The notes beneath the pieces are model-generated. The model was not told where the DNA came from, ran no database searches, and saw only the letters and a program-made list of their open reading frames with translations. A stretch of 64,000 bases of DNA, from assembly GCF_900157305.1 (NCBI RefSeq), contig NZ_LS974202.1, forward strand, positions 992,001 to 1,056,000. The letters are read 5' to 3'. A program made the position numbers and the translations under genes. How positions within the stretch are numbered: the stretch's first letter is position 1; every line of letters starts with the position of its first letter. Below are positions 1-64,000 of this stretch, piece by piece. Source of the DNA: Mesotoga infera. Lineage in GTDB: Bacteria > Thermotogota > Thermotogae > Petrotogales > Kosmotogaceae.

Positions 1-571
1 CAGCTCCAGCCTCAGATATTGTTGCGACAATTAATGACTGGCTTCTCTACCCTCCCGGGAATATGTACCTTGTCTTTAACTGTCTGACCTAAGTCTCTTC
101 ACTGTCTTCCGATCACATTTCTTCGATCCTTCTCCCCTTCGCAAGTGATGGAGCCTTTCGACCTCATCATCACCCCCTTGGCTTATAGCCAAGGTCCCTT
201 CTCCTTTCGGAGAGGTTCTTCACTACTACGGGTTCATCTGCCATCCTCCTGAGCTTTCCCTTAACTTGGATCTCCTCCTTGCTAACGGTTACCCCTTTCG
301 GACTCATGAGGACTTCCCCGGGTAAGATACACCACTTTCATCCGAATCCTGCCATCCGAACCTTTACAGCTGGAGTCAGGGCTTTCCCTTATCTCGCAGG
401 GTTACCCTCTGTAACGGCCATCTCTGGTTCACTTTCGTTCAGTTCCGGACTTTGCCTCGGGCTTCCTTCAGATTCACCGTTACCAGTGACACCCTTGCCT
501 CTGGCTAATGCTTCTTTGACTCCCCACATTCGGGTCTTTCACCCTATAGTTGTGTACCATGCCGGGCGCAC
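1..571 (-). mobile_element. Group II intron, 5' portion (copy A, cut by window edge)
   Basis: Bases 1-571 are identical, as far as read by eye, to 2601-3171, the 5' part of the complete intron copy downstream. On the minus strand it begins at 571 with GTGCG, the group II 5' consensus, followed by the domain I-type structured region. The window starts just inside the maturase reading frame, so the rest of this copy lies to the left. Its 5' exon is a hairpin repeat at 575-595 like that of copy B. Whether copy A is full length cannot be seen here. Confidence 0.85.
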
Positions 572-1236
572 GGGATTCTGAGTCAAGCTCAGAATGACGG
601 GAAGGGAGTAAGACTGTCATCCCGTAGTGTCCCCATGGAGCCTGCCCTGAAATGCTCCTATTCAGGGTCATCCCGTAGTGCTCCTATACGGGATCTCGCT
701 CTTACCAGGAACCAACAACGAACAACCAACAACCGCTCTTATCATCCCAATATGGTTCTCGCTCAGAAGAGCCGTCCTTCGTTGTTCGTCCCAGATCATG
801 GACCCGTCCTTGGAAGAGGAGTTTCTCGTTCCGACGCTGCGAGTCCAGGTTCCTCGCTCTTGGTTCAAGACAGAGGAAAGAGCGGGATTCTGAGTCAAGC
901 TCAGAATGACGGGAAGGAAGGAAAGACTGTCATCCCGTGGTGTCCCCGTACTGTCATCCCGTAGTGTTCCTATACGGGATCTCGTTCTTACCAGGAACCA
1001 ACAACGAACAACCAACAACCGCTCTTATCATCCCAATATGGTTCTCGCTCAACGGTTGGATCACCGACGATACGCACGTCGGTTTCTCCAGTTTCCATCC
1101 CACTATGGTTCTCGCTCAGAAGAGCCGTCCTTCGTTGTTCGTCCCAGATCATGGACCCGTCCTTGGAAGAGGAGTTTCTCGTTCCGACGCTGCGAGTCCA
1201 GGTTCCTCGCTCTTGGTTCAAGACAGAGGAAAGAGC
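572..1236. repeat. Dispersed repeat cluster between the two intron copies
   Basis: This stretch has no credible gene. It holds two long near-identical blocks, about 671-883 and 957-1236. They share a 23-base hairpin unit (671-693, 957-979), a run rich in AACAA words, and a shared 3' segment ending in AAAGAGC. The second block carries roughly 65 extra bases around 1054-1118. A shorter third relative sits at 3213-3366, and the hairpin alone recurs inverted at 17542-17564. Short reading frames here are by-products of the repeats. Confidence 0.8.
884..907 (-). repeat. Unoccupied intron target site (hairpin exon)
   Basis: Here the hairpin ATTCTGAG-loop-CTCAGAAT (887-907) plus three bases is joined directly to GCTCTTTCCTCTGTC on the minus strand, with the junction between 883 and 884. 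At copy B the same 5' flank (3172-3195) and 3' flank (below 1237) are separated by 1935 bases. The site therefore serves as the empty allele and fixes the intron ends to the base. Confidence 0.8.
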
Positions 1237-3171
1237 ATCGAGTAGGAGAGGGGCGGAGCCCCTCGTCCTCTCACAGAACCGTGCGTACGGGCCTCGTACA
1301 CGGCTCATGGATCGAGTATCGGATACTTCGACAGGGGATGATAGTACGATGTCATATCGAATAAGTTCATCTCTTCAAAGAACCTGTTGGGAATGGCGTA
1401 ATTGACTGCTTTTGTGTGAGAAGAGCGCCATTTGTTCATTCTCAAATTGACTTTCTCTTCCCATCCAGCCCTTCTAAGGACTCTGTTCAGTTTCTTTGTG
1501 CTCTTCCACTGGTGTAGTATGATGGCTCTAAGCCTTCTCCTTATCCAGCTCAAAAGCCCTCTCAAGGTAGATTGTAAGTCTACTATCCTGAAATAGCTGG
1601 CAAATCCTCTCAACAGTGGATTTAGCTCTTTCACTATTTCCTTTACCGGTGTGCTCTGGTTCCTTCTTGTAAGTCCCTTGACCTTTCCCTTGAACCTTTT
1701 CAATCTGGATTTCTCTATCCCAACTCTCTCGCCTTTTGTTTCGAAGCCAAGAAAGTGAAAGCCCTCCTCCAGTGTTGTGATTCTCGTCTTGTTTCTGTTG
1801 ACCTTGAGCTTCATGTCAATCTCCAGTATGTTGATCGCGATTGCCAGAAACTCTCGGGCTTCTTCCTGGGTTTTCGAGAAGATTAATATGTCGTCTGCAT
1901 ATCTGACTATCCTTATTCCTCTGGCTTTCATCTTCTGGTCGAACTCGTCCAGGTAGATGTTCGCCAGCAGGGGACTTATTACACTACCCTGTGGACTGCC
2001 AGTTTCTGTTGCCTTCCAGACTCCATCTTCCATTACTCCGCTCTTCAGCATTGCGCGTATGAGTTTGAGTATCTTTCCATCACTCACTCTCTCTGCTACG
2101 GAGTCTATTATCTTCTCATGATCCAGAGTGTCGAAACATTTGCTCAGGTCAAGTTCCACTACATTGCACAGACCGTATTTGGATGCAAAAGCTTTCGCCT
2201 TCTCCACCGCCTGCCAGGCATTTCTTCCCTTTCTGTAACCGTAACTGGAGGGGTGGAATCTTTCCTCGAATATAGGTTCCAGTATCTCCTTGAGAGATTG
2301 TTGTACCACCCTGTCTCTCACAGCAGGTATTCCCAATTGCCTTGTTTTACCATCTGCTTTTGGGATTTCTACTCTCCTGAGTGGCATGGGCATGTACTCA
2401 CCGCTCTTGATTTCTTCGGATAATCTCTCGATTTCTTCGAGGAGTTTCTCCCCGAATGATTTTACGGTTACTCCGTCTATCCCAGGAGCTCCTCTGTTGG
2501 AGTTTACCCTGTGATAGGCTTTCAATAGGTTCTTCTTCGAATAGACTTTGTCGATTAGACTGTAATACTTCATCTCTTTCTCCTGCATGCTCCCTTCCAA
2601 CAGCTCCAGCCTCAGATATTGTTGCGACAATTAATGACTGGCTTCTCTACCCTCCCGGGAATATGTACCTTGTCTTTAACTGTCTGACCTAAGTCTCTTC
2701 ACTGTCTTCCGATCACATTTCTTCGATCCTTCTCCCCTTCGCAAGTGATGGAGCCTTTCGACCTCATCATCACCCCCTTGGCTTATAGCCAAGGTCCCTT
2801 CTCCTTTCGGAGAGGTTCTTCACTACTACGGGTTCATCTGCCATCCTCCTGAGCTTTCCCTTAACTTGGATCTCCTCCTTGCTAACGGTTACCCCTTTCG
2901 GACTCATGAGGACTTCCCCGGGTAAGATACACCACTTTCATCCGAATCCTGCCATCCGAACCTTTACAGCTGGAGTCAGGGCTTTCCCTTATCTCGCAGG
3001 GTTACCCTCTGTAACGGCCATCTCTGGTTCACTTTCGTTCAGTTCCGGACTTTGCCTCGGGCTTCCTTCAGATTCACCGTTACCAGTGACACCCTTGCCT
3101 CTGGCTAATGCTTCTTTGACTCCCCACATTCGGGTCTTTCACCCTATAGTTGTGTACCATGCCGGGCGCAC
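1237..3171 (-). mobile_element. Group II intron, complete copy B
   Basis: The element runs on the minus strand from GTGCG at 3171 to a 3' end CTACTCGAT at 1237, 1935 bases. Domain V is recognisable at about 1257-1296: on the minus strand GAGCCGTGTACGAGGC pairs with a segment containing GCACGGTTC. A domain VI hairpin built on GGGGCTCCGCCCC follows. The maturase frame ends just before domain V, as expected for a domain IV protein. The boundaries agree with the empty site near 883/884. Insertion lies two to three bases after a perfect 8-bp hairpin in the 5' exon, which resembles the terminator-type targets of bacterial class C introns. The class itself is inferred. Confidence 0.9.
1305..2573 (-). 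CDS. ltrA: Group II intron reverse transcriptase/maturase
   Basis: This protein copies the intron RNA into DNA at a new site and helps it splice. N-terminal RT blocks include the NRGAPGIDGVTV stretch. The catalytic YADD box follows in RIVRYADDILIFSK, then a maturase/thumb region with a GFASYFRI stretch. The C terminus stops after the X domain without an HNH endonuclease domain, which fits an element using hairpin targets or nicked DNA. The frame is open back to TTG 2630. ATG 2573 is preferred because AGGAG lies six bases upstream, and ATG 2588 is an alternative. It is intact, so this copy may be active. Confidence 0.9.
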   Translation of the reverse strand: MKYYSLIDKVYSKKNLLKAYHRVNSNRGAPGIDGVTVKSFGEKLLEEIERLSEEIKSGEYMPMPLRRVEIPKADGKTRQLGIPAVRDRVVQQSLKEILEPIFEERFHPSSYGYRKGRNAWQAVEKAKAFASKYGLCNVVELDLSKCFDTLDHEKIIDSVAERVSDGKILKLIRAMLKSGVMEDGVWKATETGSPQGSVISPLLANIYLDEFDQKMKARGIRIVRYADDILIFSKTQEEAREFLAIAINILEIDMKLKVNRNKTRITTLEEGFHFLGFETKGERVGIEKSRLKRFKGKVKGLTRRNQSTPVKEIVKELNPLLRGFASYFRIVDLQSTLRGLLSWIRRRLRAIILHQWKSTKKLNRVLRRAGWEEKVNLRMNKWRSSHTKAVNYAIPNRFFEEMNLFDMTSYYHPLSKYPILDP

Positions 3172-3174
3172 GTG

Positions 3175-3195
3175 ATTCTGAGTCAAGCTCAGAAT
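3175..3195 (-). repeat. Hairpin exon repeat beside intron copy B
   Basis: A perfect 8-bp inverted repeat (ATTCTGAG/CTCAGAAT) with a five-base loop forms the end of the 5' exon. The same hairpin occurs at 575-595 and 887-907, each time with GACGGGAAGG next to it. It is a dispersed element that the intron uses as its landing place. Confidence 0.75.
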
Positions 3196-3212
3196 GACGG
3201 GAAGGAGGAAGG

Positions 3213-3366
3213 ACTGTCATCCCGTAGTGCTCTTATACGGGATCTCGCTCAGAAGAGCCGTCCTTCGTTGTTCGTCCCAGATCATGGACCCGTCCTTCGT
3301 GCAGTTCCTCGTTCCGACGCTGCGAGTCCAGGCTCCTCGTTCCTGGTTCAAGACAGAGGAAAGAGC
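3213..3366. repeat. Third, shortened copy of the dispersed repeat block
   Basis: This carries the 23-base hairpin (3220-3242) and then jumps to the CAGAAGAGCCGTCC segment and on to AAAGAGC, so it lacks the AACAA-rich middle seen at 671-883. It lies between the intron and the patatin gene. No gene is seen from 3172 to 3471. Confidence 0.7.
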
Positions 3367-3471
3367 GGAGATGGCGGATCGGAGTCCGGCATGACGGGAA
3401 GGAGGAAGGACGGTTCCAGTTAGGGTGGTATTTGTCCTCGCTTCAGATAGAATTGAATCGAGGTGATTGCG

Positions 3472-4740
3472 GTGGGCAGAATCGAGTTCTCGGAAAGGCT
3501 ATTAAAAAAGGAAGAACGGATCGAATTCAAAGGCAAAATTGGACTGGTTCTTTCAGGAGGCGGTGCCCGCGGGTCATATCAGATAGGTGTCTGGAAGGCT
3601 TTGAAGGATTCCAGGATCGAGATCGGAGGAGTTTACGGAACTTCGGTGGGCGCTTTGAACTCCGTCGCGATTTCCATGAACAAGTTTCGCGACACACGCG
3701 ACCTGTGGCTGAAGATCAACATGGATAGAGTCGTCAAAGGAAGCTTCAGCAACAACCTTGTGGGAAAGATATTCGAAGCCTTGAAAGCCGGTGGTTTCGA
3801 TGCTTCTCCGCTCAGGGAAAGTTTCAACGCTTTATTGAACGAAGAAGCCGTTAGGAAGAGCAAGATCAATATGGGAATAGTCGTCTTCTCTCTTACGGAT
3901 ATGGAGCCAAAAGAGCTCTATATAGAGGATATTCCCTCCGGCCATCTGGCCGATTACGTTCTTGCCAGCGCGAACCACCCTGTCTTCAGAAGGGAGACTA
4001 TCAGGTCAGAGAAATTCATTGATGGCGGAGTTTACAGAAACATTCCGGTCAATATGGCAATCAACAAGGGCTTCAAGGAGATTATCGTAGTCGATCTTGG
4101 CCCCAAGAGGCTGCGGGATATGCTTTCGCTCTCTTCATTAGAGAGATCGGAGGAGATCACCCAGCTTGTGATTACGCCGACCGAGAACTACGGTGATGTG
4201 CTGGATTTCGACCCTGAGGTTTCGGCAAACTATATGCGCGAAGGTTATCTCGACTGTTTGAAAGCCCTTGGCCTTGTGAAGGGCGAAAGGTACTACATTC
4301 ACGCTCCTGACGATGCTTTCGGTGCGGCCCTTTTGACCATGACAAAACCCAAGAAAGTGGAAATGCTGAAAGTTTTCGGTATAGAACCCTGGCAGACGGA
4401 ATCGACCCATCACTTCTATTACGGTCAGTTGTTGCCTGTTCTGCAGGATTTCTTCAAATCAACGGTACCCCTAGATACTGTGATCGCCCTTCTGGAGAGC
4501 ATGGCGAAAATCGCCGGATTACCACAACTGACACTTTATTCGATTCCCTCGATGATGGCAGAAATAGCGGACTGCGATATCGACCTCTTCAAAGGTCACA
4601 GATATAACGATATAGATGTCGAAAGAATCGCGAGGCTCATCAAATTTGCTGTTGACAATTTTGTGCCGGAAAAACTGGAGGGAAGTCAGTACAGAGCTTT
4701 CAAAGAGGGGTTCGCAGAGCTTTTTCCCGAGCAAGAGTAG
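3472..4740 (+). CDS. Patatin-like phospholipase
   Basis: Predicted Ser-Asp acyl hydrolase acting on membrane lipids or other esters. The N-terminal patatin domain shows the oxyanion loop GGGARGSYQIG near residue 30, the nucleophile elbow GTSVGAL near residue 57, and the dyad aspartate in IDGGVYRN near residue 185. The roughly 200-residue C-terminal part is not recognised. The start is taken as GTG 3472, six bases after an AGGTG ribosome site; the upstream in-frame GTG 3463 overlaps that site. No signal peptide is evident, so it is probably cytoplasmic or membrane-peripheral. It stands alone, next to the repeat cluster and convergent with the sugar operon. Confidence 0.88.
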   Translation: MGRIEFSERLLKKEERIEFKGKIGLVLSGGGARGSYQIGVWKALKDSRIEIGGVYGTSVGALNSVAISMNKFRDTRDLWLKINMDRVVKGSFSNNLVGKIFEALKAGGFDASPLRESFNALLNEEAVRKSKINMGIVVFSLTDMEPKELYIEDIPSGHLADYVLASANHPVFRRETIRSEKFIDGGVYRNIPVNMAINKGFKEIIVVDLGPKRLRDMLSLSSLERSEEITQLVITPTENYGDVLDFDPEVSANYMREGYLDCLKALGLVKGERYYIHAPDDAFGAALLTMTKPKKVEMLKVFGIEPWQTESTHHFYYGQLLPVLQDFFKSTVPLDTVIALLESMAKIAGLPQLTLYSIPSMMAEIADCDIDLFKGHRYNDIDVERIARLIKFAVDNFVPEKLEGSQYRAFKEGFAELFPEQE

Positions 4741-4755
4741 TGTTCGACTGTCTTT

Positions 4756-6162
4756 TCAAGGGTTTCGCGGTTCGTAAGACCGCATTTCGAAGGATCTTTT
4801 CAGCAATTCGATCGATTCTCGGAAATCCTTCAGTTCGCCGAGTGCGAGCATCTGAACGATTATGTTGCCTATCGCCGTACCCTCTGCCGGTCCGGCGGTG
4901 ACGGGAAGACCCGTGAAATCGGCTATCAGCTGGCAGAGCAGTTGGTTCTTGACTCCCCCGCCCACTATGTGAAGCCCGTCGAGCCCGCCGGTAAACCTTT
5001 CCAGCTCTTTTCTGGTCAGCTCCGTCATTGCCGCTATGCCTTCCAGAGCCGTTCTTACTATTTCACCCCTGGTGGAAGGTATCGGACCATTTTCGGCGCA
5101 CTCCTCAAGAATCGCCCTTTCCATGCTTGCCGGTCTCTTGAAACGTGGCGATTCAACGTCTATCTTTCCGGAGAACGGTCTTGCCTCCCCGGCCATACGC
5201 ACAAGCGAGGGGTAGTCCAGCGACGGGTCTTTCGCTTTCCACTCTCTAAGAAGTTCCTGCACCAGCCAAAGCCCCGTGGCGTTTTTCAAAAGCCTGTATT
5301 TGCCTCCATAGCAGCCTTCGTTGGCGAAATTCAGTTCCAGCACTTCTCTGTCGCGGACTGGTGCGTCAAGCACCACGCCTTCAAGACACCAGGTCCCCGC
5401 GCTCACGAACATCGTTCTCCCGGAGAGGGGTATGGAAGCGACAGCCGAGGCGGTGTCGTGGGTGGCCGGGAGAACGACTTTCAAAGTGGTGCCAAGTTCT
5501 CTGGAAAGCGAGGGTGTAAGTCTTCCGACAACGGTGCCAGCCGGGACGATCGGGGTGAATATATCCGGCAGTGAAAAGAAGTCTATTATTTCTTCGCACC
5601 AATCTCCGACTGCGGGGTCGAAGATCTGGGTGGTGGTCGCGAAAGTGAATTCCGTTAGTTTCTCTCCACTCAAAAAGTAAGAGATCAAGGAGGAAATCGA
5701 AAGGAGAGAGTCGGCCTCTTTTAGAGCGCTATAACCTCTCCTTTTCATCGAAATGAGCTGAAAAAGCGTGTTGAACGGTTGGAACTGCGTCGGGGATCTC
5801 TCAAAGAGCCAGTCCCTTCCGGCGAGTCCGATGGCGTACTCCATCGAATCATCGCCGAACATATCCCTGTAATGTCGGGGATTGCCCAGAAGCTCTCCGG
5901 AGCCGTCCAGCAGACCGAAATCCACCCCCCATGTGTCCACGCCTACGCTCTGGAGCTCGACTCCGGAGTCGATTGCCTTGATGATGCTCTCCAGAGTGCT
6001 TTCATAGAGCGACAGGATGTTCCAGTGAGTCCGTCCGTTTACGGAAATCGGTCTGTTTGTAAAGCGCGAAACCTCTTCGATCGACAGTCTATCACCGTCG
6101 TATCTGCCGATGAAGGCTTTGCCACCAGAGGCACCGATATCGACAGCGAGAAAACCTTTCAA
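4756..6162 (-). CDS. FGGY-family carbohydrate kinase, rhamnulokinase-like
   Basis: Predicted to phosphorylate a ketose with ATP. It has the N-terminal FGGY start (VDIGASGGKAFIGRYDG), the substrate loop GVDTWGVDFGLL, and the C-terminal nucleotide-binding stretch HIVGGGVKNQLLCQLIADF followed by GTAIGN. At 468 residues it matches RhaB-type kinases in length. It starts at TTG 6162 with AAGGTGA six bases ahead and follows the PfkB gene by six bases. It is the last gene of the LacI-led operon. The true sugar (rhamnulose, fuculose or another ketose) cannot be read from sequence. Confidence 0.85.
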   Translation of the reverse strand: MKGFLAVDIGASGGKAFIGRYDGDRLSIEEVSRFTNRPISVNGRTHWNILSLYESTLESIIKAIDSGVELQSVGVDTWGVDFGLLDGSGELLGNPRHYRDMFGDDSMEYAIGLAGRDWLFERSPTQFQPFNTLFQLISMKRRGYSALKEADSLLSISSLISYFLSGEKLTEFTFATTTQIFDPAVGDWCEEIIDFFSLPDIFTPIVPAGTVVGRLTPSLSRELGTTLKVVLPATHDTASAVASIPLSGRTMFVSAGTWCLEGVVLDAPVRDREVLELNFANEGCYGGKYRLLKNATGLWLVQELLREWKAKDPSLDYPSLVRMAGEARPFSGKIDVESPRFKRPASMERAILEECAENGPIPSTRGEIVRTALEGIAAMTELTRKELERFTGGLDGLHIVGGGVKNQLLCQLIADFTGLPVTAGPAEGTAIGNIIVQMLALGELKDFRESIELLKRSFEMRSYEPRNP

Positions 6163-6168
6163 GCGGGA

Positions 6169-7152
6169 TCACCTTCGATGGGACTGAAGAAATTCCCCGA
6201 TCTCGTTCCCGGATGGCATGGCGTTTGCCGCTCCGTACCTGGTCGCTACGATCGCCGCGCCGGCGTTGGCGAATCTCAAGACCCCTCCGAGCGTTTCAAA
6301 GTCAAGGGCTTTGAACTGTTCATCCGTGAGCGAGTAGAGTCTGGATATGACGGCAGCCATGAACGAATCGCCGCAGCCGGTCGTCTCAGCCACTTCGACC
6401 TTGAATCCCTCCTCGCTTATGAACCGTCCCTGCCAAAAGGCCACGGCTCCTTTACTGCCGAGCGTGACCAGCACCAGCTCGTCACGACCGACCCCCAGGC
6501 TCTCAACCGCCTTTTCAACGCCGCCTTTTCCCGCTATGTATTCCAGATCCTCGTCGCTCAATTTCAGGATATCCACCCGGCGCATTATCTCCCTTAGCTT
6601 TCTTCTGAAGATATTATGATCGACGACCGCATTTTTTCTCACGTTCGGATCGAAAGAGGTTCTCACTCCAGCCTTTTTGAACCTCTCGAAAAGATCGATA
6701 TAGGTAGAAGCCGACGGCTCATCCAGAAGGGCGATGGAACCGAAATGAAAAAACGAGAAACTCTCGGGTGAGAGGTCCTTCAACTCGTCTTTGCGCAGCG
6801 ATATATCCGCGGCGTGGTCTCTGTAAAATCTGAACTCGGGCTTTCCTTCGCTGTCAAGTGCTGCGAAGGCTAGCGTGGTTTTGGTTCCGCTTTCTCTGAC
6901 TATATAATCGGTCCTTATCCCAAGTTCATCCAGATATTCGATAAGAGACTCTCCGAACTCATCGCAACCGATCTTCGAAAGAAAGGCCGTGGGAACTCCG
7001 AGTTTCTGAAGACCTGCCGCTATATTGAAAGGTGCACCACCCGGTCTCTTTTCGAACAGGGTGGTGCCTCCCAGCCCCTGCATGCGGTCTCTTGAGATAA
7101 AATCGTAAACTATCTCTCCCGCACAGAGAACCGGTTTGGATTCTTGATTCAT
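6169..7152 (-). CDS. PfkB-family sugar kinase (fructokinase/KDG kinase-like)
   Basis: A ribokinase-fold kinase of 327 residues. It has the substrate-binding GGAPFNIAAGL motif near residue 38 and the C-terminal ATP/catalytic motif TTGCGDSFMAA, in which the Asp is the base. The start ATG overlaps the stop of the aldolase gene (ATGA), so the two are translationally coupled. A second, unrelated sugar kinase follows directly, so the operon makes two phosphoryl transfers, or one kinase serves a side substrate. The exact substrate is not visible. Confidence 0.87.
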   Translation of the reverse strand: MNQESKPVLCAGEIVYDFISRDRMQGLGGTTLFEKRPGGAPFNIAAGLQKLGVPTAFLSKIGCDEFGESLIEYLDELGIRTDYIVRESGTKTTLAFAALDSEGKPEFRFYRDHAADISLRKDELKDLSPESFSFFHFGSIALLDEPSASTYIDLFERFKKAGVRTSFDPNVRKNAVVDHNIFRRKLREIMRRVDILKLSDEDLEYIAGKGGVEKAVESLGVGRDELVLVTLGSKGAVAFWQGRFISEEGFKVEVAETTGCGDSFMAAVISRLYSLTDEQFKALDFETLGGVLRFANAGAAIVATRYGAANAMPSGNEIGEFLQSHRR

Positions 7153-7796
7153 AGTTTGAAGTCTCCCTCGAATCTGTTCAAATCATCGGCAGGGAAGCTT
7201 CCCTTAATGTACTCTTCGGCGATATCCACGGGAAGAGTGAGGTCGTGAACTCCCAGTGCCAGTAACAAGTTGGCGCTCTCTATATCCTTTATGCTGGCCG
7301 CTATTATGTGCGGGGCGTTGGAGTGCCATCCTCCGACTTCGAGCATCTCTTCGATTCTTTCCTCAGCGTCTATACCGGACTTTATCATTCTTTCGTAGTA
7401 AACGGCGACGTACTCTACTTCCATGCTCAGTGCGGCATAGTACTGCTGAACGGTATAAACGGCGGTCGCACAAACCCCAACACCCATTTCGTTTAATTCG
7501 GGTACGATGGCCGAAGCCTTTTGGGGGTCCCAGGGAAGCTTTATGGTGAAGATTTCAGGGTCGAAGTCGCTCTTCTTGAGGAACTCTCTTACTTTCTGGA
7601 TCCAGTTGCTGGAGAGTATACTTCCCTGCACGAAGTGTCTCTCGCCGGGAACTTTTGAAAGGAACTTCATGGTGTCCATCATTCCCCAGCCCGGTCTATC
7701 TCGTTTTATTATCGTCGGGTTTGTTGTTAAGCCGGCAAAGACCGGTTCCTTGACCAGTTGAACCGCTTTCTCGCATATTCCATCTATGTATATCAT
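7149..7796 (-). CDS. Transaldolase/fructose-6-phosphate aldolase family protein
   Basis: A short (215-residue) TIM-barrel class I aldolase resembling FSA or small transaldolases. The phosphate-site hallmark GLTTNPTIIKR is at about residue 22, and the Schiff-base lysine is expected in FTIKLPWD. The family cleaves or forms ketose phosphates through a dihydroxyacetone or dihydroxyacetone-phosphate enzyme intermediate. In this operon it is the only carbon-carbon lyase, in place of the class II aldolase usually found with fucose or rhamnose isomerases. A ribosome site GGAGGAG precedes ATG 7796, and it is coupled to the following PfkB kinase. Confidence 0.85.
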   Translation of the reverse strand: MIYIDGICEKAVQLVKEPVFAGLTTNPTIIKRDRPGWGMMDTMKFLSKVPGERHFVQGSILSSNWIQKVREFLKKSDFDPEIFTIKLPWDPQKASAIVPELNEMGVGVCATAVYTVQQYYAALSMEVEYVAVYYERMIKSGIDAEERIEEMLEVGGWHSNAPHIIAASIKDIESANLLLALGVHDLTLPVDIAEEYIKGSFPADDLNRFEGDFKL

Positions 7797-7819
7797 CTCA
7801 GTGTCTCCTCCCTTCCAGT

Positions 7820-9238
7820 TTACTCTCCGAGTATCTGGTAATCGATTCCCTTTATATCACAGAACTGTACGAGTTCTTCAACGTAATCTCCGTACACCCC
7901 GTGGATGTGGTTGCAGGGGTAGTACTTGAGGAATGTGTCCATATCAGTATCGAGTTTGACATAGGCATGAGGCCACTGGATCTGAACTTCCTCAGAGAGT
8001 TTCTTCTCCTGTGCGGCCGAAAGCTTGACAAACTCTCCAGGCACGATGGTCATCACATACTCTCCGTCCTGCCTGGCCAGCCTTGCCAGAGTCACCCTGC
8101 CCGGTGCGGCGAAATGCTTGACGGCAGCTCCTCCGGCGGGGAAGTAGAAATCTTCGGGATAGAACACCACGTTCTTCAGATTCTCTTCGGGATTGAGAGA
8201 TCTGCCTGCGAAGTAAGTCGCGTGGGTGCCGGAATTACAGAGATCCAAAAGATTCTCCTCTTCGAAGTAGTGTCGAACGTCCGCGAAGAGGACCGGTTCC
8301 TGTGCGATGTGTTTGAATATCTCCATCGTGAGGGCTCCGTCCATATCGGTCTCGGTAGCCGCGACAATCGGGTCCTTCATACCGTGCCAGTCGTAAGGAT
8401 CGTTCAGGAAGGCCTCGACAACGTCCATGGTCGCGTAATTGTTGGTCATCTCCGGCTGGCCTTTGAAGCCGACGAAGTCCAGTTCGTACTCTTTTATTAT
8501 ATCCACAGCCGCTTCGTACAGCGCGATCTGTTTCTCAAGTTTTTCCGGCGTCAGCTGCTTGCCGTCGTATTCGACAGTTGCGAGTTTCTCGAGCCACTCT
8601 CTGGCTTTCTTCGTGACCTCTTTAGAGACCTTTTCGGCCCTCACTACGAGCTCGTACTGGTCGATCTGTTCGACGTCAATTCCGAACTCTTTGAGCCATT
8701 GGTCACCGTTGGAGGAGGCAGTGTACATACCCATTGGGCGGCCGCCGAACATCCCGTACCTTTCGCCCTTCAACCTCGCCGCGGCCGATGCCGCCCTGAC
8801 GAAGTGCATCACTTTTTCTATAACATCAGGGTCCTCGGGGTTTCCCCAGACTCTTTCGGGAGTTATTCCTACCTGCTCCAGAGCTCCTGCAGCAGCTAGA
8901 AGACCTACCATGCCGGGGTAGGCCGGGTTTATCTGACCGTACGCCAGATACGGACCGGGGGCGTACAGAGAGGCCATCACCGTCAGATGGGGCCAGCACC
9001 AGATGGCGTAGTTGAATATAGTCGCCTCGACTTCGGCCTTCATCATCTCTTTTCCGGCCTTCTTTGCAAGCGATGGCTTCCAGACTATCTCCGAAGCCAC
9101 TACGACCTCTACCTCGCCCGTGGCTTCGAGCGCTCTCACCAACCGGCTCTGGAACTCTCTGTTCATATCGATGAGATCTCTATGCACGAAATCTCTACCG
9201 TCGGAAAACGTAATAATCCCTACTCTTCTCTTCTTCAT
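7820..9238 (-). CDS. L-fucose/arabinose isomerase-like protein (COG2407 type)
   Basis: Predicted metal-dependent aldose-ketose isomerase. It begins with VGIITFSDGRDFVH, has the conserved stretch FKGQPEMTNNYATMDVVEAF, candidate metal ligands in ATETDMDGAL, and a C-terminal NHIHGVYGDY histidine region. At 472 residues it is shorter than classical FucI (about 590). It follows the LacI regulator by 51 bases with a very strong GGAGGAGGAG site. It is probably the first enzyme of the pathway, making the ketose that the two kinases and the aldolase then process. The sugar is unassigned. Confidence 0.83.
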   Translation of the reverse strand: MKKRRVGIITFSDGRDFVHRDLIDMNREFQSRLVRALEATGEVEVVVASEIVWKPSLAKKAGKEMMKAEVEATIFNYAIWCWPHLTVMASLYAPGPYLAYGQINPAYPGMVGLLAAAGALEQVGITPERVWGNPEDPDVIEKVMHFVRAASAAARLKGERYGMFGGRPMGMYTASSNGDQWLKEFGIDVEQIDQYELVVRAEKVSKEVTKKAREWLEKLATVEYDGKQLTPEKLEKQIALYEAAVDIIKEYELDFVGFKGQPEMTNNYATMDVVEAFLNDPYDWHGMKDPIVAATETDMDGALTMEIFKHIAQEPVLFADVRHYFEEENLLDLCNSGTHATYFAGRSLNPEENLKNVVFYPEDFYFPAGGAAVKHFAAPGRVTLARLARQDGEYVMTIVPGEFVKLSAAQEKKLSEEVQIQWPHAYVKLDTDMDTFLKYYPCNHIHGVYGDYVEELVQFCDIKGIDYQILGE

Positions 9239-9289
9239 GCTCCTCCTCCTTTTATGCCTTAAACAGTGGCGATCATCATAACCGTTTTA

Positions 9290-10324
9290 CTATTTTCCTG
9301 CCGGAGAGGCCACAGAACACCTTTCCAGTAGCTCGGCCTTCAACACGACCCTGGTCTGCTCCCCACGGTCCCCGTCTATCCTGCCGAGAAGTAATGTGGC
9401 GGCTATCTTCCCCATATCCACGACAGGCTGTCTGATAGTCGTCACCGGTGGATCTATGAGCTCATTCAGAGATGAATCGTCAAAGCCCATAAGGGAAAGA
9501 TCGGCCGGTATATCCAGGCCGAGTTCACGGGCCGCCCTGACTACCGTCTCATTCAGGTACTGGTTGGTGGATATCACTGCCGTCGGTCTATCGGCAAGCG
9601 TCAATATCGACCTCAGCTTATCTAACGAGACGGAATAATTCACCATGTCCTCCAGAACCCACCTGTCGTCGGGATGTATTCCCAGAATTGCACAGGCCTT
9701 TTTGAATCCCGAGTACCTCTCTTCTATCGTATAGATACCTCTTTTATGAAGACAGAGCGCAATTCTTTCGTGGCCACGATCTTTCAGATAGAAAACACCG
9801 TTCATTATCGCCTGCTCGTTGTCAAGGGTCACAGAGTCTATGTTGCTAATCCCTTCGATGAGCCTGTCGTAGAAGACCACGTGAATTCCAGAGTTCATAG
9901 CCTTTTTGTAAAAGGTACCGTTGTTGTTTCCCTCCCTATCCTGATAAGGAGAAGAGATGATGCCTTCCACCCCGTGTTCCATGAGCCACCTTATATATAT
10001 CTCTTCTTTTTTCGAATCCTCACCCGTGTTACAAACTATGAACTTGAATTCGCGTGGAAAGAGGACCGTTTCGACTCCACCCATGAACTCCAGGAAGAAG
10101 GGATTTCTAATATCGGAAACGATGAGACCGATAGTCTTGGTTTTTCTTGTTCTCAGGGACTTTGCGGATGAATTGGGGACATAATTCAACTGTGAAGCAA
10201 CTTTGCGGATCCTTTCGCGGAGATCGCCACCGACGCCCGGTCCATTCGACAGAGCCCTCGACACGGTCGAAGGCGATATTCCGAGACTCTTTGCGATGTC
10301 TTTGATCGTAGTTTTTCCGGCCAC
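9290..10324 (-). CDS. LacI-family transcriptional regulator
   Basis: The N-terminal LacI helix-turn-helix TIKDIAKSLGISPSTVSRALS is followed by the hinge region (LNYVPNSSAKSLRTRKT) and a periplasmic-binding-type effector domain with IGLIVSDIRNPFF. GTG 10324 is chosen because CGGAGG lies a few bases upstream; a longer frame back to 10366 would run through the operator. It heads the isomerase-aldolase-kinase operon on the same strand. The perfect palindrome at 10335-10348, just ahead of its ribosome site, indicates autoregulation and control of the whole operon. Confidence 0.92.
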   Translation of the reverse strand: MAGKTTIKDIAKSLGISPSTVSRALSNGPGVGGDLRERIRKVASQLNYVPNSSAKSLRTRKTKTIGLIVSDIRNPFFLEFMGGVETVLFPREFKFIVCNTGEDSKKEEIYIRWLMEHGVEGIISSPYQDREGNNNGTFYKKAMNSGIHVVFYDRLIEGISNIDSVTLDNEQAIMNGVFYLKDRGHERIALCLHKRGIYTIEERYSGFKKACAILGIHPDDRWVLEDMVNYSVSLDKLRSILTLADRPTAVISTNQYLNETVVRAARELGLDIPADLSLMGFDDSSLNELIDPPVTTIRQPVVDMGKIAATLLLGRIDGDRGEQTRVVLKAELLERCSVASPAGK

Positions 10325-10334
10325 AACAAACCTC

Positions 10335-10348
10335 CGCAAACGTTTGCG
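10335..10348. promoter_or_regulatory. LacI-family operator
   Basis: CGCAAACGTTTGCG is a perfect 14-bp palindrome with the central CG typical of LacI/GalR/CcpA-type operators. It lies between the likely promoter and the ribosome site of the regulator gene, so a bound repressor would block the operon. No second copy was noticed near the isomerase start. Confidence 0.8.
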
Positions 10349-10441
10349 TACAATTGCATTATACAATCAACCTCCATGAAAAGCAAAGATCTTGATTGTA
10401 CGGTCGGATTTCCAGCTGATAGCGACTCGTGGCCGGCAATT

Positions 10442-11197
10442 TCAGATATCGGCCCTGTAACCTAGGGCGAAGGAGATTCTCGAGACCACTTCCCTCAACA
10501 ATTTTGAATATCGTTCAATGATCTCCTCACCCATTCTGAAGGCCGGACCGGAAATACTTATGGAGGCGACAACTTCTTTAGAAGAATCGAAAATCGGTGC
10601 ACCTACGCAGACAACGCCATCTTCGTTTTCTCCGCTATCGATTGCCGTTCCCCTTGATCTGATATTCGCAAGTTCTTCTCTCAGAGCATCTTTGTCTATG
10701 ATTGTTTTCGAAGTGCGACGAACCAGCTGCAGCAAATTCACCAGTCTTTCGCGTTCGCTTTCAGGGAGAAAGGCGAGAATCGCCTTTCCAACGGCAGTAC
10801 AATAGAGCGGGGCCCGTTTTCCAATGAATAGCTTGGTGTGCAGAGACTTCACGCTTTCAAATCCTTCAATTGAAACGACTTCAGTTCCGTCGAGGATTCC
10901 CATATGAATCGTTTCACCGGTTTGCTGATGAAGCTCTTCCATCTCGGCGAACGCAACGTCTTTGAGTCTCATAGAGGATAGATATTGGCTGCCCAATTCG
11001 AACAGCCTTATCCCAATCCTGTAAGAAGATGTCGAGCGATCCTTCTCAAGGATATGCTCTTCGCACAGAGCCTCTGCGATTCTATAAACTGTCGCCTTTG
11101 GAAGGCCGCTTTTTTTTGTAAGGTCGTCAAGACTCAACCTGGATTCGGAAAGGTTGAATGAACTGATTATTTTTACTATTCTTTCGACACTCTGCAT
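10442..11197 (-). CDS. IclR-family transcriptional regulator
   Basis: A 251-residue regulator. It has an N-terminal winged helix (MQSVERIVKIISSFN, LTKKSGLPKATVYRIAEAL) and a C-terminal IclR effector domain (GKRAPLYCTAVGKAILAFL, then GVVCVGAPIFDSS). ATG 11197 is chosen over TTG 11203 because GGGGA is six bases ahead. It ends the TRAP-transporter cluster, 21 bases after dctM, so it is cotranscribed. It probably senses the transported acid or a breakdown product and binds the palindrome array upstream of the lyase gene. Confidence 0.9.
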   Translation of the reverse strand: MQSVERIVKIISSFNLSESRLSLDDLTKKSGLPKATVYRIAEALCEEHILEKDRSTSSYRIGIRLFELGSQYLSSMRLKDVAFAEMEELHQQTGETIHMGILDGTEVVSIEGFESVKSLHTKLFIGKRAPLYCTAVGKAILAFLPESERERLVNLLQLVRRTSKTIIDKDALREELANIRSRGTAIDSGENEDGVVCVGAPIFDSSKEVVASISISGPAFRMGEEIIERYSKLLREVVSRISFALGYRADI

Positions 11198-11218
11198 CTT
11201 CAATCCCCGTTTCTAAAT

Positions 11219-12514
11219 TCAATGTGCGTACCCCAATAACCTTGGAAGCCACAGAACAAAATCCGACCAGTAAGTTATTATTACCAGTCCCATAACTTCG
11301 ATGGGTATCCAGTATTTTAGCATCTCTTTAAAAACCTTCCCAACGGGCGTTTTGCTTATAGCACTTGTGATAAACCCGGTTTGCCCATAAGGGGGCGTGT
11401 CAAGCGCCAGCATCAAATTGAAGGTAGTTACTATTCCGAAGTGAATGGGGTCGATTCCCACAGCTTTGACGAGCGGGAAAACTATTGGTATCACTACCAG
11501 TTGTATGACGGATACGTCGAAGAACATTCCGAGAATGAAGAAGAGAACGTTCACGCTCAGCAGCAGAACCCAGGCGCTGGAAAGAAATCCCATATTGACA
11601 AATGCATTTGTTAGCAACGAAGGTATCTCCTCCCTCGCAAGCACATATTTCACAACGAAGGCTCCGGCAATCATAAAACTTATGGCGCCGATGTTATAAA
11701 CGGTTCTGAGCATTATTTTTCTCAATTTTTTCAAACCAAGTGTACGATAAATAAATATACTGACTAGAATCGAATAGGCAACAAGAACGGCCGCTGATTC
11801 TGTCGGGGTGAAGATGCCGCCATAGATCCCCGCAAGCAAGATCACAGGCGCAAACAACGCCGGTAAAGATCTTAAGAAGCTCTTGGCGAGTATTTTCAAA
11901 GGATACCGCTTTCCCACCGGATAGTTTCTCTTCTTCGATAGATAAAAGACCATCCCGGCTTCCAGGAGACCTAGAAGAAGTCCCGGCACAACCCCGGCAA
12001 TAAACAAGTATCCCAAAGAGGTGCCGGTAAGCATGGCGTAGATGACCATGGGAATGCTCGGTGGGATGAGAGGAGCGATCGTGGCAGATGCACAGGTTAC
12101 AGCGCAAGAGAAAGGCCCGTCGTAACCGTCGTCCATCATGGCCTTGATCTCTATGGTTCCAAGACCCGAGACATCGGCAATTTCCGAACCGCTCATTCCA
12201 GCGAAGATTATGCTTGCCCCAATATTCGCGTATGCAAGACCCCCGCGCATACCTCCGAGAAGTTGCTTCAAGAAGCCGAATAACCTATCGGTTATCTCCG
12301 TATCGTTCATAATGTTCGCGGCGAAGATGAACATGGGAACTGCCAGGAGAACATCCTGCGCCCTCAGCTCAATAGCCATTATGTCCAGAAAGATCCCCAG
12401 GTCCATACCAGAGGTAACGAAGTAAGCGAAACCTCCCATTATCATTCCAAACGCGATCGGGTATCCGAGAGCGAAGGTTATACCGAATATTAAGAAGAAC
12501 AGTATCAAACCCAT
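11219..12514 (-). CDS. dctM: TRAP transporter large permease (DctM family)
   Basis: A roughly 431-residue integral membrane protein with about 12 hydrophobic segments. Family hallmarks include FIFAANIMNDTEITDRLFGF, GMSGSEIADVSGLGTIEIKAM and the C-terminal LALDTPPYGQTGF. It is the ion-coupled translocation subunit of a tripartite ATP-independent periplasmic transporter. Its start overlaps the end of dctQ by ten bases. The order is lyase-dctP-dctQ-dctM-iclR. The substrate class for such systems is usually a carboxylate or sugar acid. Confidence 0.93.
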   Translation of the reverse strand: MGLILFFLIFGITFALGYPIAFGMIMGGFAYFVTSGMDLGIFLDIMAIELRAQDVLLAVPMFIFAANIMNDTEITDRLFGFLKQLLGGMRGGLAYANIGASIIFAGMSGSEIADVSGLGTIEIKAMMDDGYDGPFSCAVTCASATIAPLIPPSIPMVIYAMLTGTSLGYLFIAGVVPGLLLGLLEAGMVFYLSKKRNYPVGKRYPLKILAKSFLRSLPALFAPVILLAGIYGGIFTPTESAAVLVAYSILVSIFIYRTLGLKKLRKIMLRTVYNIGAISFMIAGAFVVKYVLAREEIPSLLTNAFVNMGFLSSAWVLLLSVNVLFFILGMFFDVSVIQLVVIPIVFPLVKAVGIDPIHFGIVTTFNLMLALDTPPYGQTGFITSAISKTPVGKVFKEMLKYWIPIEVMGLVIITYWSDFVLWLPRLLGYAH

Positions 12515-13035
12515 GGTTCAACCTCCCTCGGTAAAGCTTTCCCGGAGAATAACTCTATGAAGCTTTTAACGATCCAGATCACGTTGTGAATGAAAGTGAG
12601 GATCATGAATATTGGGAAACATATGAATAGATAAGTCCAGGGAATTCTCAAAACTTCGGACTTGATGATCTTATAGAAAAATACATCACCAAGTACGGGC
12701 ATCAGTGTCACTATCAACATTATGCAGAAAAATAGATCGAACAGTATCTGTAGAATCAACTGGACCTTTCTGGGAAGTTTTAAGAATATTATATCGAACT
12801 TTATGTGCGCATCGAACTTCCTGGCGTAAGGCGCACCGAGAAATATAGTCCAGATGAAACTATACTGAGCTATCTCAAATAACTCAGGTGAAGGACTGCT
12901 GAAGACATACCTAAGTATGACCTGAAAGAAGACGCTGAGGAAAAGTAATCCGAGAAACAGCACTCCACCCCACGATTCTATCAAATTCAGCAAGATTTGA
13001 ACTATCTTGAAAAATACCGAAAAGAATTTCTTCAT
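12505..13035 (-). CDS. dctQ: TRAP transporter small permease (DctQ family)
   Basis: A 176-residue protein with four predicted membrane helices (LFLGLLFLSVFFQVILRYVF is the second), the usual size and topology of DctQ. It assembles with DctM as the membrane module. The sequence AQYSFIWTIFLGAPYARKFDAH matches the conserved central region of the family. It follows dctP after a 67-base gap that holds a stable hairpin and overlaps dctM. Confidence 0.9.
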   Translation of the reverse strand: MKKFFSVFFKIVQILLNLIESWGGVLFLGLLFLSVFFQVILRYVFSSPSPELFEIAQYSFIWTIFLGAPYARKFDAHIKFDIIFLKLPRKVQLILQILFDLFFCIMLIVTLMPVLGDVFFYKIIKSEVLRIPWTYLFICFPIFMILTFIHNVIWIVKSFIELFSGKALPREVEPWV

Positions 13036-13058
13036 GGTAATCCCCCAACGAAAGCAGC

Positions 13059-13085
13059 CTGGGTCCGGCCACAGGCCGGACTCAG
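13059..13085 (-). other. Intercistronic stem-loop after dctP
   Basis: CTGGGTCCGGCC and GGCCGGACTCAG pair around a three-base loop with one mismatch. No T-run follows, so it is more likely an mRNA-stabilising or processing hairpin than a terminator. It would allow more binding protein than permease to be made. Confidence 0.6.
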
Positions 13086-13102
13086 GTGATTCTCATCAGA
13101 AA

Positions 13103-14104
13103 CTAGTTCGTAGGATAAGATTGGATGGTTTCGTACATTCCTTTACCCCAAGCCTTATCGAATTTCTCCTGAGAATAATACTCCCTGGCAAATTTCATGA
13201 AGGCTTCTTTATCGGGCACAATTATCTCCATCTTGTAGTCGTCAACAAACTGCTTGAGCAGTCTAGATTCTTGCTCCAGTACGAGGTAGTTCATGTAGTA
13301 TCGGGCAACTTCAAGCGCCTTAATAATATAAGTCTTATACTCAAAGGGAAGCGATTGCCAAAACTTTTCATTAATTACCGGGTTTATCATTCCTATTGAG
13401 TGATCGGTTAGAATTATGTACTTCGTAACCTCGACGAATAGCGCCGATAAGTCGGTCGGGAGTGGATTGTCCTGCCCGTCTATCGTCCCAAGTTTCAACG
13501 CTAAATAGACCTCGCCGAAGCCCATAGGTGTCGGATTGCTTCCAATAGCTTTACCCATGTCCATGAAAGCCTCGTTGTTTGGCATCCTTATCTTCATGCT
13601 TTTCAGATCTTCGGGCTTATAAACCGGGCCGGCCTTCGCGGTAGTGTTCAACTGTCTCATTCCGAGGTACCATGTATCAAGAACTCTCATTCCGGTCTTG
13701 GATGCCAACTCTTCGAACCAGGCCTTTACCATTGGGCTGTTCATGACCGAGTACATGTGATCTAGGTCTTTGAAGATATAAGCTGCATTCAGTACGCCCA
13801 TCTTCGGCATATTACCCAGATCGGCGAACCATGATGGAGCACCGTCGCCTGCCATTTCTAGGTCTCCCCTCATTACCGCCAGAAGCGATGTTTGCTGATC
13901 TCCAAGTTGACCCGAATGGAAGACTTTGACAACTATCTTTCCCCCGCTCAGGTTCTCGACAACCTCTGCAAACTTGTTCATGGCGAGGACCTGCGGTTGA
14001 GTCGGTGCGGCGACTGTGTTGAAACGAATGGTGTAAGTATCACTAGAGGCAAAGCAAACGCACACTACTAAAAAAATGAATGATGCAAAAAACCATCTTT
14101 TCAT
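13103..14104 (-). CDS. dctP: TRAP transporter solute-binding protein (DctP family)
   Basis: An exported binding protein. The N-terminal signal peptide is MKRWFFASFIFLVVCVCFASS. It is followed by a DctP domain with YTIRFNTVAAPTQPQVLAMN, the conserved arginine region MKIRMPNN, and TIDGQDNPLPTDLSALF. ATG 14104 is preferred over TTG 14110 because GGGGG lies seven bases upstream. It delivers substrate to DctQM. The conserved Arg in the MKIRMPN motif usually binds a carboxylate, supporting an acidic substrate. Confidence 0.92.
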   Translation of the reverse strand: MKRWFFASFIFLVVCVCFASSDTYTIRFNTVAAPTQPQVLAMNKFAEVVENLSGGKIVVKVFHSGQLGDQQTSLLAVMRGDLEMAGDGAPSWFADLGNMPKMGVLNAAYIFKDLDHMYSVMNSPMVKAWFEELASKTGMRVLDTWYLGMRQLNTTAKAGPVYKPEDLKSMKIRMPNNEAFMDMGKAIGSNPTPMGFGEVYLALKLGTIDGQDNPLPTDLSALFVEVTKYIILTDHSIGMINPVINEKFWQSLPFEYKTYIIKALEVARYYMNYLVLEQESRLLKQFVDDYKMEIIVPDKEAFMKFAREYYSQEKFDKAWGKGMYETIQSYPTN

Positions 14105-14138
14105 TGCCAAACCCCCTTTTGTTTTTAGTTTCTGTAGC

Positions 14139-15056
14139 TCAGGAAATCTTTCCGAATTTTCTCAGAGTATCTTTTAAAACAGCTACCTCGTCCTCTTCTA
14201 TTTCCATGAGAGGTGGTCTAACTCTCGAGACATCCAGACCCGAGTGAAGCGCAAAGGCCTTCTTAACTGCGGGCAAAGGATTCGTCAGGCGTCTGTTTCT
14301 ACCAAAGAATGCGCTGAACAATTCATAGAGTTGTTTAAAACTATTTGATGCTTTTATCGCATCGCCAGAAAGAAATTCCTCTATCATGCTTCTCATCATG
14401 TCGCCTATGACATGGGACCCACCGCTTATAACCCCGATTCCCCCCTGGCTCATCACGGAAAGAACCATTAGATCGTCTCCTGAATATATAGCCAACTTTC
14501 CTTTAGTCGCTTTCAGAAAGGCCGAAGTCTGCAATGGGTTGATTCCGGCTTCGTCCTTCACGGCTATGATGTTCTCAAATTCCGTAAGCTTCGCCAGAGT
14601 TGCAGGTTCGATATTTGAAGCCGTGAAAAGCGGAATATTGTACACCATTATCGGCAGATCTGTAGATTTGCAAACTTGAGAGAAGTGATAGTATATTCCT
14701 TCCTGAGTGGGATGACAGTAATAGGGCACGACCACCATTGCCGCATCGTAGCCTAATCTGGCAGCTTCTTTGGTAAGCTCAACCGTTTCATGTGTATTTG
14801 CCGTTCCCGTCCCCGCAATCAACGGAATCCTGTTACCGACCTCTTCTTTTACCTCGGCAAAAAGCCTGACTTTTTCTTCAAAGCTCATCGTGTAAAACTC
14901 ACCGTTTGTTCCCGCTATAACAAGTGAATCGCAGTATTTCCTATCGATCAAATAGCTGGCTATTCTTCTCGTTTTTTCATAATCGATGGAATAGTCTTTT
15001 GCGAAAGCCGTGCTCATTGGTATAAGGATTCTTCCAAACTTTCCCACAACATCCAT
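14139..15056 (-). CDS. DapA/NanA-family lyase (dihydrodipicolinate synthase-like aldolase)
   Basis: A class I pyruvate-type TIM-barrel aldolase. It has GTNGEFYTMSFEEK near residue 50, the catalytic Tyr region MVYNIPLF, the Schiff-base lysine in NIIAVKDEAG, and GISGG-like glycine region GGIGVISGGSHV. Its partner transporter and IclR regulator argue for a catabolic role, such as cleavage of a keto-deoxy sugar acid or N-acetylneuraminate-like compound, rather than lysine synthesis. ATG 15056 follows TAGGAGG; the frame extends to 15080 but would overlap an operator. It is the first gene of the TRAP cluster. Confidence 0.85.
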   Translation of the reverse strand: MDVVGKFGRILIPMSTAFAKDYSIDYEKTRRIASYLIDRKYCDSLVIAGTNGEFYTMSFEEKVRLFAEVKEEVGNRIPLIAGTGTANTHETVELTKEAARLGYDAAMVVVPYYCHPTQEGIYYHFSQVCKSTDLPIMVYNIPLFTASNIEPATLAKLTEFENIIAVKDEAGINPLQTSAFLKATKGKLAIYSGDDLMVLSVMSQGGIGVISGGSHVIGDMMRSMIEEFLSGDAIKASNSFKQLYELFSAFFGRNRRLTNPLPAVKKAFALHSGLDVSRVRPPLMEIEEDEVAVLKDTLRKFGKIS

Positions 15057-15074
15057 GAATATTCCTCCTATATA

Positions 15075-15132
15075 TTTCATTCAATGGAACAACATTTCTT
15101 TTAATGAAATTATACTCATTCACTAAAAGAAA
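15075..15132 (-). promoter_or_regulatory. Promoter with three similar imperfect palindromes (putative IclR operators)
   Basis: A TATAAT -10 box lies at 15109-15114 on the minus strand. Three 15-bp imperfect palindromes fit TTTCnTTnAAnGAAA: 15075-15089 (TTTCATTCAATGGAA), 15095-15109 (TTTCTTTTAATGAAA) and 15118-15132 (ATTCACTAAAAGAAA). They are spaced 20 and 23 bases start to start, roughly two helical turns. The last two flank the -10 box and the first overlaps the leader. Cotranscription of an IclR gene with this operon makes it the natural ligand. Confidence 0.6.
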
Positions 15133-15147
15133 ACTGAGACCGATGAG

Positions 15148-15161
15148 GTTCGAATACGAAC
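15148..15161. promoter_or_regulatory. Short inverted repeat upstream of the TRAP operon
   Basis: GTTCG-AATA-CGAAC is a perfect 5-bp inverted repeat with a four-base spacer, lying upstream of the likely promoter. It could be a second operator or chance. The rest of 15057-15320 holds no gene. Confidence 0.3.
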
Positions 15162-15320
15162 GATTTAGAGTTACAACGGTCAAAAGAAAGGCGTGGTTCT
15201 CGAATTCCTATCCATTAATTGTCTGTACTCATTGTTTATCAGGATCGTATATACGAAATTGTAGAAAACTAGTTCAGTCAAGATCTGGCCCAGGATGATC
15301 TTAAATGAAATTGAAAAAGA

Positions 15321-15348
15321 AAAGGTAGGACCCAGAGGTCCTACCTTT
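15321..15348 (-). terminator. Rho-independent terminator of the DUF4332 gene
   Basis: A perfect 12-bp stem AAAGGTAGGACC/GGTCCTACCTTT with a four-base loop, followed on the minus strand by a T-rich run (TTTTCTTTTT). It lies 51 bases after the stop at 15399. Confidence 0.85.
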
Positions 15349-15398
15349 CATGCCCGGATTACCATAAAGTGTCAGGAAGATCGAATCATCGAACCCGA

Positions 15399-15803
15399 TC
15401 AGTATTGAAGAACTCGAGGTAGTTTTTTGGCCTGCTCCACCCACTTTATGATCTGCTTTTTGGCCGGAAGAGCCTCAACCAGTTTCTCCTTTTCGTTAAC
15501 CTCGATCATCTTCAAATAAAGGTTCTCGGGGTTTCGCTTCGACAATTCCGGTACGGTATCGACTCCAACGGCTTCCAGAAGTTTGGAATACTTACCGCCT
15601 ACCCCGCGAATTCTGATCAAGTCGGCATGATTGGACCAGGTAAGAATCTTCTCTTCAGGAATCCCGGTTTTCTTTGTGAGTTCTGTCCGGGCTTTTTTTG
15701 TTGCACAGGCTTCTAGAAGAGATTCTACTGAAACTATGCCAATCGCTTTCAACTTATTCTCGATTGCGGGTTCGATTCCCCTAATTATACCCAGTTTTGT
15801 CAC
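15399..15803 (-). CDS. DUF4332 helix-hairpin-helix protein
   Basis: A 134-residue cytoplasmic protein with two helix-hairpin-helix-like units: IRGIEPAIENKLKAIGI at the N terminus and LIRIRGVGGKYSKLLEAVGV near residue 62. This matches the DUF4332 family, which is thought to bind nucleic acid; the function is unknown. It is monocistronic, with a clear terminator downstream and GAGGAGGAG before the ATG. Confidence 0.8.
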   Translation of the reverse strand: MTKLGIIRGIEPAIENKLKAIGIVSVESLLEACATKKARTELTKKTGIPEEKILTWSNHADLIRIRGVGGKYSKLLEAVGVDTVPELSKRNPENLYLKMIEVNEKEKLVEALPAKKQIIKWVEQAKKLPRVLQY

Positions 15804-15889
15804 AGACTCTCCTCCTCTCTTAAAACGTATTGAACATAGACAGATACGGATTTTGTTAGTTGATCAGCCGCTTGCTATTTGCACTGAAA

Positions 15890-16464
15890 TCATTTCTTCT
15901 TGAACATCTTCCCGAACAGGTTCCCCACATCGTCGATAATGTTTCCATCTTTGTTGCCGTCAAGAAAGCCGGCCGCCACTCCCATCATTCCGCTGTTTCC
16001 CTGACTGGCAATGTTAGACAACAGACCGGTTATTCCAGAAGCGTCAAGGTTCTCTTTCTTCTTTTCCTGCCCGAGGAAACCCATCAGAAGCGGAGCTAGC
16101 TGAGACATTAGGCCGGCAACCTGATTCGTTTTCAAGCCGGTCTCTTTCGCAAGACTTTTCTCAACCTGTTTTTCCTTGCGGAAAATATGTGACTGAGCAT
16201 TTTTAAACCGTCATCTTTATTTACTCCGTTCAGAAAACCGGTAATATCGCTGACATTGTCATCCTTGTGTTGGTCCAAAGCCTTAGCCAGTGATGCGGCA
16301 CCTTCAGTAGTGGAGGAGTTTTTTAGCAGCCCCTGAAGAAATGTCGGCAATCCGATCTCTGCAAGCCTTTACACCTTTTCAGGGCTTACACCAACAGACT
16401 CGCCTAATTTCGCTGCCGTACTTTTTTCGCTTAGCTGCTTGGAAAGCGTATCGAAAAGGCTCAT
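15890..16464 (-). pseudogene. DUF937 (YidB-like) gene broken by a stop codon and a frameshift
   Basis: From ATG 16464 (AAAAAGGGGGAAAAAG ahead) the frame reads MSLFDTLSKQLSEKSTAAKL and stops at TAA 16371-16369 after 31 codons. The same frame resumes (RLAEIGLPTFLQGLL) to LSHIF. There a run of four A on the plus strand (16182-16185) marks a frameshift, after which the next frame continues (RKEKQVEKSLAKETG, then GLMSQLAPLLMGFLG) to the natural end NLFGKMFKKK. Joined together it is a typical DUF937 protein of about 190 residues. Loss of one base in the run plus one point mutation explains both lesions. Confidence 0.8.
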
Positions 16465-17080
16465 CTTTTTCCCCCTTTTTAAAAATAAGTAACATCAAAC
16501 TTATTATACTTCTTAATTCAAAATTGCCATAGCTAATGAGAGAGGTTCGAAAAAGCCAGGATCTGAAACCTCATGGTGATCGATGGTTGACACGTCATTA
16601 AGAGAGTAATAGCGTTAAGAACAGTCCTTCGTAGTTCTTCGATCGTTTCAGACCTCTTACCCTACCCCGTACAACTAATCTATTATTGAGAGAAGGCAAG
16701 ACGGACGATATGCGAGGATTCTTGTCTTCTGGTGAACGAAGCGAACTACTAATGCACTCCTTTCCGTTTTCTGGTTAAGGACCACGTGATAAAGAGAATC
16801 ACATCTGATCGCTGCCTGATCGTGCCGATGCCCTGAATCAATCTTATTTTTATGGCAGATGGCGCGACTATGGACTAGCTTACCCAGGCCTAACTCAAAG
16901 GTAAGTGGGCTAATTTGTCAAAGTTCACTATATAGAGAGTTGGTAATTTCTACACCTTTTGACATGTAATTCGACAAGACGAAGAAGAAATTGCTGAATG
17001 AATTCTGGTACAGTTCAATACTTAAATATTGACTGACAGGGTTTTGAAGTCTGTTGTCCCAGATCTTATTGTCAAAATAA
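16465..17080. other. Gene-free stretch of about 600 bases
   Basis: No credible reading frame or RNA gene was found. A TATAAT at about 16502-16507 on the minus strand is a plausible -10 box for the broken DUF937 gene. Around 16705-16745 the words CTTCTGGTGAACGAAGCGAAC resemble CTTCTAGTGAGCGGAGCGATC near 39819-39840, another possible dispersed repeat. The rest looks like decayed sequence. Confidence 0.4.
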
Positions 17081-17102
17081 CAAGGGCCCTTTTGGGCCCT
17101 TG
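17081..17102 (-). terminator. Terminator of the small secreted protein gene
   Basis: CAAGGGCCC/GGGCCCTTG is a perfect 9-bp stem around TTTT, followed on the minus strand by TTATTTT. It lies 28 bases after the stop at 17130. Confidence 0.8.
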
Positions 17103-17129
17103 ATTTGAGTTAGTAGGGGTTTTTAGCAG

Positions 17130-17402
17130 TTACAGCTGTGCCGCTTTTCCGAATCCTCTGCCTAGTCCCGGTCCCTTTATACCAGAGGCGCCATGCCTGT
17201 AGCCTGTTCCGTCCTGCGCATTCTTTAGTTCTCTTACACCGTCGTTCGGGCAGTTGTCGTTGATTCCGTCGCCATCAGCATCCACGAAGTTTTCACAGGT
17301 TGGCTCCTGGACTCTCTGCATCGCTTTCGTTCCGTAACCTACTGCCAGCGTCATTCCAGCAATTAGAAGAACCGCTATTGCAATCAACACTATCTTTTTC
17401 AT
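17130..17402 (-). CDS. Small secreted protein with a Ca-binding-type Asp loop
   Basis: A 90-residue precursor. The signal peptide is MKKIVLIAIAVLLIAGMTLA. It is followed by CENFVDADGDGINDNCPNDG, an Asp-rich loop like those of thrombospondin type 3 or EF-hand-like repeats, flanked by two Cys that may form a disulfide. The tail is rich in Gly, with GIKGPGLGRGFGKAAQL. A GGAGGTG site and a strong terminator support a real, possibly highly expressed gene. Role unknown: a cell-surface or extracellular calcium-binding peptide is a guess. Confidence 0.75.
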   Translation of the reverse strand: MKKIVLIAIAVLLIAGMTLAVGYGTKAMQRVQEPTCENFVDADGDGINDNCPNDGVRELKNAQDGTGYRHGASGIKGPGLGRGFGKAAQL

Positions 17403-17541
17403 TTCTTACACCTCCATATGATTTTTAGTACATTCCCAGTCTACGGCGCGCTTCTTAGAGTCAGCTTAACAGCCGCTTAGAGATTGCTTAGAGATTTGAA
17501 GAGCCTTTATTGCGGTTAGAGAGATAACGAGAAGAACGAGA

Positions 17542-17564
17542 TCCCGTATAGGATCACTACGGGA
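17542..17564 (-). repeat. Inverted copy of the 23-base hairpin repeat
   Basis: TCCCGTA-loop-TACGGGA with the flanking GAGAT and ATGAC words matches the units at 671-693, 957-979 and 3220-3242, here in the opposite orientation. It lies in the gap between the small secreted protein and the GyrI-like gene. Confidence 0.7.
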
Positions 17565-17614
17565 TGACAGTACGGAACCACAACGGGACGGCGGTTATTT
17601 AGGTGTGGTGTCTC

Positions 17615-18085
17615 TTATTCAGGATTTTTAAGGGGCATTACTATCTTTGTGAGGTGCTGGCTTTCTGGAAATTCTGGACCGTTATAATAATGCTCATAAA
17701 CTACTCCGGTGGGAATGAATCCGTTCTTTATTATCCATTCGGCCATCTCGCTGTACACCGATTCCATCTGGGCATAAGGACCCATAAAGATAGAGAAAAC
17801 GTTCAAGCCCTCGGGAATCGATCCCTGAACGATATCACCCCTTCCGGGAAGTTTCGATGAGACGGGAAAACCTATCTCGACATCGAGATTTTGCGTATCC
17901 ATGTTGTGATAGGCAACGAATGGGATATCTGCCGGAAATTCTCCCAGTTCGCCGAGATAAGCCGTGATCTCTCCGTAGCTCTTTCCTATCAGTCCGGGTA
18001 GATTTTGAACGCTCGTCGTTGCACGTACTACAAGCGTTGACTGTTCGCTCCGTTTCAGTATTCCGATCGTAGATACCCTTGGCAT
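17615..18085 (-). CDS. GyrI-like/AraC effector-binding domain protein
   Basis: A 156-residue stand-alone GyrI-like domain (SOUL/heme-binding or small-molecule-binding fold). It starts PRVSTIGILK, has the conserved VEIGFPV strand near residue 90 and ends with LTKIVMPLKNPE. Members bind small hydrophobic or drug-like ligands, or gyrase. ATG 18085 follows AAAGGGGGAC; the frame upstream enters a 189-bp repeat. Before the island arrived it lay downstream of the exported-protein gene now at 28379-29002. Confidence 0.8.
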   Translation of the reverse strand: MPRVSTIGILKRSEQSTLVVRATTSVQNLPGLIGKSYGEITAYLGELGEFPADIPFVAYHNMDTQNLDVEIGFPVSSKLPGRGDIVQGSIPEGLNVFSIFMGPYAQMESVYSEMAEWIIKNGFIPTGVVYEHYYNGPEFPESQHLTKIVMPLKNPE

Positions 18086-18100
18086 TTTTGTCCCCCTTTG

Positions 18101-18289
18101 CACCTCGTTTTGAAGTGCCCTTTGTAGTATCTATTTCTCGAATCTCTAAGCTGTTCGATTATATGCGGCAACTACATTCAGAATACTACATTTCTCTGGA
18201 ATTTCCACAGACCCAAAGATCGAGCGCCGTTTAGTATTTCGGGTATATCACCACGTCGCTTTTGAGAAAGTCCCAGGCTGGGTTGTTTC
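18101..18289. repeat. 189-bp direct repeat, left copy (island boundary)
   Basis: This is identical to 28249-28437 except for one base (C at 18186, T at 28334). The left copy adjoins the GyrI-like gene. It contains an orphan 3' end of the gene at 28379-29002, encoding NNPAWDFLKSDVVIYPKY and stop, so it is the duplicated piece of a once continuous locus. Confidence 0.92.
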
Positions 18290-18508
18290 TTGAACCCTGA
18301 AGCAGCCTCGATATCTTCCCAATGGACTATCCTTTTCTAAAATCTAGTTTTCGCATATACTCTTTGTCAACCATCATGAGCATCTCCTTGTCCCCGCTTT
18401 CTTTTTGTGTGTGCTTAAAGAATAGCAGGGTAAGTGGTACTCGGGGTGGTCCATTTTTCGATTATCGTTCTTCTTCTATGTAGTCCACTTTCAGTTTACC
18501 GTTACACA
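18290..18508 (-). mobile_element. IS21-family left-end remnant with truncated istA
   Basis: On the minus strand the element seems to begin near 18508 with TGTGTAACGG. It has two related terminal words (AAAGTGGACTAC, AAATGGACCACC) and then an SD AAGGAG. The istA-like start reads MVDKEYMRKLDFRKG, a TAG codon, then SIGKISRLLQGSRN, which resembles the IS21 helix-turn-helix opening. The reading frame is cut exactly where the 189-bp repeat begins. It is non-functional. Confidence 0.65.
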
Positions 18509-18557
18509 CCCAAATGCCTCATAATTTCAACTTACAAAACCTAGTATTACAGCGTCA

Positions 18558-18577
18558 GATATAGCTAGATATAGCTA
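18558..18577. repeat. Two tandem 10-base repeats upstream of the DeoR gene
   Basis: GATATAGCTA occurs twice head to tail, and a related TTTTAGCTAA follows. A second direct repeat ATATAATCAT occurs at 18657-18666 and 18680-18689. Both lie in the leader of the DeoR-type gene and could be operators, since DeoR-type repressors often bind direct repeats. The stretch 18509-18720 has no gene. Confidence 0.4.
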
Positions 18578-18720
18578 GACGATTTTAGCTAAGTTAGATT
18601 GGCTTTCATAGATAATAATCGAATGAGAATAGATTTTCATAATTCTTATCGATCATATATAATCATGAATATACTAAAAATATAATCATTTATGACTTTA
18701 TATGACTAGGAAAGATTTCT

Positions 18721-19485
18721 ATGCTCACAGATGAAAGAAAACTGAAGATAGTTGATTTCTTAAAGAGGCACCAGGCAGCAACTACCGAAGAACTTGTAAA
18801 TCACTTCGCCGTATCTGGTAGCACCATCAGGCGAGATCTAGATTCACTTGCGAAGATGAAGCTTATAGTTCGAACTCACAACGGTGCAATGATATTGGCT
18901 CCAAACGTTGATAGAAGTTTCGCAGTTTCGTACAACATAATGAAAGACGAGAAACGACAGATAGCAAAAGCTGCAGCGAAACTTATAAATGAGAAAGATT
19001 TTGTGGCAATCAGTGGCGGTTCAACTGCTTACTATCTTGCTGAACAGCTAATAAGCTCGCCCATTGGAGACCTAACAATACTCACAAACTCTATTAATAT
19101 TATGACGCTGATATTAGAGAGTAACAAATCATTCGATTTGATCGTGGCGGGTGGAGTGCCTATGAAGGGCTCTTATGAATGCGTCGGGGAGATAACTCTG
19201 AGCACAATCAGGCGTTTTAACATAGATAAGTTCTTTATGGGCGTCAACGGAATATCAATCGAAGGGGGAATTTCCTTTAACAATCAAGAAGAAGCGGCTG
19301 TTGCTAGAGAAATCTGTAACCGGTCGAGTAAGGTTATAGTGATTGCCGATAGCACGAAATTTGGGATCACAAAGAGAATGAAGGTAATGGACATTGAAGA
19401 TGTGGACATTTTCGTTACCGACAAGCTTGATAAGAAGCGAAAGGAGGAATTTGAAAAGGTAATCCGCACATTAATAACTAATTAA
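18721..19485 (+). CDS. DeoR-family transcriptional regulator
   Basis: A 254-residue repressor. It has an N-terminal DeoR helix-turn-helix (DERKLKIVDFLKRHQAATTEEL, then VSGSTIRRDLDSL) and a sugar-phosphate isomerase-like sensor domain (ISGGSTAYYLAEQL, MGVNGISIEGGISF, IADSTKFG). DeoR proteins usually respond to a phosphorylated sugar. It opens the island operon, 28 bases ahead of the binding-protein gene, and probably represses it until the pathway's sugar phosphate builds up. AGGAAAG precedes the ATG. Confidence 0.92.
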   Translation: MLTDERKLKIVDFLKRHQAATTEELVNHFAVSGSTIRRDLDSLAKMKLIVRTHNGAMILAPNVDRSFAVSYNIMKDEKRQIAKAAAKLINEKDFVAISGGSTAYYLAEQLISSPIGDLTILTNSINIMTLILESNKSFDLIVAGGVPMKGSYECVGEITLSTIRRFNIDKFFMGVNGISIEGGISFNNQEEAAVAREICNRSSKVIVIADSTKFGITKRMKVMDIEDVDIFVTDKLDKKRKEEFEKVIRTLITN

Positions 19486-19513
19486 GCTCCAAATCCTTTA
19501 GAGGAGGTTTAGT

Positions 19514-20536
19514 ATGAAGAGAACGATTCTGGTTATGATGATTATGGTTCTGGTATCTGTTTTTGCGTTTGCAGTATCTCTTGAAAACAAGCTGATCATC
19601 TACACCTGCCATGGTGAAGAAATGCCCGGGGCCTTCAAGCAGTACTTTGAAGAGGCTTATCCCGGTGTAACCGTTGAGTTCCTGGCGATGGGTGCTCAAG
19701 ACATGTATGACCGCGTCAAAGCCGAACGCAGCAATCCCCAGGCGGATATTCTATGGGGTGGACCGACAAATATCTTCCTGCTTGAAAAGCAAGATGGACT
19801 ACTCGAGAAGTATGTTCCATCTTTTGACAGATCTGTTCCTAAAGAGTATAAAGACGTCGATGGGTTTTTCTACGGTCAATTCCTTACACCTCCAGCGATA
19901 GTCTATAACACTGAAACTCTTGCCGAAAAGGATGTGCCTCAAGACTGGGACGACTTACTAGATCCAAAGTACAAGGGTCAAATAACGATACGCTATCCTC
20001 TAGCTTCGGGAACGATGAGAACGGTTTACTCTGCGATGATATGGAGGTACTACAAAGTCGATGGCAATCCCCAGAGAGGTTACGAATGGCTTAAAAAGCT
20101 CGATGCAAATACCAAAGATTACACTTCACACTCTTCGGTAATGTTCACGAACCTTGTCAGGGGACTTGCCAAGATAAGCATATGGAACTTCTCGGATGCA
20201 ATGCTACAGAAAACTCTGAATGGATATCCATTCGGTGTTGTACTCCCCAAAAGTGGAACTCCTGTAATAGTAGACAATATAGCTATTGTAAAGAACGCCA
20301 AGCACCCTGAAGCTGCAAAGGCTTTTGTCGAATTCGTCGGGACGAAACAGTCATCAGTGATGATGGCACACCAGTATTTCAGAATACCTGTAAGAACCGA
20401 TGTCGATAAGGCGGTTCTTCCTTCATGGATGAAGGTCGAGATAGTGCCCATGGACATCGATTGGGTGGCTTTTGCTGAACTCTCCCCAATGTGGATGGAG
20501 TACTGGGACGAGAACATAAAGGGAAGAGGCAACTGA
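19514..20536 (+). CDS. ABC transporter binding protein, AfuA/FbpA-like
   Basis: An exported protein of 340 residues. The signal peptide is MKRTILVMMIMVLVSVFAFA, then the type II binding-protein fold starts with KLIIYTCHGEEMPG. Motifs such as DILWGGPTNIFLLEKQDGLL and NTETLAEKDVPQDWDDLLDP belong to the group annotated as iron(III) or polyamine binding. The tyrosine cluster expected for iron binding was not found. Beside sugar enzymes it is more plausibly a sugar or sugar-phosphate binder, like AfuA of Actinobacillus. A strong GGAGG site precedes it and a hairpin follows. Confidence 0.85.
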   Translation: MKRTILVMMIMVLVSVFAFAVSLENKLIIYTCHGEEMPGAFKQYFEEAYPGVTVEFLAMGAQDMYDRVKAERSNPQADILWGGPTNIFLLEKQDGLLEKYVPSFDRSVPKEYKDVDGFFYGQFLTPPAIVYNTETLAEKDVPQDWDDLLDPKYKGQITIRYPLASGTMRTVYSAMIWRYYKVDGNPQRGYEWLKKLDANTKDYTSHSSVMFTNLVRGLAKISIWNFSDAMLQKTLNGYPFGVVLPKSGTPVIVDNIAIVKNAKHPEAAKAFVEFVGTKQSSVMMAHQYFRIPVRTDVDKAVLPSWMKVEIVPMDIDWVAFAELSPMWMEYWDENIKGRGN

Positions 20537-20545
20537 TATATTTTG

Positions 20546-20568
20546 GCCGGGTACCTTGAGTACCCGGC
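20546..20568 (+). other. Intercistronic stem-loop after the binding-protein gene
   Basis: A perfect 9-bp stem GCCGGGTAC/GTACCCGGC with a five-base loop and no T-run. As after dctP and the oligopeptide binding protein, it probably stabilises the upstream message so that binding protein outnumbers the membrane subunits. Confidence 0.65.
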
Positions 20569-20598
20569 ATATTTGTAATCAATATTGGAGGGAGAGCA

Positions 20599-21702
20599 AT
20601 GGCCAAAGTCACTTTTAAAAACGTCTCGAAGAGATTTGAAAAAGTTATCGCCGTCGATAATGTGAACTTCCACATAAACGACGGTGAGTTTTTCACTCTT
20701 CTGGGCCCTTCCGGTTGCGGTAAGACGACTACTCTTAGAATGGTTGCTGGTTTCTACTACCCCAGTGATGGGAAAGTCTTCTTCAACGATAGGGATGTTA
20801 CTTATCTTGTTCCCGAAGCCAGGAATACAGGAATGGTTTTTCAGAACTACGCTTTGTTTCCTCATATGACAGTGTATGAGAACATAGCGTACGGGCTTCA
20901 AGTAAGAAAAATTAAAGGGAAGATTATGAAAGATAAGATATATGATGTTCTGAATCTAGTTCAGATGAACGGTTACGAAAACAGGAAGATCGCTCAGCTC
21001 TCGGGTGGACAACAGCAGCGCGTTGCACTTGCAAGAGCTTTGGTGATAAGACCCGATATTCTTCTGCTGGATGAACCTCTCTCCAATTTGGACACAAAAC
21101 TGAGGAAAACCACTTCTGAAGAGCTCAGAAAGCTTCAGAAACAACTCGGTATAACTGCAATATACGTAACTCATGATCAGGAAGAAGCCTTCTCCGTTTC
21201 GGATAGAGTCGCTGTCTTGAACCTTGGCAAAATTCATCAGATTGATTCTCCAACGAGGATATTCAACTATCCTGAAGACAGGTTTGTAGCAGAATTCCTC
21301 GGTAACGTCAACCTATTCGAAGCCACAGTATCAACAATAGATAGCGAAAATATAACTCTGTCTGTTCCATTCTCTGAAAGAGCCATCGTTGCGAGCAGAG
21401 CGAGACAGCGACAGGATTGGACTTTCGCCATTTCGGAGAAAGTTGACGTGATGATCCACACAAACCAGTTGCAGCTGGTGAAGAAATCCGAAGGGACTAA
21501 TCACATTACCGGACGACTGCTTATGAAAATGTTCAATGGGTTGATCTGGAATTTTGACGTTGAAACGGTTAATGTGCAATGGCGAGTCTCTCAATTCAAC
21601 TATGCAACCGTGAACTACTCTGATTTCGTAACCGGTCGGGAGGCTTCTCTATACCTTCCTCCAAGGGAGATTTATCTAATCAAGCGGAGGGAAGGGGTAT
21701 GA
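20599..21702 (+). CDS. ABC transporter ATPase (FbpC/PotA-like)
   Basis: A 367-residue nucleotide-binding subunit. Walker A is LLGPSGCGKTTTLRMVAGF, the Q-loop is VFQNYALFPHMTV, the signature is LSGGQQQRVALARAL, Walker B is DILLLDEPLSNLD, and the H-loop is YVTHDQEEAF. A C-terminal TOBE-like extension starts near residue 240. It powers the fused permease that follows, whose ATG overlaps this stop by four bases. All catalytic residues are present. Confidence 0.92.
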   Translation: MAKVTFKNVSKRFEKVIAVDNVNFHINDGEFFTLLGPSGCGKTTTLRMVAGFYYPSDGKVFFNDRDVTYLVPEARNTGMVFQNYALFPHMTVYENIAYGLQVRKIKGKIMKDKIYDVLNLVQMNGYENRKIAQLSGGQQQRVALARALVIRPDILLLDEPLSNLDTKLRKTTSEELRKLQKQLGITAIYVTHDQEEAFSVSDRVAVLNLGKIHQIDSPTRIFNYPEDRFVAEFLGNVNLFEATVSTIDSENITLSVPFSERAIVASRARQRQDWTFAISEKVDVMIHTNQLQLVKKSEGTNHITGRLLMKMFNGLIWNFDVETVNVQWRVSQFNYATVNYSDFVTGREASLYLPPREIYLIKRREGV

Positions 21703-23396
21703 AGCTTCTTTCAAGAGAGAGATTTCGCTACTGGACCGCACTCCCGCTTTTTGCAGTGCTCGTGGGTTATATTCTTTATCCGCTGATCCGTGTTTTTATT
21801 GAAAGTCTTACAGACAGATCGGGAAATCTGTCGCTTGCCAACTACATAGCCTTCTTCGATCCACAGCGTCCATCAAACATAGAAGCTCTACTTACAAGTC
21901 TTGGGCTTGCCTTTGCTTCTGTTCTGGTAGCGGCTCTGGTAGGAGTTCCTCTTGCTTTCCTTCTAACTAAGTATCGCTTCCCTGGAAGCAGGATATTGTC
22001 AAGTCTCGTGATTATTCCGATGGTCTTTCCTCCTCTTATTAGCGTTTTGGCCTATATATTCCTTTACGGCGAAGCTGGTTTTATACCTCGCGGCCTGCAG
22101 AATCTGTTTGGCTTGAGCAGCCCACCATTCTACATAAAGGGAATCGGAGGCATTCTAGTCATACATGCATATACAATGTTCATTTACTTTTATATGCTAA
22201 CCTCTTCAGCTTTGAAAAAGATCGATTCATCAATAGATGAAGCTGCCAGAAATCTCGGAGGTAAGTTCTGGTTCAGATTCCGAAAGATAACCTTTCCCCT
22301 CATCACACCGGGTCTGGTAGGAGCTTCCTTACTAGTCTTCATGATAGCAATGGCCTCATTCAGTGCACCGTTTCTACTTGGCGGCAGAAATAGATTTCTC
22401 AGTCTGCAAATATACATTTCTAAACTCAACGGGAACATGGAAATGGCCGCAACGCAATCAACGATACTGGCCTTAATATGTTTTATCTTCCTTTTATTTA
22501 TTAGATATGTTTCTCAAAAAAGAGACTATAAGATGGTTTCAAAAGGTGTAAGCAATGCCACTTCAGATATTAAGAGCAGGTTAGGAAAGTGGGGAGCAAT
22601 GACAATATCTATCTTGATTCTTATTATGTTGAGTCTTCCCCAGGTGACTCTCCTTATAATTTCGCTTGTACCAATTGGCACATGGACGCACCAGACTTTT
22701 CCTCCGAAATACTCTTTTATCAACTACATTGAGATCTTCAGTAATCCGAGATTCTTCAATTCTATAAAGAATAGCCTTATAATGTCTTCGATAGCCACTC
22801 TTGTTGCAGTAATTATCGGCAGTCTCGTAGCATATTTCCTTTCGAAGAAAGATTTTAAGTCTCGCTGGGCAATGGAAATTCTTGCCATGCTTCCCTGGGC
22901 CCTTCCGGGAACCATCATCGCAATCAACCTCATAATAACATTTAACAGACCCACCTTCCTTACCGGTGGTCAAATCCTTGTAGGCACATATTTCATCTTG
23001 CCTATTGCATATATGATAAGGAACATACCTCTTCTGGTAAGGTCGACGTTTGCAGTTTTTGAACAGCTAGACGAATCTCTCGAAGAGGCCGGAAGAAATC
23101 TTGGAGGGAACTGGTTCTATGTGTTTAGAAGGGTGATTTTCCCAAACATTCTACCCGGAATAATCTCCGGGGCGTTGCTAACTCTTGTGGCAAATATTGG
23201 AGAATTCACCTCTTCGGTAATGCTCTATACTTACCATAACAAACCGATGTCGATGGAAATTCTCGACCAGATGCAGAGATTCAACTTTGGTGCTGCAGCA
23301 GCACTCGGAATTCTTCAAGTAGTACTGATGGCAGCTGTAATGCTTATTACAAACAGGTACCTCGGAAACAAGCGAGGTGCGGTGGTCTACTTCTAG
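21699..23396 (+). CDS. ABC transporter permease, FbpB-type with two fused domains
   Basis: A 565-residue integral membrane protein made of two tandem binding-protein-dependent permease domains, each with about six helices. The EAA coupling loops are EAARNLGGKFWFRFRKITFP (near residue 180) and EEAGRNLGGNWFYVFRRVIF (near residue 465). The one-chain arrangement is normal for FbpB/AfuB. It is translationally coupled to the ATPase and followed after 11 bases by the amidohydrolase gene. Confidence 0.92.
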   Translation: MKLLSRERFRYWTALPLFAVLVGYILYPLIRVFIESLTDRSGNLSLANYIAFFDPQRPSNIEALLTSLGLAFASVLVAALVGVPLAFLLTKYRFPGSRILSSLVIIPMVFPPLISVLAYIFLYGEAGFIPRGLQNLFGLSSPPFYIKGIGGILVIHAYTMFIYFYMLTSSALKKIDSSIDEAARNLGGKFWFRFRKITFPLITPGLVGASLLVFMIAMASFSAPFLLGGRNRFLSLQIYISKLNGNMEMAATQSTILALICFIFLLFIRYVSQKRDYKMVSKGVSNATSDIKSRLGKWGAMTISILILIMLSLPQVTLLIISLVPIGTWTHQTFPPKYSFINYIEIFSNPRFFNSIKNSLIMSSIATLVAVIIGSLVAYFLSKKDFKSRWAMEILAMLPWALPGTIIAINLIITFNRPTFLTGGQILVGTYFILPIAYMIRNIPLLVRSTFAVFEQLDESLEEAGRNLGGNWFYVFRRVIFPNILPGIISGALLTLVANIGEFTSSVMLYTYHNKPMSMEILDQMQRFNFGAAAALGILQVVLMAAVMLITNRYLGNKRGAVVYF

Positions 23397-23407
23397 GGAG
23401 GCTATGG

Positions 23408-24355
23408 ATGCCCTATAACGGTTTTAGAATACTCGATTTTCACGCTCACTTTCCTACAAACTCTGGAGAGAGGCTTAATGCTTCGCTCGAGGATGAGTAT
23501 CTCGATAGATTCGACAGCGAAAAACTGAAACACCTTTCAGCGCTTGGTTATGCTACTGAAAAAAAGAGGTGGGCGGCCTGGAACATGCAACCTCCTTTCA
23601 AGGAGAGGCTTGAGGATACCGAGATTATGAAATTGTGGGATGAGGACAGAAAAAATAAGAACATTGATGAAATAGTCTTTGTTACTGGGGGTGGAAATGA
23701 GAACCTCTCGGCACTTGTAAGCGCATACGAGAATTTCTCCGGTTTTGCCCATCATAGTCCTGAAGAAAAGGATGCTCCACTCAAGCTCGAAAAAGCAATA
23801 AAGGATTTTGGTCTGAAGGGATACAAGATTCTCGCTCCCACAGTTGGGATACCTCTTAACGACAGACGCTTCTTCTCTTTGTGGCAGAAGGCCGAAGAAC
23901 TAAAGATTCCAGTTCTTATTCACTTTGGCATCTTCGGAGGCGGGGCTGGCTACGCAGGAAGGCTGAACTGCAATCCTCTAATTCTAGAGGATGTTGCGAA
24001 AGGTTTTCCTTATTTGAATTTCGTTATTCCTCACTTTGGAGCTGGATATATGAGGGAACTTCTTTTACTTGGATGGAGCTGCCCTAACATCTATACGGAT
24101 ACATCAGGCTCCAATCAGTGGATCAAATGGTTACCCTACGAAATGGACAAAAAAACTGTTCTCCGTAGGTTTATAGAAACTTTCGGTACGAGAAGGGTAA
24201 TATTCGGCACTGACTCCTCATTCCTTCCGAGAGGTTTCATAATCGATTATCTCAAAGAATGGATGATTATCGTGAATGAATTAAATTTGAAAGATGGCGA
24301 TATTGCAGATATATTCTACAACAACGGCCATCGTCTCATATATGGTGGTGAGTAG
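23408..24355 (+). CDS. Amidohydrolase-related (Amidohydro_2) protein
   Basis: A TIM-barrel metallohydrolase of 315 residues. It has the N-terminal metal motif ILDFHAHFPT, later histidines in PVLIHFGIFGGG and FVIPHFGAGYMRE, and the catalytic Asp in VIFGTDSSFLP. The family covers decarboxylases, lactonases and amidases, so the reaction cannot be named. In a cluster with GH4, SIS and kinase genes it might act on an acylated or lactone intermediate of the imported compound. SD AGGGAGG precedes it, and the next gene starts two bases after its stop. Confidence 0.8.
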   Translation: MPYNGFRILDFHAHFPTNSGERLNASLEDEYLDRFDSEKLKHLSALGYATEKKRWAAWNMQPPFKERLEDTEIMKLWDEDRKNKNIDEIVFVTGGGNENLSALVSAYENFSGFAHHSPEEKDAPLKLEKAIKDFGLKGYKILAPTVGIPLNDRRFFSLWQKAEELKIPVLIHFGIFGGGAGYAGRLNCNPLILEDVAKGFPYLNFVIPHFGAGYMRELLLLGWSCPNIYTDTSGSNQWIKWLPYEMDKKTVLRRFIETFGTRRVIFGTDSSFLPRGFIIDYLKEWMIIVNELNLKDGDIADIFYNNGHRLIYGGE

Positions 24356-24357
24356 GT

Positions 24358-25698
24358 TTGAAGATATCTATAATCGGTGCCGGAAGTATAATATTCACCA
24401 GAAAACTCATTAAAGACTTGCTTTCGTACCCTGATCTGCGTAATGTAAAGATCTCTCTAATGGATATAGACAGCGAAAGGCTTGATATCACCGGAAAGAT
24501 CGTTGAAGAGCTAATTATAGAAGCCGGAAGTAACACTAGGATTGTCAAGACAACCGATCTGGAAAGCGCTGTCGAGAAATCGGATTTTGTAATCAACACT
24601 GTACAGATTGGTGGTCAGGCCGCCACAGAGATTGACTTCGACATCCCCGAAAAGTACGGCCTCAAACAGACTATAGCCGATACACACGGTGTCGGTGGTA
24701 TCTTTAGATTCTTGAGAACAGTTCCTTTCTTGAGAAAACTGGTAAGCGTAGTAGAGAGAAAGGCACCGGGAGCTCTATTGATAAACTTCACGAACCCTAT
24801 GTCTATGTGTATGTGGTATATAAAGTCTATCAGCGACCAGCCAGCAATTGGATTGTGTCATTCAGTGCCACATACAGTGAGGCAGATAGCTGGATACATT
24901 GGCCTTGATAGCCGCGATATCAACTTCTCAATTGCAGGTATTAATCACATGGCCTGGGTTTTAGAACTCTCAGACGGAGGAAGAGACCTGTATCCATTAT
25001 TAAGAGAAGCAATGGAGAATCCGGCAATCTCCGCTATGGATCCAGTCCGTTTCGATATAATGAAGAGATTCTCATACTTCGTTACGGAATCATCCGAGCA
25101 CATGTCCGAATATGTGCCGTTCTACATAAAGAATCCTGCGGAAATCGACAGGTTGAAGATTCCCATTCGCGAATACCTGAAACGCCTTGAGAGACATGCA
25201 AAAGCCTACGAAATCTACAAAGATGTGTATATAAAGGGATTGACTTATAGAAAAAGTGAGGGGGAAATCCTTTACCCGCAATACTTCGGCGCAGAGACTA
25301 GCGCCGAAGAGGCGACAAAGGAATATGCTATTGAGATAATCGACTCGCTTGTGAATTCCCACACACGCGAAGTTTACGCAATTGTAGAGAACAGAGGAGC
25401 TATCGAGAATCTTCCCTTTACTGCACAGGTCGAAGTTCCATGTATCGTCAACGGGAATGGGATAAGACCCGTCTGCATTGGAGCGCTTCCCACTCAGCTA
25501 GCAGCCCTGAATATGTCACAGATTCAGGTACAGCAACTTGCTGTCAAGGGCGCGCTGGAAGGGTCGAAAGATTGCATAAAGTATGCGCTGATGCTTGACC
25601 CCCTGGCATCTTCCATACTGACAACAAAAGAGATTTCCGATATGACAGAAGAGCTGTTCCAGGCGCATGCTGTCTATCTTGACGAAATTTTTAATTGA
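24358..25698 (+). CDS. GH4 glycosidase, MelA-type (alpha-galactosidase-like)
   Basis: NAD- and metal-dependent glycosidase of 446 residues. It has the dinucleotide motif IIGAGSIIFTRKLIKD, then ADTHGVGGIFRFLRTVP, the metal-binding Cys-His in GLCHSVPH, and AGINHMAW. Further family blocks are YFVTESSEHMSEYVPFYIK and LPTQLAALN. These blocks match MelA alpha-galactosidase more closely than the AglA or LplD branches. It starts at TTG 24358. GH4 enzymes act by oxidation and elimination at C3/C2 and are cytoplasmic, so the substrate is imported intact by the adjacent ABC system. Exact specificity is open. Confidence 0.88.
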   Translation: MKISIIGAGSIIFTRKLIKDLLSYPDLRNVKISLMDIDSERLDITGKIVEELIIEAGSNTRIVKTTDLESAVEKSDFVINTVQIGGQAATEIDFDIPEKYGLKQTIADTHGVGGIFRFLRTVPFLRKLVSVVERKAPGALLINFTNPMSMCMWYIKSISDQPAIGLCHSVPHTVRQIAGYIGLDSRDINFSIAGINHMAWVLELSDGGRDLYPLLREAMENPAISAMDPVRFDIMKRFSYFVTESSEHMSEYVPFYIKNPAEIDRLKIPIREYLKRLERHAKAYEIYKDVYIKGLTYRKSEGEILYPQYFGAETSAEEATKEYAIEIIDSLVNSHTREVYAIVENRGAIENLPFTAQVEVPCIVNGNGIRPVCIGALPTQLAALNMSQIQVQQLAVKGALEGSKDCIKYALMLDPLASSILTTKEISDMTEELFQAHAVYLDEIFN

Positions 25699-25723
25699 AG
25701 GGCAATGAAAGGGGATTATAGCA

Positions 25724-26743
25724 TTGATAACAAAAAAGGAAATTCTTGAACAACCGCAGAAACATAAAATTGTTGCAGCGAGATACAGTGATCTCGCCAG
25801 GCCTTTAATAGATCTAATAAATCATACTAACCCTAAATCTATCGACTTTGTCGGATGTGGGACTTCTTATTTTCTCGCCATGGGCTGCTCAATGCAACTT
25901 GAAAGGCTCTCACGAGGAAAAATTAGATCGTCTTTCTATAGTGGTTCGGAGATAATGCTAGGTCTGAAACGTCCGGCGAAAAATAGTCTGCTGGTTGGGC
26001 TATCCAGATCAGGTTCATCTTCGGAGACTATATTGGCTCTACAAAAAGGTCGTTCAATAGGAAACACAACCGCTTCGATAACATGCGAACCGGGAAGCGA
26101 GATGCGAGGAGTATCAGATATCTCCGTTGAACTTGATTTTATCAATGAAGAGGCCATAGTGATGACGAAGTCCTTCACGTCTATGGCCTTTTTCGTGAGT
26201 GCTCTTGCTCGGGAGTTATTCGTTCCAGAACATCTGGATGATTATCTTCTGGCAATTCCAGAGTCTTCAAGTATCACTCTTGAAAACTCCCGGAAACTCA
26301 TTAATGGTTACTACATCTTCGATATAAACCATTTTGTTTTTCTGGGTTACGAAGAGTATTTTGCGGCTTCAATGGAAGGACTGATAAAAGTGACAGAATC
26401 ATCTCTTATAGAGGCCGACTGCTACCAAACACTCGAATATAGACATGGTCCGAAATCGAAGGTAAGACGCGAAACACTGGCGGTAATCTCCGTGAACCCT
26501 CTGGCGACCAACGAAGAATTGTCTGTGGCAAAAGAGATAGATCTTCTTGGCGGAAAATCAATCATAATCTCCGGCGAACATATGCCTGAATTTGATCAGA
26601 TAAACACGTTCTACCATGGAAAGGATTTTGGTGATTGGTTTCTCAGAGTAATACCCCTCCAGTTGTTAGGCATAGAGAAGGCCCTGGCTAAAAAGCTTGA
26701 TCCAGATAACCCAAAAAATCTGACAAAGGTTGTAAGACTATAA
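25724..26743 (+). CDS. SIS-domain sugar isomerase/deaminase (AgaS/GlmS-like)
   Basis: A 339-residue protein with two SIS domains. The first has FVGCGTSYFLAMG and LVGLSRSGSSSETILAL; the second has a GlmS/AgaS-like block SSLIEADCYQTLEYRHGP. There is no glutaminase domain, so it is more likely an amino-sugar-6-phosphate deaminase/isomerase of the AgaS kind than a synthase. It starts at TTG 25724, 26 bases after GH4. Its stop overlaps the kinase start (TAATG). It points to an amino sugar in the pathway. Confidence 0.85.
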   Translation: MITKKEILEQPQKHKIVAARYSDLARPLIDLINHTNPKSIDFVGCGTSYFLAMGCSMQLERLSRGKIRSSFYSGSEIMLGLKRPAKNSLLVGLSRSGSSSETILALQKGRSIGNTTASITCEPGSEMRGVSDISVELDFINEEAIVMTKSFTSMAFFVSALARELFVPEHLDDYLLAIPESSSITLENSRKLINGYYIFDINHFVFLGYEEYFAASMEGLIKVTESSLIEADCYQTLEYRHGPKSKVRRETLAVISVNPLATNEELSVAKEIDLLGGKSIIISGEHMPEFDQINTFYHGKDFGDWFLRVIPLQLLGIEKALAKKLDPDNPKNLTKVVRL

Positions 26744-27705
26744 TGGAATATTTTCTAGGTGTAGATGGCGGGGGTACCCACACAAGGTCGCTAGTTGTTT
26801 CGGAAGACCTATCGGTAATCGGCAGTGGTTTTGCTGGTCCGGCAGATATCCTAAGTATGGGCAAGGATAGTGTCCGTAATAACCTAGTGCATGCGATTGA
26901 AGCTTCTCTTGCTAGTGTAAACATAAGCATCGAACAGATAGTGAGCTCATGTTTCGGTATGCCAACTTACTTGGACGGTGTTGGTACGGACGAAGCTATT
27001 AACTCTCTTATAAAAAAGGTATTCCCTGGACTTACTGTAATTGTGAACGATGTTCAACTCGCACTTGAAGCCTCATTCCCGATGAAAAGTGGTGCGATAA
27101 TGCTCAGCGGCACAGGTGCCATGCTCATGTTTAGGAACGCATCCAATGAGATTCATAGAATAGATGGTTGGGGAGAACTAGCTGGTGATATGGGAAGCGG
27201 TTACTATATAGGCCTCAAAGCACTGCAAACAGCATTCAAACAATTTGATGGAAGGATCAAAAACAAGAAACTTTTAGAAGCAATCATGAGAGAAATTGGT
27301 GTTTTTGATATAAGAGAGGTAATAAATCATAGCTTTAACGGTTCAAGAAAACTCGTGGCAAGCCTTTCAAAAATTGTGTGTTCTGTTGCCAATGAAGAAG
27401 ATGCTATCTCAAAGGCGCTTCTGGAAGATGCTACCAACGAACTTCTGATTACTATTTTTGCAGTTAAGGATCTCACAGATTCTCTGCCAATTGAAATTGC
27501 CCTCTCTGGTGGCGTCTTTAAGTGTTCTTATCTAAGAGAAAGAGTTGAGAAAACAATTCTGGCAGATAAAGATCTGAAACTTGTGAATTCGGAGTTTGAC
27601 AACATATGGGGAGCAATCTTCCTCGCAATAAGCAATGTAAAAGATCGGAGATTTTTGCAAGATTTCATCGATAAACTCAGGAGTTTATCAGCACATCATA
27701 AATAG
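26743..27705 (+). CDS. BadF/BcrA-type ATPase, N-acetylglucosamine-kinase-like
   Basis: A 320-residue ASKHA-fold kinase. It has the N-terminal phosphate loop GVDGGGTHTRSLV, the second phosphate motif MLSGTGAMLMF, the DMGSGYYIG stretch typical of GlcNAc kinases of the NAGK/BadF group, and the adenosine motif IALSGGVFK. It should phosphorylate a free (amino) hexose released by the GH4 enzyme before the SIS protein acts. It is the last gene of the island operon and converges on a transposase remnant. Confidence 0.87.
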   Translation: MEYFLGVDGGGTHTRSLVVSEDLSVIGSGFAGPADILSMGKDSVRNNLVHAIEASLASVNISIEQIVSSCFGMPTYLDGVGTDEAINSLIKKVFPGLTVIVNDVQLALEASFPMKSGAIMLSGTGAMLMFRNASNEIHRIDGWGELAGDMGSGYYIGLKALQTAFKQFDGRIKNKKLLEAIMREIGVFDIREVINHSFNGSRKLVASLSKIVCSVANEEDAISKALLEDATNELLITIFAVKDLTDSLPIEIALSGGVFKCSYLRERVEKTILADKDLKLVNSEFDNIWGAIFLAISNVKDRRFLQDFIDKLRSLSAHHK

Positions 27706-28248
27706 AGTTGAACTCGAATACCCAAGAAAATACATTTGAATTCAGTGGGAGAAAAGCCTTACGAAAAGGTAGAAAAAAACAACTGGGAATAATGCTCATT
27801 CTTCCGCTTATGTATAACCTGATAATTATGAATCTTAGTTCACGTAATATCTGACGATGAAAGACGTGTAAATCATAAAAATACCACGCTTGATCTATTA
27901 CACCATATCTAGTAAACAAATCAGCACAATTGAGGTAATCCAGAATAGAATCGTTGAGCACGAACTTCGAGAAGGCAAGAATAACAACCGTTAGAAATAG
28001 TGCCGTTATTCTGGGCAAGAGATCATCTCTGCCACCTTTTCTGGGAGTTTCCACTCTGAACACCTCTTTCATTTTCTGAAAGAGCCTCTCTATCTTCCAT
28101 CGCTTTGAATATGTCTGTTAGTGATTCTCTCCCAGCATCTGAATATCCCCTTTTTGCCTGAGATTATTCAAATGTTAGTCCACAATTTCTCCCAATGCTT
28201 TTTTCACATTTTCTACCGGCGTTTTTCTTATTTTACTGTTGATGTCGA
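27677..28248 (-). pseudogene. Transposase remnant, IS4/IS5-type DDE, C-terminal part
   Basis: A single reading frame on the minus strand, from the island edge at 28248 inward, reads DINSKIRKTPVENVKKALGE and, after two in-frame stops, TYSKRWKIERLFQKMKEVF. The latter fits the YREK signature Y-(2)-R-(3)-E-(6)-K exactly. Family C-terminal helices follow (LPRITALFLTVVILAFSKFVL). The start and the first two catalytic Asp regions are missing, because the frame is cut exactly at the 189-bp repeat. The end overlaps the kinase gene by 29 bases. Confidence 0.75.
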
Positions 28249-28437
28249 CACCTCGTTTTGAAGTGCCCTTTGTAGTATCTATTTCTCGAATCTCTAAGCT
28301 GTTCGATTATATGCGGCAACTACATTCAGAATATTACATTTCTCTGGAATTTCCACAGACCCAAAGATCGAGCGCCGTTTAGTATTTCGGGTATATCACC
28401 ACGTCGCTTTTGAGAAAGTCCCAGGCTGGGTTGTTTC
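28249..28437. repeat. 189-bp direct repeat, right copy (island boundary)
   Basis: This matches 18101-18289 with one difference. Here the repeat is in its native setting: it contains the last 19 codons and downstream region of the exported-protein gene. The two copies bracket 9.96 kb. Confidence 0.92.
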
Positions 28438-29002
28438 GAAAGTCGAAGGAGAATCCCCTGAAATTAACCGTCAGCTTCTCGAGTTCTACGCGGTTTTTTA
28501 CTACCATCTTGTCGGTATATATGAAAACCCTGATTTCTGAGTCGCCTGCAACGCTAATAGTCTCGGTAATTTCAAAGCCTTCATTCAGAAGTACGAGGAT
28601 CGAGACCTTCATTTCACTTATGGTTATGTCGAAGGAGCCAAAGGTGATCGCACGGTCCGTGTTGTTTCTGATGTTCATCACGAAAACGGGATAACTTCCG
28701 TCGGCCACGACGAACCGGTCTCGATACATAGATCTAGAGCGATCGTGCTGGGCGGCCGAACCATCCGTGTTCATCATCCAGCAAAAGAACTCTTCGTCCA
28801 CCGGATGGCAAATGGCGGTCACGGTTCCATCTTTCCGATACAGATAGGCGCCCTGTCCGATGATGTCGAAAGCATGAACCGCACTGGCCAGAGACTGCGG
28901 ATACAACGCCATTAAAGAACTTATGAACGAGATCTGAAAAAGCAAGACGGGTATCCGGTTTCGTGATCTTTCTAGTTGTCCTCTCATGAGAATATGATAC
29001 AC
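28379..29002 (-). CDS. Hypothetical exported protein
   Basis: Not recognised. The 207-residue product has a hydrophobic N-terminal segment (IPVLLFQISFISSLMALYPQ) that looks like a signal sequence or anchor, followed by a mostly beta-type mature part. The start is uncertain: GTG 29002 or ATG 28987, neither with a clear ribosome site. Its last 19 codons lie in the 189-bp repeat and have a second, orphan copy 10.1 kb to the left. The original downstream neighbour was probably the GyrI-like gene. Confidence 0.65.
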   Translation of the reverse strand: MYHILMRGQLERSRNRIPVLLFQISFISSLMALYPQSLASAVHAFDIIGQGAYLYRKDGTVTAICHPVDEEFFCWMMNTDGSAAQHDRSRSMYRDRFVVADGSYPVFVMNIRNNTDRAITFGSFDITISEMKVSILVLLNEGFEITETISVAGDSEIRVFIYTDKMVVKNRVELEKLTVNFRGFSFDFRNNPAWDFLKSDVVIYPKY

Positions 29003-29220
29003 CGATCCGCAATATTTAGCTTATGAAACGATATTCGCCAAATAAAGTTATTTATGTTCTTCCATCGCTCATATACTCTCGATAACTCATCTAAAGTTCC
29101 GATTTCATAACTTTATAATTACCAATGATCCTGTCGGTCGTTGTTGTGATAGTATGATTAGCAAAGTTGGGCAAATTCTTCAGAATTTTCCACATCATTT
29201 CTACCAAGGGGAGGTGCTCT

Positions 29221-30753
29221 ATGAGAAAGTTATTTGTGTTCCTGCTACTTTCTACCTGTTTCTTCGCGGCTTTTGCGCTCGCGGCTCAAACACTGGTGGT
29301 CGCCTATATGGGCGATCCTATATGGTTCAATCCTTGCGCCAAAACCGACGACTACGGCGCGGCTATTAACAGAAACATCTTCGATCAGCTAGTTGCACAG
29401 GATGTCAATTATGATCTGGTTCCCCAGCTGGCGACCAGTTGGGAAGTCTCCGAAGACGGTAAGGAATACACGTTCTATCTGAGAAAAGGTGTGAAGTGGC
29501 ATGACGGGGAACCCTTCACTTCCAGAGACGTTAAGTACACGCTCGAATCTATCGTGACAAATAAGGGTTCGGCTTACAACAACGTGGCGATGATCACGGA
29601 AGTTGTCTGTCCAGATGATTACACCGCCGTGGTCAAGTTGCAGGATCCATACGCTCCGTTTATTCCCTTCCTTGCATGGTACGGAACGCAGATAATGCCG
29701 GCCCACCTGTACGAAGGAACTGACTGGAACGACAATCCGGCCAACCAGAAACCGGTGGGCACGGGACCATTCAAATTCGTCGAGTGGGTCAAGGGAGACC
29801 ATGTGACTCTCACCAAGAACGAAGAGTACTGGGGTGAGGGACCGTATGTAGATAGGCTGATCTTCAAGATCATTCCCGATCCAAACACCGCTCTGCAGGC
29901 TTTCCTGAATGGCGAAGCCGATATCGACCAGAACAGGCCTGGCTTCAATACACTTTCGATCCTCAAGATGAATCCCGAGGTCAACGTTGTGATCAATCCC
30001 TCTCCGAGTAGATACTATCTCGGATTCAACCTCACCGATCCAGCAAGACCGACGACCAACCTCAAGGTCAGGCAGGCTATCTCCTGCGCGATAAACAAAC
30101 AGGCCATCGTCGATAAGGTTCTCGGCGGTTTTGGAGGGATCGGTGAATATTTCTACACTCCGGCCATTCCATGGGCTGTCGATACTAATGTTAAGGCGGC
30201 CCTTTACGACCCGGCCAAAGCCGACAAACTGCTGGACGAGGCGGGTTACACAAGGGGTAACGACGGCTGGAGGTTCGCGCTCGATCTTCTCTACTTCCAG
30301 GGCGCCGATTGGACTGACATGGCCGCCGTTATCAAGGAGAACCTTGAAAAAGTCGGTATAAAGGTCAACCTGGGCGAATACGAGATCGCCACATGGATCG
30401 AGAAGGTTCTGAACGCGCACAACTACGATATCGCCCTTCTCAACGGTTTCCAGGGCCCCGATCCGGCGAACCTCACAATGAGGGTGGCGACCGGCGGCAG
30501 TCTAAACATAATGGGCTATTCGAACGAAGTCGTCGATTGGAACCTCAAGGAAGCGGCCAAGATCTCTGATATCGAGCTGAGGAAGCCTTACTATTACGCG
30601 GCCCAAGCGCAGCTGGCGGCAGATGCTCCCTTCGTTCCACTGGCCGAAGTTTCATACATTTACATCTTCAAGACTTACGTCGAAGGAATGGATATAGAGA
30701 ATCCGGGAAAGATAGGTACCGGAAGTTACGCGTTGACCAAGCTCAATTTCTAG
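29221..30753 (+). CDS. Oligopeptide ABC transporter binding protein (DppA/OppA-like)
   Basis: A 510-residue exported protein. The signal peptide is MRKLFVFLLLSTCFFAAFALA. It is followed by an SBP_bac_5 domain with WEVSEDGKEYTFYLRKGVKW, DPYAPFIPFLAWYG and PVGTGPFKFVEW, which are standard family blocks. ATG 29221 follows GGGGAGGTGC; the frame runs further up without a site. The downstream order is permease, permease, ATPase, ATPase, peptidase, a complete oligopeptide-type import operon. Some family members in Thermotogota bind oligosaccharides, so a sugar ligand is not excluded. Confidence 0.92.
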   Translation: MRKLFVFLLLSTCFFAAFALAAQTLVVAYMGDPIWFNPCAKTDDYGAAINRNIFDQLVAQDVNYDLVPQLATSWEVSEDGKEYTFYLRKGVKWHDGEPFTSRDVKYTLESIVTNKGSAYNNVAMITEVVCPDDYTAVVKLQDPYAPFIPFLAWYGTQIMPAHLYEGTDWNDNPANQKPVGTGPFKFVEWVKGDHVTLTKNEEYWGEGPYVDRLIFKIIPDPNTALQAFLNGEADIDQNRPGFNTLSILKMNPEVNVVINPSPSRYYLGFNLTDPARPTTNLKVRQAISCAINKQAIVDKVLGGFGGIGEYFYTPAIPWAVDTNVKAALYDPAKADKLLDEAGYTRGNDGWRFALDLLYFQGADWTDMAAVIKENLEKVGIKVNLGEYEIATWIEKVLNAHNYDIALLNGFQGPDPANLTMRVATGGSLNIMGYSNEVVDWNLKEAAKISDIELRKPYYYAAQAQLAADAPFVPLAEVSYIYIFKTYVEGMDIENPGKIGTGSYALTKLNF

Positions 30754-30768
30754 CAGGCTGAACTTTCA

Positions 30769-30815
30769 GGGGCGGTCTTTCCGCAGCCCGGACGGATCGC
30801 CCCGCCTGTTTTTTT
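30769..30815 (+). terminator. Terminator-like hairpin between binding protein and permease genes
   Basis: GGGGCGGTC pairs with GATCGCCCC across a structured loop, followed after a few bases by seven or more T. It probably terminates most transcripts after the binding-protein gene and lets a fraction through to the permeases. Confidence 0.6.
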
Positions 30816-30829
30816 CTGGAGGTGTTACT

Positions 30830-31804
30830 TTGTCTTCCTTTGCGAGATATATCATAAGGAGAAGTCTCAGTATTGTTCCCATGGTTCTCCTTATCATTGC
30901 TTTGAATTTCTTCATTATCCACCTGGCCCCGGGCAACCCGGCGCAGCTCATCTCCGGTCTCGAACAACCCTCCGTAGAAGTGGTGAAGGCTCTCGAGGAG
31001 CAATACGGTCTGGACAAGCCGCTTGTGCTTCAGCTGGGTCTGTATTACAAGAATATCTTCCAGGGAAACCTCGGTTATTCCTTCATATACGGCACCAGCG
31101 TGAACGGACTGATCGCGGAGAGGATCGGCGCCACGATTTTACTCACGGTTTCGGCGGCAGTGATAGCCTTCGCTCTCGGAACGCTGATAGCGGTCCTGGT
31201 GGGTCGAAGAAAGACCAGGATACTTGACTCGATCTTCTCCGTTCTTTCCTACGTTTTTTATGCCATGCCCTCCTTCTGGCTGGCGCTCGTTATGATACTC
31301 CTCTTTTCTTCGACCTTCAAATTGTTTCCGACTTCGGGGATGTTCAACGTCAGGGCCAGTTACGAAGGCTGGGCCAAGATATGGGACATTCTGCACCACC
31401 TTTTTCTTCCCTGCCTGACTCTGGCTCTGATCCAGATTCCAGTTTTCTTCAGGGTTACCAGGTCCTCTATAGACCAGGTCAATCAGGACGAGTACATAAC
31501 GACGTTTACCGCTATCGGCCTTCCTCGGAAAAAGATATACAGGAAGTACGTTCTCAAGAACGCCATATTACCGGGGATCACTATCTTCGGCTTGACCCTC
31601 GGATATTCAATAGCCGGCGCGGCGCTCGTGGAGATCGTCTTCGCATGGCCCGGAATGGGCAGATTGATGCTGGATGCGGTCTTCAGAAGGGATTATAATC
31701 TGCTGCTCGGTATCTATTTCGTGATGGCCGTCTGTATCTGTGTGGCCATACTTCTCACCGATGTGGTTTACGCGTTTGTAGATCCCAGAATAAGGTATCA
31801 GTAG
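30830..31804 (+). CDS. Oligopeptide ABC transporter permease (DppB-like)
   Basis: A 324-residue membrane protein with about six helices, starting at TTG 30830 after a TGGAGGTG site. It begins IIRRSLSIVPMVLLIIALNF, carries HLAPGNPAQ near residue 32, and ends in the family tail DPRIRYQ. The coupling loop lies around TAIGLPRKKIYRKYVLKNAI. It forms the channel with the next permease. Confidence 0.92.
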   Translation: MSSFARYIIRRSLSIVPMVLLIIALNFFIIHLAPGNPAQLISGLEQPSVEVVKALEEQYGLDKPLVLQLGLYYKNIFQGNLGYSFIYGTSVNGLIAERIGATILLTVSAAVIAFALGTLIAVLVGRRKTRILDSIFSVLSYVFYAMPSFWLALVMILLFSSTFKLFPTSGMFNVRASYEGWAKIWDILHHLFLPCLTLALIQIPVFFRVTRSSIDQVNQDEYITTFTAIGLPRKKIYRKYVLKNAILPGITIFGLTLGYSIAGAALVEIVFAWPGMGRLMLDAVFRRDYNLLLGIYFVMAVCICVAILLTDVVYAFVDPRIRYQ

Positions 31805-31816
31805 AGGGGTTTTGTT

Positions 31817-32692
31817 ATGATAGTAGAAAATCAAATCTCGTTGAGCAAAAGAGAGAATAAATCACTTAAATACGCGAGGAGTTACTTCTCCAGCGTCAAG
31901 GGGACAATAGGGTTCTCGCTGTTGCTTATCTTTGTCTTCATGGCGATCTTTGCGCCGGTGATCGCGCCTTACAGCCCCGACGAGATGACAGACGACGTTC
32001 TCAAACCGCCGTCGGCCAAACATCTCTTCGGAACCGACCACCTGGGAAGAGATATTTACAGCCGGGTCGTCTTCGGCTCGAGGATCTCGCTTTCAGTAGG
32101 CTTCGTAGCGGCCGGCCTTTCGGCCGTGATCGGTGTTTTGATCGGCTCTTTCTCGGGCTTTTACGGAGGAATCACCGACGATATAGTGAGCAAGATAGTG
32201 GATACTTTTCTGATGATCCCATCCTTCTTTTTGATTCTGATCATCGTCTCGATCTTCGGAAGCAACATACTCTACATAATGTTCGTGATAGGACTGACCA
32301 CCTGGCCGGGAAATGCCAGGCTCATGAGGGCTCAGGCGCTCTCGATAAGGGAGCGGACCTTCATCATGGTGGCCAGATCGACCGGTGAGTCCAGGATCAG
32401 GATACTGTTCGGTCACGTTATCCCGAACGGCGTTTTTCCTGTGATAGCCAATTCGGCTCTCCAGATGGGCGGAGCCATACTGACCGAGGCCTCGTTGAGT
32501 TTTCTCGGTCTGGGAGATCCGAACCTCACCAGCTGGGGAAAGTTGATCTTTCAGGGAAGGCCGTACATGACTTTTGCGCCCTGGATGATAATCATTCCGG
32601 GTATCTTCGTCGTCCTCGCCGTTCTGGCTTTCTCTTTCATAGGAGATGGCCTCCAGTTCACGTTCAATCCCAAAAACAGGAAGGGTGAATAA
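31817..32692 (+). CDS. Oligopeptide ABC transporter permease (DppC-like)
   Basis: A 291-residue second permease subunit. It has the family blocks FAPVIAPYSPDE, HLFGTDHLGRDIYSRVVFG and LTEASLSFLGLG. The coupling loop is near VARSTGESRIRILFGHVIPN. It lies 12 bases after the first permease and one base before the ATPase start, which implies tight coupling. Confidence 0.93.
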   Translation: MIVENQISLSKRENKSLKYARSYFSSVKGTIGFSLLLIFVFMAIFAPVIAPYSPDEMTDDVLKPPSAKHLFGTDHLGRDIYSRVVFGSRISLSVGFVAAGLSAVIGVLIGSFSGFYGGITDDIVSKIVDTFLMIPSFFLILIIVSIFGSNILYIMFVIGLTTWPGNARLMRAQALSIRERTFIMVARSTGESRIRILFGHVIPNGVFPVIANSALQMGGAILTEASLSFLGLGDPNLTSWGKLIFQGRPYMTFAPWMIIIPGIFVVLAVLAFSFIGDGLQFTFNPKNRKGE

Positions 32693-32693
32693 T

Positions 32694-33659
32694 ATGCCTT
32701 TGCTTCAGATGAAGAACGTGAATATAAATTACAGACTGAAGAACAGACAGGTGAGGGCCGTGCGCGACTTCACGCTGGATATAAACGAGGGAGACATAGT
32801 AGGAGTGATAGGCGAATCGGGATCTGGAAAGAGCACGCTCGCACACGGTCTGATGCGTATTCTCCCGGGAAATGGTTACTTGGAGGCTTCGACGATTACT
32901 CTTAACGGCAAGGATATACTGAACATCTCCGATAGCGAGTTCAGGAAATTGCGCTGGGTGGAGATGTCCATCGTCTTCCAGAAAGCCATGAGTGCCCTCA
33001 GCCCGGTACACAAGATATTCGGCCAGATGTACGATGCCATTCTCGCCCATAAACCCGAGACGGGAAAAGAAGAGGCGATCAAGAAGCTGGAGAAGCTACT
33101 GGCGGTGGTCAACCTGCCCCGCAAGGCGCTCGATATGTATCCCCACGAACTGAGCGGGGGAATGATGCAGAGGATGATGATATCTCTGGGCCTTATATTC
33201 AACCCGAAATTGGTGATTCTGGACGAGGTGACCACTGCGCTGGATGTTATAACCCAGGGTCAACTTTTGGATGAAATCAAGAGACTGGTCAAAGAGTTCG
33301 GCCTGACGGTCATGATGATCACACACGATATAGGAGTTGTGAACGAGCTCTGCACGAAGATAGCGATTCTTTACGCCGGCGAGCTCCTCGAATACGGCGA
33401 CGTGAAGGATGTCATCTTCAAGCCTCTCAACCCCTACACAAAGGCGCTCGTAGAGTCCCACCCCGATCTCAATCCGCATGGCGGCGGACTGAGGGGTATT
33501 CCCGGCACACTCCCCGATCTATCGAACCCGCCGGAGGGGTGTATCTTCTACGACAGGTGCACCTGCAGATTGGATCGTTGTAGAGAAGAAAAGCCGGAGT
33601 TGAGGGATTTCAACAACAGAAAAGTGAAGTGTTTTAAGGCCGGTGAGTTTAATGGATAA
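32694..33659 (+). CDS. Oligopeptide ABC transporter ATPase (DppD-like)
   Basis: A 321-residue ATPase. Walker A is IGESGSGKSTLAHGL, the signature is LSGGMMQRMMISLGL, Walker B is LVILDEVTTALD, and the H-loop is MITHDIG. The C-terminal oligopeptide-type extension has a Cys-rich motif (CIFYDRCTCRLDRC) of the kind known to bind an Fe-S cluster in DppD. In Walker B the usual Glu-Pro is Glu-Val. ATG 32694 is chosen; the longer frame from 32646 would lie inside the permease gene. Confidence 0.93.
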   Translation: MPLLQMKNVNINYRLKNRQVRAVRDFTLDINEGDIVGVIGESGSGKSTLAHGLMRILPGNGYLEASTITLNGKDILNISDSEFRKLRWVEMSIVFQKAMSALSPVHKIFGQMYDAILAHKPETGKEEAIKKLEKLLAVVNLPRKALDMYPHELSGGMMQRMMISLGLIFNPKLVILDEVTTALDVITQGQLLDEIKRLVKEFGLTVMMITHDIGVVNELCTKIAILYAGELLEYGDVKDVIFKPLNPYTKALVESHPDLNPHGGGLRGIPGTLPDLSNPPEGCIFYDRCTCRLDRCREEKPELRDFNNRKVKCFKAGEFNG

Positions 33660-34614
33660 AGATATTCTACAGGTCAAAGATCTTGTCAAGTACTTCCCTG
33701 TTAGAAAGTTCGGGAAGAAGCAGTATGTGAAGGCCGTCGACGGTTTGAACTTCTCGATAAAAGACGGCGAGATATTCGGCGTTCTCGGCGAGAGCGGTTG
33801 TGGAAAGACGACGCTCGGGCGCGTGATCAACAGACTGGAACACGAGCAGAGCGGGACGATCGAGTTCATGGGCGGGACGATATCCGGCAAAGAATACAGG
33901 AAGGATCGCCATTTCAGAAGAAGGATGCAGATGATATTTCAGAACCCATACGACTCTTTCGATCCACGGGTGATAATATACAGAAGCATGGACCTGCCCA
34001 TGAAGATAAACGCGGTCGAGTCCGACGGCAGGAAGAGGCTGGAGAGAATAATCGAGACGATGAACCACGCCAAACTGACACCGGCCGAAAGTCTCCTCAC
34101 CAGATACCCGCACGAGTTAAGCGGTGGCCAGCTCCAGAGGATATCCATAATACGCTCGATGCTCCTCAATCCGAAGTTCATAATCGCCGACGAATGCGTC
34201 TCGATGCTCGACGTTTCTGTGAGGGCCGGCGTTTTGAATTTGCTTCTAACGATTCAAAAAGAGCTGAAATCTTCGATGCTCTTTATCACGCACGATATCT
34301 CCGTTGCAACGTACCTATGTCAGAGGATCATGGTCCTCTACGCCGGAAAGATAATGGAGATAGCCTCGAGCGACGATATTCTCAAAAACCCCCTTCACCC
34401 CTACTCGAAGGCGCTCGTGTCTTACTCGCCGACCATAAGCAAGGAAGAGAAGATGAGATACACCATAACCGGGGAGGTGGTGACTCCGATCGATCCGCCC
34501 CCGGGCTGCAGATTCGCCTCCAGATGTCCTATCGCCAAGGAGGAGTGCACCGAAAGAGAGCCTGAACTGAGATATATTGCTAATGATAGACAGGTCGCAT
34601 GTCATTTCGTATGA
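33652..34614 (+). CDS. Oligopeptide ABC transporter ATPase (DppF-like)
   Basis: A roughly 320-residue partner ATPase. Walker A is LGESGCGKTTLGRVI, the signature is LSGGQLQRISIIRSM, then FIIADECVSMLDVSVRAG as Walker B, with Cys in place of the usual Pro after the catalytic Glu, and FITHDIS as H-loop. The C-terminal Cys motif is CRFASRCPIAKEEC. The start overlaps the previous stop; ATG 33652 or GTG 33643 are both possible. The heterodimer of the two ATPases energises the permease pair. Confidence 0.92.
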   Translation: MDKDILQVKDLVKYFPVRKFGKKQYVKAVDGLNFSIKDGEIFGVLGESGCGKTTLGRVINRLEHEQSGTIEFMGGTISGKEYRKDRHFRRRMQMIFQNPYDSFDPRVIIYRSMDLPMKINAVESDGRKRLERIIETMNHAKLTPAESLLTRYPHELSGGQLQRISIIRSMLLNPKFIIADECVSMLDVSVRAGVLNLLLTIQKELKSSMLFITHDISVATYLCQRIMVLYAGKIMEIASSDDILKNPLHPYSKALVSYSPTISKEEKMRYTITGEVVTPIDPPPGCRFASRCPIAKEECTEREPELRYIANDRQVACHFV

Positions 34615-34626
34615 ATGGAGGTCATT

Positions 34627-36003
34627 ATGGACGCTATCAAGGAAGTAATCAAGAACGTACCGGAGTACACTTTCTTCAAGACGGTCGATGAGCTGAACGA
34701 ATCCAGCAGGGAACTGGCCGAAAAGCACCCAGAAATCGCCAGTTTCTACCAGATCGGGAACTCGATGGCCGGCGATCCCATCTACTGTTTGAAGATCGGA
34801 AAAGGCTCGAAGGCGATACTCATGTATGGCTTTCCCCACCCTAACGAACCGATAGGCAGCATGGTGCTGGATTATCTCTCCTGGCAGCTGGCGGAAAACG
34901 AGGCTTTCAGGAATAAGTTCGAGGATGTCAGCTGGTACATAGTCAAGGCCGCCGACAACGACGGGGCGAAGCTGAATGAAGGCTGGTTCAAGGGTCCATA
35001 CACGCCGCTCAACTACGCGCTGAACTTTTACAGGCCAGCCGGTTACCAGCAGGTGGAGTGGACCTTCCCCATCAAATACAAGACGCTCGATAACAACGAT
35101 CCGATTCCCGAAACGAAGGCACTCATGAAGATCATAGAAGAAGTGAAACCGATCTTTATATACAGCCTGCACAACGCCGGTTTCGGAGGAGTTTACAACT
35201 ACATCTCCGAGGACGCCCCGATTCTCTACCCGATATTCGAAAAGGCCTACACCGATCTGGACATCCCCGCGGCCCTCGGGGAACCCGAGATGCCCTACGC
35301 GGTCAAATTCGCCGATGCCGTTTACAAAATGCCGACGACCGTTGACACTTATGAATTCTACGCCGCTAACTCCGATAAGGATCCGGCCGAGATCATTGGC
35401 AAATGCGGAACCTGCAGTTACGATTACGGGAGACTCTTTAACGAGAAGGTCTTCGAGCTTGTCTGCGAAGTCCCCTATTACTACAACCCGAAGATAGAAG
35501 ACCTATCTTTGACAGAGTTCGTGAGGCGTGACCTAGTTCTGGCAAATCTGGAGGATATGAAGTCTAATTATCAGAAGATCAAAGATATCTATTTCCCACT
35601 GAAGGAGAAGATAACCATAGAATCTCCCCTGAAAACGGCCCTCGATCATTTCATCGAATCGGCCGACAAACACCTGCCCGTGCAAGAAAACTGGGCAAAG
35701 ACTGCCAAAGAGCTGGACGCAAAAGCGACTGTGGCCGAAGCCTTCGACAACGGGCCAGTCTCGAAGACTTACAAGATGCTGATGTGGGGTATGTTGAGAA
35801 GAATTTTGCTCCTCAACTTCGAAAAGACTGGCGAGCGTGAATTGAAAGAGGCCGCGGAAAAAGTGTACAAACAGATGAAGGAGATGAGCGACGCTCTGGA
35901 AGGCGAGCTCGACTATGTGGTGATACCAATAAAAAAGCTGGTGCAGATCCAGCTTATGAGCGGACTTTACGCGGCATTGTACGCCATCGAGAAGAACTCG
36001 TAG
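34627..36003 (+). CDS. M14-family zinc carboxypeptidase-like protein
   Basis: A 458-residue protein with an M14-type catalytic domain. The first zinc motif is GFPHPNEPIGS (HxxE) near residue 77 and the third ligand is probably the His of YSLHNAGFGG near residue 180. The C-terminal 150 residues are mostly helical. No signal peptide is seen, so it is cytoplasmic and probably trims imported peptides. ATG 34627 follows TGGAGGTC, 12 bases after the ATPase stop, and it is the last gene of the transport operon. Confidence 0.8.
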   Translation: MDAIKEVIKNVPEYTFFKTVDELNESSRELAEKHPEIASFYQIGNSMAGDPIYCLKIGKGSKAILMYGFPHPNEPIGSMVLDYLSWQLAENEAFRNKFEDVSWYIVKAADNDGAKLNEGWFKGPYTPLNYALNFYRPAGYQQVEWTFPIKYKTLDNNDPIPETKALMKIIEEVKPIFIYSLHNAGFGGVYNYISEDAPILYPIFEKAYTDLDIPAALGEPEMPYAVKFADAVYKMPTTVDTYEFYAANSDKDPAEIIGKCGTCSYDYGRLFNEKVFELVCEVPYYYNPKIEDLSLTEFVRRDLVLANLEDMKSNYQKIKDIYFPLKEKITIESPLKTALDHFIESADKHLPVQENWAKTAKELDAKATVAEAFDNGPVSKTYKMLMWGMLRRILLLNFEKTGERELKEAAEKVYKQMKEMSDALEGELDYVVIPIKKLVQIQLMSGLYAALYAIEKNS

Positions 36004-36046
36004 TAGAAGCTGTGCTTATTTTCTGATTCCCGCTCCATTTTCTGTG

Positions 36047-36075
36047 GCGGACCCGATAACCGGGTCCGCTTTTTT
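36047..36075 (+). terminator. Terminator of the oligopeptide operon
   Basis: A perfect 9-bp stem GCGGACCCG/CGGGTCCGC with a five-base loop, followed by six T and a G, 44 bases after the peptidase stop. Confidence 0.88.
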
Positions 36076-36148
36076 GTTAGAATTCTATGATGATATAATT
36101 GTCTTGCTCAGATTAAGTTCAACTTCATCAACAGGCAGGAGGTGCGAG

Positions 36149-37204
36149 ATGCTAAAGAAGTTCGTTTTGATCTGTGTGCTTGTTGTTCTCTCCGCAATGG
36201 TATTCGCGGGAATAATAGGCCACGTGAAGGAAGTGGACAAGTACGGAAACGTGCACACGGATATACCGGTGGAAGCTGTCGTTTATGCGGCCATAGAAGC
36301 CGGCGATATGGTCTCGATCGGGATCGGGGAGACCACCATTGTAGTCCCGTTCGTCACCACCTACGGCGATGTGGACAGGGGAAGCGCGCTTGCTAGATAC
36401 TCCGGCGATCACGTCCTTCTAGCCATCAATTACGGAAACTTCGCCCAGACTTACGGCCTTGAAGTCGGCGAAATGATTAGAATGGCCCTGGTTGAAAAGG
36501 GCGCCTACAAGGAAGAGCTCGAGATACGCCACCTGGTGAGGACGGATCTGCGGAGCGATTACGCGAGCGACGAGGTTTTCGCCAACTTCAGGGAGGTTAC
36601 GATAGGAAATATTGCCCCCCACAGACTCTACAGGTGTTCTCATCCATCCATCGACGATCCCAGGGCACCCTACGCGGCGGCCCTTGTGGAGGCCGCTGGC
36701 ATAAAGACCGTGATCAATCTCTCCGACTCCGACGAAGAGCTGGCGGCCAATTATGCCTATTCACAGTATTACAGATCGATCGGCGAGGCGGGGAATTTGA
36801 TTAACCTGAACATGGGAGTCGATCTACTCAGCGACGAATTTTCCCAGAAGCTCAAGACGGGCCTACTTTTCATGATCGAGAAGGAACCGCCATACCTGGT
36901 GCACTGCGTTGAGGGCAAGGACAGGGCCGGGATGGTTGCAGCCCTTCTTGGGGCGATAATGGACGCGAAGACCGGCGAGATATACGCCGATTACGTCAAA
37001 TCTTACGAGAACTACTACAAGGTCGCGCCCGGAACGCTTGCCTACGAAGCCGTTGAGGGGATCATAGCCGATATATTCGTCGCGATGAACGACGGTAATC
37101 CTGTCGATGACTCCAACATCAAAGAGGTCGCGCTTAACTATCTGAAGACTAGAGTCGGACTGAGCGATACCCAGATAGCCGCTCTGCAGGCCAAGTTGAA
37201 GTAA
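36149..37204 (+). CDS. Secreted protein: SAM-hydrolase-C-like domain fused to a tyrosine phosphatase
   Basis: A 351-residue exported protein. The signal peptide is MLKKFVLICVLVVLSAMVFA. The segment at about residues 20-110 (VDKYGNVHTDIP, TTYGDVDRGSALARYSGDHV, AINYGNFAQTYGLEVGE) resembles the C-terminal domain of SAM hydroxide adenosyltransferases. From about residue 150 comes a tyrosine/dual-specificity phosphatase domain with the P-loop HCVEGKDRAGMVAALLG (Cys nucleophile, Arg) and a possible general-acid Asp region upstream. The catalytic phosphatase residues are present; the N-terminal half of SAM_HAT is absent. ATG 36149 follows GGAGGTG. It is monocistronic, with terminators on both sides. 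Confidence 0.8.
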   Translation: MLKKFVLICVLVVLSAMVFAGIIGHVKEVDKYGNVHTDIPVEAVVYAAIEAGDMVSIGIGETTIVVPFVTTYGDVDRGSALARYSGDHVLLAINYGNFAQTYGLEVGEMIRMALVEKGAYKEELEIRHLVRTDLRSDYASDEVFANFREVTIGNIAPHRLYRCSHPSIDDPRAPYAAALVEAAGIKTVINLSDSDEELAANYAYSQYYRSIGEAGNLINLNMGVDLLSDEFSQKLKTGLLFMIEKEPPYLVHCVEGKDRAGMVAALLGAIMDAKTGEIYADYVKSYENYYKVAPGTLAYEAVEGIIADIFVAMNDGNPVDDSNIKEVALNYLKTRVGLSDTQIAALQAKLK

Positions 37205-37227
37205 TACAAAACCCTTGAATTATCGAA

Positions 37228-37251
37228 GGCGGCCCACCGGGCCGCCTTTTT
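37228..37251 (+). terminator. Terminator after the phosphatase gene
   Basis: GGCGGCCC/GGGCCGCC, 8-bp stem with a three-base loop, followed by five T. Confidence 0.88.
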
Positions 37252-37298
37252 CTGTTGTATAATTGGCCTGATTTTAACCTGTTTGTCGGGAGGTTTCT

Positions 37299-37853
37299 AT
37301 GTGGCATGGGTTGAATGGGCTGGAGCTCTCTTTGATGAACTGGCTGGTTTCGCCGATCGAGGGAGCTTTTATGGACTTGTTGATGTCTTTCTTTCTCTTC
37401 CTGGCCAGAGGCTCGCTGGTCTGGATTCTTCTGACCGTTTTTCTATTCTTCGATAAGAGGTACAGAAGAACCGGCTATCTGACTTCGGCCGGTCTGGCGA
37501 TTGCGCTTTTACTGAGCTTCGTAATCTTGAAACCGATTCTCGCCAGAACCAGGCCCTTCCTCCTGCTGGAAGGGTACAGCCTTATATTCCCTATGCCCGA
37601 GACATATTCCTTTCCTTCCTCGCAGGTCACGGTCGCCTTCGCTTATGTGGTGATGACCTGGAAGAGCGTGAAGTCGCTGAGAATACCGGTTCTCACGATC
37701 GCTTCGCTCGTTTCGCTTTCCAAGATATACGTGTACTTCAACTACTTCTCCGATGTGGTCGCGGGAGTCTTTCTGGGCGTTTTCTGCGGCTGGTTTGCCG
37801 TGAAACTCTTCGAAAAGTACACCGTGGTGAGACCGGAGCTTCCCGAGAGGTGA
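37299..37853 (+). CDS. PAP2-superfamily membrane protein lacking catalytic histidines
   Basis: A 184-residue integral membrane protein with about five helices and the PAP2 layout. Motif 1 is intact as KPILARTRP (K-x6-RP). Motif 2, normally PSGH, reads PSSQ, and motif 3, normally SR-x5-H-x3-D, reads SKIYVYFNYFSD. Both catalytic His are therefore Gln and Asn. It may be an inactive binding protein for a lipid phosphate or polyprenyl phosphate, or use an unusual mechanism. It is coupled to the GH127 gene, whose ATG lies three bases after its stop. Confidence 0.75.
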   Translation: MWHGLNGLELSLMNWLVSPIEGAFMDLLMSFFLFLARGSLVWILLTVFLFFDKRYRRTGYLTSAGLAIALLLSFVILKPILARTRPFLLLEGYSLIFPMPETYSFPSSQVTVAFAYVVMTWKSVKSLRIPVLTIASLVSLSKIYVYFNYFSDVVAGVFLGVFCGWFAVKLFEKYTVVRPELPER

Positions 37854-37856
37854 GAT

Positions 37857-39737
37857 ATGAGCTTGAAGAGACTCCTCTACGGTAGCATCGTACCACGGGG
37901 TTGGCTCTTTGAAGAGGCAACGCGAAACTTGAAGGGCCTGGTCGGAGAACTCGACGATCTTGTTCCGGGAATAATCAGGGACGACGAGATCTATGGCCGC
38001 AACAGATTGACCGGTGCTGTGAAATCGAAAGATCTCGGGACCGTGGCCCAGGATCAGGAGTGGGAGGTACAGTACCTCTGGTGGAACAGTGAGTCGCAAT
38101 CCAACTGGCTGGACGGACTGATAAGACACGCCTACCTGGTCGGAAATGCCATATACATAGAGAAGGCGAAGAAGTATTTGTACAGGGTTCTTATGGCGCA
38201 GGACGACGACGGGTACATTGGTATCTACGCCAGAGACCTCAGATTCGACTTCAAAGGAGAGAACGGCGAACTCTGGGCCCAGGCGACCTTCCTTCGCGCC
38301 GCTCTGGGTTATTATGAACTCACCGGAGAACGTGAAGTACTCGAGAGAGTGATGAGAGCTTTCGATCTTACGATGAAGGTCTATTCGGAGAGAAACCCCT
38401 TCGACCTCGAGAAGGCTTACGCCGGCGCCAGTCACGGACTGGCCTTTACCGACGTCTGTTACGGACTCTTCGGATTGATAGGGGATGAGAAGTACCTCCA
38501 TTTTGCCGGCCGGCTGGTCGATTTCTACAACCGGGCCCGGCTTTCGGAGGAAGACATAAGGGAGGACAACCTCCTCGATTACGATTACAGATTCAAAGGG
38601 CACGGTGTTCACACCTACGAAGGTTTGAGGTCTTTGATCATAGCCAACATGCCAGACGGACGGTACAACCGCGCAATAGAAGCGTATCTTCACAGATTGA
38701 ACTTCATCACGACTCCTTCTGGTGCTCCAATAGGCGATGAATGGATCTGGGGAAGAAGCGCCGATGCTACGGAGACGGGGTACGAATTCTGCTCGATCCA
38801 GGAGCTACTCCACAGCTATCTCACTCTTCTCGAAGCGACGGGCGATCTCCGCTGGGCCGACAGGGCCGAATGGCTTTACTACAACGCGGCACACGGGGCC
38901 GTGAATCCCTGCAAAAGCCAGATAGCTTACTGCAAGAGCGACAATTCGTACGCAATGAACGGTCATGCCGGCGGAAGGGGAAGTGAGAACGATCTGCGCT
39001 ACAAATACTCTCCCGCTCATCAGGATGTAGCCGTCTGTTGTGCGCCGAACGCCGGCAGGGTACTTCCCTATTTCACCGGTTCGATGTACATGAAGAGTAG
39101 TCACGGCCTTCTAGTGACGCTCTACGGACCATCTAGAGTCGAGACGTCGGTCGATGGAATCGCCGTCACCCTTGAACAGATCACATCCTACCCCTTCGAC
39201 TTGAACATCGAACTTCGCGTAACCGCCGCCGTGCGAAGCGACTTTAAGATCCTTCTCAAAAAACCTTTCTGGGCCGAAAAGATGAAAGTTGAAGCCGTCG
39301 GTGCAAAGATCGAAGATTACGTTGATTCGATCGCGGTTTCGAAAGATTGGAAACAGGACAGAATACTCATTGAGTTCACAGGCAGAATAAACGAGCGCCT
39401 TGATCTTAAGGGCGAAGTCTATTATTCTTACGGACCACTCCTTTACGCGATGGAAATCGAATCGATAGAAAAGACCGGACGCCTTTATGGCAAGGGCTTT
39501 GAAGACAGCCTCTTCCTGCCGAGAGACCGCTCCTGCCTTGAACTTTGCGCAACGGAAAAGACACTCGAAAGCCTTACCGTATCAAGCGATAAACATTCCG
39601 GGGACTTCACAGATCCGCCCCTGGTGAGCGGAAAGTTTCTGGATAGAAGATCCGGCGAAGAAAAGACTGTATCCTTGAAACCAATAGGCTCGACGATACT
39701 CAGAAAGACAACCTTCAAAAAGTGTACATTTCTGTGA
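37857..39737 (+). CDS. GH127-family protein (beta-L-arabinofuranosidase-like, DUF1680)
   Basis: A 626-residue cytoplasmic glycosidase with an N-terminal (alpha/alpha)6 barrel and C-terminal beta domains. The metal and catalytic region ATETGYEFCSIQELL near residue 305, and VAVCCAPNAGRVLPYF near residue 387, supply the Glu and three Cys that form the zinc/nucleophile centre in GH127. The natural substrate may be an arabinofuranoside or a related furanoside. No signal peptide is seen, so its substrate must be imported. It starts right behind the PAP2-like gene with SD GAGGTGAG. Confidence 0.87.
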   Translation: MSLKRLLYGSIVPRGWLFEEATRNLKGLVGELDDLVPGIIRDDEIYGRNRLTGAVKSKDLGTVAQDQEWEVQYLWWNSESQSNWLDGLIRHAYLVGNAIYIEKAKKYLYRVLMAQDDDGYIGIYARDLRFDFKGENGELWAQATFLRAALGYYELTGEREVLERVMRAFDLTMKVYSERNPFDLEKAYAGASHGLAFTDVCYGLFGLIGDEKYLHFAGRLVDFYNRARLSEEDIREDNLLDYDYRFKGHGVHTYEGLRSLIIANMPDGRYNRAIEAYLHRLNFITTPSGAPIGDEWIWGRSADATETGYEFCSIQELLHSYLTLLEATGDLRWADRAEWLYYNAAHGAVNPCKSQIAYCKSDNSYAMNGHAGGRGSENDLRYKYSPAHQDVAVCCAPNAGRVLPYFTGSMYMKSSHGLLVTLYGPSRVETSVDGIAVTLEQITSYPFDLNIELRVTAAVRSDFKILLKKPFWAEKMKVEAVGAKIEDYVDSIAVSKDWKQDRILIEFTGRINERLDLKGEVYYSYGPLLYAMEIESIEKTGRLYGKGFEDSLFLPRDRSCLELCATEKTLESLTVSSDKHSGDFTDPPLVSGKFLDRRSGEEKTVSLKPIGSTILRKTTFKKCTFL

Positions 39738-40039
39738 CTCTTGAAGAGCCGTCCTTCGAAAGAGAGGGAGAAGAGAGAGTAAAAGAGAGAGATTGAATAT
39801 ATGTGAGAATTCTCGCCTTCTAGTGAGCGGAGCGATCTCTCGAGCTCTTTCTTTAGTGTTTTGTCAACGCGCAACCCACCACTCACCATGTTCCTCTTAC
39901 TATCATCTGAATTCATGATTTTTCTAGATACGGACTCGTTTAATGATGATATTACGCAATATCCCTCCCCCATTCTTCCAGACCGTCTCCCAAGGGCCGT
40001 AATAGCCGGATGAAATTTACATCCATGATGCTACAATGA
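39738..40039. other. Gene-free stretch upstream of the TrmB locus
   Basis: About 300 bases without a gene. The first part shares AGAGCCGTCCTTCG with the repeat blocks at 671-1236 and then turns purine-rich. Near 39819-39840 the words CTTCTAGTGAGCGGAGCGATC resemble a unit near 16720. TACAAT at 40032-40037 is a likely -10 box for the TrmB gene. Confidence 0.4.
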
Positions 40040-40063
40040 TAGTAGTAATGGCTATTACTACTA
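40040..40063. promoter_or_regulatory. 24-bp palindromic operator of the TrmB locus
   Basis: TAGTAGTAAT and ATTACTACTA form a perfect 10-bp inverted repeat around GGCT, ending 24 bases before the TrmB-type start and just after a TACAAT -10 box. The position is that of an autoregulatory repressor site. Confidence 0.7.
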
Positions 40064-40087
40064 AGTGATTTTGACTGGTGGTGGCTT

Positions 40088-40918
40088 ATGAACGAGCTGA
40101 AGATACTGAGGGAATTGGGTTTCTCGCTCAACGAGGCTAAATGTTATATTGCACTCCACAAGAGCAGCCCAATGACCGGTTACGAGGTCGCTAAAAAGGC
40201 CAAGATAACCCGGACCATGGTCTATGACATCTTGCAGAGGCTGGAGAGAAAGGGCAGCATCAATGTGATAGAGGGTAACCCGAAGTTGTACTCGGCCGTG
40301 AGCTACAAAAAACTTATCGCCTCTCTCAGGAAGGATTACACGGAAAAGCTCGACGATCTCGAGAGTTCCCTGGAAAAGATCACTCGCGAGGTGGATGCCG
40401 ACAACTATATACTGAACCTCTCCAACCACGCCGAGATGCTCAACCTCATCGCGAACGCCATCAAAGAGGCGAAACGGGAGATCTATCTCTCGCTCTGGGA
40501 TTCAGAGGCCGCACTCTTCGAAAACGAGCTTAGAGAGGCCAACGGAAGGGGTGTGAAGATATATATTTTCTCCTTTTGCAAGATGCCCTTCGATTTCGGC
40601 GTCCAGTTCACCTACAAGATGAAAAACGCGAACATGAACTTTCCAAGGCGCAGGATAATAGCCGTGTTTGACAGAGAATTCATGGTTATGGGCGAGGGGA
40701 ATTCCAACATAAACGAGATAGGTATAACCACGCGCAATATCATGCTTATGGAGATGTCTATCGACCAGATGCTTCTGGATATTATACTTCTCTCCATCTT
40801 GAGGAAGGGAGGGTACATCTGGGACGGGATCGATGTCGGGGAGTACTACGACAACGTCCAGAAATTTTTCAAATCAATAGAGTTGCCGGTCGATCTGCCT
40901 TTGAGGGTAGATGAGTGA
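40088..40918 (+). CDS. TrmB-family transcriptional regulator
   Basis: A 276-residue regulator. The N-terminal winged helix (LRELGFSLNEAKCYIALH, then ITRTMVYDILQRLERKGSI) is typical of sugar-specific TrmB proteins. A coiled segment leads to a PLD-like sensor part (AIKEAKREIYLSLWDSEAAL). TrmB proteins sense maltose, trehalose or related sugars, and in this locus an alpha-glucan breakdown product is the natural inducer. The gene opens the operon-like row through 48.1 kb. Confidence 0.87.
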   Translation: MNELKILRELGFSLNEAKCYIALHKSSPMTGYEVAKKAKITRTMVYDILQRLERKGSINVIEGNPKLYSAVSYKKLIASLRKDYTEKLDDLESSLEKITREVDADNYILNLSNHAEMLNLIANAIKEAKREIYLSLWDSEAALFENELREANGRGVKIYIFSFCKMPFDFGVQFTYKMKNANMNFPRRRIIAVFDREFMVMGEGNSNINEIGITTRNIMLMEMSIDQMLLDIILLSILRKGGYIWDGIDVGEYYDNVQKFFKSIELPVDLPLRVDE

Positions 40919-40933
40919 TAAGGAGTGAATACA

Positions 40934-42007
40934 GTGTTTAGGGAATTGGATCATTATAAACCCGATATCGACAAAACGATAGCGATGATGGAAAAGACTT
41001 ATGAAGACGCGCTTAGCCACAGCGGAGGCAACGTCACGATAAGGGCCCTCCCCGGGTGCGACGTGGAGCATTATTCCAGGCTCGATCTCACCCGCTACAA
41101 TTACAGGGACGATATCGGCCTGTACGCGCGCGACCTTTGCGGTCTTATGAGCGAATCATTCGAGAAACGCAGAGCCGTCGATGACAACATGATACCTTCG
41201 GTTTCACCGGTTCTGGGGATCGGAGATTATTCGGCCTTCGTATGCGGGGACATAGAGTTTCACAAAGATACGAGCTGGTCAAAACCGGTACTGGGAGAGA
41301 TAAAGGATTTCCGGAGGCTGCCCGAGATCGGAACTTCCTTCTGGTACGGGAACTTTCTGGACATCTGCGAGGAGATACTGAAACTCTCCTCCGGCGCCGG
41401 CATTCCATTCATGAAGGGCTTCTTCTCTCCGCTCGATCTTGCAGCCGCACTCAGGGGAGAGGCGATCTACACCGATTTCTACGAGTCTCCCGAAGAGCTG
41501 CACGAACTCCTCAATTACTGCGCCGATGCAACGATAAAATTCGCCGAAGACGTTTACGCGCTGGCCAGGAGGTACCTCAGTGGTAGCAAGTATGGGATGT
41601 GGTTGATCGATGAATGCATATATATGTCGGAGGATATCGCCTGCATGATATCTCCCAGGTTGTACAGGAAGTTCTGCGCGCCATACACACAGAGAGTCAT
41701 CGATCATTTCGGCACCGGTCATATGCATTGTCATTCAAGAGCGCTTTACCTGGTGAAAGAGATTTGTTCGCTCGAGAAGGTGGCCAGCCTCTGGATCGCC
41801 ACCGATCCCAATCAGCCGAGGCCGATAGACAATATAGGACGACTCGTGGAAGATTCGCGCGGTGTTTGTCTTGCCATCGACTGCGATTCCTTCGATGAGA
41901 TAGTGGCGAACATGGAGACGATGAAAAGGGGGAACGTCTCTATCTGCCTCCCGGTAGAGGGAGTGGAAGAGGCTGTGAGGGTTACCGAGGAGTTCGAAAA
42001 GCTCTGA
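40934..42007 (+). CDS. Uroporphyrinogen decarboxylase (URO-D)-family protein
   Basis: A 357-residue TIM-barrel protein of the URO-D/MtaA/CmuA group. Recognisable blocks are GIPFMKGFFSPLDLAAALRG, DECIYMSEDIACMISPRLYRKF, the His region GHMHCHSRALYLVKEI, and the C-terminal NVSICLPVEGVEEAVR. Members include methyltransferases and heme enzymes; those beside sugar transporters have no known function. GTG 40934 follows AAGGAG by eight bases; GTG 40925 is too close to the site. It sits between the TrmB regulator and the transporter, so it should take part in or modify the same sugar pathway. Confidence 0.75.
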   Translation: MFRELDHYKPDIDKTIAMMEKTYEDALSHSGGNVTIRALPGCDVEHYSRLDLTRYNYRDDIGLYARDLCGLMSESFEKRRAVDDNMIPSVSPVLGIGDYSAFVCGDIEFHKDTSWSKPVLGEIKDFRRLPEIGTSFWYGNFLDICEEILKLSSGAGIPFMKGFFSPLDLAAALRGEAIYTDFYESPEELHELLNYCADATIKFAEDVYALARRYLSGSKYGMWLIDECIYMSEDIACMISPRLYRKFCAPYTQRVIDHFGTGHMHCHSRALYLVKEICSLEKVASLWIATDPNQPRPIDNIGRLVEDSRGVCLAIDCDSFDEIVANMETMKRGNVSICLPVEGVEEAVRVTEEFEKL

Positions 42008-42032
42008 AGATCGTGTGCGAGGGGATAGTCCT

Positions 42033-44345
42033 ATGAGAGGGTTCAGGTTCGTAGTCATTGTTCAGGCCGCCTTGCTGCTGGGTGCGACGCTTTTCGCGGC
42101 TCCAGGCGGTGACGGTTCGACCATACGTATCTGGTTCAGCCATATCGAACCGGAAAACCTTGCCATGGTCGCAATCGCCGAGGAGTTCACCTCTCTTACA
42201 GGGATCAAGGTCGAAGTGATTGGCCGACGCTCAATATTCGACGCTCCCAGAGATCTGGCTAACAATGCGGAACTCGACGATCGGCCGGACATAATCCTGA
42301 TGCAGGCCCCGGATATTGGCAACATGGTCGCTTCCGGGCTGATCGTGCCCCTGAAAATAGACGACGAACTCAGAAAGCGTTATCTCGATGCGACTTTCGA
42401 AGCCTTCACCTATAACAACAGATGCTACGGTATAGGTTATTCACTAGATACTTCCGGACTCATATACAACAGGGACCTCATAAGTGAGTCGGAGCTGCCA
42501 GAAACCTGGGACGACTTTTTCAGGATCGCTGAGGCTCTCACTTTGAGAAACGGCGATGGGAAGATAGTTCAGTACGGTACCCTGCTCAACCCAAAGGACA
42601 TGTGGTTCAACTACCCTATAATAAAAGACTACGGAGGCTACTACTACGGCAAGGCACCCAACGGCGATTACAATCCCTACGACGTCGGTTTGGACAATGA
42701 CTGCATGCTAGATTACGTGAACAAAATGAAGGAGCTGCAGAAGAAGGGATTGACACTTGCCAACGAAAACGGTACCGAAAGCCATATATCGGCCGAATTC
42801 GCCAACGGGAGGGCCGCCATGATACTCTACGGTCTCTGGAACGCGTCGATCTACCAGAGCATGGGTATCAATTACGGCATCGCTCCTCTGCCTAAAGGGC
42901 GAAACGGAGAGGTTTCCAAACCACTGGCCACGGTTCAGGGTTTTGTAGTTAACAGGTTCACCAGAAACATGGAGGCTGTGGAGAGCTTTCTGGAGTTCGT
43001 GCTCAGGGACGAGAACCAGCAAAAGCTTATCGAGGCCGGTAACAGGGCCGAAAAGAAGACGGGCGAGAGGAACCCTTGCAATATCTCGGTCATCGAGAGC
43101 GATTACGTGAGCAAGGACCCGATACTTTCATCTTTGAGCGCAATAGGATTCAACTGTGAACCCTTCCCGAACATACCCGAAGGCACGATCTGGTATAACT
43201 ACACCTCGACGGCCTTCAGAACTATTTTCTACGGGGACAAGTCGGGGAATCAGGTAGATGCGAAAGAGAAGTTGACCGAGCTTGCCAACAAGATCAGGGG
43301 CGATGTGGCCGTCATGAACAAAGTCCCGGAGAAGATAGAGATACCCTCCGGCTATCTTGTCTTTTTCACCTCGCTCGCCGCGGCAGCCTTCGTTTTTTTA
43401 CTGGTCTGGCGAAGGCGGCTCGCCTCAACGGACACGGTAGGGGATAGTTATGGCAGAAAGGAGAGCTTCGTGGCCTGGCTGATGTTGGCACCGCTCTTCT
43501 TTCTCCTTTCGATGTTCTACATCTTCCCCGTCTTTCACAACATATACCTCTCGCTGACCAATTACAGTGGCATCAATCTGAGAGACTACGGAATCGTCGG
43601 GTTTTCGAACTATGCGGAAATCTTCTCGACAGGTATCAACGGCCTGATATCGATGATAATCTGGACCGTCACCTTCGCGGCCACGGTTGTGGGGCTCTCT
43701 TTTCTGGCCGGGACAATGCTGGCGGTGGTCCTGGATAAAGTCAAGGTGAGAATTGCCAAGATCTACAAGATCGTTTTCATACTCCCCTGGGTAGTGCCAA
43801 GCGTTATAACACTCCTGATGTGGCGTGGAATGCTTGAGAGCGACGGGCTCGTGAATCGTATGCTCGGCATACTGGGCATGCCATCCGTTCCGTGGCTCAC
43901 GAGTTCCTTCTTCGCAAAGTTGAGCTGTATATTCGTCATGACCTGGTTTTCCTTTCCATACTTCATGGTTATCTCGTCGGGTGTGTTGAAGTCTATACCG
44001 AGAGACTACTACGAAGTGGCGAAGATAGCCGGAGCGGGCAACACATTCATATTCTTCAAGATCACAATGCCGCTTGTGTTCAAAGCTCTTTTTCCCATGA
44101 TGATAATGTCGTTCATAATGCAGTTCAACCAGTTCGGAGTCTATCTATTGACCCAGGGAGGTCCCCCGGGCGATGTCCTCGGCTCTCCCGGATCGACCGA
44201 TCTGCTGATAACCTATGTTTTCAATACGGCCTTCAACACCAAGAGATACTCGCTGGCGGCTGCATATTCGGTGATAATCTTCTGTTTCGTCGGGTTGTTC
44301 GCCTTCGTATCTCTGAAAATAGGAAAGAGAAAGATGTACGAGTAA
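42033..44345 (+). CDS. Binding protein fused to a MalF-type permease
   Basis: One 770-residue chain with two transporter parts. After an N-terminal signal or anchor (FVVIVQAALLLGATLFA) comes a complete SBP_bac_1-type domain to about residue 425 (STIRIWFSHIEPENLAM, GIAPLPKG). A membrane helix (SGYLVFFTSLAAAAFVFLLV) leads to a MalF-type permease with about six helices and the EAA loop EVAKIAGAGNTFIFFKITMP. The ATG follows GAGGGG. The reading frame is continuous, with no sign of a lost stop. It pairs with the MalG-type protein that follows; no ATPase gene is present in the locus. Confidence 0.88.
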   Translation: MRGFRFVVIVQAALLLGATLFAAPGGDGSTIRIWFSHIEPENLAMVAIAEEFTSLTGIKVEVIGRRSIFDAPRDLANNAELDDRPDIILMQAPDIGNMVASGLIVPLKIDDELRKRYLDATFEAFTYNNRCYGIGYSLDTSGLIYNRDLISESELPETWDDFFRIAEALTLRNGDGKIVQYGTLLNPKDMWFNYPIIKDYGGYYYGKAPNGDYNPYDVGLDNDCMLDYVNKMKELQKKGLTLANENGTESHISAEFANGRAAMILYGLWNASIYQSMGINYGIAPLPKGRNGEVSKPLATVQGFVVNRFTRNMEAVESFLEFVLRDENQQKLIEAGNRAEKKTGERNPCNISVIESDYVSKDPILSSLSAIGFNCEPFPNIPEGTIWYNYTSTAFRTIFYGDKSGNQVDAKEKLTELANKIRGDVAVMNKVPEKIEIPSGYLVFFTSLAAAAFVFLLVWRRRLASTDTVGDSYGRKESFVAWLMLAPLFFLLSMFYIFPVFHNIYLSLTNYSGINLRDYGIVGFSNYAEIFSTGINGLISMIIWTVTFAATVVGLSFLAGTMLAVVLDKVKVRIAKIYKIVFILPWVVPSVITLLMWRGMLESDGLVNRMLGILGMPSVPWLTSSFFAKLSCIFVMTWFSFPYFMVISSGVLKSIPRDYYEVAKIAGAGNTFIFFKITMPLVFKALFPMMIMSFIMQFNQFGVYLLTQGGPPGDVLGSPGSTDLLITYVFNTAFNTKRYSLAAAYSVIIFCFVGLFAFVSLKIGKRKMYE

Positions 44346-44368
44346 TCCCAGAGCGAGGTGGTGATACG

Positions 44369-45202
44369 GTGGGTTGGACAAAGGCGAAGACCGGCAGGGT
44401 ATTTATCCATCTATTTCTGGCCGTGCTGGCCGTTATTACCGTGATACCCTTTTTCTACGTTGTGATCATATCCTTCGGTAAGAACGTCATAGATACCGGC
44501 GCCTTCGCGATCACGGAGCTTACGCTGGACAACTACGCGAGACTTTTCGGCGAGACGCGCTTCGTGAACTGGATAGTGAACTCGCTCCTTCTAGCAGCGG
44601 TTACGATGGTTGTGGCCGTTTTCGTCGTCTCGATCTGTGTTTATGCCTTCTCGAGGTTGAGATTCTACGGTAGAGTCGGACTGTTCAATTTCATCCTGCT
44701 GGTTCAAATCTTTCCATTGACACTGTCGATGGTCTCTATCTTCAAGATCTTCGTAGCACTCGGCCTTCTCAACAAACTGGAAGGATTGATTCTTGCCGAC
44801 TCGGCCTTCGCTTCGGCCGGCCTAGTGATACTGGCCAAAGGGTACTTCGACACTATCCCTTACTCGCTAGATGAAGCGGCTATGATCGATGGGGCCGGCA
44901 AGTTCAAGATTCTGACCAGTATCACGCTGCCTCTGGCAAAACCGATGATAGCCATCGTTGCAATACAGAGTTTCGTAATTGCTTACAACGAATACGTCAT
45001 CGCCAGCACTGTGATGACTCAAAAGCTAGAAGCCATGCCACTGGCAGTTGGACTGCAGAGTATGATAGTCGGCCAGTTCGGGATCAACTGGAGCGTTTAC
45101 TGCGCTGGCGCGGTGCTCGGAAGCATACCCATGCTCGTGCTGTTCTACTCGCTTCAAAAGTACTTTATAGGCGGATTGACCGAGGGAAGCGTGAAGTCAT
45201 AA
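44369..45202 (+). CDS. Sugar ABC transporter permease (MalG-like)
   Basis: A 277-residue permease with about six helices. The start GTG 44369 is read from GCGAGGTGG ahead and the start WTKAKTGRVFIHLFL; the longer upstream frame overlaps the fusion gene. The EAA loop is DEAAMIDGAGKFKILTSITL, and it ends in the MalG-type tail QKYFIGGLTEGSVKS. It forms the channel with the fused MalF half and must borrow an ATPase encoded elsewhere. Confidence 0.92.
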   Translation: MGWTKAKTGRVFIHLFLAVLAVITVIPFFYVVIISFGKNVIDTGAFAITELTLDNYARLFGETRFVNWIVNSLLLAAVTMVVAVFVVSICVYAFSRLRFYGRVGLFNFILLVQIFPLTLSMVSIFKIFVALGLLNKLEGLILADSAFASAGLVILAKGYFDTIPYSLDEAAMIDGAGKFKILTSITLPLAKPMIAIVAIQSFVIAYNEYVIASTVMTQKLEAMPLAVGLQSMIVGQFGINWSVYCAGAVLGSIPMLVLFYSLQKYFIGGLTEGSVKS

Positions 45203-45214
45203 AAGGAGACAGAG

Positions 45215-46912
45215 ATGGAGAGAGCCGCTATTTACCACATATCCGAACACAACTACGCCTACGCCGTCGACGGCGACACTCTGGCTGTTAGATTGAGGGC
45301 GAAGAAGAACGATCTGGAGAGAGTCGTGGTCCATTACAAGAACCTCTATGACCACACATCCCGGCCAAAAGAACTCTCCATGGAGAAGATACTCTCGGAC
45401 GGGATCTCCGATCTGTTCGAGGCGAGAATCATTGTGAAGGAAAAGAGATTTAAATATTACTTCGAGCTTTTTTCACCGGGGGAGAGAATCTTCTACACTT
45501 CCGACGGCTTTCTCGAGTCCGTCGATGAGAAGAACTGCTTCTTCTACCCTTACATAAACGACGACGATATTTTCAGGCCGCCCTCATGGGCCGAAGGGGA
45601 GATTATTTACCAGATATTCGTCGATAGATTCTACGACGGAGACCCTTCCAACAATCCGCCTGGCACGATCCCGTTCGGTACGCCTCCGGGCAGAGAGAGC
45701 TACTACGGCGGAGATCTAGAGGGGGTCATCCTGAAACTCGATTACGTGGCCGGTCTGGGGGCCAAGATCATCTATCTAAACCCAATCTTTCTCTCGAACT
45801 CTTACCACAAGTACGACATAGTCGATTACTACAGCATAGATGGCACTTTTGGAAAGGCCGAAGACCTCGCGCGGCTGGTGGAGGCGGCACACGAAAGGGG
45901 TATGAAGGTGGTTCTAGATGGAGTCTTCAACCATTGCAGTTCGTCCAATCCTCTTTTTATGGATGTCCTCGAGAGACAGTCGGAATCAAAATACAGGGAC
46001 TGGTTCTGTATAAAACGCTTCCCGATAGACGCGAGCGGCAAGAATTACGATACTTTCGCCGGCCTCGTTCCCGGGATGCCGCGACTGAACACGTGCAACC
46101 CCGAGGTGATACGTTACATAACCGATGTCGTTCTCCACTGGACTAAGCTCTTCAAACTCGACGGCTGGCGCCTCGACGTCGCCGACGAAGTATCGCACTC
46201 TCTCTGGATAAATCTCAGGAGAGAACTGAAGGCCCTCTCTCCGGACATTCTCTTGATCGGGGAGATATGGAACCATTCCTCCCGGTGGTTACAGGGGAGA
46301 GAGATGGACACGGCCACCAACTACAAGTTCATGAGGGCGCTGCACGAATTCGTCGCGGGCAAGATAGAGGCGCACTCATTCTGGGAAAGGGTTAGCGCCA
46401 ACAAGATGCTTTACAGATCCTGTCTGTACAACTATCTGGTCAATCTGGTGGGCAGCCACGACACAACGAGGTGTAGAACGATCCTGGGAAGCGATGAACT
46501 CCACGTTCTGGCGATGGCCGTCAATTTGGCATTCGAGGGCATGCCGCTGATTTATTACGGAGACGAAGTCTGCATGGAGGGTGGTTTCGATCCGGATAAC
46601 CGCAGAGCGATGAAATGGGAAGACGTGAATAGCGATTGCGCGAGAAGGATAGGAGAGCTGTCACGTTTCAGGGCGGGGAGTATCGTACTGAAGAAAGGTT
46701 CAATTACCCCCATAGAGGTCGGCCGGAGAATTCTGGCCTTCTGCAGGGAGTTCGAGGGGGAGCGGATTTATTTCGTGGCCAATTTCGATGGGAGAGAGTG
46801 CGTTCTCGAAGGTCCCTGGAGAGACGCACAAGTGAAACTGGGGGAGGGTTCTCTCGAAGACGGGAGACTCACACTCGAGAGCGGGAGATATGTCTTACTG
46901 GGCTATAAATGA
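45215..46912 (+). CDS. GH13 alpha-amylase-family enzyme (cyclomaltodextrinase/neopullulanase-like)
   Basis: A 565-residue cytoplasmic enzyme. It has an N-terminal beta domain (about 1-120, CBM34-like position), then the catalytic barrel starting EGEIIYQIFVDRFYDGDP. The four GH13 regions are DGVFNH, GWRLDVADE (nucleophile Asp), LLIGEIW (acid/base Glu) and LVGSHDTTR (third Asp). A C-terminal beta domain ends LESGRYVLLGYK. It should cut maltodextrins, cyclodextrins or pullulan fragments taken up by the adjacent transporter. Start 12 bases after the MalG gene with AAAGGAGA. Confidence 0.92.
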   Translation: MERAAIYHISEHNYAYAVDGDTLAVRLRAKKNDLERVVVHYKNLYDHTSRPKELSMEKILSDGISDLFEARIIVKEKRFKYYFELFSPGERIFYTSDGFLESVDEKNCFFYPYINDDDIFRPPSWAEGEIIYQIFVDRFYDGDPSNNPPGTIPFGTPPGRESYYGGDLEGVILKLDYVAGLGAKIIYLNPIFLSNSYHKYDIVDYYSIDGTFGKAEDLARLVEAAHERGMKVVLDGVFNHCSSSNPLFMDVLERQSESKYRDWFCIKRFPIDASGKNYDTFAGLVPGMPRLNTCNPEVIRYITDVVLHWTKLFKLDGWRLDVADEVSHSLWINLRRELKALSPDILLIGEIWNHSSRWLQGREMDTATNYKFMRALHEFVAGKIEAHSFWERVSANKMLYRSCLYNYLVNLVGSHDTTRCRTILGSDELHVLAMAVNLAFEGMPLIYYGDEVCMEGGFDPDNRRAMKWEDVNSDCARRIGELSRFRAGSIVLKKGSITPIEVGRRILAFCREFEGERIYFVANFDGRECVLEGPWRDAQVKLGEGSLEDGRLTLESGRYVLLGYK

Positions 46913-46974
46913 CATCCGGTCAATCCGACAGGATGACAACAGCACTCGAAGGAACATAAAAGGGAGGTAGGAAA

Positions 46975-48114
46975 ATGGGAAGAAAATTGCTTAGAGTCTT
47001 TGGACTGGCTGTGGTCCTGTGTATGCTGCTGGGTTCATCCACCTTGCTGTCACAGAGCTATTACCTCGGCACGAGTGCCAACGGTTATCAGGTGCCGCGT
47101 GACGGCGGTCTCAAACTCGAGCCGATACCGGGCAAAGAGAATTGGTACGCGATTACGATCGATTTCAACGAAGACAACAGGGATCCGATGTACGACGGCC
47201 ATTACTACAAAGTCACAGACGGGACGTGGAATGCCGACGGTTGTTGGGGAGTGGATAACTACGCCTTTCAGCCGGCACCGGTGAAGAAGCTGAAGGACGG
47301 TACGGTGGTCGGCCTGGGTTCGATCTATATCCAGGAGAACTGCAGGCTCCAGATACTGTTCGATGCTAATACCAAAACAATCTATGACGACTACCTCCAG
47401 AGATTCCCGACGCCGAGGATCTACGGAGATTTCAACGAAGCGATGGGTAGAGGCGCCAACTGGAGCATGACGGACGAAAGTGCGCTGGTGCTTACCGATC
47501 CTAACGCCGACGGTGTATTCAACGGCTTCTACAAGTTGCCTGCCTATACCGGAAGCGGAGACGGCTACATGATGGTAACGGTTCTGTCCACCAGGTTCAA
47601 CACGCAGTATTATTTCTTCGGGGCCGTCGAGCAGTACAAATTCGACGGAACGCCTGCCGGTATGGGCATGGCGAGTTATCTAAAGCCTCTGGTCGATACG
47701 ATCTACGAATTCCAGTACGACGGTTCGACCCACGTAACAACCTTTACAGAATGCGTGACCGATCAGGTTGTGCAGCTTCCCTTGCCTGTTGTATACGGGG
47801 ATTTCAATGGCTGGAACATAGAGGGGCCCAAAGCCATCACCCTCGCGAAGGATGGAGAGAACACATACTCGACAGTTCTGAAGCTTCCGGCTTACACCGG
47901 CGAAGGATCGGGCTACATGATGCTGGTATGTCTCTCCAAAAAGTTTTACAACGACCAGTGGGGAATGAGATGGGGAGCGGAAGAGCAGTACATATTCGAC
48001 GGAACCCGGGCCGGAATGGGCCAGGTCAGCTATCTAAAACCGTCTGCGGAGACCTCTTACAAACTAACCTACAACTCCCTGACTCACGTAACCACAGTCG
48101 AAGAAGTGAAGTGA
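46975..48114 (+). CDS. Secreted beta-sandwich repeat protein, possibly glycan-binding
   Basis: A 379-residue exported protein. The signal peptide is MGRKLLRVFGLAVVLCMLLG. At least two similar units of roughly 110-120 residues follow a related N-terminal part. Each begins PRIYGDFNEAMG or PVVYGDFNGWNIEG, carries a KLPAYTG..GYMM strand, and closes with YLKP and THVTT. The GDFNGW start is common in E-set and CBM20/48-type starch- or glycogen-binding domains. At the end of the alpha-glucan locus it may hold polysaccharide at the cell surface. Family not firmly identified. Confidence 0.75.
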   Translation: MGRKLLRVFGLAVVLCMLLGSSTLLSQSYYLGTSANGYQVPRDGGLKLEPIPGKENWYAITIDFNEDNRDPMYDGHYYKVTDGTWNADGCWGVDNYAFQPAPVKKLKDGTVVGLGSIYIQENCRLQILFDANTKTIYDDYLQRFPTPRIYGDFNEAMGRGANWSMTDESALVLTDPNADGVFNGFYKLPAYTGSGDGYMMVTVLSTRFNTQYYFFGAVEQYKFDGTPAGMGMASYLKPLVDTIYEFQYDGSTHVTTFTECVTDQVVQLPLPVVYGDFNGWNIEGPKAITLAKDGENTYSTVLKLPAYTGEGSGYMMLVCLSKKFYNDQWGMRWGAEEQYIFDGTRAGMGQVSYLKPSAETSYKLTYNSLTHVTTVEEVK

Positions 48115-48132
48115 AAGGATCCGAAATCTTGC

Positions 48133-48170
48133 AGGCCCGGCTGGGTACTACCCACCCGGGCCTTTTTCTT
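48133..48170 (+). terminator. Terminator of the alpha-glucan locus
   Basis: AGGCCCGG-CTGGGT pairs with ACCCA-CCCGGGCCT around a short loop, then TTTTCTTTT follows. It lies 19 bases after the last stop. Confidence 0.88.
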
Positions 48171-48183
48171 TTCGAATACCCGC

Positions 48184-48235
48184 TTGACAACACACAGTGT
48201 CCGTGTGAAAATATATTGCAAATGATTTGCGCAAA
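48184..48235 (+). promoter_or_regulatory. Promoter with overlapping palindromes (putative Zur/Fur box)
   Basis: TTGACA at 48184-48189 is a consensus -35, with an A/T-rich -10 near 48208-48214. Just downstream, GCAAAT-G-ATTTGC (48218-48230) is a perfect palindrome. It overlaps a second one, TTTGCGCAAA (48226-48235). The first has the odd-length centre common in Fur-family boxes. Both cover the expected start of transcription, so the Fur-type product would block its own operon. Confidence 0.7.
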
Positions 48236-48253
48236 AATATGGCAAGGATGGTG

Positions 48254-48664
48254 TTGGTTTTGAAACGACTGACGACCCTCAGGAAGAGCGTTCTGGATAT
48301 AATAGACAGCTCGAGCGCCCCGCTGAACGCCGAGAACATACACGGCAAGTTGCGAGACCGGCCCGATCTTTCGAGTGTTTACAGAAGTCTCTCCTTTCTC
48401 GAGGAGAGGGGATTGATCAGATCGGTCTCCTTCGAATGTGAAACACGGTATTATTTCGGGGCCGGAAAGGAACCGGTCCACTTCATACACTGCAAGAAGT
48501 GTCACAGGACCGAGTCATTCCACGGATGTTTCGCCACGGAGTTGGAAGAGTCGGTCAGAGACGATCACGATTTCACGATCACCGATCACGTCTTCTATTT
48601 CATAGGCATCTGCGGTGATTGCAAGAGAAAGATGATGGAAGAATTGGAAGGAGGAAAACTGTGA
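48254..48664 (+). CDS. Fur-family metalloregulator (probable Zur)
   Basis: A roughly 136-residue Fur-type repressor with an N-terminal winged helix (NAENIHGKLRDRPDLSSVYRSL). The metal-binding C-terminal part has HFIHCKKCHRTESFHGC and a second Cys pair in GICGDCKRK, the structural zinc site. The start is uncertain: TTG 48254 has AAGG six bases ahead, ATG 48239 has none. Its stop overlaps the znuA-like GTG, so regulator and transporter are coupled. This context supports zinc (Zur) over iron or peroxide sensing; manganese is possible. Confidence 0.87.
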   Translation: MVLKRLTTLRKSVLDIIDSSSAPLNAENIHGKLRDRPDLSSVYRSLSFLEERGLIRSVSFECETRYYFGAGKEPVHFIHCKKCHRTESFHGCFATELEESVRDDHDFTITDHVFYFIGICGDCKRKMMEELEGGKL

Positions 48665-49545
48665 GAAGAGTTATACCGTTCTTCTTGTTGATTCTTCTCG
48701 TCGCGACTTCCGTTATCGCCTTGAAAGTCACGACGACCATAAATCCTTATTACATGATTGTACGGGACATAGTCGGGGATAGGGCCGAGGTGAGTCTTCT
48801 GATCGGACCGGGACAGAATCCCCACGTCTTTTCTCCTACAATTTCGGATGTGAAAAGGCTGAACGAGGCCGATCTGGTGGTGGCGAACGGATTGGAGCTG
48901 GAGGTCTTTCTAGAAAACACGCTCGAGGAGCTTACTAGAAAGGGCAAGAGAGTTCTTCTGGCGGGAGAATCGGTTCCTCCGTCACTTCTGAGCGAAGAGG
49001 AGGATGGAAATGGTGAAGCCGCCACGCTCCACAGTCATTCGATCAACCCACACGTCTGGCTCGATCCGCTCTTGCTGGTTGACTACATAATCCCCGTGAT
49101 CGTCGAGACCTTGACAGAAATAGACCCGGCTAACGGCCTTTACTACGGTGAAAACGCCGAAAAGATCTCCGGGCGGTTGATGTATTTCTACGGAGAGGCC
49201 GGAATGTATCTGGAGCAGTTCAGGGGCGGTGTGGTCATTGTGTCCCATCCCAGTTTCTTTTACTTTTTCGACCGTTTCGGGATAATGCTTGAACCCATTT
49301 TCGAAGGTGTGGGTGACGAACCGTCGATACAGGAGTTGAAAAGGCTCATCGATTTCGCCAGATCCGGGAAAGTGATAGGAATCTTCTCGGAGTACCAGCA
49401 ATCGAAGAGGTCCGTGGAAATACTGACCAGAGAGACCTCCGTCGGGAGCGGTTCGCTCGACCCGCTGGGTATTTCGAGAACCGACATAATAGACCATTTT
49501 CGCTGGAATTTGGAGGAGATGAAAAAAGCCTTTGGAGAGAGATAG
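48661..49545 (+). CDS. znuA: Zinc/manganese ABC transporter binding protein (ZnuA-like)
   Basis: A 294-residue cluster A-I binding protein. The signal peptide is VIPFFLLILLVATSVIA. Metal ligands fit His of GQNPHVFSP, His of SINPHVWLDP, His of VIVSHPSFFYF and Asp of GSLDPLGIS. The short His-containing stretch TLHSHSI stands where ZnuA proteins carry their His-rich loop. GTG 48661 follows GAAGGAGG. It captures the metal outside the membrane for the permease and ATPase that follow. Confidence 0.9.
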   Translation: MRRVIPFFLLILLVATSVIALKVTTTINPYYMIVRDIVGDRAEVSLLIGPGQNPHVFSPTISDVKRLNEADLVVANGLELEVFLENTLEELTRKGKRVLLAGESVPPSLLSEEEDGNGEAATLHSHSINPHVWLDPLLLVDYIIPVIVETLTEIDPANGLYYGENAEKISGRLMYFYGEAGMYLEQFRGGVVIVSHPSFFYFFDRFGIMLEPIFEGVGDEPSIQELKRLIDFARSGKVIGIFSEYQQSKRSVEILTRETSVGSGSLDPLGISRTDIIDHFRWNLEEMKKAFGER

Positions 49546-49549
49546 AGAT

Positions 49550-50281
49550 ATGATACTTCAAGTTGAGGACCTGTCATATAAAATTGGTTCCACATGGATA
49601 CTGCGAGGCGTCTCATTCAACCTTTCAAGGGGCGAGTTCGCAGGAATAATAGGCCCGAACGGTGCGGGGAAAACCACTCTAATAAAGGCTATAGTCGGCG
49701 ACCTGAGCGATTACGCCGGCAGAATAAAGGTTACCGGCCGGGTGGGATATCTCCCACAGAATCCCGAAAGAAACAGGGACTTCCCTATAAGCGTCAGGGA
49801 GGTGGTAGCCATGGGTCTCTACAAAGAACGCGGCCCCTTTAAGCGTTTCTCAAAGAGCGAGTGGAACAGGGTCGATGCTCTCCTCAAGACGACGGGAATA
49901 GAGGAACTAGGAAAGAGGAGAGCCGGAACGCTTTCGGGAGGAGAGTACCAGAGACTTATGCTTGCCAGAGCGCTGGTCTCCAGTCCGGAGCTCCTAATAC
50001 TGGACGAACCGGAGGCCGGTGTGGACGAGATGGGAAAGTCTTCCTTTTACCGCCTTCTGGAAAAGCTGAAAAACGAGAAAAACATGGGCATACTCATGGT
50101 CAGCCACGATATAGGGATGGTCTTCGAGGCCTGCGACACGATCATGTGTATCAACAAGACGCTACACTGCCACACTTCTGCCGATATGATCTCTCCAGAA
50201 CAGCTACAATCGGCCTTTTCCAGCGATCTAGATCTTTTCATACGCTCAAGAGACCACTTTGAAAGGGAACACAGATTATGA
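49550..50281 (+). CDS. znuC: Zinc/manganese ABC transporter ATPase (ZnuC-like)
   Basis: A 243-residue ATPase. Walker A is IIGPNGAGKTTLIKAI, the signature is LSGGEYQRLMLARAL, Walker B is LLILDEPEAGVDE and the H-loop is LMVSHDIGMV. YLPQNPERNRDFPISVREVV resembles the Q-loop of metal-type ATPases. ATG 49550 follows GGAGAGAGA. Its end overlaps the permease start (ATGA). Confidence 0.93.
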   Translation: MILQVEDLSYKIGSTWILRGVSFNLSRGEFAGIIGPNGAGKTTLIKAIVGDLSDYAGRIKVTGRVGYLPQNPERNRDFPISVREVVAMGLYKERGPFKRFSKSEWNRVDALLKTTGIEELGKRRAGTLSGGEYQRLMLARALVSSPELLILDEPEAGVDEMGKSSFYRLLEKLKNEKNMGILMVSHDIGMVFEACDTIMCINKTLHCHTSADMISPEQLQSAFSSDLDLFIRSRDHFEREHRL

Positions 50282-51111
50282 TAGCTCAGTTCATAGGAGA
50301 CGTTGTAAGTTACGAGTTTCTAAGAAACGCGATGATCGCCGCAATCCTGGTGAGTACCCTGACGGGTATTTTCTCCAGCGTTGTGGTGTTGCGAAAGATA
50401 GAATTCATAGGCGACGGAGCGGCACACGCGACTTTCGGAGGGATAGCCTTCGGCCTGCTGCTCGGCGCCAATTATATAGTTATGGCCGCCCTTACTGCCG
50501 TGGTCTTCGCGGTCGTGGTGAGTTACTTCACCAGGAGGAACAGGCTGTCCGAAAGCAGCGTCATAGGCATGCTTCTTCCCCTTTCGATGTCGCTGGGAGT
50601 CATCGCCCTCTCTTTCGTGAGAGGCTACACTCCTGACGTGATGGGCCTCTTCTTCGGCAACATACTGCTAGTAACAGCGGCCGATGTCTGGCTGCTGGCC
50701 GGCGCGAACCTGGGCACTGTAATCTTCTTCTCGCTATTCTTCAGGGAGATCCTTTACTACGCCTACGACGAAAAGATGGCCAGACATTACGGCGTCCCCG
50801 TGGCCTTCGTTCATTACGGAACGCTTATCGGTATAAGCTTGAGTGTTGTAAGCTCCGTGAAGATCGCCGGGATAATCCTGGTCACTGCCTTCCTCATAAT
50901 TCCAGCGGTTTCGGCCAGGCTTCTCGCCAGATCTCTCAGATCGATGATCTCGATCTCGGTCGCTCTCGGGGTTGTAGCCAGCGTGCTCGGGATGTTTTTC
51001 TCCTACATTCTGAACATGCCCCCCGGTCCGGTGATAGTGGTTCTGCTGTTCATTCAATTCCTCTCCATACTTTCTGTGAAAAAACTGTTTGGCTCGAAAG
51101 AAAGCGATTAA
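50278..51111 (+). CDS. znuB: Zinc/manganese ABC transporter permease (ZnuB-like, ABC-3)
   Basis: A 277-residue membrane protein of the ABC-3 family with about eight helices. The start is FLRNAMIAAILVSTLTGIFS. The hallmark near residue 48 is GDGAAHATFGGIAFGLLLG, and ILVTAFLIIPAVSARLLARS is the C-terminal conserved block. It is the last gene of the regulator-znuA-C-B operon. Confidence 0.92.
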   Translation: MIAQFIGDVVSYEFLRNAMIAAILVSTLTGIFSSVVVLRKIEFIGDGAAHATFGGIAFGLLLGANYIVMAALTAVVFAVVVSYFTRRNRLSESSVIGMLLPLSMSLGVIALSFVRGYTPDVMGLFFGNILLVTAADVWLLAGANLGTVIFFSLFFREILYYAYDEKMARHYGVPVAFVHYGTLIGISLSVVSSVKIAGIILVTAFLIIPAVSARLLARSLRSMISISVALGVVASVLGMFFSYILNMPPGPVIVVLLFIQFLSILSVKKLFGSKESD

Positions 51112-51135
51112 GAGGGGCCGGTTCATCTATAATGG

Positions 51136-51178
51136 TTGACTTACAAAGTTTATTGAACTATAATTCATTTAAACGAAT
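51136..51178 (+). promoter_or_regulatory. Consensus promoter with a palindromic operator (TetR gene)
   Basis: TTGACT (51136-51141), 17 bases, TATAAT (51159-51164). The near-perfect palindrome ATTCATTTAAACGAAT (51163-51178, 14 of 16 symmetric) overlaps the -10 box and start of transcription. A wider inverted repeat TGAACT...AGTTCA brackets it. This is the layout of an autoregulated TetR-type gene. Confidence 0.75.
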
Positions 51179-51198
51179 GGCAGTTCATTAAAAAGAAG

Positions 51199-51765
51199 TT
51201 GATACTGGTGCCTAAAATCATAAGAGACGTTGAAGAAAAGATACTTAAGGCCGCCTGCGAGCTCTTTCAGGAGAACGGTTATCGCAACTGCGACATGAAG
51301 TCTATAGCGGCGAAGGCCGGCACGGCAGTCGGAAATATTTACAGATACTACCGGTCCAAGGATGAACTCTTTGTTGAATCTATGAAGTCCTCGCTTATGA
51401 CCGAGATAGATCTGCTAGAAAGAACCGTCGATTCTTCGCAATCGGCCAGAGAAAAGCTATTGAAATTTCTGGAGGGTCTTTACGGAATAATGGAGAAAAA
51501 GATAGATCTTTTCGAGGAGTATGTGACCGAGAGGGAGACTTTGCCAGGAATAAACCTCGAGATCCTTCTAGAAAATAGGCTGGTAGAGATTCTCGGCGAG
51601 CTGGAGTCCATTCCGGAAGGGTGTGAAGACCGTGCGGCCGTCTGTCTTATGGTGAGCATACTGGTGATGTTGAGGCACTTCCCAGGAGAAGGTGAAAAGA
51701 ACCTTCGCTTTATGGAGTTTATGCTAAATGGTCTTCTAGTGAAACACGAGGTGAGAGATATATAA
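51199..51765 (+). CDS. TetR-family transcriptional regulator
   Basis: A 188-residue regulator. The N-terminal TetR domain is VEEKILKAACELFQENGY followed by MKSIAAKAGTAVGNIYRYYRSKDELF, a textbook helix-turn-helix. The C-terminal helical ligand domain has no assigned ligand. The start is TTG 51199 or GTG 51208. No transporter or enzyme gene follows closely on the same strand, so only autoregulation can be inferred. Confidence 0.88.
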   Translation: MILVPKIIRDVEEKILKAACELFQENGYRNCDMKSIAAKAGTAVGNIYRYYRSKDELFVESMKSSLMTEIDLLERTVDSSQSAREKLLKFLEGLYGIMEKKIDLFEEYVTERETLPGINLEILLENRLVEILGELESIPEGCEDRAAVCLMVSILVMLRHFPGEGEKNLRFMEFMLNGLLVKHEVRDI

Positions 51766-52110
51766 GAGGTCTGGACATCTTTTGTATTCGTCCGGCGGGC
51801 TTAAGATACCGAAAAAATCTTCGATTTCCTCTTCATAAAACATTTCGAGAACGAACTTCGCCTTTCGCAAGTGACACAAACGCTGTCGCAAGATACACAT
51901 CGGGTGCCTGGGACGATATACGCGGGCAATAATACTGGCCTGGAATATGATAGCAATTACGGAATGTCGGACGAATGTGCTAATATGGTCATAGAGTCCA
52001 ACCAGGACAGGTGTCTCGACTGGCGGCCGATGAAGAACTACAGCTCCGATGGTAGGTAAACTGGAGCGGGATAGGTCGGCTGCGGTTATGAAAATCGCGG
52101 AGGTGCGACG
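51766..52110. other. Gene-free stretch of about 345 bases
   Basis: No supported gene. A minus-strand frame ending at 51736 covers this stretch but runs antisense into the next gene and has no ribosome site. The only clear signal is GCGGAGGTG just before the start at 52111. Confidence 0.4.
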
Positions 52111-52908
52111 ATGAGGATCACGGTTCTCTGTAACGATAAGGCCCTCGAAGGGTTCAGATCGGAACATGGCATTTCGTTGCTGGTGGAAGACCGCGATAAG
52201 ATTTACCTCTTCGACACCGGATCGACGGACGTTGCCGTTTATAACGCTATAAAGATGGGTATCGATCTCTCGAAAATAGACGCCATAATCATAAGCCACG
52301 GCCACGACGATCATCTTGGCGGTCTTGCCAACTTGCTGAGACTCACCGGAGGTAAACCCGTTTACGCCGGGAACGGCGCTTACATCCATAAATACAGCGA
52401 CTCAACCTTCGGCAGTCCGGTTTATGGCAGGGAGTTCTGTGAAAGTCTCGGTGCTTCTTTCAAATTTGTTACCGAAGACCTCGAGCTTTACGATGGAGTG
52501 TTTTTGTTGACGGCAGTCCCCTTCGAAACCGGTGAAAGACCTCAAGAAAAGTTCAACATCATGGTCAACGGCCAGAGGAAACGAGACCTCTTCGAAGACG
52601 AACTGACACTTCTTATAGTAATCAACAGCAGGGGAACGGTTATAACCGGTTGCTCGCACAGGGGTATAGGTAACATACTGAACCGGGCCGGCAGGTACTG
52701 CCGTGTGAAAAACGTTGTGGGCGGTCTCCATCTTGCTCACAAGAGCCTTGCGGAACTCGACGGGGATATCGATTACCTTAAGAGATTCAATATCGAAAGT
52801 TACCACATAGGTCACTGTACAGGCGATAAAGCCATCGAGACTATAATGAACAAAACCCCGGCTACCGTTGAGGAGCTCATGGGCGGCCAGATATTCGAGG
52901 TGTTTTAA
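52111..52908 (+). CDS. Metallo-beta-lactamase-fold protein
   Basis: A 265-residue hydrolase of the MBL group seen in archaea and Thermotogota, often compared with dihydropterin ribofuranosyl-aminobenzene phosphate synthase. The metal motif is IISHGHDDHLGGL near residue 62. Further ligands are likely in VITGCSHRG and VVGGLHLAHKS, and a late His in ESYHIGHCTGDKA. A GGAGGTG site precedes ATG. The reaction is unknown. It is followed after 49 bases by another MBL-fold gene. Confidence 0.85.
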   Translation: MRITVLCNDKALEGFRSEHGISLLVEDRDKIYLFDTGSTDVAVYNAIKMGIDLSKIDAIIISHGHDDHLGGLANLLRLTGGKPVYAGNGAYIHKYSDSTFGSPVYGREFCESLGASFKFVTEDLELYDGVFLLTAVPFETGERPQEKFNIMVNGQRKRDLFEDELTLLIVINSRGTVITGCSHRGIGNILNRAGRYCRVKNVVGGLHLAHKSLAELDGDIDYLKRFNIESYHIGHCTGDKAIETIMNKTPATVEELMGGQIFEVF

Positions 52909-52957
52909 TTTTTGAATATAGATCTAGAATCAATCATGTATTCAGTCGGAGGAACGT

Positions 52958-53794
52958 ATGCAGATACTTTTTCTTGGAACCGCGGCCTACGAAGGTTTTC
53001 CCAATCCATTTTGCGAAGGAGACAACTGCTCTGCCGTAAGAGGGGGACGGTGCGAATCTTTCAGATTGACCTCGGCGGTGTTGTTGAACAACGATCTACT
53101 CATCGATTTCGGGCCCAACATAATGGCCGGCACTCAAAAGAGCAATGTAAGTCTTTTCAATGTGGCGACTTTGCTGGTTACACACTCTCACTCGGACCAT
53201 CTCTATCTTCCCAACTTCGGCTTCAGGAAGATTCCCTATAACCGTTCTTACGAGCGATTACCGGTGATGACCGTTCTCTCGAACTCCACGGTTCTGGGCA
53301 GAATCGCCGAGGCCACTTATTACGACCCGGAAAAAACGGTGCTTCTGGAGGCCTCCCCCTTCGAGAAAATGAAAGTCAACGGCTACACGGTAACTCCAAT
53401 ACCCGCGGTTCACAAGGCTGCCGAGGGCGAGACGCCGCTTATATATATAATCGAGAGGGATGGAACTTCGCTCTTTTACGCCACCGACACCGGTCCCCTA
53501 GACGACGAATGCATGGAGAGAATCTCGAAGACTCTCACCAAACCTGTGGACATGATCGCCCTTGATGCGACCATGGGACTGTTGGAGAGCAATATCTTCC
53601 CGTACCACCACAGTTTCTATCAGCTTATAGATACCGTCAGAGCGATGATGGAATTCAATATACTGAACGACGGGAGCAGGATTTACGCGCACCACTTCTC
53701 CCACGCTGCCAATCCTCCTCACGAAGAACTCGAGAAGCTTTACGCTTCGCACGGCATAAGCGTTACCTTCGATGGATTGAGGGTGGAGCTGTGA
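52958..53794 (+). CDS. MBL-fold hydrolase (PhnP/RNase Z-like)
   Basis: A 278-residue phosphodiesterase-type MBL protein. The start is MQILFLGTAAYEGFPNPFC. The metal motif is LLVTHSHSDHLYLPNF, a later Asp lies in SLFYATDTGPL, and the C-terminal His is in RIYAHHFSHAA. An early Cys group (FCEGDNCSAVRGGRC) resembles the Cys-rich loop of PhnP-like enzymes. The substrate could be a cyclic phosphate ester. It is probably cotranscribed with the preceding MBL gene. Confidence 0.83.
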   Translation: MQILFLGTAAYEGFPNPFCEGDNCSAVRGGRCESFRLTSAVLLNNDLLIDFGPNIMAGTQKSNVSLFNVATLLVTHSHSDHLYLPNFGFRKIPYNRSYERLPVMTVLSNSTVLGRIAEATYYDPEKTVLLEASPFEKMKVNGYTVTPIPAVHKAAEGETPLIYIIERDGTSLFYATDTGPLDDECMERISKTLTKPVDMIALDATMGLLESNIFPYHHSFYQLIDTVRAMMEFNILNDGSRIYAHHFSHAANPPHEELEKLYASHGISVTFDGLRVEL

Positions 53795-53827
53795 AGTTCC
53801 GCAGAGACTCAACCGGCCGGGAAGAGC

Positions 53828-54823
53828 TCACCCGGATGCGTGTCTGATGATCCCGTAACTGTAAAGCCATTCCACGGCGTCTCTCAAAGACTCCGAGACC
53901 TTCCTGGGAGTGTGACCCAATGCCTTGGCCGCCTTTTCGTGGGAGTACCTGTAGTTTCTCGTAAGCGTGTGAACCGTGTAGGGAGTGAAGCAGGCTTTGC
54001 TCTTCGATAGCATGTAATAAATAGTGGTCAAGGCCGAAAGAATGTATGCTGTGGTGCTTCTGAGAAAAGTACCTACCCTCTTTATTCCCGTAATCTGGTG
54101 GAGTATGTCGGTAAGCTCTCGAATCGAAACCACCTCGCCGCCAAGAATATAGACCTCTCCCGCTTTCGCTTTCTTCGAGGCTTCTATCTCGGACTTCACC
54201 ACGTCGCGCACATCGACGAAATCGAATGATCCTTCGATCCCCACTCTCAACTTGCCCGAGGCGAAGAGTCTTATCATGTTTCCCATTTCCGACAGCTTAT
54301 AGTCGAAGGGGCCTATGATCCCGGTCGGACAGAGCACGACGGCGTTCAGTCCCTCTCTTGCGGCCGTCAAAACACTGAGCACAGCTTCGGCTTTGGATTT
54401 CCCGTAAACCCCACTAGTGCGTGCAGGATTGAAGGGGACGTTTTCATCTATGAGACTCCCGGGTTCCAGCTCGGTGAAGGCATGGATCGAGCTGGTGTAG
54501 ATCAACTTTTCCACCCGCTGAACCCTGCAGGCGTGGATCACGTTTTCCGTGCCGCCTATGTTGACGCCTCTTACCTGCTTCTTCATCGTGGGCATTATTG
54601 AGATGAGCGCGGCCAGATGATAGACAATATCTATTTCTTTGCAGGCAGCGATCACGAAGTCTCTGTCCCTTATATCACCCCGAAGTATCTCCACTCCGGG
54701 AAGATCGATCATAGAGACATCCTCTCCGGGAAGAGCCATGGCCCTTACTCTCTCGCCCTGGTTCACCAGCTCCTTGACGAGAACGTTGCCCACATGGCCG
54801 GTAGAACCCGTCACCAGTATCAC
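53828..54823 (-). CDS. NAD(P)-dependent epimerase/reductase (extended SDR, dihydroflavonol reductase-like)
   Basis: A 331-residue extended short-chain dehydrogenase. The Rossmann motif ILVTGSTGHVGNVLVKEL is at the very N terminus. DIVYHLAALIS follows, and the catalytic Tyr-x3-Lys is in SGVYGKSKAEAV with the Ser in LIYTSSIHAF. GTG 54823 overlaps the MarR stop (GTGA), so it is made together with the regulator. The substrate is unknown; a carbonyl compound whose accumulation MarR senses is possible. Confidence 0.87.
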   Translation of the reverse strand: MILVTGSTGHVGNVLVKELVNQGERVRAMALPGEDVSMIDLPGVEILRGDIRDRDFVIAACKEIDIVYHLAALISIMPTMKKQVRGVNIGGTENVIHACRVQRVEKLIYTSSIHAFTELEPGSLIDENVPFNPARTSGVYGKSKAEAVLSVLTAAREGLNAVVLCPTGIIGPFDYKLSEMGNMIRLFASGKLRVGIEGSFDFVDVRDVVKSEIEASKKAKAGEVYILGGEVVSIRELTDILHQITGIKRVGTFLRSTTAYILSALTTIYYMLSKSKACFTPYTVHTLTRNYRYSHEKAAKALGHTPRKVSESLRDAVEWLYSYGIIRHASG

Positions 54824-55305
54824 GGCTGAGCACTCCCGCGGTTGCCGGTTGTGTCGGCGTACCATTTTTCGACGACGATGCCAGTTATTCTCTCGAAGCC
54901 CTCGGTGATGATCGCGAGATCTTCGGGACTGACGTTCTTCACGAAGATGGCGATCAGCTCCGAAAAGCTTGACAGGAAGCTTCTATAAAGAGCCGAACCT
55001 TTTTCTGTGAGATTGATCATGATTACCCTTCGGTCTTCCCCTGAACGGACTCGAGCGAGGTAACCCTTTTTTTCCATATCGTCCACAAGAAGAGTGATGT
55101 TACTCTTGGTCATAGAATATTCCTTCGCCAGCGAAGACATATTCTGTGGCCCTTTGAGTGCGACATATAAAAGGATGTAAAGCTCTATCGTCTTCATTTC
55201 TTCTGCTTCTATACTGAAAGAGAAGAACTTCGTGAAGTTCCTGATTAAATCGAAAACGGCCTCCAGTATCTTTTCTGGACTGATTTCCTTACCTCCCCCA
55301 CTCAT
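54820..55305 (-). CDS. MarR-family transcriptional regulator
   Basis: A 161-residue winged-helix repressor. Its core MSSLAKEYSMTKSNITLLVDDMEKKGYLARV is followed by the wing RSGEDRRVIMINLTEKG, both typical. ATG 55305 follows AGGAGGTG; the longer frame from 55359 has no site. It is divergent from the RND exporter, and palindromes in the shared intergenic region fit control of both directions. Confidence 0.92.
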   Translation of the reverse strand: MSGGGKEISPEKILEAVFDLIRNFTKFFSFSIEAEEMKTIELYILLYVALKGPQNMSSLAKEYSMTKSNITLLVDDMEKKGYLARVRSGEDRRVIMINLTEKGSALYRSFLSSFSELIAIFVKNVSPEDLAIITEGFERITGIVVEKWYADTTGNRGSAQP

Positions 55306-55326
55306 TGCTACACCTCCTCTGAAGTA

Positions 55327-55356
55327 ATTATAACAGTTTAATAATTTAACTATCAA
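55327..55356 (-). promoter_or_regulatory. MarR gene promoter with an internal near-palindrome
   Basis: On the minus strand, TTGATA (55351-55356), 18 bases, TATAAT (55327-55332). The spacer is almost filled by AGTTTAATAATTTAACT (55335-55351, 15 of 17 symmetric), so bound MarR would exclude RNA polymerase. Confidence 0.7.
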
Positions 55357-55380
55357 CAAATTTTACTGTACATAAACATC

Positions 55381-55400
55381 ACTATTCTAATAAGAATAGT
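55381..55400. promoter_or_regulatory. Perfect 20-bp palindrome before the RND exporter gene
   Basis: ACTATTCT-AATA-AGAATAGT is fully symmetric and lies 28 bases before the exporter start, over the likely -10 region. It is the best candidate for the second MarR operator, allowing drug- or metabolite-induced expression of the exporter. Confidence 0.75.
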
Positions 55401-55428
55401 AAAATTCTACTAAAGGGGGCCGTCCGTT

Positions 55429-57516
55429 ATGATCAATCGAAAGATCTCTCTATTCATAATCGTTCTGTTCGCAGTTGCCACGGTGGTGATGGGTCTCTTT
55501 CTTCTGAAGTTGGAGATCAATGTATCCAGCGAATTTCTTCTTCCAGAGGAGTCCCCTTCCAGAGAAAATATGAGGAATATGGAAAGCCTTTTCGGAAAAG
55601 AGAAGCAGATCATCCTAGTGGTCAAGACCGACGGTCTCTTCGAGAGGGAAAACTCTCTCAAGATCTACGACTTTCTCCAGAAACTCTCCTCGATCGAAGG
55701 AGTCGTGAGTTACAACTCTTATCAAGATGCGGCCAAAGTAAGCCTGATAGGAGGCACGAACGTCCAGCCTTACTTCAAGGAAGGTCTTCCGGCGGAAAAC
55801 GCCCGCGAGATACTCGACAACCCGCTCTACATGGACAACCTTCTGGATGAGGGAGGAAAAGTTGCGCTCATACCGATAAACGTGGCGGACGGAGCCGATG
55901 TAAAAGCCATCTTGAAAGTGGCCAGCGACTCGCTCGAGGGCATGGAGTTCCACGCCAGCGGCGAACCGGTAGTCGATGAGGAGTTGAACGGTTCTATTCT
56001 ATCGCTCATGGTGGTATATCCCCCTATCCTCTTCGGCCTCATTTGCTTCATCTATTACCTGCGGTTGGGAAGCTTTCGCGCGGCGGTAATCCCTTCGATC
56101 CTTTCTATCATCGCCGCCCTCTGGACCTACGGGTTGGGTGTCATTATCGGTTTCGATATCAACATTCTTACATCCACGGTGGGGCTTTTCATAGTAATCA
56201 TATCTTCGTCTTACGGGCTTCATTTCATAGATAGATATATCACCAACAGGAGGATCCTGGAAAGGCATCTGGCTCTCAAGCGCACCGTGCGCGAGGAACT
56301 CATCCCGGTCTTCCTCTCGGCGCTCACGACGGCGGTCGGCTTTCTGACATTTCTTGTCAGTAGCCTGGAAGCCTTCCGGCAACTGGGTATAATGGTTTCG
56401 CTCGGAATTATGTTGAGCTCGGCGCTGGTCCTGGTGGCACTTCCAGCTTTTATCTTTTTCGTAGATCTTCCTGCGGCCGCAAGAAAGCTCCACTTCAAGG
56501 GCCGAACACACGACAAAACAATAAAGGCAGACAAAATCATACTCATCGCGATCATCATCTTTTCGGTCATCTCGCCCTTCTTAGTCTCTAGAATTGAAAG
56601 GAACTTCGACCAGTTCGATTATTTCAGGAAAAGTTCTACGATCGTGAAGTCTGCCGAGACTATCAGAGAGGAGTTCGGCTGGAATATGCCTTTTTACGTC
56701 GTTTTGAACAAGAACAGCCTCTTCACCGGTAGCGATGCACAGACCATATCGAAGCTAATAGTCGAAATAGAAGAACTTCCCCAGGTCAGGGGAGTTTCCT
56801 CGATAATGGATGTCTCGAAGGCCTTCAACATACCGCTGCCACTACTTCAGCTGTCGGCGCGCAGCGGCGATCTACCCGTTCAGCAATACATGGTGGGCAA
56901 CTCGATAAGACTACTGGTCAAGACTCCAAACACCGATGCCGTCAGTTCCCAGCAACTCGAAGATGAATTGAAAGAAATCCTCAAGGATTACTCTCAGTAC
57001 TCTCCATATGTAGCCTCACCCCTCTTGATAATATCCGGTGTCAACAGCGAGATCCTCGCCAGCCAGGTGAGCACGATCGTATGGGCCCTGATAGTTATAA
57101 CTCTGCTCCTGATAGTTGTCTTCAGGTCCTTCAAGTTGGCGTTAGTGTCGGTTCTGCCGATCGCCTTATCGGTATTCTTCAATTTCTCTTACATGGCTAT
57201 ACTGGGCATTAAGCTGGAGATTTCTACCGCAATTGTCGCGGGAATACTGCTTGGGATGACCATAGATTACGCGATCCATCTCGTCAACAGGTTCACAGAG
57301 ACGAAAGATATATACAGGGCTAGACAGGAAGTCAGGCCGGCGATATTTTCCAACACCTTAGCGCTGGCGGGGGGCTTCGCAACACTCGTGTTCGCTCCTC
57401 TGAGGTTATTTTCTGGGCTTGGATTGCTTCTTGCCATCGGCATGGTTACCGGCGCCATTCTGACTCTCGCATTGATACCACATACAATCAGGAACTCGAA
57501 AAAGCCTATTCGTTGA
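55429..57516 (+). CDS. RND-superfamily (MMPL-type) exporter
   Basis: A 695-residue membrane protein with the duplicated MMPL layout. One helix is followed by an external domain, then five helices (GSILSLMVVYPPILFGLICF, SSYGLHFIDRYITN, FLSALTTAVGFLTFLVSSLE). The half then repeats with IAILGIKLEISTAIVAGILLG and TIDYAIHLVNRF. Proteins of this kind export lipids, hopanoids or drugs by proton motive force. ATG 55429 follows AAAGGGGGCC. Control by the divergent MarR gene points to export of an inducing compound. Confidence 0.9.
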   Translation: MINRKISLFIIVLFAVATVVMGLFLLKLEINVSSEFLLPEESPSRENMRNMESLFGKEKQIILVVKTDGLFERENSLKIYDFLQKLSSIEGVVSYNSYQDAAKVSLIGGTNVQPYFKEGLPAENAREILDNPLYMDNLLDEGGKVALIPINVADGADVKAILKVASDSLEGMEFHASGEPVVDEELNGSILSLMVVYPPILFGLICFIYYLRLGSFRAAVIPSILSIIAALWTYGLGVIIGFDINILTSTVGLFIVIISSSYGLHFIDRYITNRRILERHLALKRTVREELIPVFLSALTTAVGFLTFLVSSLEAFRQLGIMVSLGIMLSSALVLVALPAFIFFVDLPAAARKLHFKGRTHDKTIKADKIILIAIIIFSVISPFLVSRIERNFDQFDYFRKSSTIVKSAETIREEFGWNMPFYVVLNKNSLFTGSDAQTISKLIVEIEELPQVRGVSSIMDVSKAFNIPLPLLQLSARSGDLPVQQYMVGNSIRLLVKTPNTDAVSSQQLEDELKEILKDYSQYSPYVASPLLIISGVNSEILASQVSTIVWALIVITLLLIVVFRSFKLALVSVLPIALSVFFNFSYMAILGIKLEISTAIVAGILLGMTIDYAIHLVNRFTETKDIYRARQEVRPAIFSNTLALAGGFATLVFAPLRLFSGLGLLLAIGMVTGAILTLALIPHTIRNSKKPIR

Positions 57517-58699
57517 TCTGCCTGTCTCCTATGAAGAGCTTCACATCATTGCGAGAGAGTAAAGTCTCCAGGAACTCCTTTTCTGACCTCTCGCCGAAGG
57601 CGTACTCGAGAAAACTGTTTATGGATTTGTATAGGTATTCCTCGCCACCGCTGGTCATGAAAGTGCCGGTGAAGCCCAGGTAATGGGCCAGCGGCGACAG
57701 ATGGTCCAGCATCGCAAAATCCGGGTGGTTGGCGTTAGGTAGCTTTAGGAGATACGGTTTAACCTCACCACTATTTGTCAGAAGGTGAAGATTCCCCGCC
57801 TCTTCTCTCTCCAGCCAATTGCCAGTTTCCATAATGAGAGTCGGTATATTCATCCCCACCTTGAGTTCATCGTCGGTCATTACGAAGAGCGCCGGGTCGA
57901 AGGAGATCAGCGCATCGATTCTCTTCTCAAACAGCGAGAGGAAATGAACCACGCCTCCACCGCCGGAATGACCGAAGACCGCTATTCTATCGGTATCTAA
58001 AAAGCCTAACGGGAGCCTGTCACCGTCGGCCATGTTTTCCAACTCATCGATAACGAAGGAAAAATCGTCGGCCATCAGTTCCATACCAAGCCTTACGCCC
58101 TCTTCGAAGCTATGTGCGCCGGGAAATTGTTCGGCCCTCTCTCTGGAAAAATGAACCTGTGTACCATCGGAGAACTCCACGACGGCCGCCGAGTAAGGGT
58201 GTTCGATACCTATCACCACGTATCCCCTGCTGGCGAGATACTCCGCAAAAGAGAAGTAGAGGGGTACGATGGCCGGAGTACCGGGTGAAAATATCACCAC
58301 GGGAGCACCACCTTCGATCATGAGAGGTTTGGCTTCAATGTAGGAGTTAGATTTCACAGTTCTGAGGTGCTGGAAAATAATCGCCGGCAGATCGTAGTTG
58401 CTGGCCAGGCTGTTTATGAACAAAGGAGCGTTCCTGAGCCAGGGACTTCTCCTGTTGCCAGACGTGTCTGCTGCCGGGTACCAAACATCCACGACCAGCC
58501 TCCTGGACATGGTAACGTCGGCGAAGGGGTCCTGTCTGGATTTGTCTTCGAGCTCGATTATCTTCAATCCCACATCGTACCTGCCTCCGGGAGAGGGCCA
58601 TGTCACGGTTGGAAAGAGATAAACCATCAGACCGACGATGGCTGCCAGAGAGAGTCCTATGAGAATACCGGTATCTATATTTCCCTTTTTTCTCTTCAC
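57506..58699 (-). CDS. Membrane-anchored alpha/beta hydrolase (PAF-acetylhydrolase-like)
   Basis: A roughly 397-residue protein. The N-terminal helix (IDTGILIGLSLAAIVGLMVY) serves as a signal anchor. The hydrolase core has oxyanion region VVIFSPGTPAIVP, nucleophile elbow IAVFGHSGGGGVVHF, Asp in LISFDPALF and His in LPNANHPDF. This order fits platelet-activating-factor acetylhydrolase or carboxylesterase-type lipases. GTG 58699 follows GAGGTGAT. Its 3' end overlaps the RND gene's 3' end by 11 bases. Confidence 0.85.
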   Translation of the reverse strand: MKRKKGNIDTGILIGLSLAAIVGLMVYLFPTVTWPSPGGRYDVGLKIIELEDKSRQDPFADVTMSRRLVVDVWYPAADTSGNRRSPWLRNAPLFINSLASNYDLPAIIFQHLRTVKSNSYIEAKPLMIEGGAPVVIFSPGTPAIVPLYFSFAEYLASRGYVVIGIEHPYSAAVVEFSDGTQVHFSRERAEQFPGAHSFEEGVRLGMELMADDFSFVIDELENMADGDRLPLGFLDTDRIAVFGHSGGGGVVHFLSLFEKRIDALISFDPALFVMTDDELKVGMNIPTLIMETGNWLEREEAGNLHLLTNSGEVKPYLLKLPNANHPDFAMLDHLSPLAHYLGFTGTFMTSGGEEYLYKSINSFLEYAFGERSEKEFLETLLSRNDVKLFIGDRQINE

Positions 58700-58882
58700 A
58701 AGTATCACCTCAACTCAATTATCGCATAAAAAATATCGGAAAACAGCGCCTCGACAAAACCATAGCAGAAATTACCATTATGATCGTTGATTTGCGGCCG
58801 TATCTGATAGCGCGGTTCATATACTGTAAAATGATGAGAGAATACAGTTGTTCACGAAATCAGTTAGTCTGGAGAGACCTTT

Positions 58883-59815
58883 ATGAGAGTGGAGAGATTG
58901 CTGGGAATCACCATAGTCCTGCTTGGCAGGAGAAGGGTTCCGGTTCGCGAATTGGCCGAGAGGTTCAGCGTCTCGTGCAGGACGATACACAGGGATCTCG
59001 ATGCACTGTCGATGGCCGGTATCCCCGTGGTCACGGTTCGCGGAAGCGGTGGAGGCGTCGAAATAATGGAAGGATACAGACTCTCCAGCACCCTCTTTAA
59101 CCAGGACGAACTGCTCTCGTCGATCGTCGCCCTAGAAGGACTGGGAAAGGCTCTCGACAGCGGCTCCATAACGAGCGCGCTCGAAAAGATAAAGGGGCTT
59201 CTCTCGAGAGAAGAGCAGGAAAGTATAGAGAAGGGAAGATCTCTCTTTCTGGATATCTCGCCATGGTTCTCCAGCAAGATAGAGGAACATATGCTGTCTC
59301 AGATCAGAGAAGCCATTTCGAAAAGCCTTCTTATCTCCTTCAGATACATGAACAACAAAGGCCAAGAATCGACCAGAAGAGTGGAACCCATGTCGCTCGT
59401 TTTCAAAGGCTATACATGGTATCTTTACGGGTATTGCCTGCTAAGGGACGATTACAGGTTCTTCAAGCTCTCCCGCATGGATGAACTTGAGATAACCTTG
59501 GAGAGTTTTATGCGCAGGGAGAAAGAGCTCGAAAAGAGGCGCGTGGAAAATTCCATCGACTGGCAGGAAAAACTGGAAAGGATAGTCATGAAGATCTCCT
59601 CGAAGGTCCGGGCAAGGGCCGTAGATATTTTTGGAAGGAAGGCAATCAAATTTATACCCGACGGCACCGGACTTGTGGAGGTTTTCTGGCCGCTAGACGA
59701 ATGGGTATATTCTACAATCCTCTCTTTTGGAGCGGATATAATCGTTATCGAGCCCGAGTCTCTCAAAGACGAGATAAAGAAGAGACTGATATCCTCATTG
59801 AATAGGTATACATAA
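58883..59815 (+). CDS. WYL-domain transcriptional regulator (HTH-WYL)
   Basis: A 310-residue regulator. The N-terminal helix-turn-helix is RVPVRELAERFSVSCRTIHRDL followed by GIPVVTVRGSGGGVEI. The WYL domain carries the name-giving YTWYLYGYC, and a C-terminal WCX part follows. WYL proteins sense nucleotides or other negatively charged ligands. The gene precedes the DUF3795 protein by 63 bases, with an inverted repeat between. The two may form a pair. Confidence 0.9.
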   Translation: MRVERLLGITIVLLGRRRVPVRELAERFSVSCRTIHRDLDALSMAGIPVVTVRGSGGGVEIMEGYRLSSTLFNQDELLSSIVALEGLGKALDSGSITSALEKIKGLLSREEQESIEKGRSLFLDISPWFSSKIEEHMLSQIREAISKSLLISFRYMNNKGQESTRRVEPMSLVFKGYTWYLYGYCLLRDDYRFFKLSRMDELEITLESFMRREKELEKRRVENSIDWQEKLERIVMKISSKVRARAVDIFGRKAIKFIPDGTGLVEVFWPLDEWVYSTILSFGADIIVIEPESLKDEIKKRLISSLNRYT

Positions 59816-59821
59816 ATTCCA

Positions 59822-59845
59822 AATATGACTAACTTATGTCATATT
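59822..59845. promoter_or_regulatory. Inverted repeat before the DUF3795 gene
   Basis: AATATGAC and GTCATATT form a perfect 8-bp dyad around an 8-base spacer, directly after the WYL stop. It suits an operator for the WYL regulator over the next gene. Confidence 0.55.
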
Positions 59846-59878
59846 ATTTCTGATATTATCCTCTCGGAGGTGATCGAT

Positions 59879-60232
59879 GTGAAGATGTTAGCTTTCTGTG
59901 GAATCGATTGTGCGAATTGTCCAGCATACATCGCGACTTTCGAAAACAACGACCGGTTGAGGATCGAAACGGCCGCAAAGTGGTCGGAGATGTTTCGCTC
60001 TTCCTTAAAGAAGGAAGACATAAACTGTATGGGTTGCCACAGTGGCGGCCCTTTGTTCTCCTACTGCAACGAATGCGGGATAAGGAAATGCGCGCTGGAA
60101 CAGAAAATCAAAGAAACTTGCGCCGAGTGCTCCGATTACTCCTGTCAATTGCTCACAGAGTTCCATAAAATGCTTCAGGACGAAAAGAAGCTTCTCGACA
60201 GGTTGCACTCGGAGATAGAAATGCGCAGCTGA
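59879..60232 (+). CDS. DUF3795 Cys-rich protein
   Basis: A 117-residue cytoplasmic protein with ten or so Cys in family order: FCGIDCANCPAY at the N terminus, CMGCHSGGPLFSYCNECGIRKC in two parts near residue 45-65, and CAECSDYSC. The family is thought to bind zinc or an Fe-S cluster; its function is unknown. GTG 59879 (or ATG 59885) follows GGAGGTG. It may be controlled by the preceding WYL protein. Confidence 0.82.
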   Translation: MKMLAFCGIDCANCPAYIATFENNDRLRIETAAKWSEMFRSSLKKEDINCMGCHSGGPLFSYCNECGIRKCALEQKIKETCAECSDYSCQLLTEFHKMLQDEKKLLDRLHSEIEMRS

Positions 60233-60446
60233 ACGGGGATATCGAGTCTCCCCGGTTCCGGCAAAAAATATTTAAGCCGGATATTCGAGAGAACGGGGGT
60301 GTGTCCATTTTGGAAAGAGAACGTTTCGATCGTTCGAGGAAATCAGCTAAAGAGTTCGGTGGCGTAGTGTATATATCTTTCGCCGCACCGGAAAAGAGAT
60401 ACTCTGCCATTACAAATATCCGATTAATTTAGTCATAAACCGAAAA
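60233..60446. other. Gene-free stretch of about 200 bases
   Basis: No supported gene. A minus-strand frame of about 85 codons ending at 60153 lies antisense to the DUF3795 gene and lacks a ribosome site. The first part contains GGGGATATCGAGTCTCCCC, a hairpin that may end the DUF3795 transcript. Confidence 0.35.
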
Positions 60447-60486
60447 AAGGCCGGAGACTCTTGAAAGCACCCTCCGGCCTTTTTTA
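60447..60486. terminator. Bidirectional terminator
   Basis: AAGGCCGGAG and CTCCGGCCTT form a 10-bp stem with a 15-base loop, with A-run before and T-run after. It overlaps the stop region of the minus-strand hydrolase gene and can end transcripts from both sides. Confidence 0.82.
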
Positions 60487-61497
60487 TTTCCTAGGGTTCC
60501 ACTCTATGCCGGGCTTAATCGTTTCCAGTAGTCTCAATTTCCTTCTGGCTTCCTTTATACCCATCTTCTTGAGTATGAACTTGCCCAGGGCGTATTCGAA
60601 GGGAAACCACGATACATGGCCTATAGGGATTATGTACCTTCTGGGTCTTTTGAAAGCCTCCCACAACTGTTTCCTCGTCTGGTAGGGAAGGGTTTTGTCG
60701 AAGAGCGCTTCGATCATGGTCACCCTGTTCCGGTCGCTGAACCCGGCGTAGGCTAAAGGGTCTATCTTGAGGAGCGGGTGGAGATCGGATTCAATCAACT
60801 GCCTGACGCTGGAGAATTCACGCAACCTGTTAACATCTCTTTTGAAGCGTTCTTCGAGACGCTTCTCATCGTTTAGAAAGCCTTCCGATCCCAGCCCTCT
60901 GGCGAATGAACCTCTCAGGGATTTGAGAACGGGAGAGCCCCATATTATCCGGGCCATGTTGCCGCCGACCGTCATCAGAATCATGCTCTTGATCCTGTCG
61001 TCCAGAGCGTTCACTATGGTTGCCACCATCCCTCCCAGACAGTAACCGAAGAGACAGTTGTTGTCCCACCAGATCTTCTCCTGCTGAAGAAAATCGATCG
61101 TCGAGAGTGTATCCACGACCGCCTGTTCCCAGAACTTCACGAGTCTGGACAGATCATGGGAGAAGTAATCTTTGCCGCTCGTGGAGCCTGAGGCGGTTCT
61201 GGTGTAGTTCCCCGGGAGGATCATTACTGTGGCCTGAAGCCCGGCGCTAGCCAGATGGCTTCCCATCCAGAAGAGAAAGGGTATATTCACAGTTCCCAGG
61301 CCGTGTAGAATAATTATGGAGCCGACCGGGTTCTCTCTGGGCGAGAAGTGATAAAGCTCGACATTCTCGCTGCCCTTTGCACTGTTGACGTATCTGGAGG
61401 GATATCTGATCAGCGAACAACGGTAATGTTTTCCCTTGAATATATATCCGCTGGAAAAATCTATTCTCTCTTTAATGTAAGAAAAATCCGGAATCAT
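60484..61497 (-). CDS. Alpha/beta hydrolase with a Cys nucleophile elbow
   Basis: A 337-residue hydrolase-fold protein. The oxyanion loop is IIILHGLGTVNIPF. The elbow reads LFGYCLGGMVATI, with Cys where Ser is usual, as in dienelactone hydrolase. A late His in IPIGHVSWFPFEY is a possible triad member. There is no signal peptide. Its ATG overlaps the stop of the ABC-like gene (ATGA), so the two are coupled. The substrate is unknown; polyester or lactone-type chemistry is a guess. Confidence 0.75.
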   Translation of the reverse strand: MIPDFSYIKERIDFSSGYIFKGKHYRCSLIRYPSRYVNSAKGSENVELYHFSPRENPVGSIIILHGLGTVNIPFLFWMGSHLASAGLQATVMILPGNYTRTASGSTSGKDYFSHDLSRLVKFWEQAVVDTLSTIDFLQQEKIWWDNNCLFGYCLGGMVATIVNALDDRIKSMILMTVGGNMARIIWGSPVLKSLRGSFARGLGSEGFLNDEKRLEERFKRDVNRLREFSSVRQLIESDLHPLLKIDPLAYAGFSDRNRVTMIEALFDKTLPYQTRKQLWEAFKRPRRYIIPIGHVSWFPFEYALGKFILKKMGIKEARRKLRLLETIKPGIEWNPRK

Positions 61498-62831
61498 ATT
61501 TCAACCCTCTCTACGCGTCCACATAGCTCCCGGCAGAAGCCGTCGTCGTCGCTGATTATCACGGCGATCTTGCCGGCTTCGACGATTCTCTGAAGCAGAC
61601 AGTTCAGGACTTTCAACAGCGATGGATCCAGTCCGATCGAAGGCTGTAAGAAGATGAAGAGATCGAAGGCTTTGAAGCCCATCTCTGCGAGTTCCCTGTC
61701 CTGGGTCGTTATGAGGGGGAGAAAGTTCTCGGCCAGTCCCATGGTTGCCAGATACTCTCTGACGGAGACAGGTGGCTCCCTGTTGACCAACGCCCATTTC
61801 TTGAAGGACCGGCGGAATTTGAAACTCTCCCTTTTTTGCAACATCTGACAGATCACGAAGCCGTTGTTTTTGTAGTTGGTTCGAAAGTACACCCTGTGCG
61901 AAGAAGTTTTACGGGCGAAACGCTCGAAGAAGTTCTTGGCTTCTTCGAATATCGGGACGGCGTTCTCTCTGAACGGGTTCTGACGGGTTATCGCCCTGGT
62001 GATCTCTCTCATCCCCTGTCTGCTTTTACAGAGCAGGCAGACGGTTTCTCCCTTCGTCAATCTCAAGATTTTGCCGGTGCCAGCCAGATCCTCCACAACG
62101 ATGAAGGGCTCGCCGGATCTGTTTTCGATAGGCGCCGGAGGTAGCGGACGAAAATCCGCAAGGAGTTCGTCGGCATTTTCAGCCGTAACATCTATGAGTC
62201 TGCCGCGTTCGATTATCGAAAGAGAATCACCCAACGACATGATCTCGGGGTCAACTGTGGTGAGAAGCACGGAAATTCCTTCGGCCGTAAATTCTCCCAG
62301 GAGTTTCAGGGCTCTCTTATGGAGAGGTCTGGACAGACCCGTCAGGGCGTCGTCTATTATCAGCAGAGAGGGTTTCGATGCGATGGCTGTGGCTATTTCG
62401 AGGAAAAATTGAGAGTCGCGATCTATTTCCATCGCCTTTTTCGAAGGATCAATTTCAAGACCGACCCTCTCGAGTATGGCTCCTGCCAGCTGGTTCATCT
62501 TCTTTCTACTTGTCAGGAACTGGCCGATGCCCAAAAAGATATTTTCGGCGAGCGTGAGGTCCGGAACCAGCATATATTCCTGGTGAACCATGGCCATTCC
62601 CAGTTTCCTCGCATCTTTGAAGCTTTCGATCTCCACCTGATGGCCCTCGATGTACAGGCTACCGCTATCGCGCCCGAGCTGGCCGGTAAGGATCTTCACA
62701 AACGTCGATTTGCCTGAACCGTTCAGACCCCCTATCACGTGAAGCTCGCCGTGTTTTATGTTGAAATCTATTTTATCCAGAACCTTGTGGCCATCGAACG
62801 ACTTTTCGATCGCTCTGGTTTCAAGTATCAA
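61494..62831 (-). CDS. Degenerate two-domain sugar-type ABC ATPase (RbsA/MglA-like)
   Basis: A roughly 445-residue relative of the tandem sugar ATPases. The N-terminal half keeps Walker A (GGLNGSGKSTFVKIL), the Q-loop region MVHQEYMLVPDLTLAENIF and a Walker B-like LLIIDDALTGLSRP. The catalytic Glu there is Asp, and the signature site reads MEIDRDSQFFLEIATA instead of LSxGQ. The C-terminal half has lost its Walker A (CLLCKSRQGM) and signature. No permease or binding protein is nearby. TTG 62831 is chosen eight bases after AGGAG; GTG 62840 is an alternative. A regulatory or non-transport role is likely. Confidence 0.75.
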   Translation of the reverse strand: MILETRAIEKSFDGHKVLDKIDFNIKHGELHVIGGLNGSGKSTFVKILTGQLGRDSGSLYIEGHQVEIESFKDARKLGMAMVHQEYMLVPDLTLAENIFLGIGQFLTSRKKMNQLAGAILERVGLEIDPSKKAMEIDRDSQFFLEIATAIASKPSLLIIDDALTGLSRPLHKRALKLLGEFTAEGISVLLTTVDPEIMSLGDSLSIIERGRLIDVTAENADELLADFRPLPPAPIENRSGEPFIVVEDLAGTGKILRLTKGETVCLLCKSRQGMREITRAITRQNPFRENAVPIFEEAKNFFERFARKTSSHRVYFRTNYKNNGFVICQMLQKRESFKFRRSFKKWALVNREPPVSVREYLATMGLAENFLPLITTQDRELAEMGFKAFDLFIFLQPSIGLDPSLLKVLNCLLQRIVEAGKIAVIISDDDGFCRELCGRVERVEI

Positions 62832-62921
62832 ATCCACCACTCCTGTGACTGTTGCCAGGGATATTACTATACTACCACTCGCGGCGGTTTCGAAAAAGTT
62901 CTACGGTGAATTTATTCTCCA

Positions 62922-63965
62922 TCAGGGTTGAACCAGAGGGATCAGGAGATACTGTCCGCTTTCGGGACTGCCGACGAGCAGGTTCTTCTCCTGTATCGAA
63001 AGGTTGAGCGCCTGGGCCTTCATTCTCGAAAGTACCGAATGCAGTCTGTGAGGGTCGATCTGAACGACGAAGCTGCCTCCGGAAAAGCTCGAGGCTATCG
63101 ACTCATAGCGCAGGTTGGCGGCTTTTAGGTAGAAGCTGAGAGTCGAGTTTTTCGAGATCATCAGCACCGAGAAGCCCTTTCTGGAAAGTCTTGTGATCTT
63201 TCCCAGCGCTATCAGTAGTTCTCTCCTCTCCACCCTGTGTCCACAGTTGTTTCTTATCAGCGAAATCGGTGGAGAGAAAGTAGTTTCATCGGTGCAGACG
63301 GAGAACAGTAGCGGTCCGACCTTGAAGCCGAGTTCGGATATTCCGACCCCGGTGTCTATCTCTTCGACCTTCAACTCCTCAAAGGCCTTTACCAGATGGC
63401 GAACGGTAACGTACGGGATCGAAAAGGCGAAACCGTACCTGGGCAGGGATTCTATAGAGGCTACCAGAACCAGCTTGCCGGCGGCGGCGGCCATGTAGGT
63501 CTTTTCTTCTTTCGAAAAGATCTCGATCGAATCTCCCTCCATTGAAGCTGCCGAAACGAAATCGAGTCCGTCTCTGAACTCTTTCAGCGAATAGCGGAAG
63601 GAGAATTCGAACTTTCTCTCCATGAGCGGCAGTTCTTCCGTCCGCGTTCTGTCGAGAGTAAGCGTCTCGGAACCCGTTGATATTTTGATCTGGCTTCCGT
63701 CCGTTGAGAAAGTAATAGTAGTATCCCTTTTGCCCGTCTTCAGAGCCCTGGCGTAATCGATCGGAACTGTGTACACACCAGTGAAGGGATCGACCTCGAT
63801 CGGGGAAGAGAACTCGAGCTTGGCACAGCCGTCGCTCGCGAAAAACTTCAGGCCCCGCCTGTGATAGATCTGGAAGTGACGATAAGTGGGCTCCACCGTT
63901 CCGGTGACCCTGTTCAAAAGGTCGATGAGTCTGGAGTACTCTTCGGAGTTGATCCTGAATTCCAT
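62922..63965 (-). CDS. Divergent DnaN-like sliding clamp protein
   Basis: A 347-residue protein with the pattern and length of the bacterial beta clamp (about 366 residues, three clamp domains). It has FFASDGCAKLEF near residue 40, where clamps show their ATD-type strand, SRKGFSVLMISKNSTLSF in the third domain, and the C-terminal strand GQYLLIPLVQP like the end of DnaN. Similarity is weak, so this is a second clamp or a clamp-like protein rather than clearly the replicative one. ATG follows GAGGTG, and the upstream gene's stop sits beside that site. Alternative: an unrelated beta-rich protein. Confidence 0.6.
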   Translation of the reverse strand: MEFRINSEEYSRLIDLLNRVTGTVEPTYRHFQIYHRRGLKFFASDGCAKLEFSSPIEVDPFTGVYTVPIDYARALKTGKRDTTITFSTDGSQIKISTGSETLTLDRTRTEELPLMERKFEFSFRYSLKEFRDGLDFVSAASMEGDSIEIFSKEEKTYMAAAAGKLVLVASIESLPRYGFAFSIPYVTVRHLVKAFEELKVEEIDTGVGISELGFKVGPLLFSVCTDETTFSPPISLIRNNCGHRVERRELLIALGKITRLSRKGFSVLMISKNSTLSFYLKAANLRYESIASSFSGGSFVVQIDPHRLHSVLSRMKAQALNLSIQEKNLLVGSPESGQYLLIPLVQP

Positions 63966-63973
63966 CGGCCACC

Positions 63974-64000
63974 TCAGAAAAGCGTTATCTGTTCTTTCTC
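63974..64000 (-). CDS. C-terminal end of an upstream gene, clamp-binding-type tail (partial)
   Basis: Only eight codons and the stop are in the window: EKEQITLF. The stop lies eight bases before the DnaN-like start, so the two genes are almost certainly cotranscribed. QITLF fits the beta-clamp-binding consensus Q-x-x-L-F found at the extreme C terminus of DinB/UmuC polymerases, MutS and others. The frame is inferred, because one other frame stays open through the junction. Confidence 0.5.
   Translation of the reverse strand, partial: EKEQITLF

Follow-up and report, generated by a model that had tools for sequence, protein, structure and literature searches.

In Mesotoga infera, a maltodextrin-type substrate-binding protein and a six-helix sugar permease are encoded as one continuous polypeptide. 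Its gene occupies positions 42033–44345 of the window, the 64,000-nucleotide stretch of contig NZ_LS974202.1 analysed here, and the genes of the importer cluster described below lie on the plus strand. As the original prediction had proposed, it is a single open frame of 770 codons joining a binding protein, a membrane helix and a permease; it starts with ATG, with a GTG at 42015 as another possible start. Pfam recognizes both halves, the binding domain as SBP_bac_1 (residues 44–330; 2.2e-34; 120.3 bits, above the curated cut-off of 26) and the permease as BPD_transp_1 (CUT1 permease; residues 560–756; 1.1e-13; 51.8 bits against 26.4), and both domains of a MalE-MalF fusion are present in one frame. 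The covalent fusion is confirmed; the kind of arrangement is known, and here it forms a conserved case, with full-length relatives in many assemblies. The protein is quite probably the tethered-receptor subunit of a CUT1 (maltodextrin-type) importer for alpha-glucans, fused once and spread between phyla together with its gene set.

The fused protein begins with a signal peptide region that has no lipobox (residues 1–29; 42033–42119), followed by the maltodextrin-type binding domain (residues 30–428; 42120–43316), which is delimited by Pfam, NCBIfam, fold matches and the structural model. A short extracytoplasmic linker (residues 429–438; 43317–43346), placed by junction comparison and model, leads to one joining membrane helix with a basic cluster, WRRR (residues 439–466; 43347–43430), and then to a six-helix MalF/UgpA-type permease lacking a P2 loop (residues 475–770; 43455–44342; profiles and model). 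The AlphaFold model has a mean pLDDT of 75.1 and places helix 439–466 between the binding domain and the permease, the latter being poorly resolved at residues 578–608, 615–624 and 699–722 (below 50).

The permease had been called MalF-like, which holds for its core. A long periplasmic P2 loop is a feature of E. coli MalF. The NCBIfam MalF equivalog (NF008232) scores 180.3 against a cut-off of 392 and is matched only at profile positions 265–518, which indicates that the N-terminal part of MalF and its P2 loop are missing from the fusion; in the AlphaFold model the first two core helices are separated by no more than residues 508–534. The MalE equivalog (NF007011) likewise stays below its cut-off (145.9 against 291), and the best NCBIfam matches below threshold are to MalF in the permease half, and to GanS and MalE in the binding half. 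Elsewhere in the genome (one contig, 2,965,660 bases) there are two MalF-like permeases whose length, 586 and 517 codons, could accommodate P2, and they are accompanied by free binding proteins. The fusion is the only one of its kind found there among 13 loci read; long open frames at other binding-protein/permease pairs were considered as further fusions, and the DNA shows separate genes. Some other permease matches of this genome (L013:2829-5108, L015:3432-5465, L017:2945-6709; frames of 759, 677, 447 and 803 codons) lie far above the usual length and carry large insertions.

Separate genes in all relatives had been named as an outcome that would undo the prediction, and this is not what the relatives show. 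Homologous fusions of full length number 24 and belong to Thermotogota, to Izemoplasmatales/Acholeplasmatales-type bacteria and to Bacillota: 19 come from a scan of named contigs, to which the window itself and four further loci are added; identities across independent assemblies range from 46 to 90%. The contig scan gave 25 loci in all, the remainder being three contig-end fragments, two close unfused pairs and one distant unfused pair from Paenibacillus. The suggested search in Thermotogota, made with the junction only (window 43170–43700), recovers this fused frame from six genomes out of 103, three of them among the 10 genomes of the window's genus. With a permease-only query the same six fused matches and no unfused ortholog appear in those 103 genomes. 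The class of the genome carrying the unfused pair L055 has matches in at least 4 of 391 genomes (three fused, one unfused), the order around an Izemoplasmatales genome in at least 11 of 90 (10 at fused length, one fragment), and two further surveys in at least 1 of 398 and at least 13 of 395; these surveys overlap one another and the contig scan, and their counts are minima. The fusion is no Thermotogota speciality, the majority being found in Izemoplasmatales/Acholeplasmatales-type and other Bacillota-like genomes. The relatives are nearly all metagenome assemblies, and their records name Kosmotogaceae, Thermotogaceae, Izemoplasmatales, Acholeplasmatales, Haloplasmataceae, Mollicutes and Bacillota. 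The Izemoplasmatales and Acholeplasmatales lineages have no cell wall. A Cetobacterium plasmid match (96% coverage) was discarded as a fusion, being two annotated genes, and phage and viral collections contained no relatives.

The junction is where fused and unfused forms differ. The joining segment of about 50 residues has one hydrophobic helix (mean hydropathy 1.76–3.13) followed by 4–10 K/R residues in all 24 fusions. Its mean identity to the window is 21%, whereas the binding domain reaches 59% and the permease 61% (means over 22 of the 23 other fusions, L034 omitted), so that its character is conserved and its letters are not. The two nearest unfused relatives, L052 and L055, encode the two proteins in separate genes, and their binding protein is a lipoprotein with a lipobox (SGC/AAC) whose stop codon falls right at the start of the fused linker. 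Their permeases align from about window residue 476–477 to 765–766 and have no joining helix. Such a helix would be topologically needed in the fusion because the binding domain ends outside and the six-helix permease begins inside. Among the 24 fused signal regions a crude lipobox pattern occurs once, in L053, within the hydrophobic core. Two ideas on the origin of the junction were abandoned. A trade-off in which the fusion replaces the P2 loop is not supported by the L052 and L055 permeases, which have about the same length and also lack a P2-sized insert, and derivation of the joining helix from MalF TM2 (a weak match of residues 444–513 to the genome's own MalF, 834897–835121) is not supported by the nearest unfused relatives, which are without the helix.

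In a tree of the concatenated halves the fused forms all group together (98/97), and their sister is the unfused pair (100/97). This tree was rooted on three unfused importers with long branches, so the rooting is weaker than the support value. Each single-half tree requires one change for the label 'fused', with unstarred support of 92 and 91, and the permease half places the two unfused rows apart. The Thermotogota are split over two places of the tree; a single Thermotogota clade is not rejected (p 0.147), and a Mollicutes-type clade excluding Thermotogota is not firmly rejected (p 0.076). The best reading of these sequences is that one fusion event would have been followed by transfer of the gene set between phyla, likely into Thermotogota. 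In the genus the distribution is patchy: in all five genomes read of the seven without the fusion, the Fur-Znu flank that borders the cluster on its right is preceded on the left by something else, and no clean insertion junction was found in this empty-site comparison. The GC content of the cluster is similar to that of its neighbours and gives no sign of recent import.

The fusion gene stands in a compact cluster. Upstream are a TrmB-family sugar-sensing regulator (40088–40918; Pfam, NCBIfam) and UroD1 (40925–42007), a protein of the uroporphyrinogen-decarboxylase superfamily in which H268-x-H270 replaces the H-x-C motif. Downstream follow the MalG-type partner permease (44369–45202; Pfam, NCBIfam), a GH13 enzyme of cyclomaltodextrinase/neopullulanase type with an N-terminal Ig-like domain (45215–46912; Pfam, NCBIfam) and an exported repeat protein (46975–48114). 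Folding places a strong, terminator-like hairpin followed by a T run (48133–48160) after this last gene. No ATPase gene lies next to the fusion. A GH127-type enzyme is encoded just upstream of the cluster (37857–39737). The order UroD1-fusion-MalG-GH13 is found in 23 of 24 loci, L104 being cut by a contig end, and the gene of the exported protein comes next in 20 of 24 (one extra gene intervening in two of these), the contigs of the other four ending first. TrmB and UroD1 also precede the genes of both unfused relatives. In some Mollicutes-type loci carbohydrate-esterase-type genes (SASA, putative esterase) are located in or beside the operon (L039:11759-13054, L044:15005-15775).

The likely cargo, judged from sequence and predicted structure, would be alpha-gluco-oligosaccharides. 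The binding domain matches the folds of maltotetraose-bound T. maritima MalE2 and of a cyclo/maltodextrin-binding protein, in agreement with its sequence; the GH13 neighbour is cyclomaltodextrinase-like, below the curated NCBIfam cut-off; and the exported protein, which has no Pfam or NCBIfam match, has a predicted fold like starch-binding SusF (5.8e-8) and the X25-2 domain of Sca5 (3.8e-6), the TM-scores over the whole length being low. In Mollicutes-type genomes the exported protein is a lipoprotein with more repeats.

A working scheme can be proposed on this basis. The signal peptide would export the binding domain, and helix 439–466 would cross back with its basic end in the cytoplasm, providing an N-in start for the six-helix permease. 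The fusion would pair with the MalG-type subunit and presumably with a shared ATPase encoded elsewhere. The exported protein perhaps hands alpha-gluco-oligosaccharides to the binding domain, which once loaded would dock on its own channel and deliver the sugar, and the GH13 enzyme would cut the imported oligosaccharides inside. Historically, a lipoprotein binding protein and a neighbouring permease would have been fused once, a membrane helix taking the place of the lipid anchor, and the gene set with the fusion would then have spread between Bacillota or wall-less lineages and Thermotogota.

The unexpected pairing of starch-sugar uptake with corrinoid (vitamin B12-type) methyltransferase genes is a larger find than the fusion itself. 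Of the 24 loci, 15 have UroD2, 14 a corrinoid protein and 13 RACo; Pfam or NCBIfam models support the corrinoid protein, RACo, DUF2284, a PocR-type regulator and a MtaA/CmuA-like UroD3 in these loci. In the window's genome four scattered places encode a UroD2 relative (65% to L031_UroD2), a corrinoid protein (47–50%), a UroD3-thioredoxin protein (38%) and RACo (35%), the last two identities being modest enough to leave orthology uncertain. The RACo gene, whose match includes one TGA, has an intact frame of 596 codons, and the TGA is probably its own stop codon. UroD-superfamily proteins joined to a thioredoxin-like domain also occur in L032:2229-3614 and L081:3684-5057. The imported alpha-gluco-oligosaccharides are possibly O-methylated, the methyl part being the conjectural one. 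A tentative proposal, for which the odds are clearly against at present, is that the operon serves an O-methylated alpha-glucan pathway in which methylated maltodextrins would enter by way of the starch-binding-like protein at the surface and the tethered-receptor importer, and import and GH13 cleavage are followed by removal of the methyl group by UroD1/UroD2, corrinoid protein and activase as a one-carbon source.

Somewhat more probable, though still short of even, is an ordinary maltodextrin importer whose methyltransferase-type neighbours are unrelated to the substrate, UroD1 being a passenger. The binding domain, the GH13 enzyme and the exported protein all indicate plain alpha-glucans, and in all three loci of the window's genus UroD1 alone remains in place, with no other corrinoid genes adjacent. 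However, UroD1 lies directly upstream in 23 of the 24 fused loci (the 24th is contig-cut) and does so in both unfused relatives too, 20 of the 24 stretches contain one or more of UroD2, corrinoid protein and RACo, and a UroD2 relative has been retained elsewhere in the window's genome.

The fixed 1:1 ratio of binding domain to channel claimed for the fusion can fairly be inferred from the single chain. In the window, an (A)GGAG sequence is followed after 6 nt by an in-frame GTG at 43470 (residue 480; 43460–43472), a possible internal start near the permease start of the unfused relatives. Internal initiation there could change the ratio in the window's species, giving two products, the full fusion and a free permease, with a ratio below 1:1 or mixed complexes. 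This is improbable, since of 20 fusions examined only the window and its closest relative L034 combine a start codon here with a Shine-Dalgarno-like site, the other 18 lacking this combination. The site is encoded by K-E residues belonging to a common protein motif and may be a coincidence. The free binding proteins elsewhere in the window were said to be boosted by hairpins. Strong hairpins do follow both ABC binding-protein genes that were folded, those ending at 20536 (window 20537–20598; z -2.1) and at 30753 (window 30754–30829; z -3.6), and none of this strength is found directly 3' of the fusion gene (z +1.4).

An improbable alternative assigns the methyl chemistry to sulfur or selenium, as has been proposed for type 1 mlp clusters, the importer then bringing in a methyl-thio or methyl-seleno sugar. 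Type 1 mlp clusters comprise three UroD-superfamily proteins, a corrinoid protein and a RACo-type activase, and the published account links His-Cys-Cys zinc sites with S/Se chemistry, and sites where a carboxylate or another group takes over with O-methyl chemistry (PMC10418091). The gene set here resembles them. A type 1 cluster is marked by Mlp2 and Mlp3 together with a corrinoid protein and Ram/RACE; in several fusion loci UroD2 and UroD3, which may or may not correspond to Mlp2 and Mlp3, occur with a corrinoid protein and RACo. In the window these genes are not adjacent. In UroD3 two Cys are invariant in 11 of 11 sequences and the His of H-x-C is kept in 9 of 11 (two of 13 rows end before the site). 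Against the His-Cys-Cys rule, all 22 UroD1 sequences have H-x-H, and UroD2 keeps H-x-C but lacks the third Cys in the 14 sequences, out of 15, that reach the site, so the zinc-site motifs of both differ from those of type 1 mlp; and nothing related to sulfur or selenium stood out among the neighbouring genes that were identified. The motifs lean to O-demethylation by UroD1 and UroD2 with a thiol-type UroD3. The text of PMC10418091 mentions no ABC transporter, permease, carbohydrate or glycoside, and a literature search, mostly outside subscription papers, for corrinoid enzymes in connection with sugar uptake or O-methylated sugars turned up no description of this gene set (other sources: PMC8276074, PMC7756565, PMC10458862, PMC11212667 and PMC9045158). 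Finally, an assembly or sequencing artefact concealing a stop codon is refuted by the relatives, there being no stop at 43330–43450 and the same fused frame recurring in 24 loci of many assemblies.

Unfused L052 and L055 set against the 24 fused loci offer a natural before/after pair for receptor tethering, with the topology-solving helix only in the fused forms, and the link of a probable alpha-glucan importer to corrinoid methyltransferase genes points to a possibly new substrate class. If the O-methylated pathway is real, a corrinoid-dependent sugar O-demethylation system would be shared by wall-less bacteria, Bacillota and Thermotogota.

Among known systems, E. coli MalEFGK2 has free MalE and a long P2 loop. 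The window's importer shares its MalE- and MalF/MalG-type domains and alpha-glucan neighbours, but its binding domain is fused and its permease lacks P2. GlnPQ and OpuA also have a tethered receptor, a fixed ratio and a high local concentration; they are amino-acid and osmolyte systems, whereas the fusion described here has a CUT1-type sugar permease and a binding domain of another family. The nearest precedent is a MalE-MalF fusion said to come from Bdellovibrio bacteriovorus. This maltose/maltodextrin transporter has been characterized (Licht et al., 2019, Res Microbiol 170:1-12), and a sentence citing that work describes supercomplexes with MalE 'fused to MalF' as transport-competent. The claim that such a fusion is unusual for the MalF type may be true, but its kind is already published. 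The two are alike in having a MalE-type binding domain covalently joined to a MalF-type subunit; the family described here differs in its corrinoid-enzyme context and, if the precedent does come from that organism, in occurring in other phyla.

Follow-up and report, generated by a model that had tools for sequence, protein, structure and literature searches.

The stretch of DNA considered here (the window, 64,000 nucleotides long) is G000:C1:992001-1056000 of the source genome, a single contig of 2.97 Mb. At its far end the reverse strand carries the last codons of polC followed directly by a gene for a second clamp protein, called clamp2 below. The features are listed here, the ribosome-binding site and the codons having been read from the sequence.

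62922..63965 (-): clamp2 gene, an open reading frame of 347 aa
Residues 1-112, 113-236 and 237-347 of clamp2: domains I, II and III, with approximate boundaries
63969..63975 (-): clamp2 ribosome-binding site GAGGTGG, which shares bases with the polC stop codon TGA
63974..64000 (-): 3' end of polC, which extends past the window to G000:C1:1060212 and encodes a PolC of 1412 aa
63977..63994 (-): codons of the PolC C-terminal EQITLF, a QxxLF clamp-binding motif
63825..63827 (-): clamp2 Cys47, within the domain I turn S/T-D-G-C; its partner by pseudo-symmetry alignment is E. coli beta H175
63294..63296 (-): clamp2 Cys224, on the final strand of domain II; its partner by pseudo-symmetry alignment is E. 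coli beta M362
63387..63419 (-): clamp2 IPYVTVRHLVK, residues 183-193, the start of domain II helix 2; R189 and K193 are invariant in 50/50 orthologues

Reading beyond position 64000 identified the upstream gene as polC, the product of which ends in ...LPEKEQITLF, and so bore out the original prediction that the gene cut by the window edge ends in EQITLF. That prediction also gave the clamp a client polymerase or repair protein of its own. A polymerase gene does adjoin clamp2, but PolC is the main replicative polymerase rather than a translesion or repair enzyme. The polC gene is preceded by ruvC in the source genome, and only 8 bp separate its stop codon from the clamp2 ATG, a spacing from which we infer a polC-clamp2 operon. 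No promoter-like site was found on the coding strand near the junction. On the other side of clamp2, window positions 61494-62840 (-) encode a sugar-import-type ABC ATPase, the second ATPase half of which seems degenerate by eye; an alpha/beta hydrolase-like gene follows with a 4-base overlap.

The window clamp2 protein gave zero family matches in a Pfam search, and as a single sequence it reaches only E=0.067 and 12.1 bits against TIGR00663, for which the cut-off is 137.65. It falls outside the DnaN equivalog as defined by a score over the curated cut-off (TIGR00663 / PF00712, PF02767, PF02768). A profile of 50 clamp2 orthologues matches 17 PDB chains, every one of them a beta clamp (best E=3e-8), and aligns over its full length with a profile of Thermotogota DnaN at 98.9% probability. 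The AlphaFold model of clamp2 (pLDDT 94.6, pTM 0.91) was compared by Foldseek and VIA-align, and the top matches are again all beta clamps, with Z 26-28 over residues 1-347; the VIA-align Z is 27.8 for T. maritima DnaN TM0262 (1vpk), at 13% identity, and 26.7 for E. coli beta (2pol). The T. maritima clamp2 orthologue, encoded at G090:C1:1409389-1410441 (-), is modelled with a pLDDT of 96.1 (its genome, G090, was recognised as T. maritima because the DnaN sequence is identical to 1vpk). The predicted structure has three domains of two beta-alpha-beta-beta-beta units each, and sequence homology to DnaN is supported with the domains in order. Shifted PDB profile matches (38-143 on 187-298) hinted at a circular permutation, which a domain-by-domain comparison ruled out: the colinear I-II-III order gives E 4e-18, the permuted orders 2e-12 and 7e-11. 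Clamp2 is a far-diverged DnaN homologue that, according to its model, has the complete and colinear three-domain clamp fold. The original prediction of a second, divergent DnaN-like clamp at 62922-63965 is confirmed by the profile matches and this predicted fold, together with the weak TIGR00663 score. Two observations that would have told against it, a model lacking the three-domain fold and an upstream gene with an end other than QITLF, were looked for and neither turned up.

An ancient, phylum-wide paralogue

Clamp2 is present in 98 of 103 Thermotogota genomes, T. maritima among them, and nearly always in single copy. Canonical dnaN and PolC are each found in 100/103 of these genomes. In the source genome canonical dnaN lies at G000:C1:340575-341672 (271 bits), which answers the question, raised with the original prediction, of whether an ordinary clamp gene exists elsewhere. 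In a tree of 50 clamp2 and 22 DnaN sequences, clamp2 forms one side of a branch with 100/100 support, and close pairs of clamp2 genes give a dN/dS of about 0.08 (0.07-0.09). Clamp2 is an ancient, phylum-wide DnaN paralogue under purifying selection; the dN/dS values and the presence in 98/103 genomes rule out a pseudogene or remnant.

In G003, G004, G064, G086 and G087 the profile search gave only pieces of canonical dnaN or nothing; clamp2 may be truly absent from these genomes, may fall in gaps of the assemblies or may have diverged too far. A tblastn search for relatives on plasmids and phages found none. A single-sequence search of genome contigs with the window protein returned only a near relative, from a Kosmotogaceae MAG (95% identity); distant homologues may exist in other phyla. 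Some clamp genes are irregular. The clamp2 gene of the complete genome G058 consists of two overlapping open reading frames (L051:4553-5572 and 5517-6101), a frameshift or a recent break. The second canonical dnaN of G036 is degraded, with two stops inside the reading frame (G036:C1:1818024-1819064; L124:2525-3565), and lies about 10 kb from the extra polC copy of that genome. G011:C55 encodes a third, canonical-like clamp (L127:3974-5467) that ends in MPIRL and that a long extension at the N-terminus brings to 497 aa; it sits in a provirus-like neighbourhood.

The arrangement seen in the window is much less widespread than clamp2 itself. According to gene coordinates, clamp2 directly follows polC on the same strand, within about 60 bp, in 30 genomes, all of families f1 and f2. 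It is unlinked to polC in genus g9 of f2 and in every other family, so that linkage does not accompany clamp2 wherever it occurs. Outside f1 and f2 its neighbours, named by eye in the loci read, include alaS (in T. maritima), ddl, ispG and others, and no conserved neighbour was found in those loci. The linked genomes all fall in one part of the tree, and the linkage may go back to a single event; as evidence of a functional tie between the two genes it is therefore weak. The original prediction had pictured a small, self-contained replication or translesion module, an idea that does not fit a gene kept across the phylum and unlinked to polC outside f1/f2.

The QxxLF cleft and the PolC tail

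Sites were compared in an alignment of 50 clamp2 and 21 DnaN sequences with E. coli beta (identical to 1mmi), a comparison made on sequence at about 15% identity. The cleft positions, in E. coli numbering, are L155, T172, H175/R176/L177, P242, V247, V360 and M362. L155, R176 and P242 are invariant in the 21 DnaN. In clamp2, L155 is replaced by G in 40/50, R176 has given way to scattered residues, P242 is kept in 3/50 and V247 is gapped in 46/50. Measured against random columns, the cleft columns are strongly conserved in DnaN (p 5e-5) and no better than random in clamp2 (p 0.78). Judged by this alignment, the QxxLF-binding cleft has been lost from clamp2 but is retained by the DnaN proteins of those genomes. 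The loops that bring R24 and Q149 to DNA are likewise gapped in 50/50 clamp2.

These results bear on the reading of the locus in which clamp2 would be a dedicated processivity clamp of PolC that grips QITLF in the usual cleft. The 8 bp spacing, the 30 linked genomes and the fit of the PolC tail to QxxLF all favour such a pairing. However, the residues that would hold the tail are lost or deleted in clamp2 and retained in DnaN of the same genome, and the tail itself is not diagnostic of a dedicated clamp pair, because it is also found in the PolC of unlinked genomes and in PolC generally. Linked and unlinked genomes alike have a PolC with a QxxLF-type tail, of which there are a few variants (e.g. 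QITLI, QIQMF), and terminal QxxLF is the usual PolC motif, present in 98% of PolC (PMC3919608). The PolC QITLF tail most likely binds ordinary DnaN. We consider a dedicated PolC clamp improbable, and on the same grounds the clamp-client pair of the original prediction is not supported.

Several genomes of family f2 have a second, shorter PolC-like open reading frame of about 970-1020 aa, with 41-45% identity to the C-terminal half (L125:2665-5733 in G037, L124:14021-16936 in G036 and L126:3482-6451 in G048). The G037 copy ends in SQIPLF; the G036 and G048 copies have no terminal QxxLF.

Charge, channel and subunit interface

Clamp2 and DnaN differ sharply in charge. The median net charge is +6 for clamp2 vs -18 for DnaN, and the median pI 8.9 vs 4.8. 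In clamps, helix 2 of domain II lines the channel, and the channel helices of clamp2 have a mean net charge of +8.8 vs +1.3 in DnaN. R189 and K193 are invariant and R314 is nearly so.

The dimer interface has also changed. DnaN has a positive domain I face and a negative domain III face in 16/21 sequences, a pattern seen in 0/50 clamp2. The reverse polarity, negative on domain I and positive on domain III, is found in 32/50 clamp2, although interface columns shifted by -4 still give a negative/positive pair in clamp2. The interface charges of domains I and III in the source genome are (-2,+3) for clamp2 vs (+2,-3) for DnaN. Clamp2 interface positions 78, 106, 108 and 273 are hydrophobic in 86-100% of sequences; taken together, the interface columns show no more than average conservation.

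One rival that draws on these data is a loader-independent basic tether, a monomer or open C-shape that hugs DNA like herpesvirus UL42/UL44 and would raise the processivity of PolC or another enzyme without closing into a ring. The basic protein with its basic channel helices, the disappearance of the salt bridges that canonical clamps have at the interface, and the position of the gene beside polC are all consistent with such a tether. The canonical cleft is also used by the clamp loader, so that loss of the cleft would fit as well. On the other hand, the positions that stay hydrophobic suggest that an interface persists, and we regard an open tether as rather unlikely. A second rival is a mixed ring of one clamp2 and one DnaN subunit with two unlike faces, comparable to the heterotrimeric archaeal PCNA. 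Nearly every genome does contain one basic and one acidic paralogue, but their interface charges are alike rather than complementary: the mean charge product is -5.1 and -6.2 for the two homodimers and +5.5 for the mixed clamp2/DnaN pair, with only one of 20 same-genome pairs below zero. A mixed ring is very improbable.

Compared with canonical DnaN (TM0262 1vpk; E. coli beta 2pol/1mmi), clamp2 has the same three colinear domains and the same predicted fold over its full length. It differs in being only about 13-15% identical and under the TIGR00663 cut-off, in the apparent lack of the QxxLF cleft and of the R24/Q149 loops, in being basic rather than acidic, and in an interface polarity that tends to be reversed.

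A conserved domain boundary and the proposed role of clamp2

The strongest conservation in clamp2 falls on G22, E25, R29, D45-G46-C47, E143, P184-Y185, R189-H190, K193, C224 and R314. When the positions of the DnaN II/III cleft are projected by profile alignment onto the other domain boundaries, C47 maps to H175 and C224 to M362. The projected site is conserved in clamp2 at the I/II boundary, with a p value of 0.0014 that is only indicative since the idea came from the same alignment; the values are p 0.80 at II/III and p 0.87 at III/I. An earlier test of I/II conservation was discounted because its columns had been chosen after the data were seen. Of the 50 clamp2 sequences, 47 have both cysteines; the remaining three, which belong to family f11, have neither, probably through one loss.

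A nearly invariant cysteine pair could also mean that the clamp fold has been recruited to a non-clamp role, either as a scaffold or as a sensor in which C47/C224 form a redox or metal site, DNA being no longer encircled. That the DNA loops and the cleft have been lost would agree with this, as would a gene context that, in the loci read outside f1/f2, is unrelated to replication. We doubt this explanation strongly, since the channel helices are the conserved, basic part of clamp2.

The reading that we prefer, and hold with moderate confidence, makes clamp2 an accessory clamp that embraces DNA in a ring of its own, receives partners at a new site and leaves the QITLF tail to DnaN. Its work would lie in replication or repair, and the ring would most likely be a homodimer, presumed to close and kept apart from DnaN by the altered interface charges. 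The deletion of the R24/Q149 loops, the unremarkable conservation of the interface columns and the outcome of the -4 shift count against this reading. Contact with DNA would be made through the unusually basic channel (R189, K193, R314). Partners would be bound not in the decayed II/III cleft but at the new I/II boundary surface (G22, E25, R29, D45-G46-C47, E143, C224), and in the linked families the leading candidate partner is some region of PolC outside the tail. DnaN would remain the clamp that holds PolC by the QITLF tail. A broader model, which we offer only tentatively, is a Thermotogota replisome with two clamps: an acidic DnaN ring with QxxLF clients, and a separate, non-mixing basic ring without them, the client site of which is shifted by one domain (I/II, not II/III) and might include a redox-sensitive cysteine pair.

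A literature search found no published description of a second Thermotogota clamp. The nearest described case is Bacillus DnaN-2, an ordinary duplicate that shows about 40% similarity to DnaN-1 and is able to join in replication (PMC3290774). Like clamp2, it is an extra dnaN-derived gene that stands beside a normal dnaN in PolC-using organisms (PMC3290774). Clamp2 differs from it in being 13-15% identical to DnaN, near-universal in its phylum and apparently without the client cleft.

Looser parallels with clamp2 are by analogy only, with a different subunit architecture and without an evident sequence relation. The eukaryotic-type 9-1-1 complex (Rad9-Hus1-Rad1) and herpesvirus UL42/UL44 are clamp-fold paralogues in which partner binding or loading is unlike that of the main clamp, and UL42 is a basic protein linked to a single polymerase.

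In the usual view, bacterial replication runs on one clamp, which all partners reach through one cleft. Here a second clamp has been kept under purifying selection across a phylum to which T. maritima, a model of structural genomics, belongs, apparently without that cleft and seemingly built not to mix with DnaN. If clamp2 does encircle DNA, it would be, to our knowledge, the first case in bacteria of two clamps that divide the work in a manner comparable to PCNA and 9-1-1. With clamp2 one can ask directly whether clamp function is separable from QxxLF binding.
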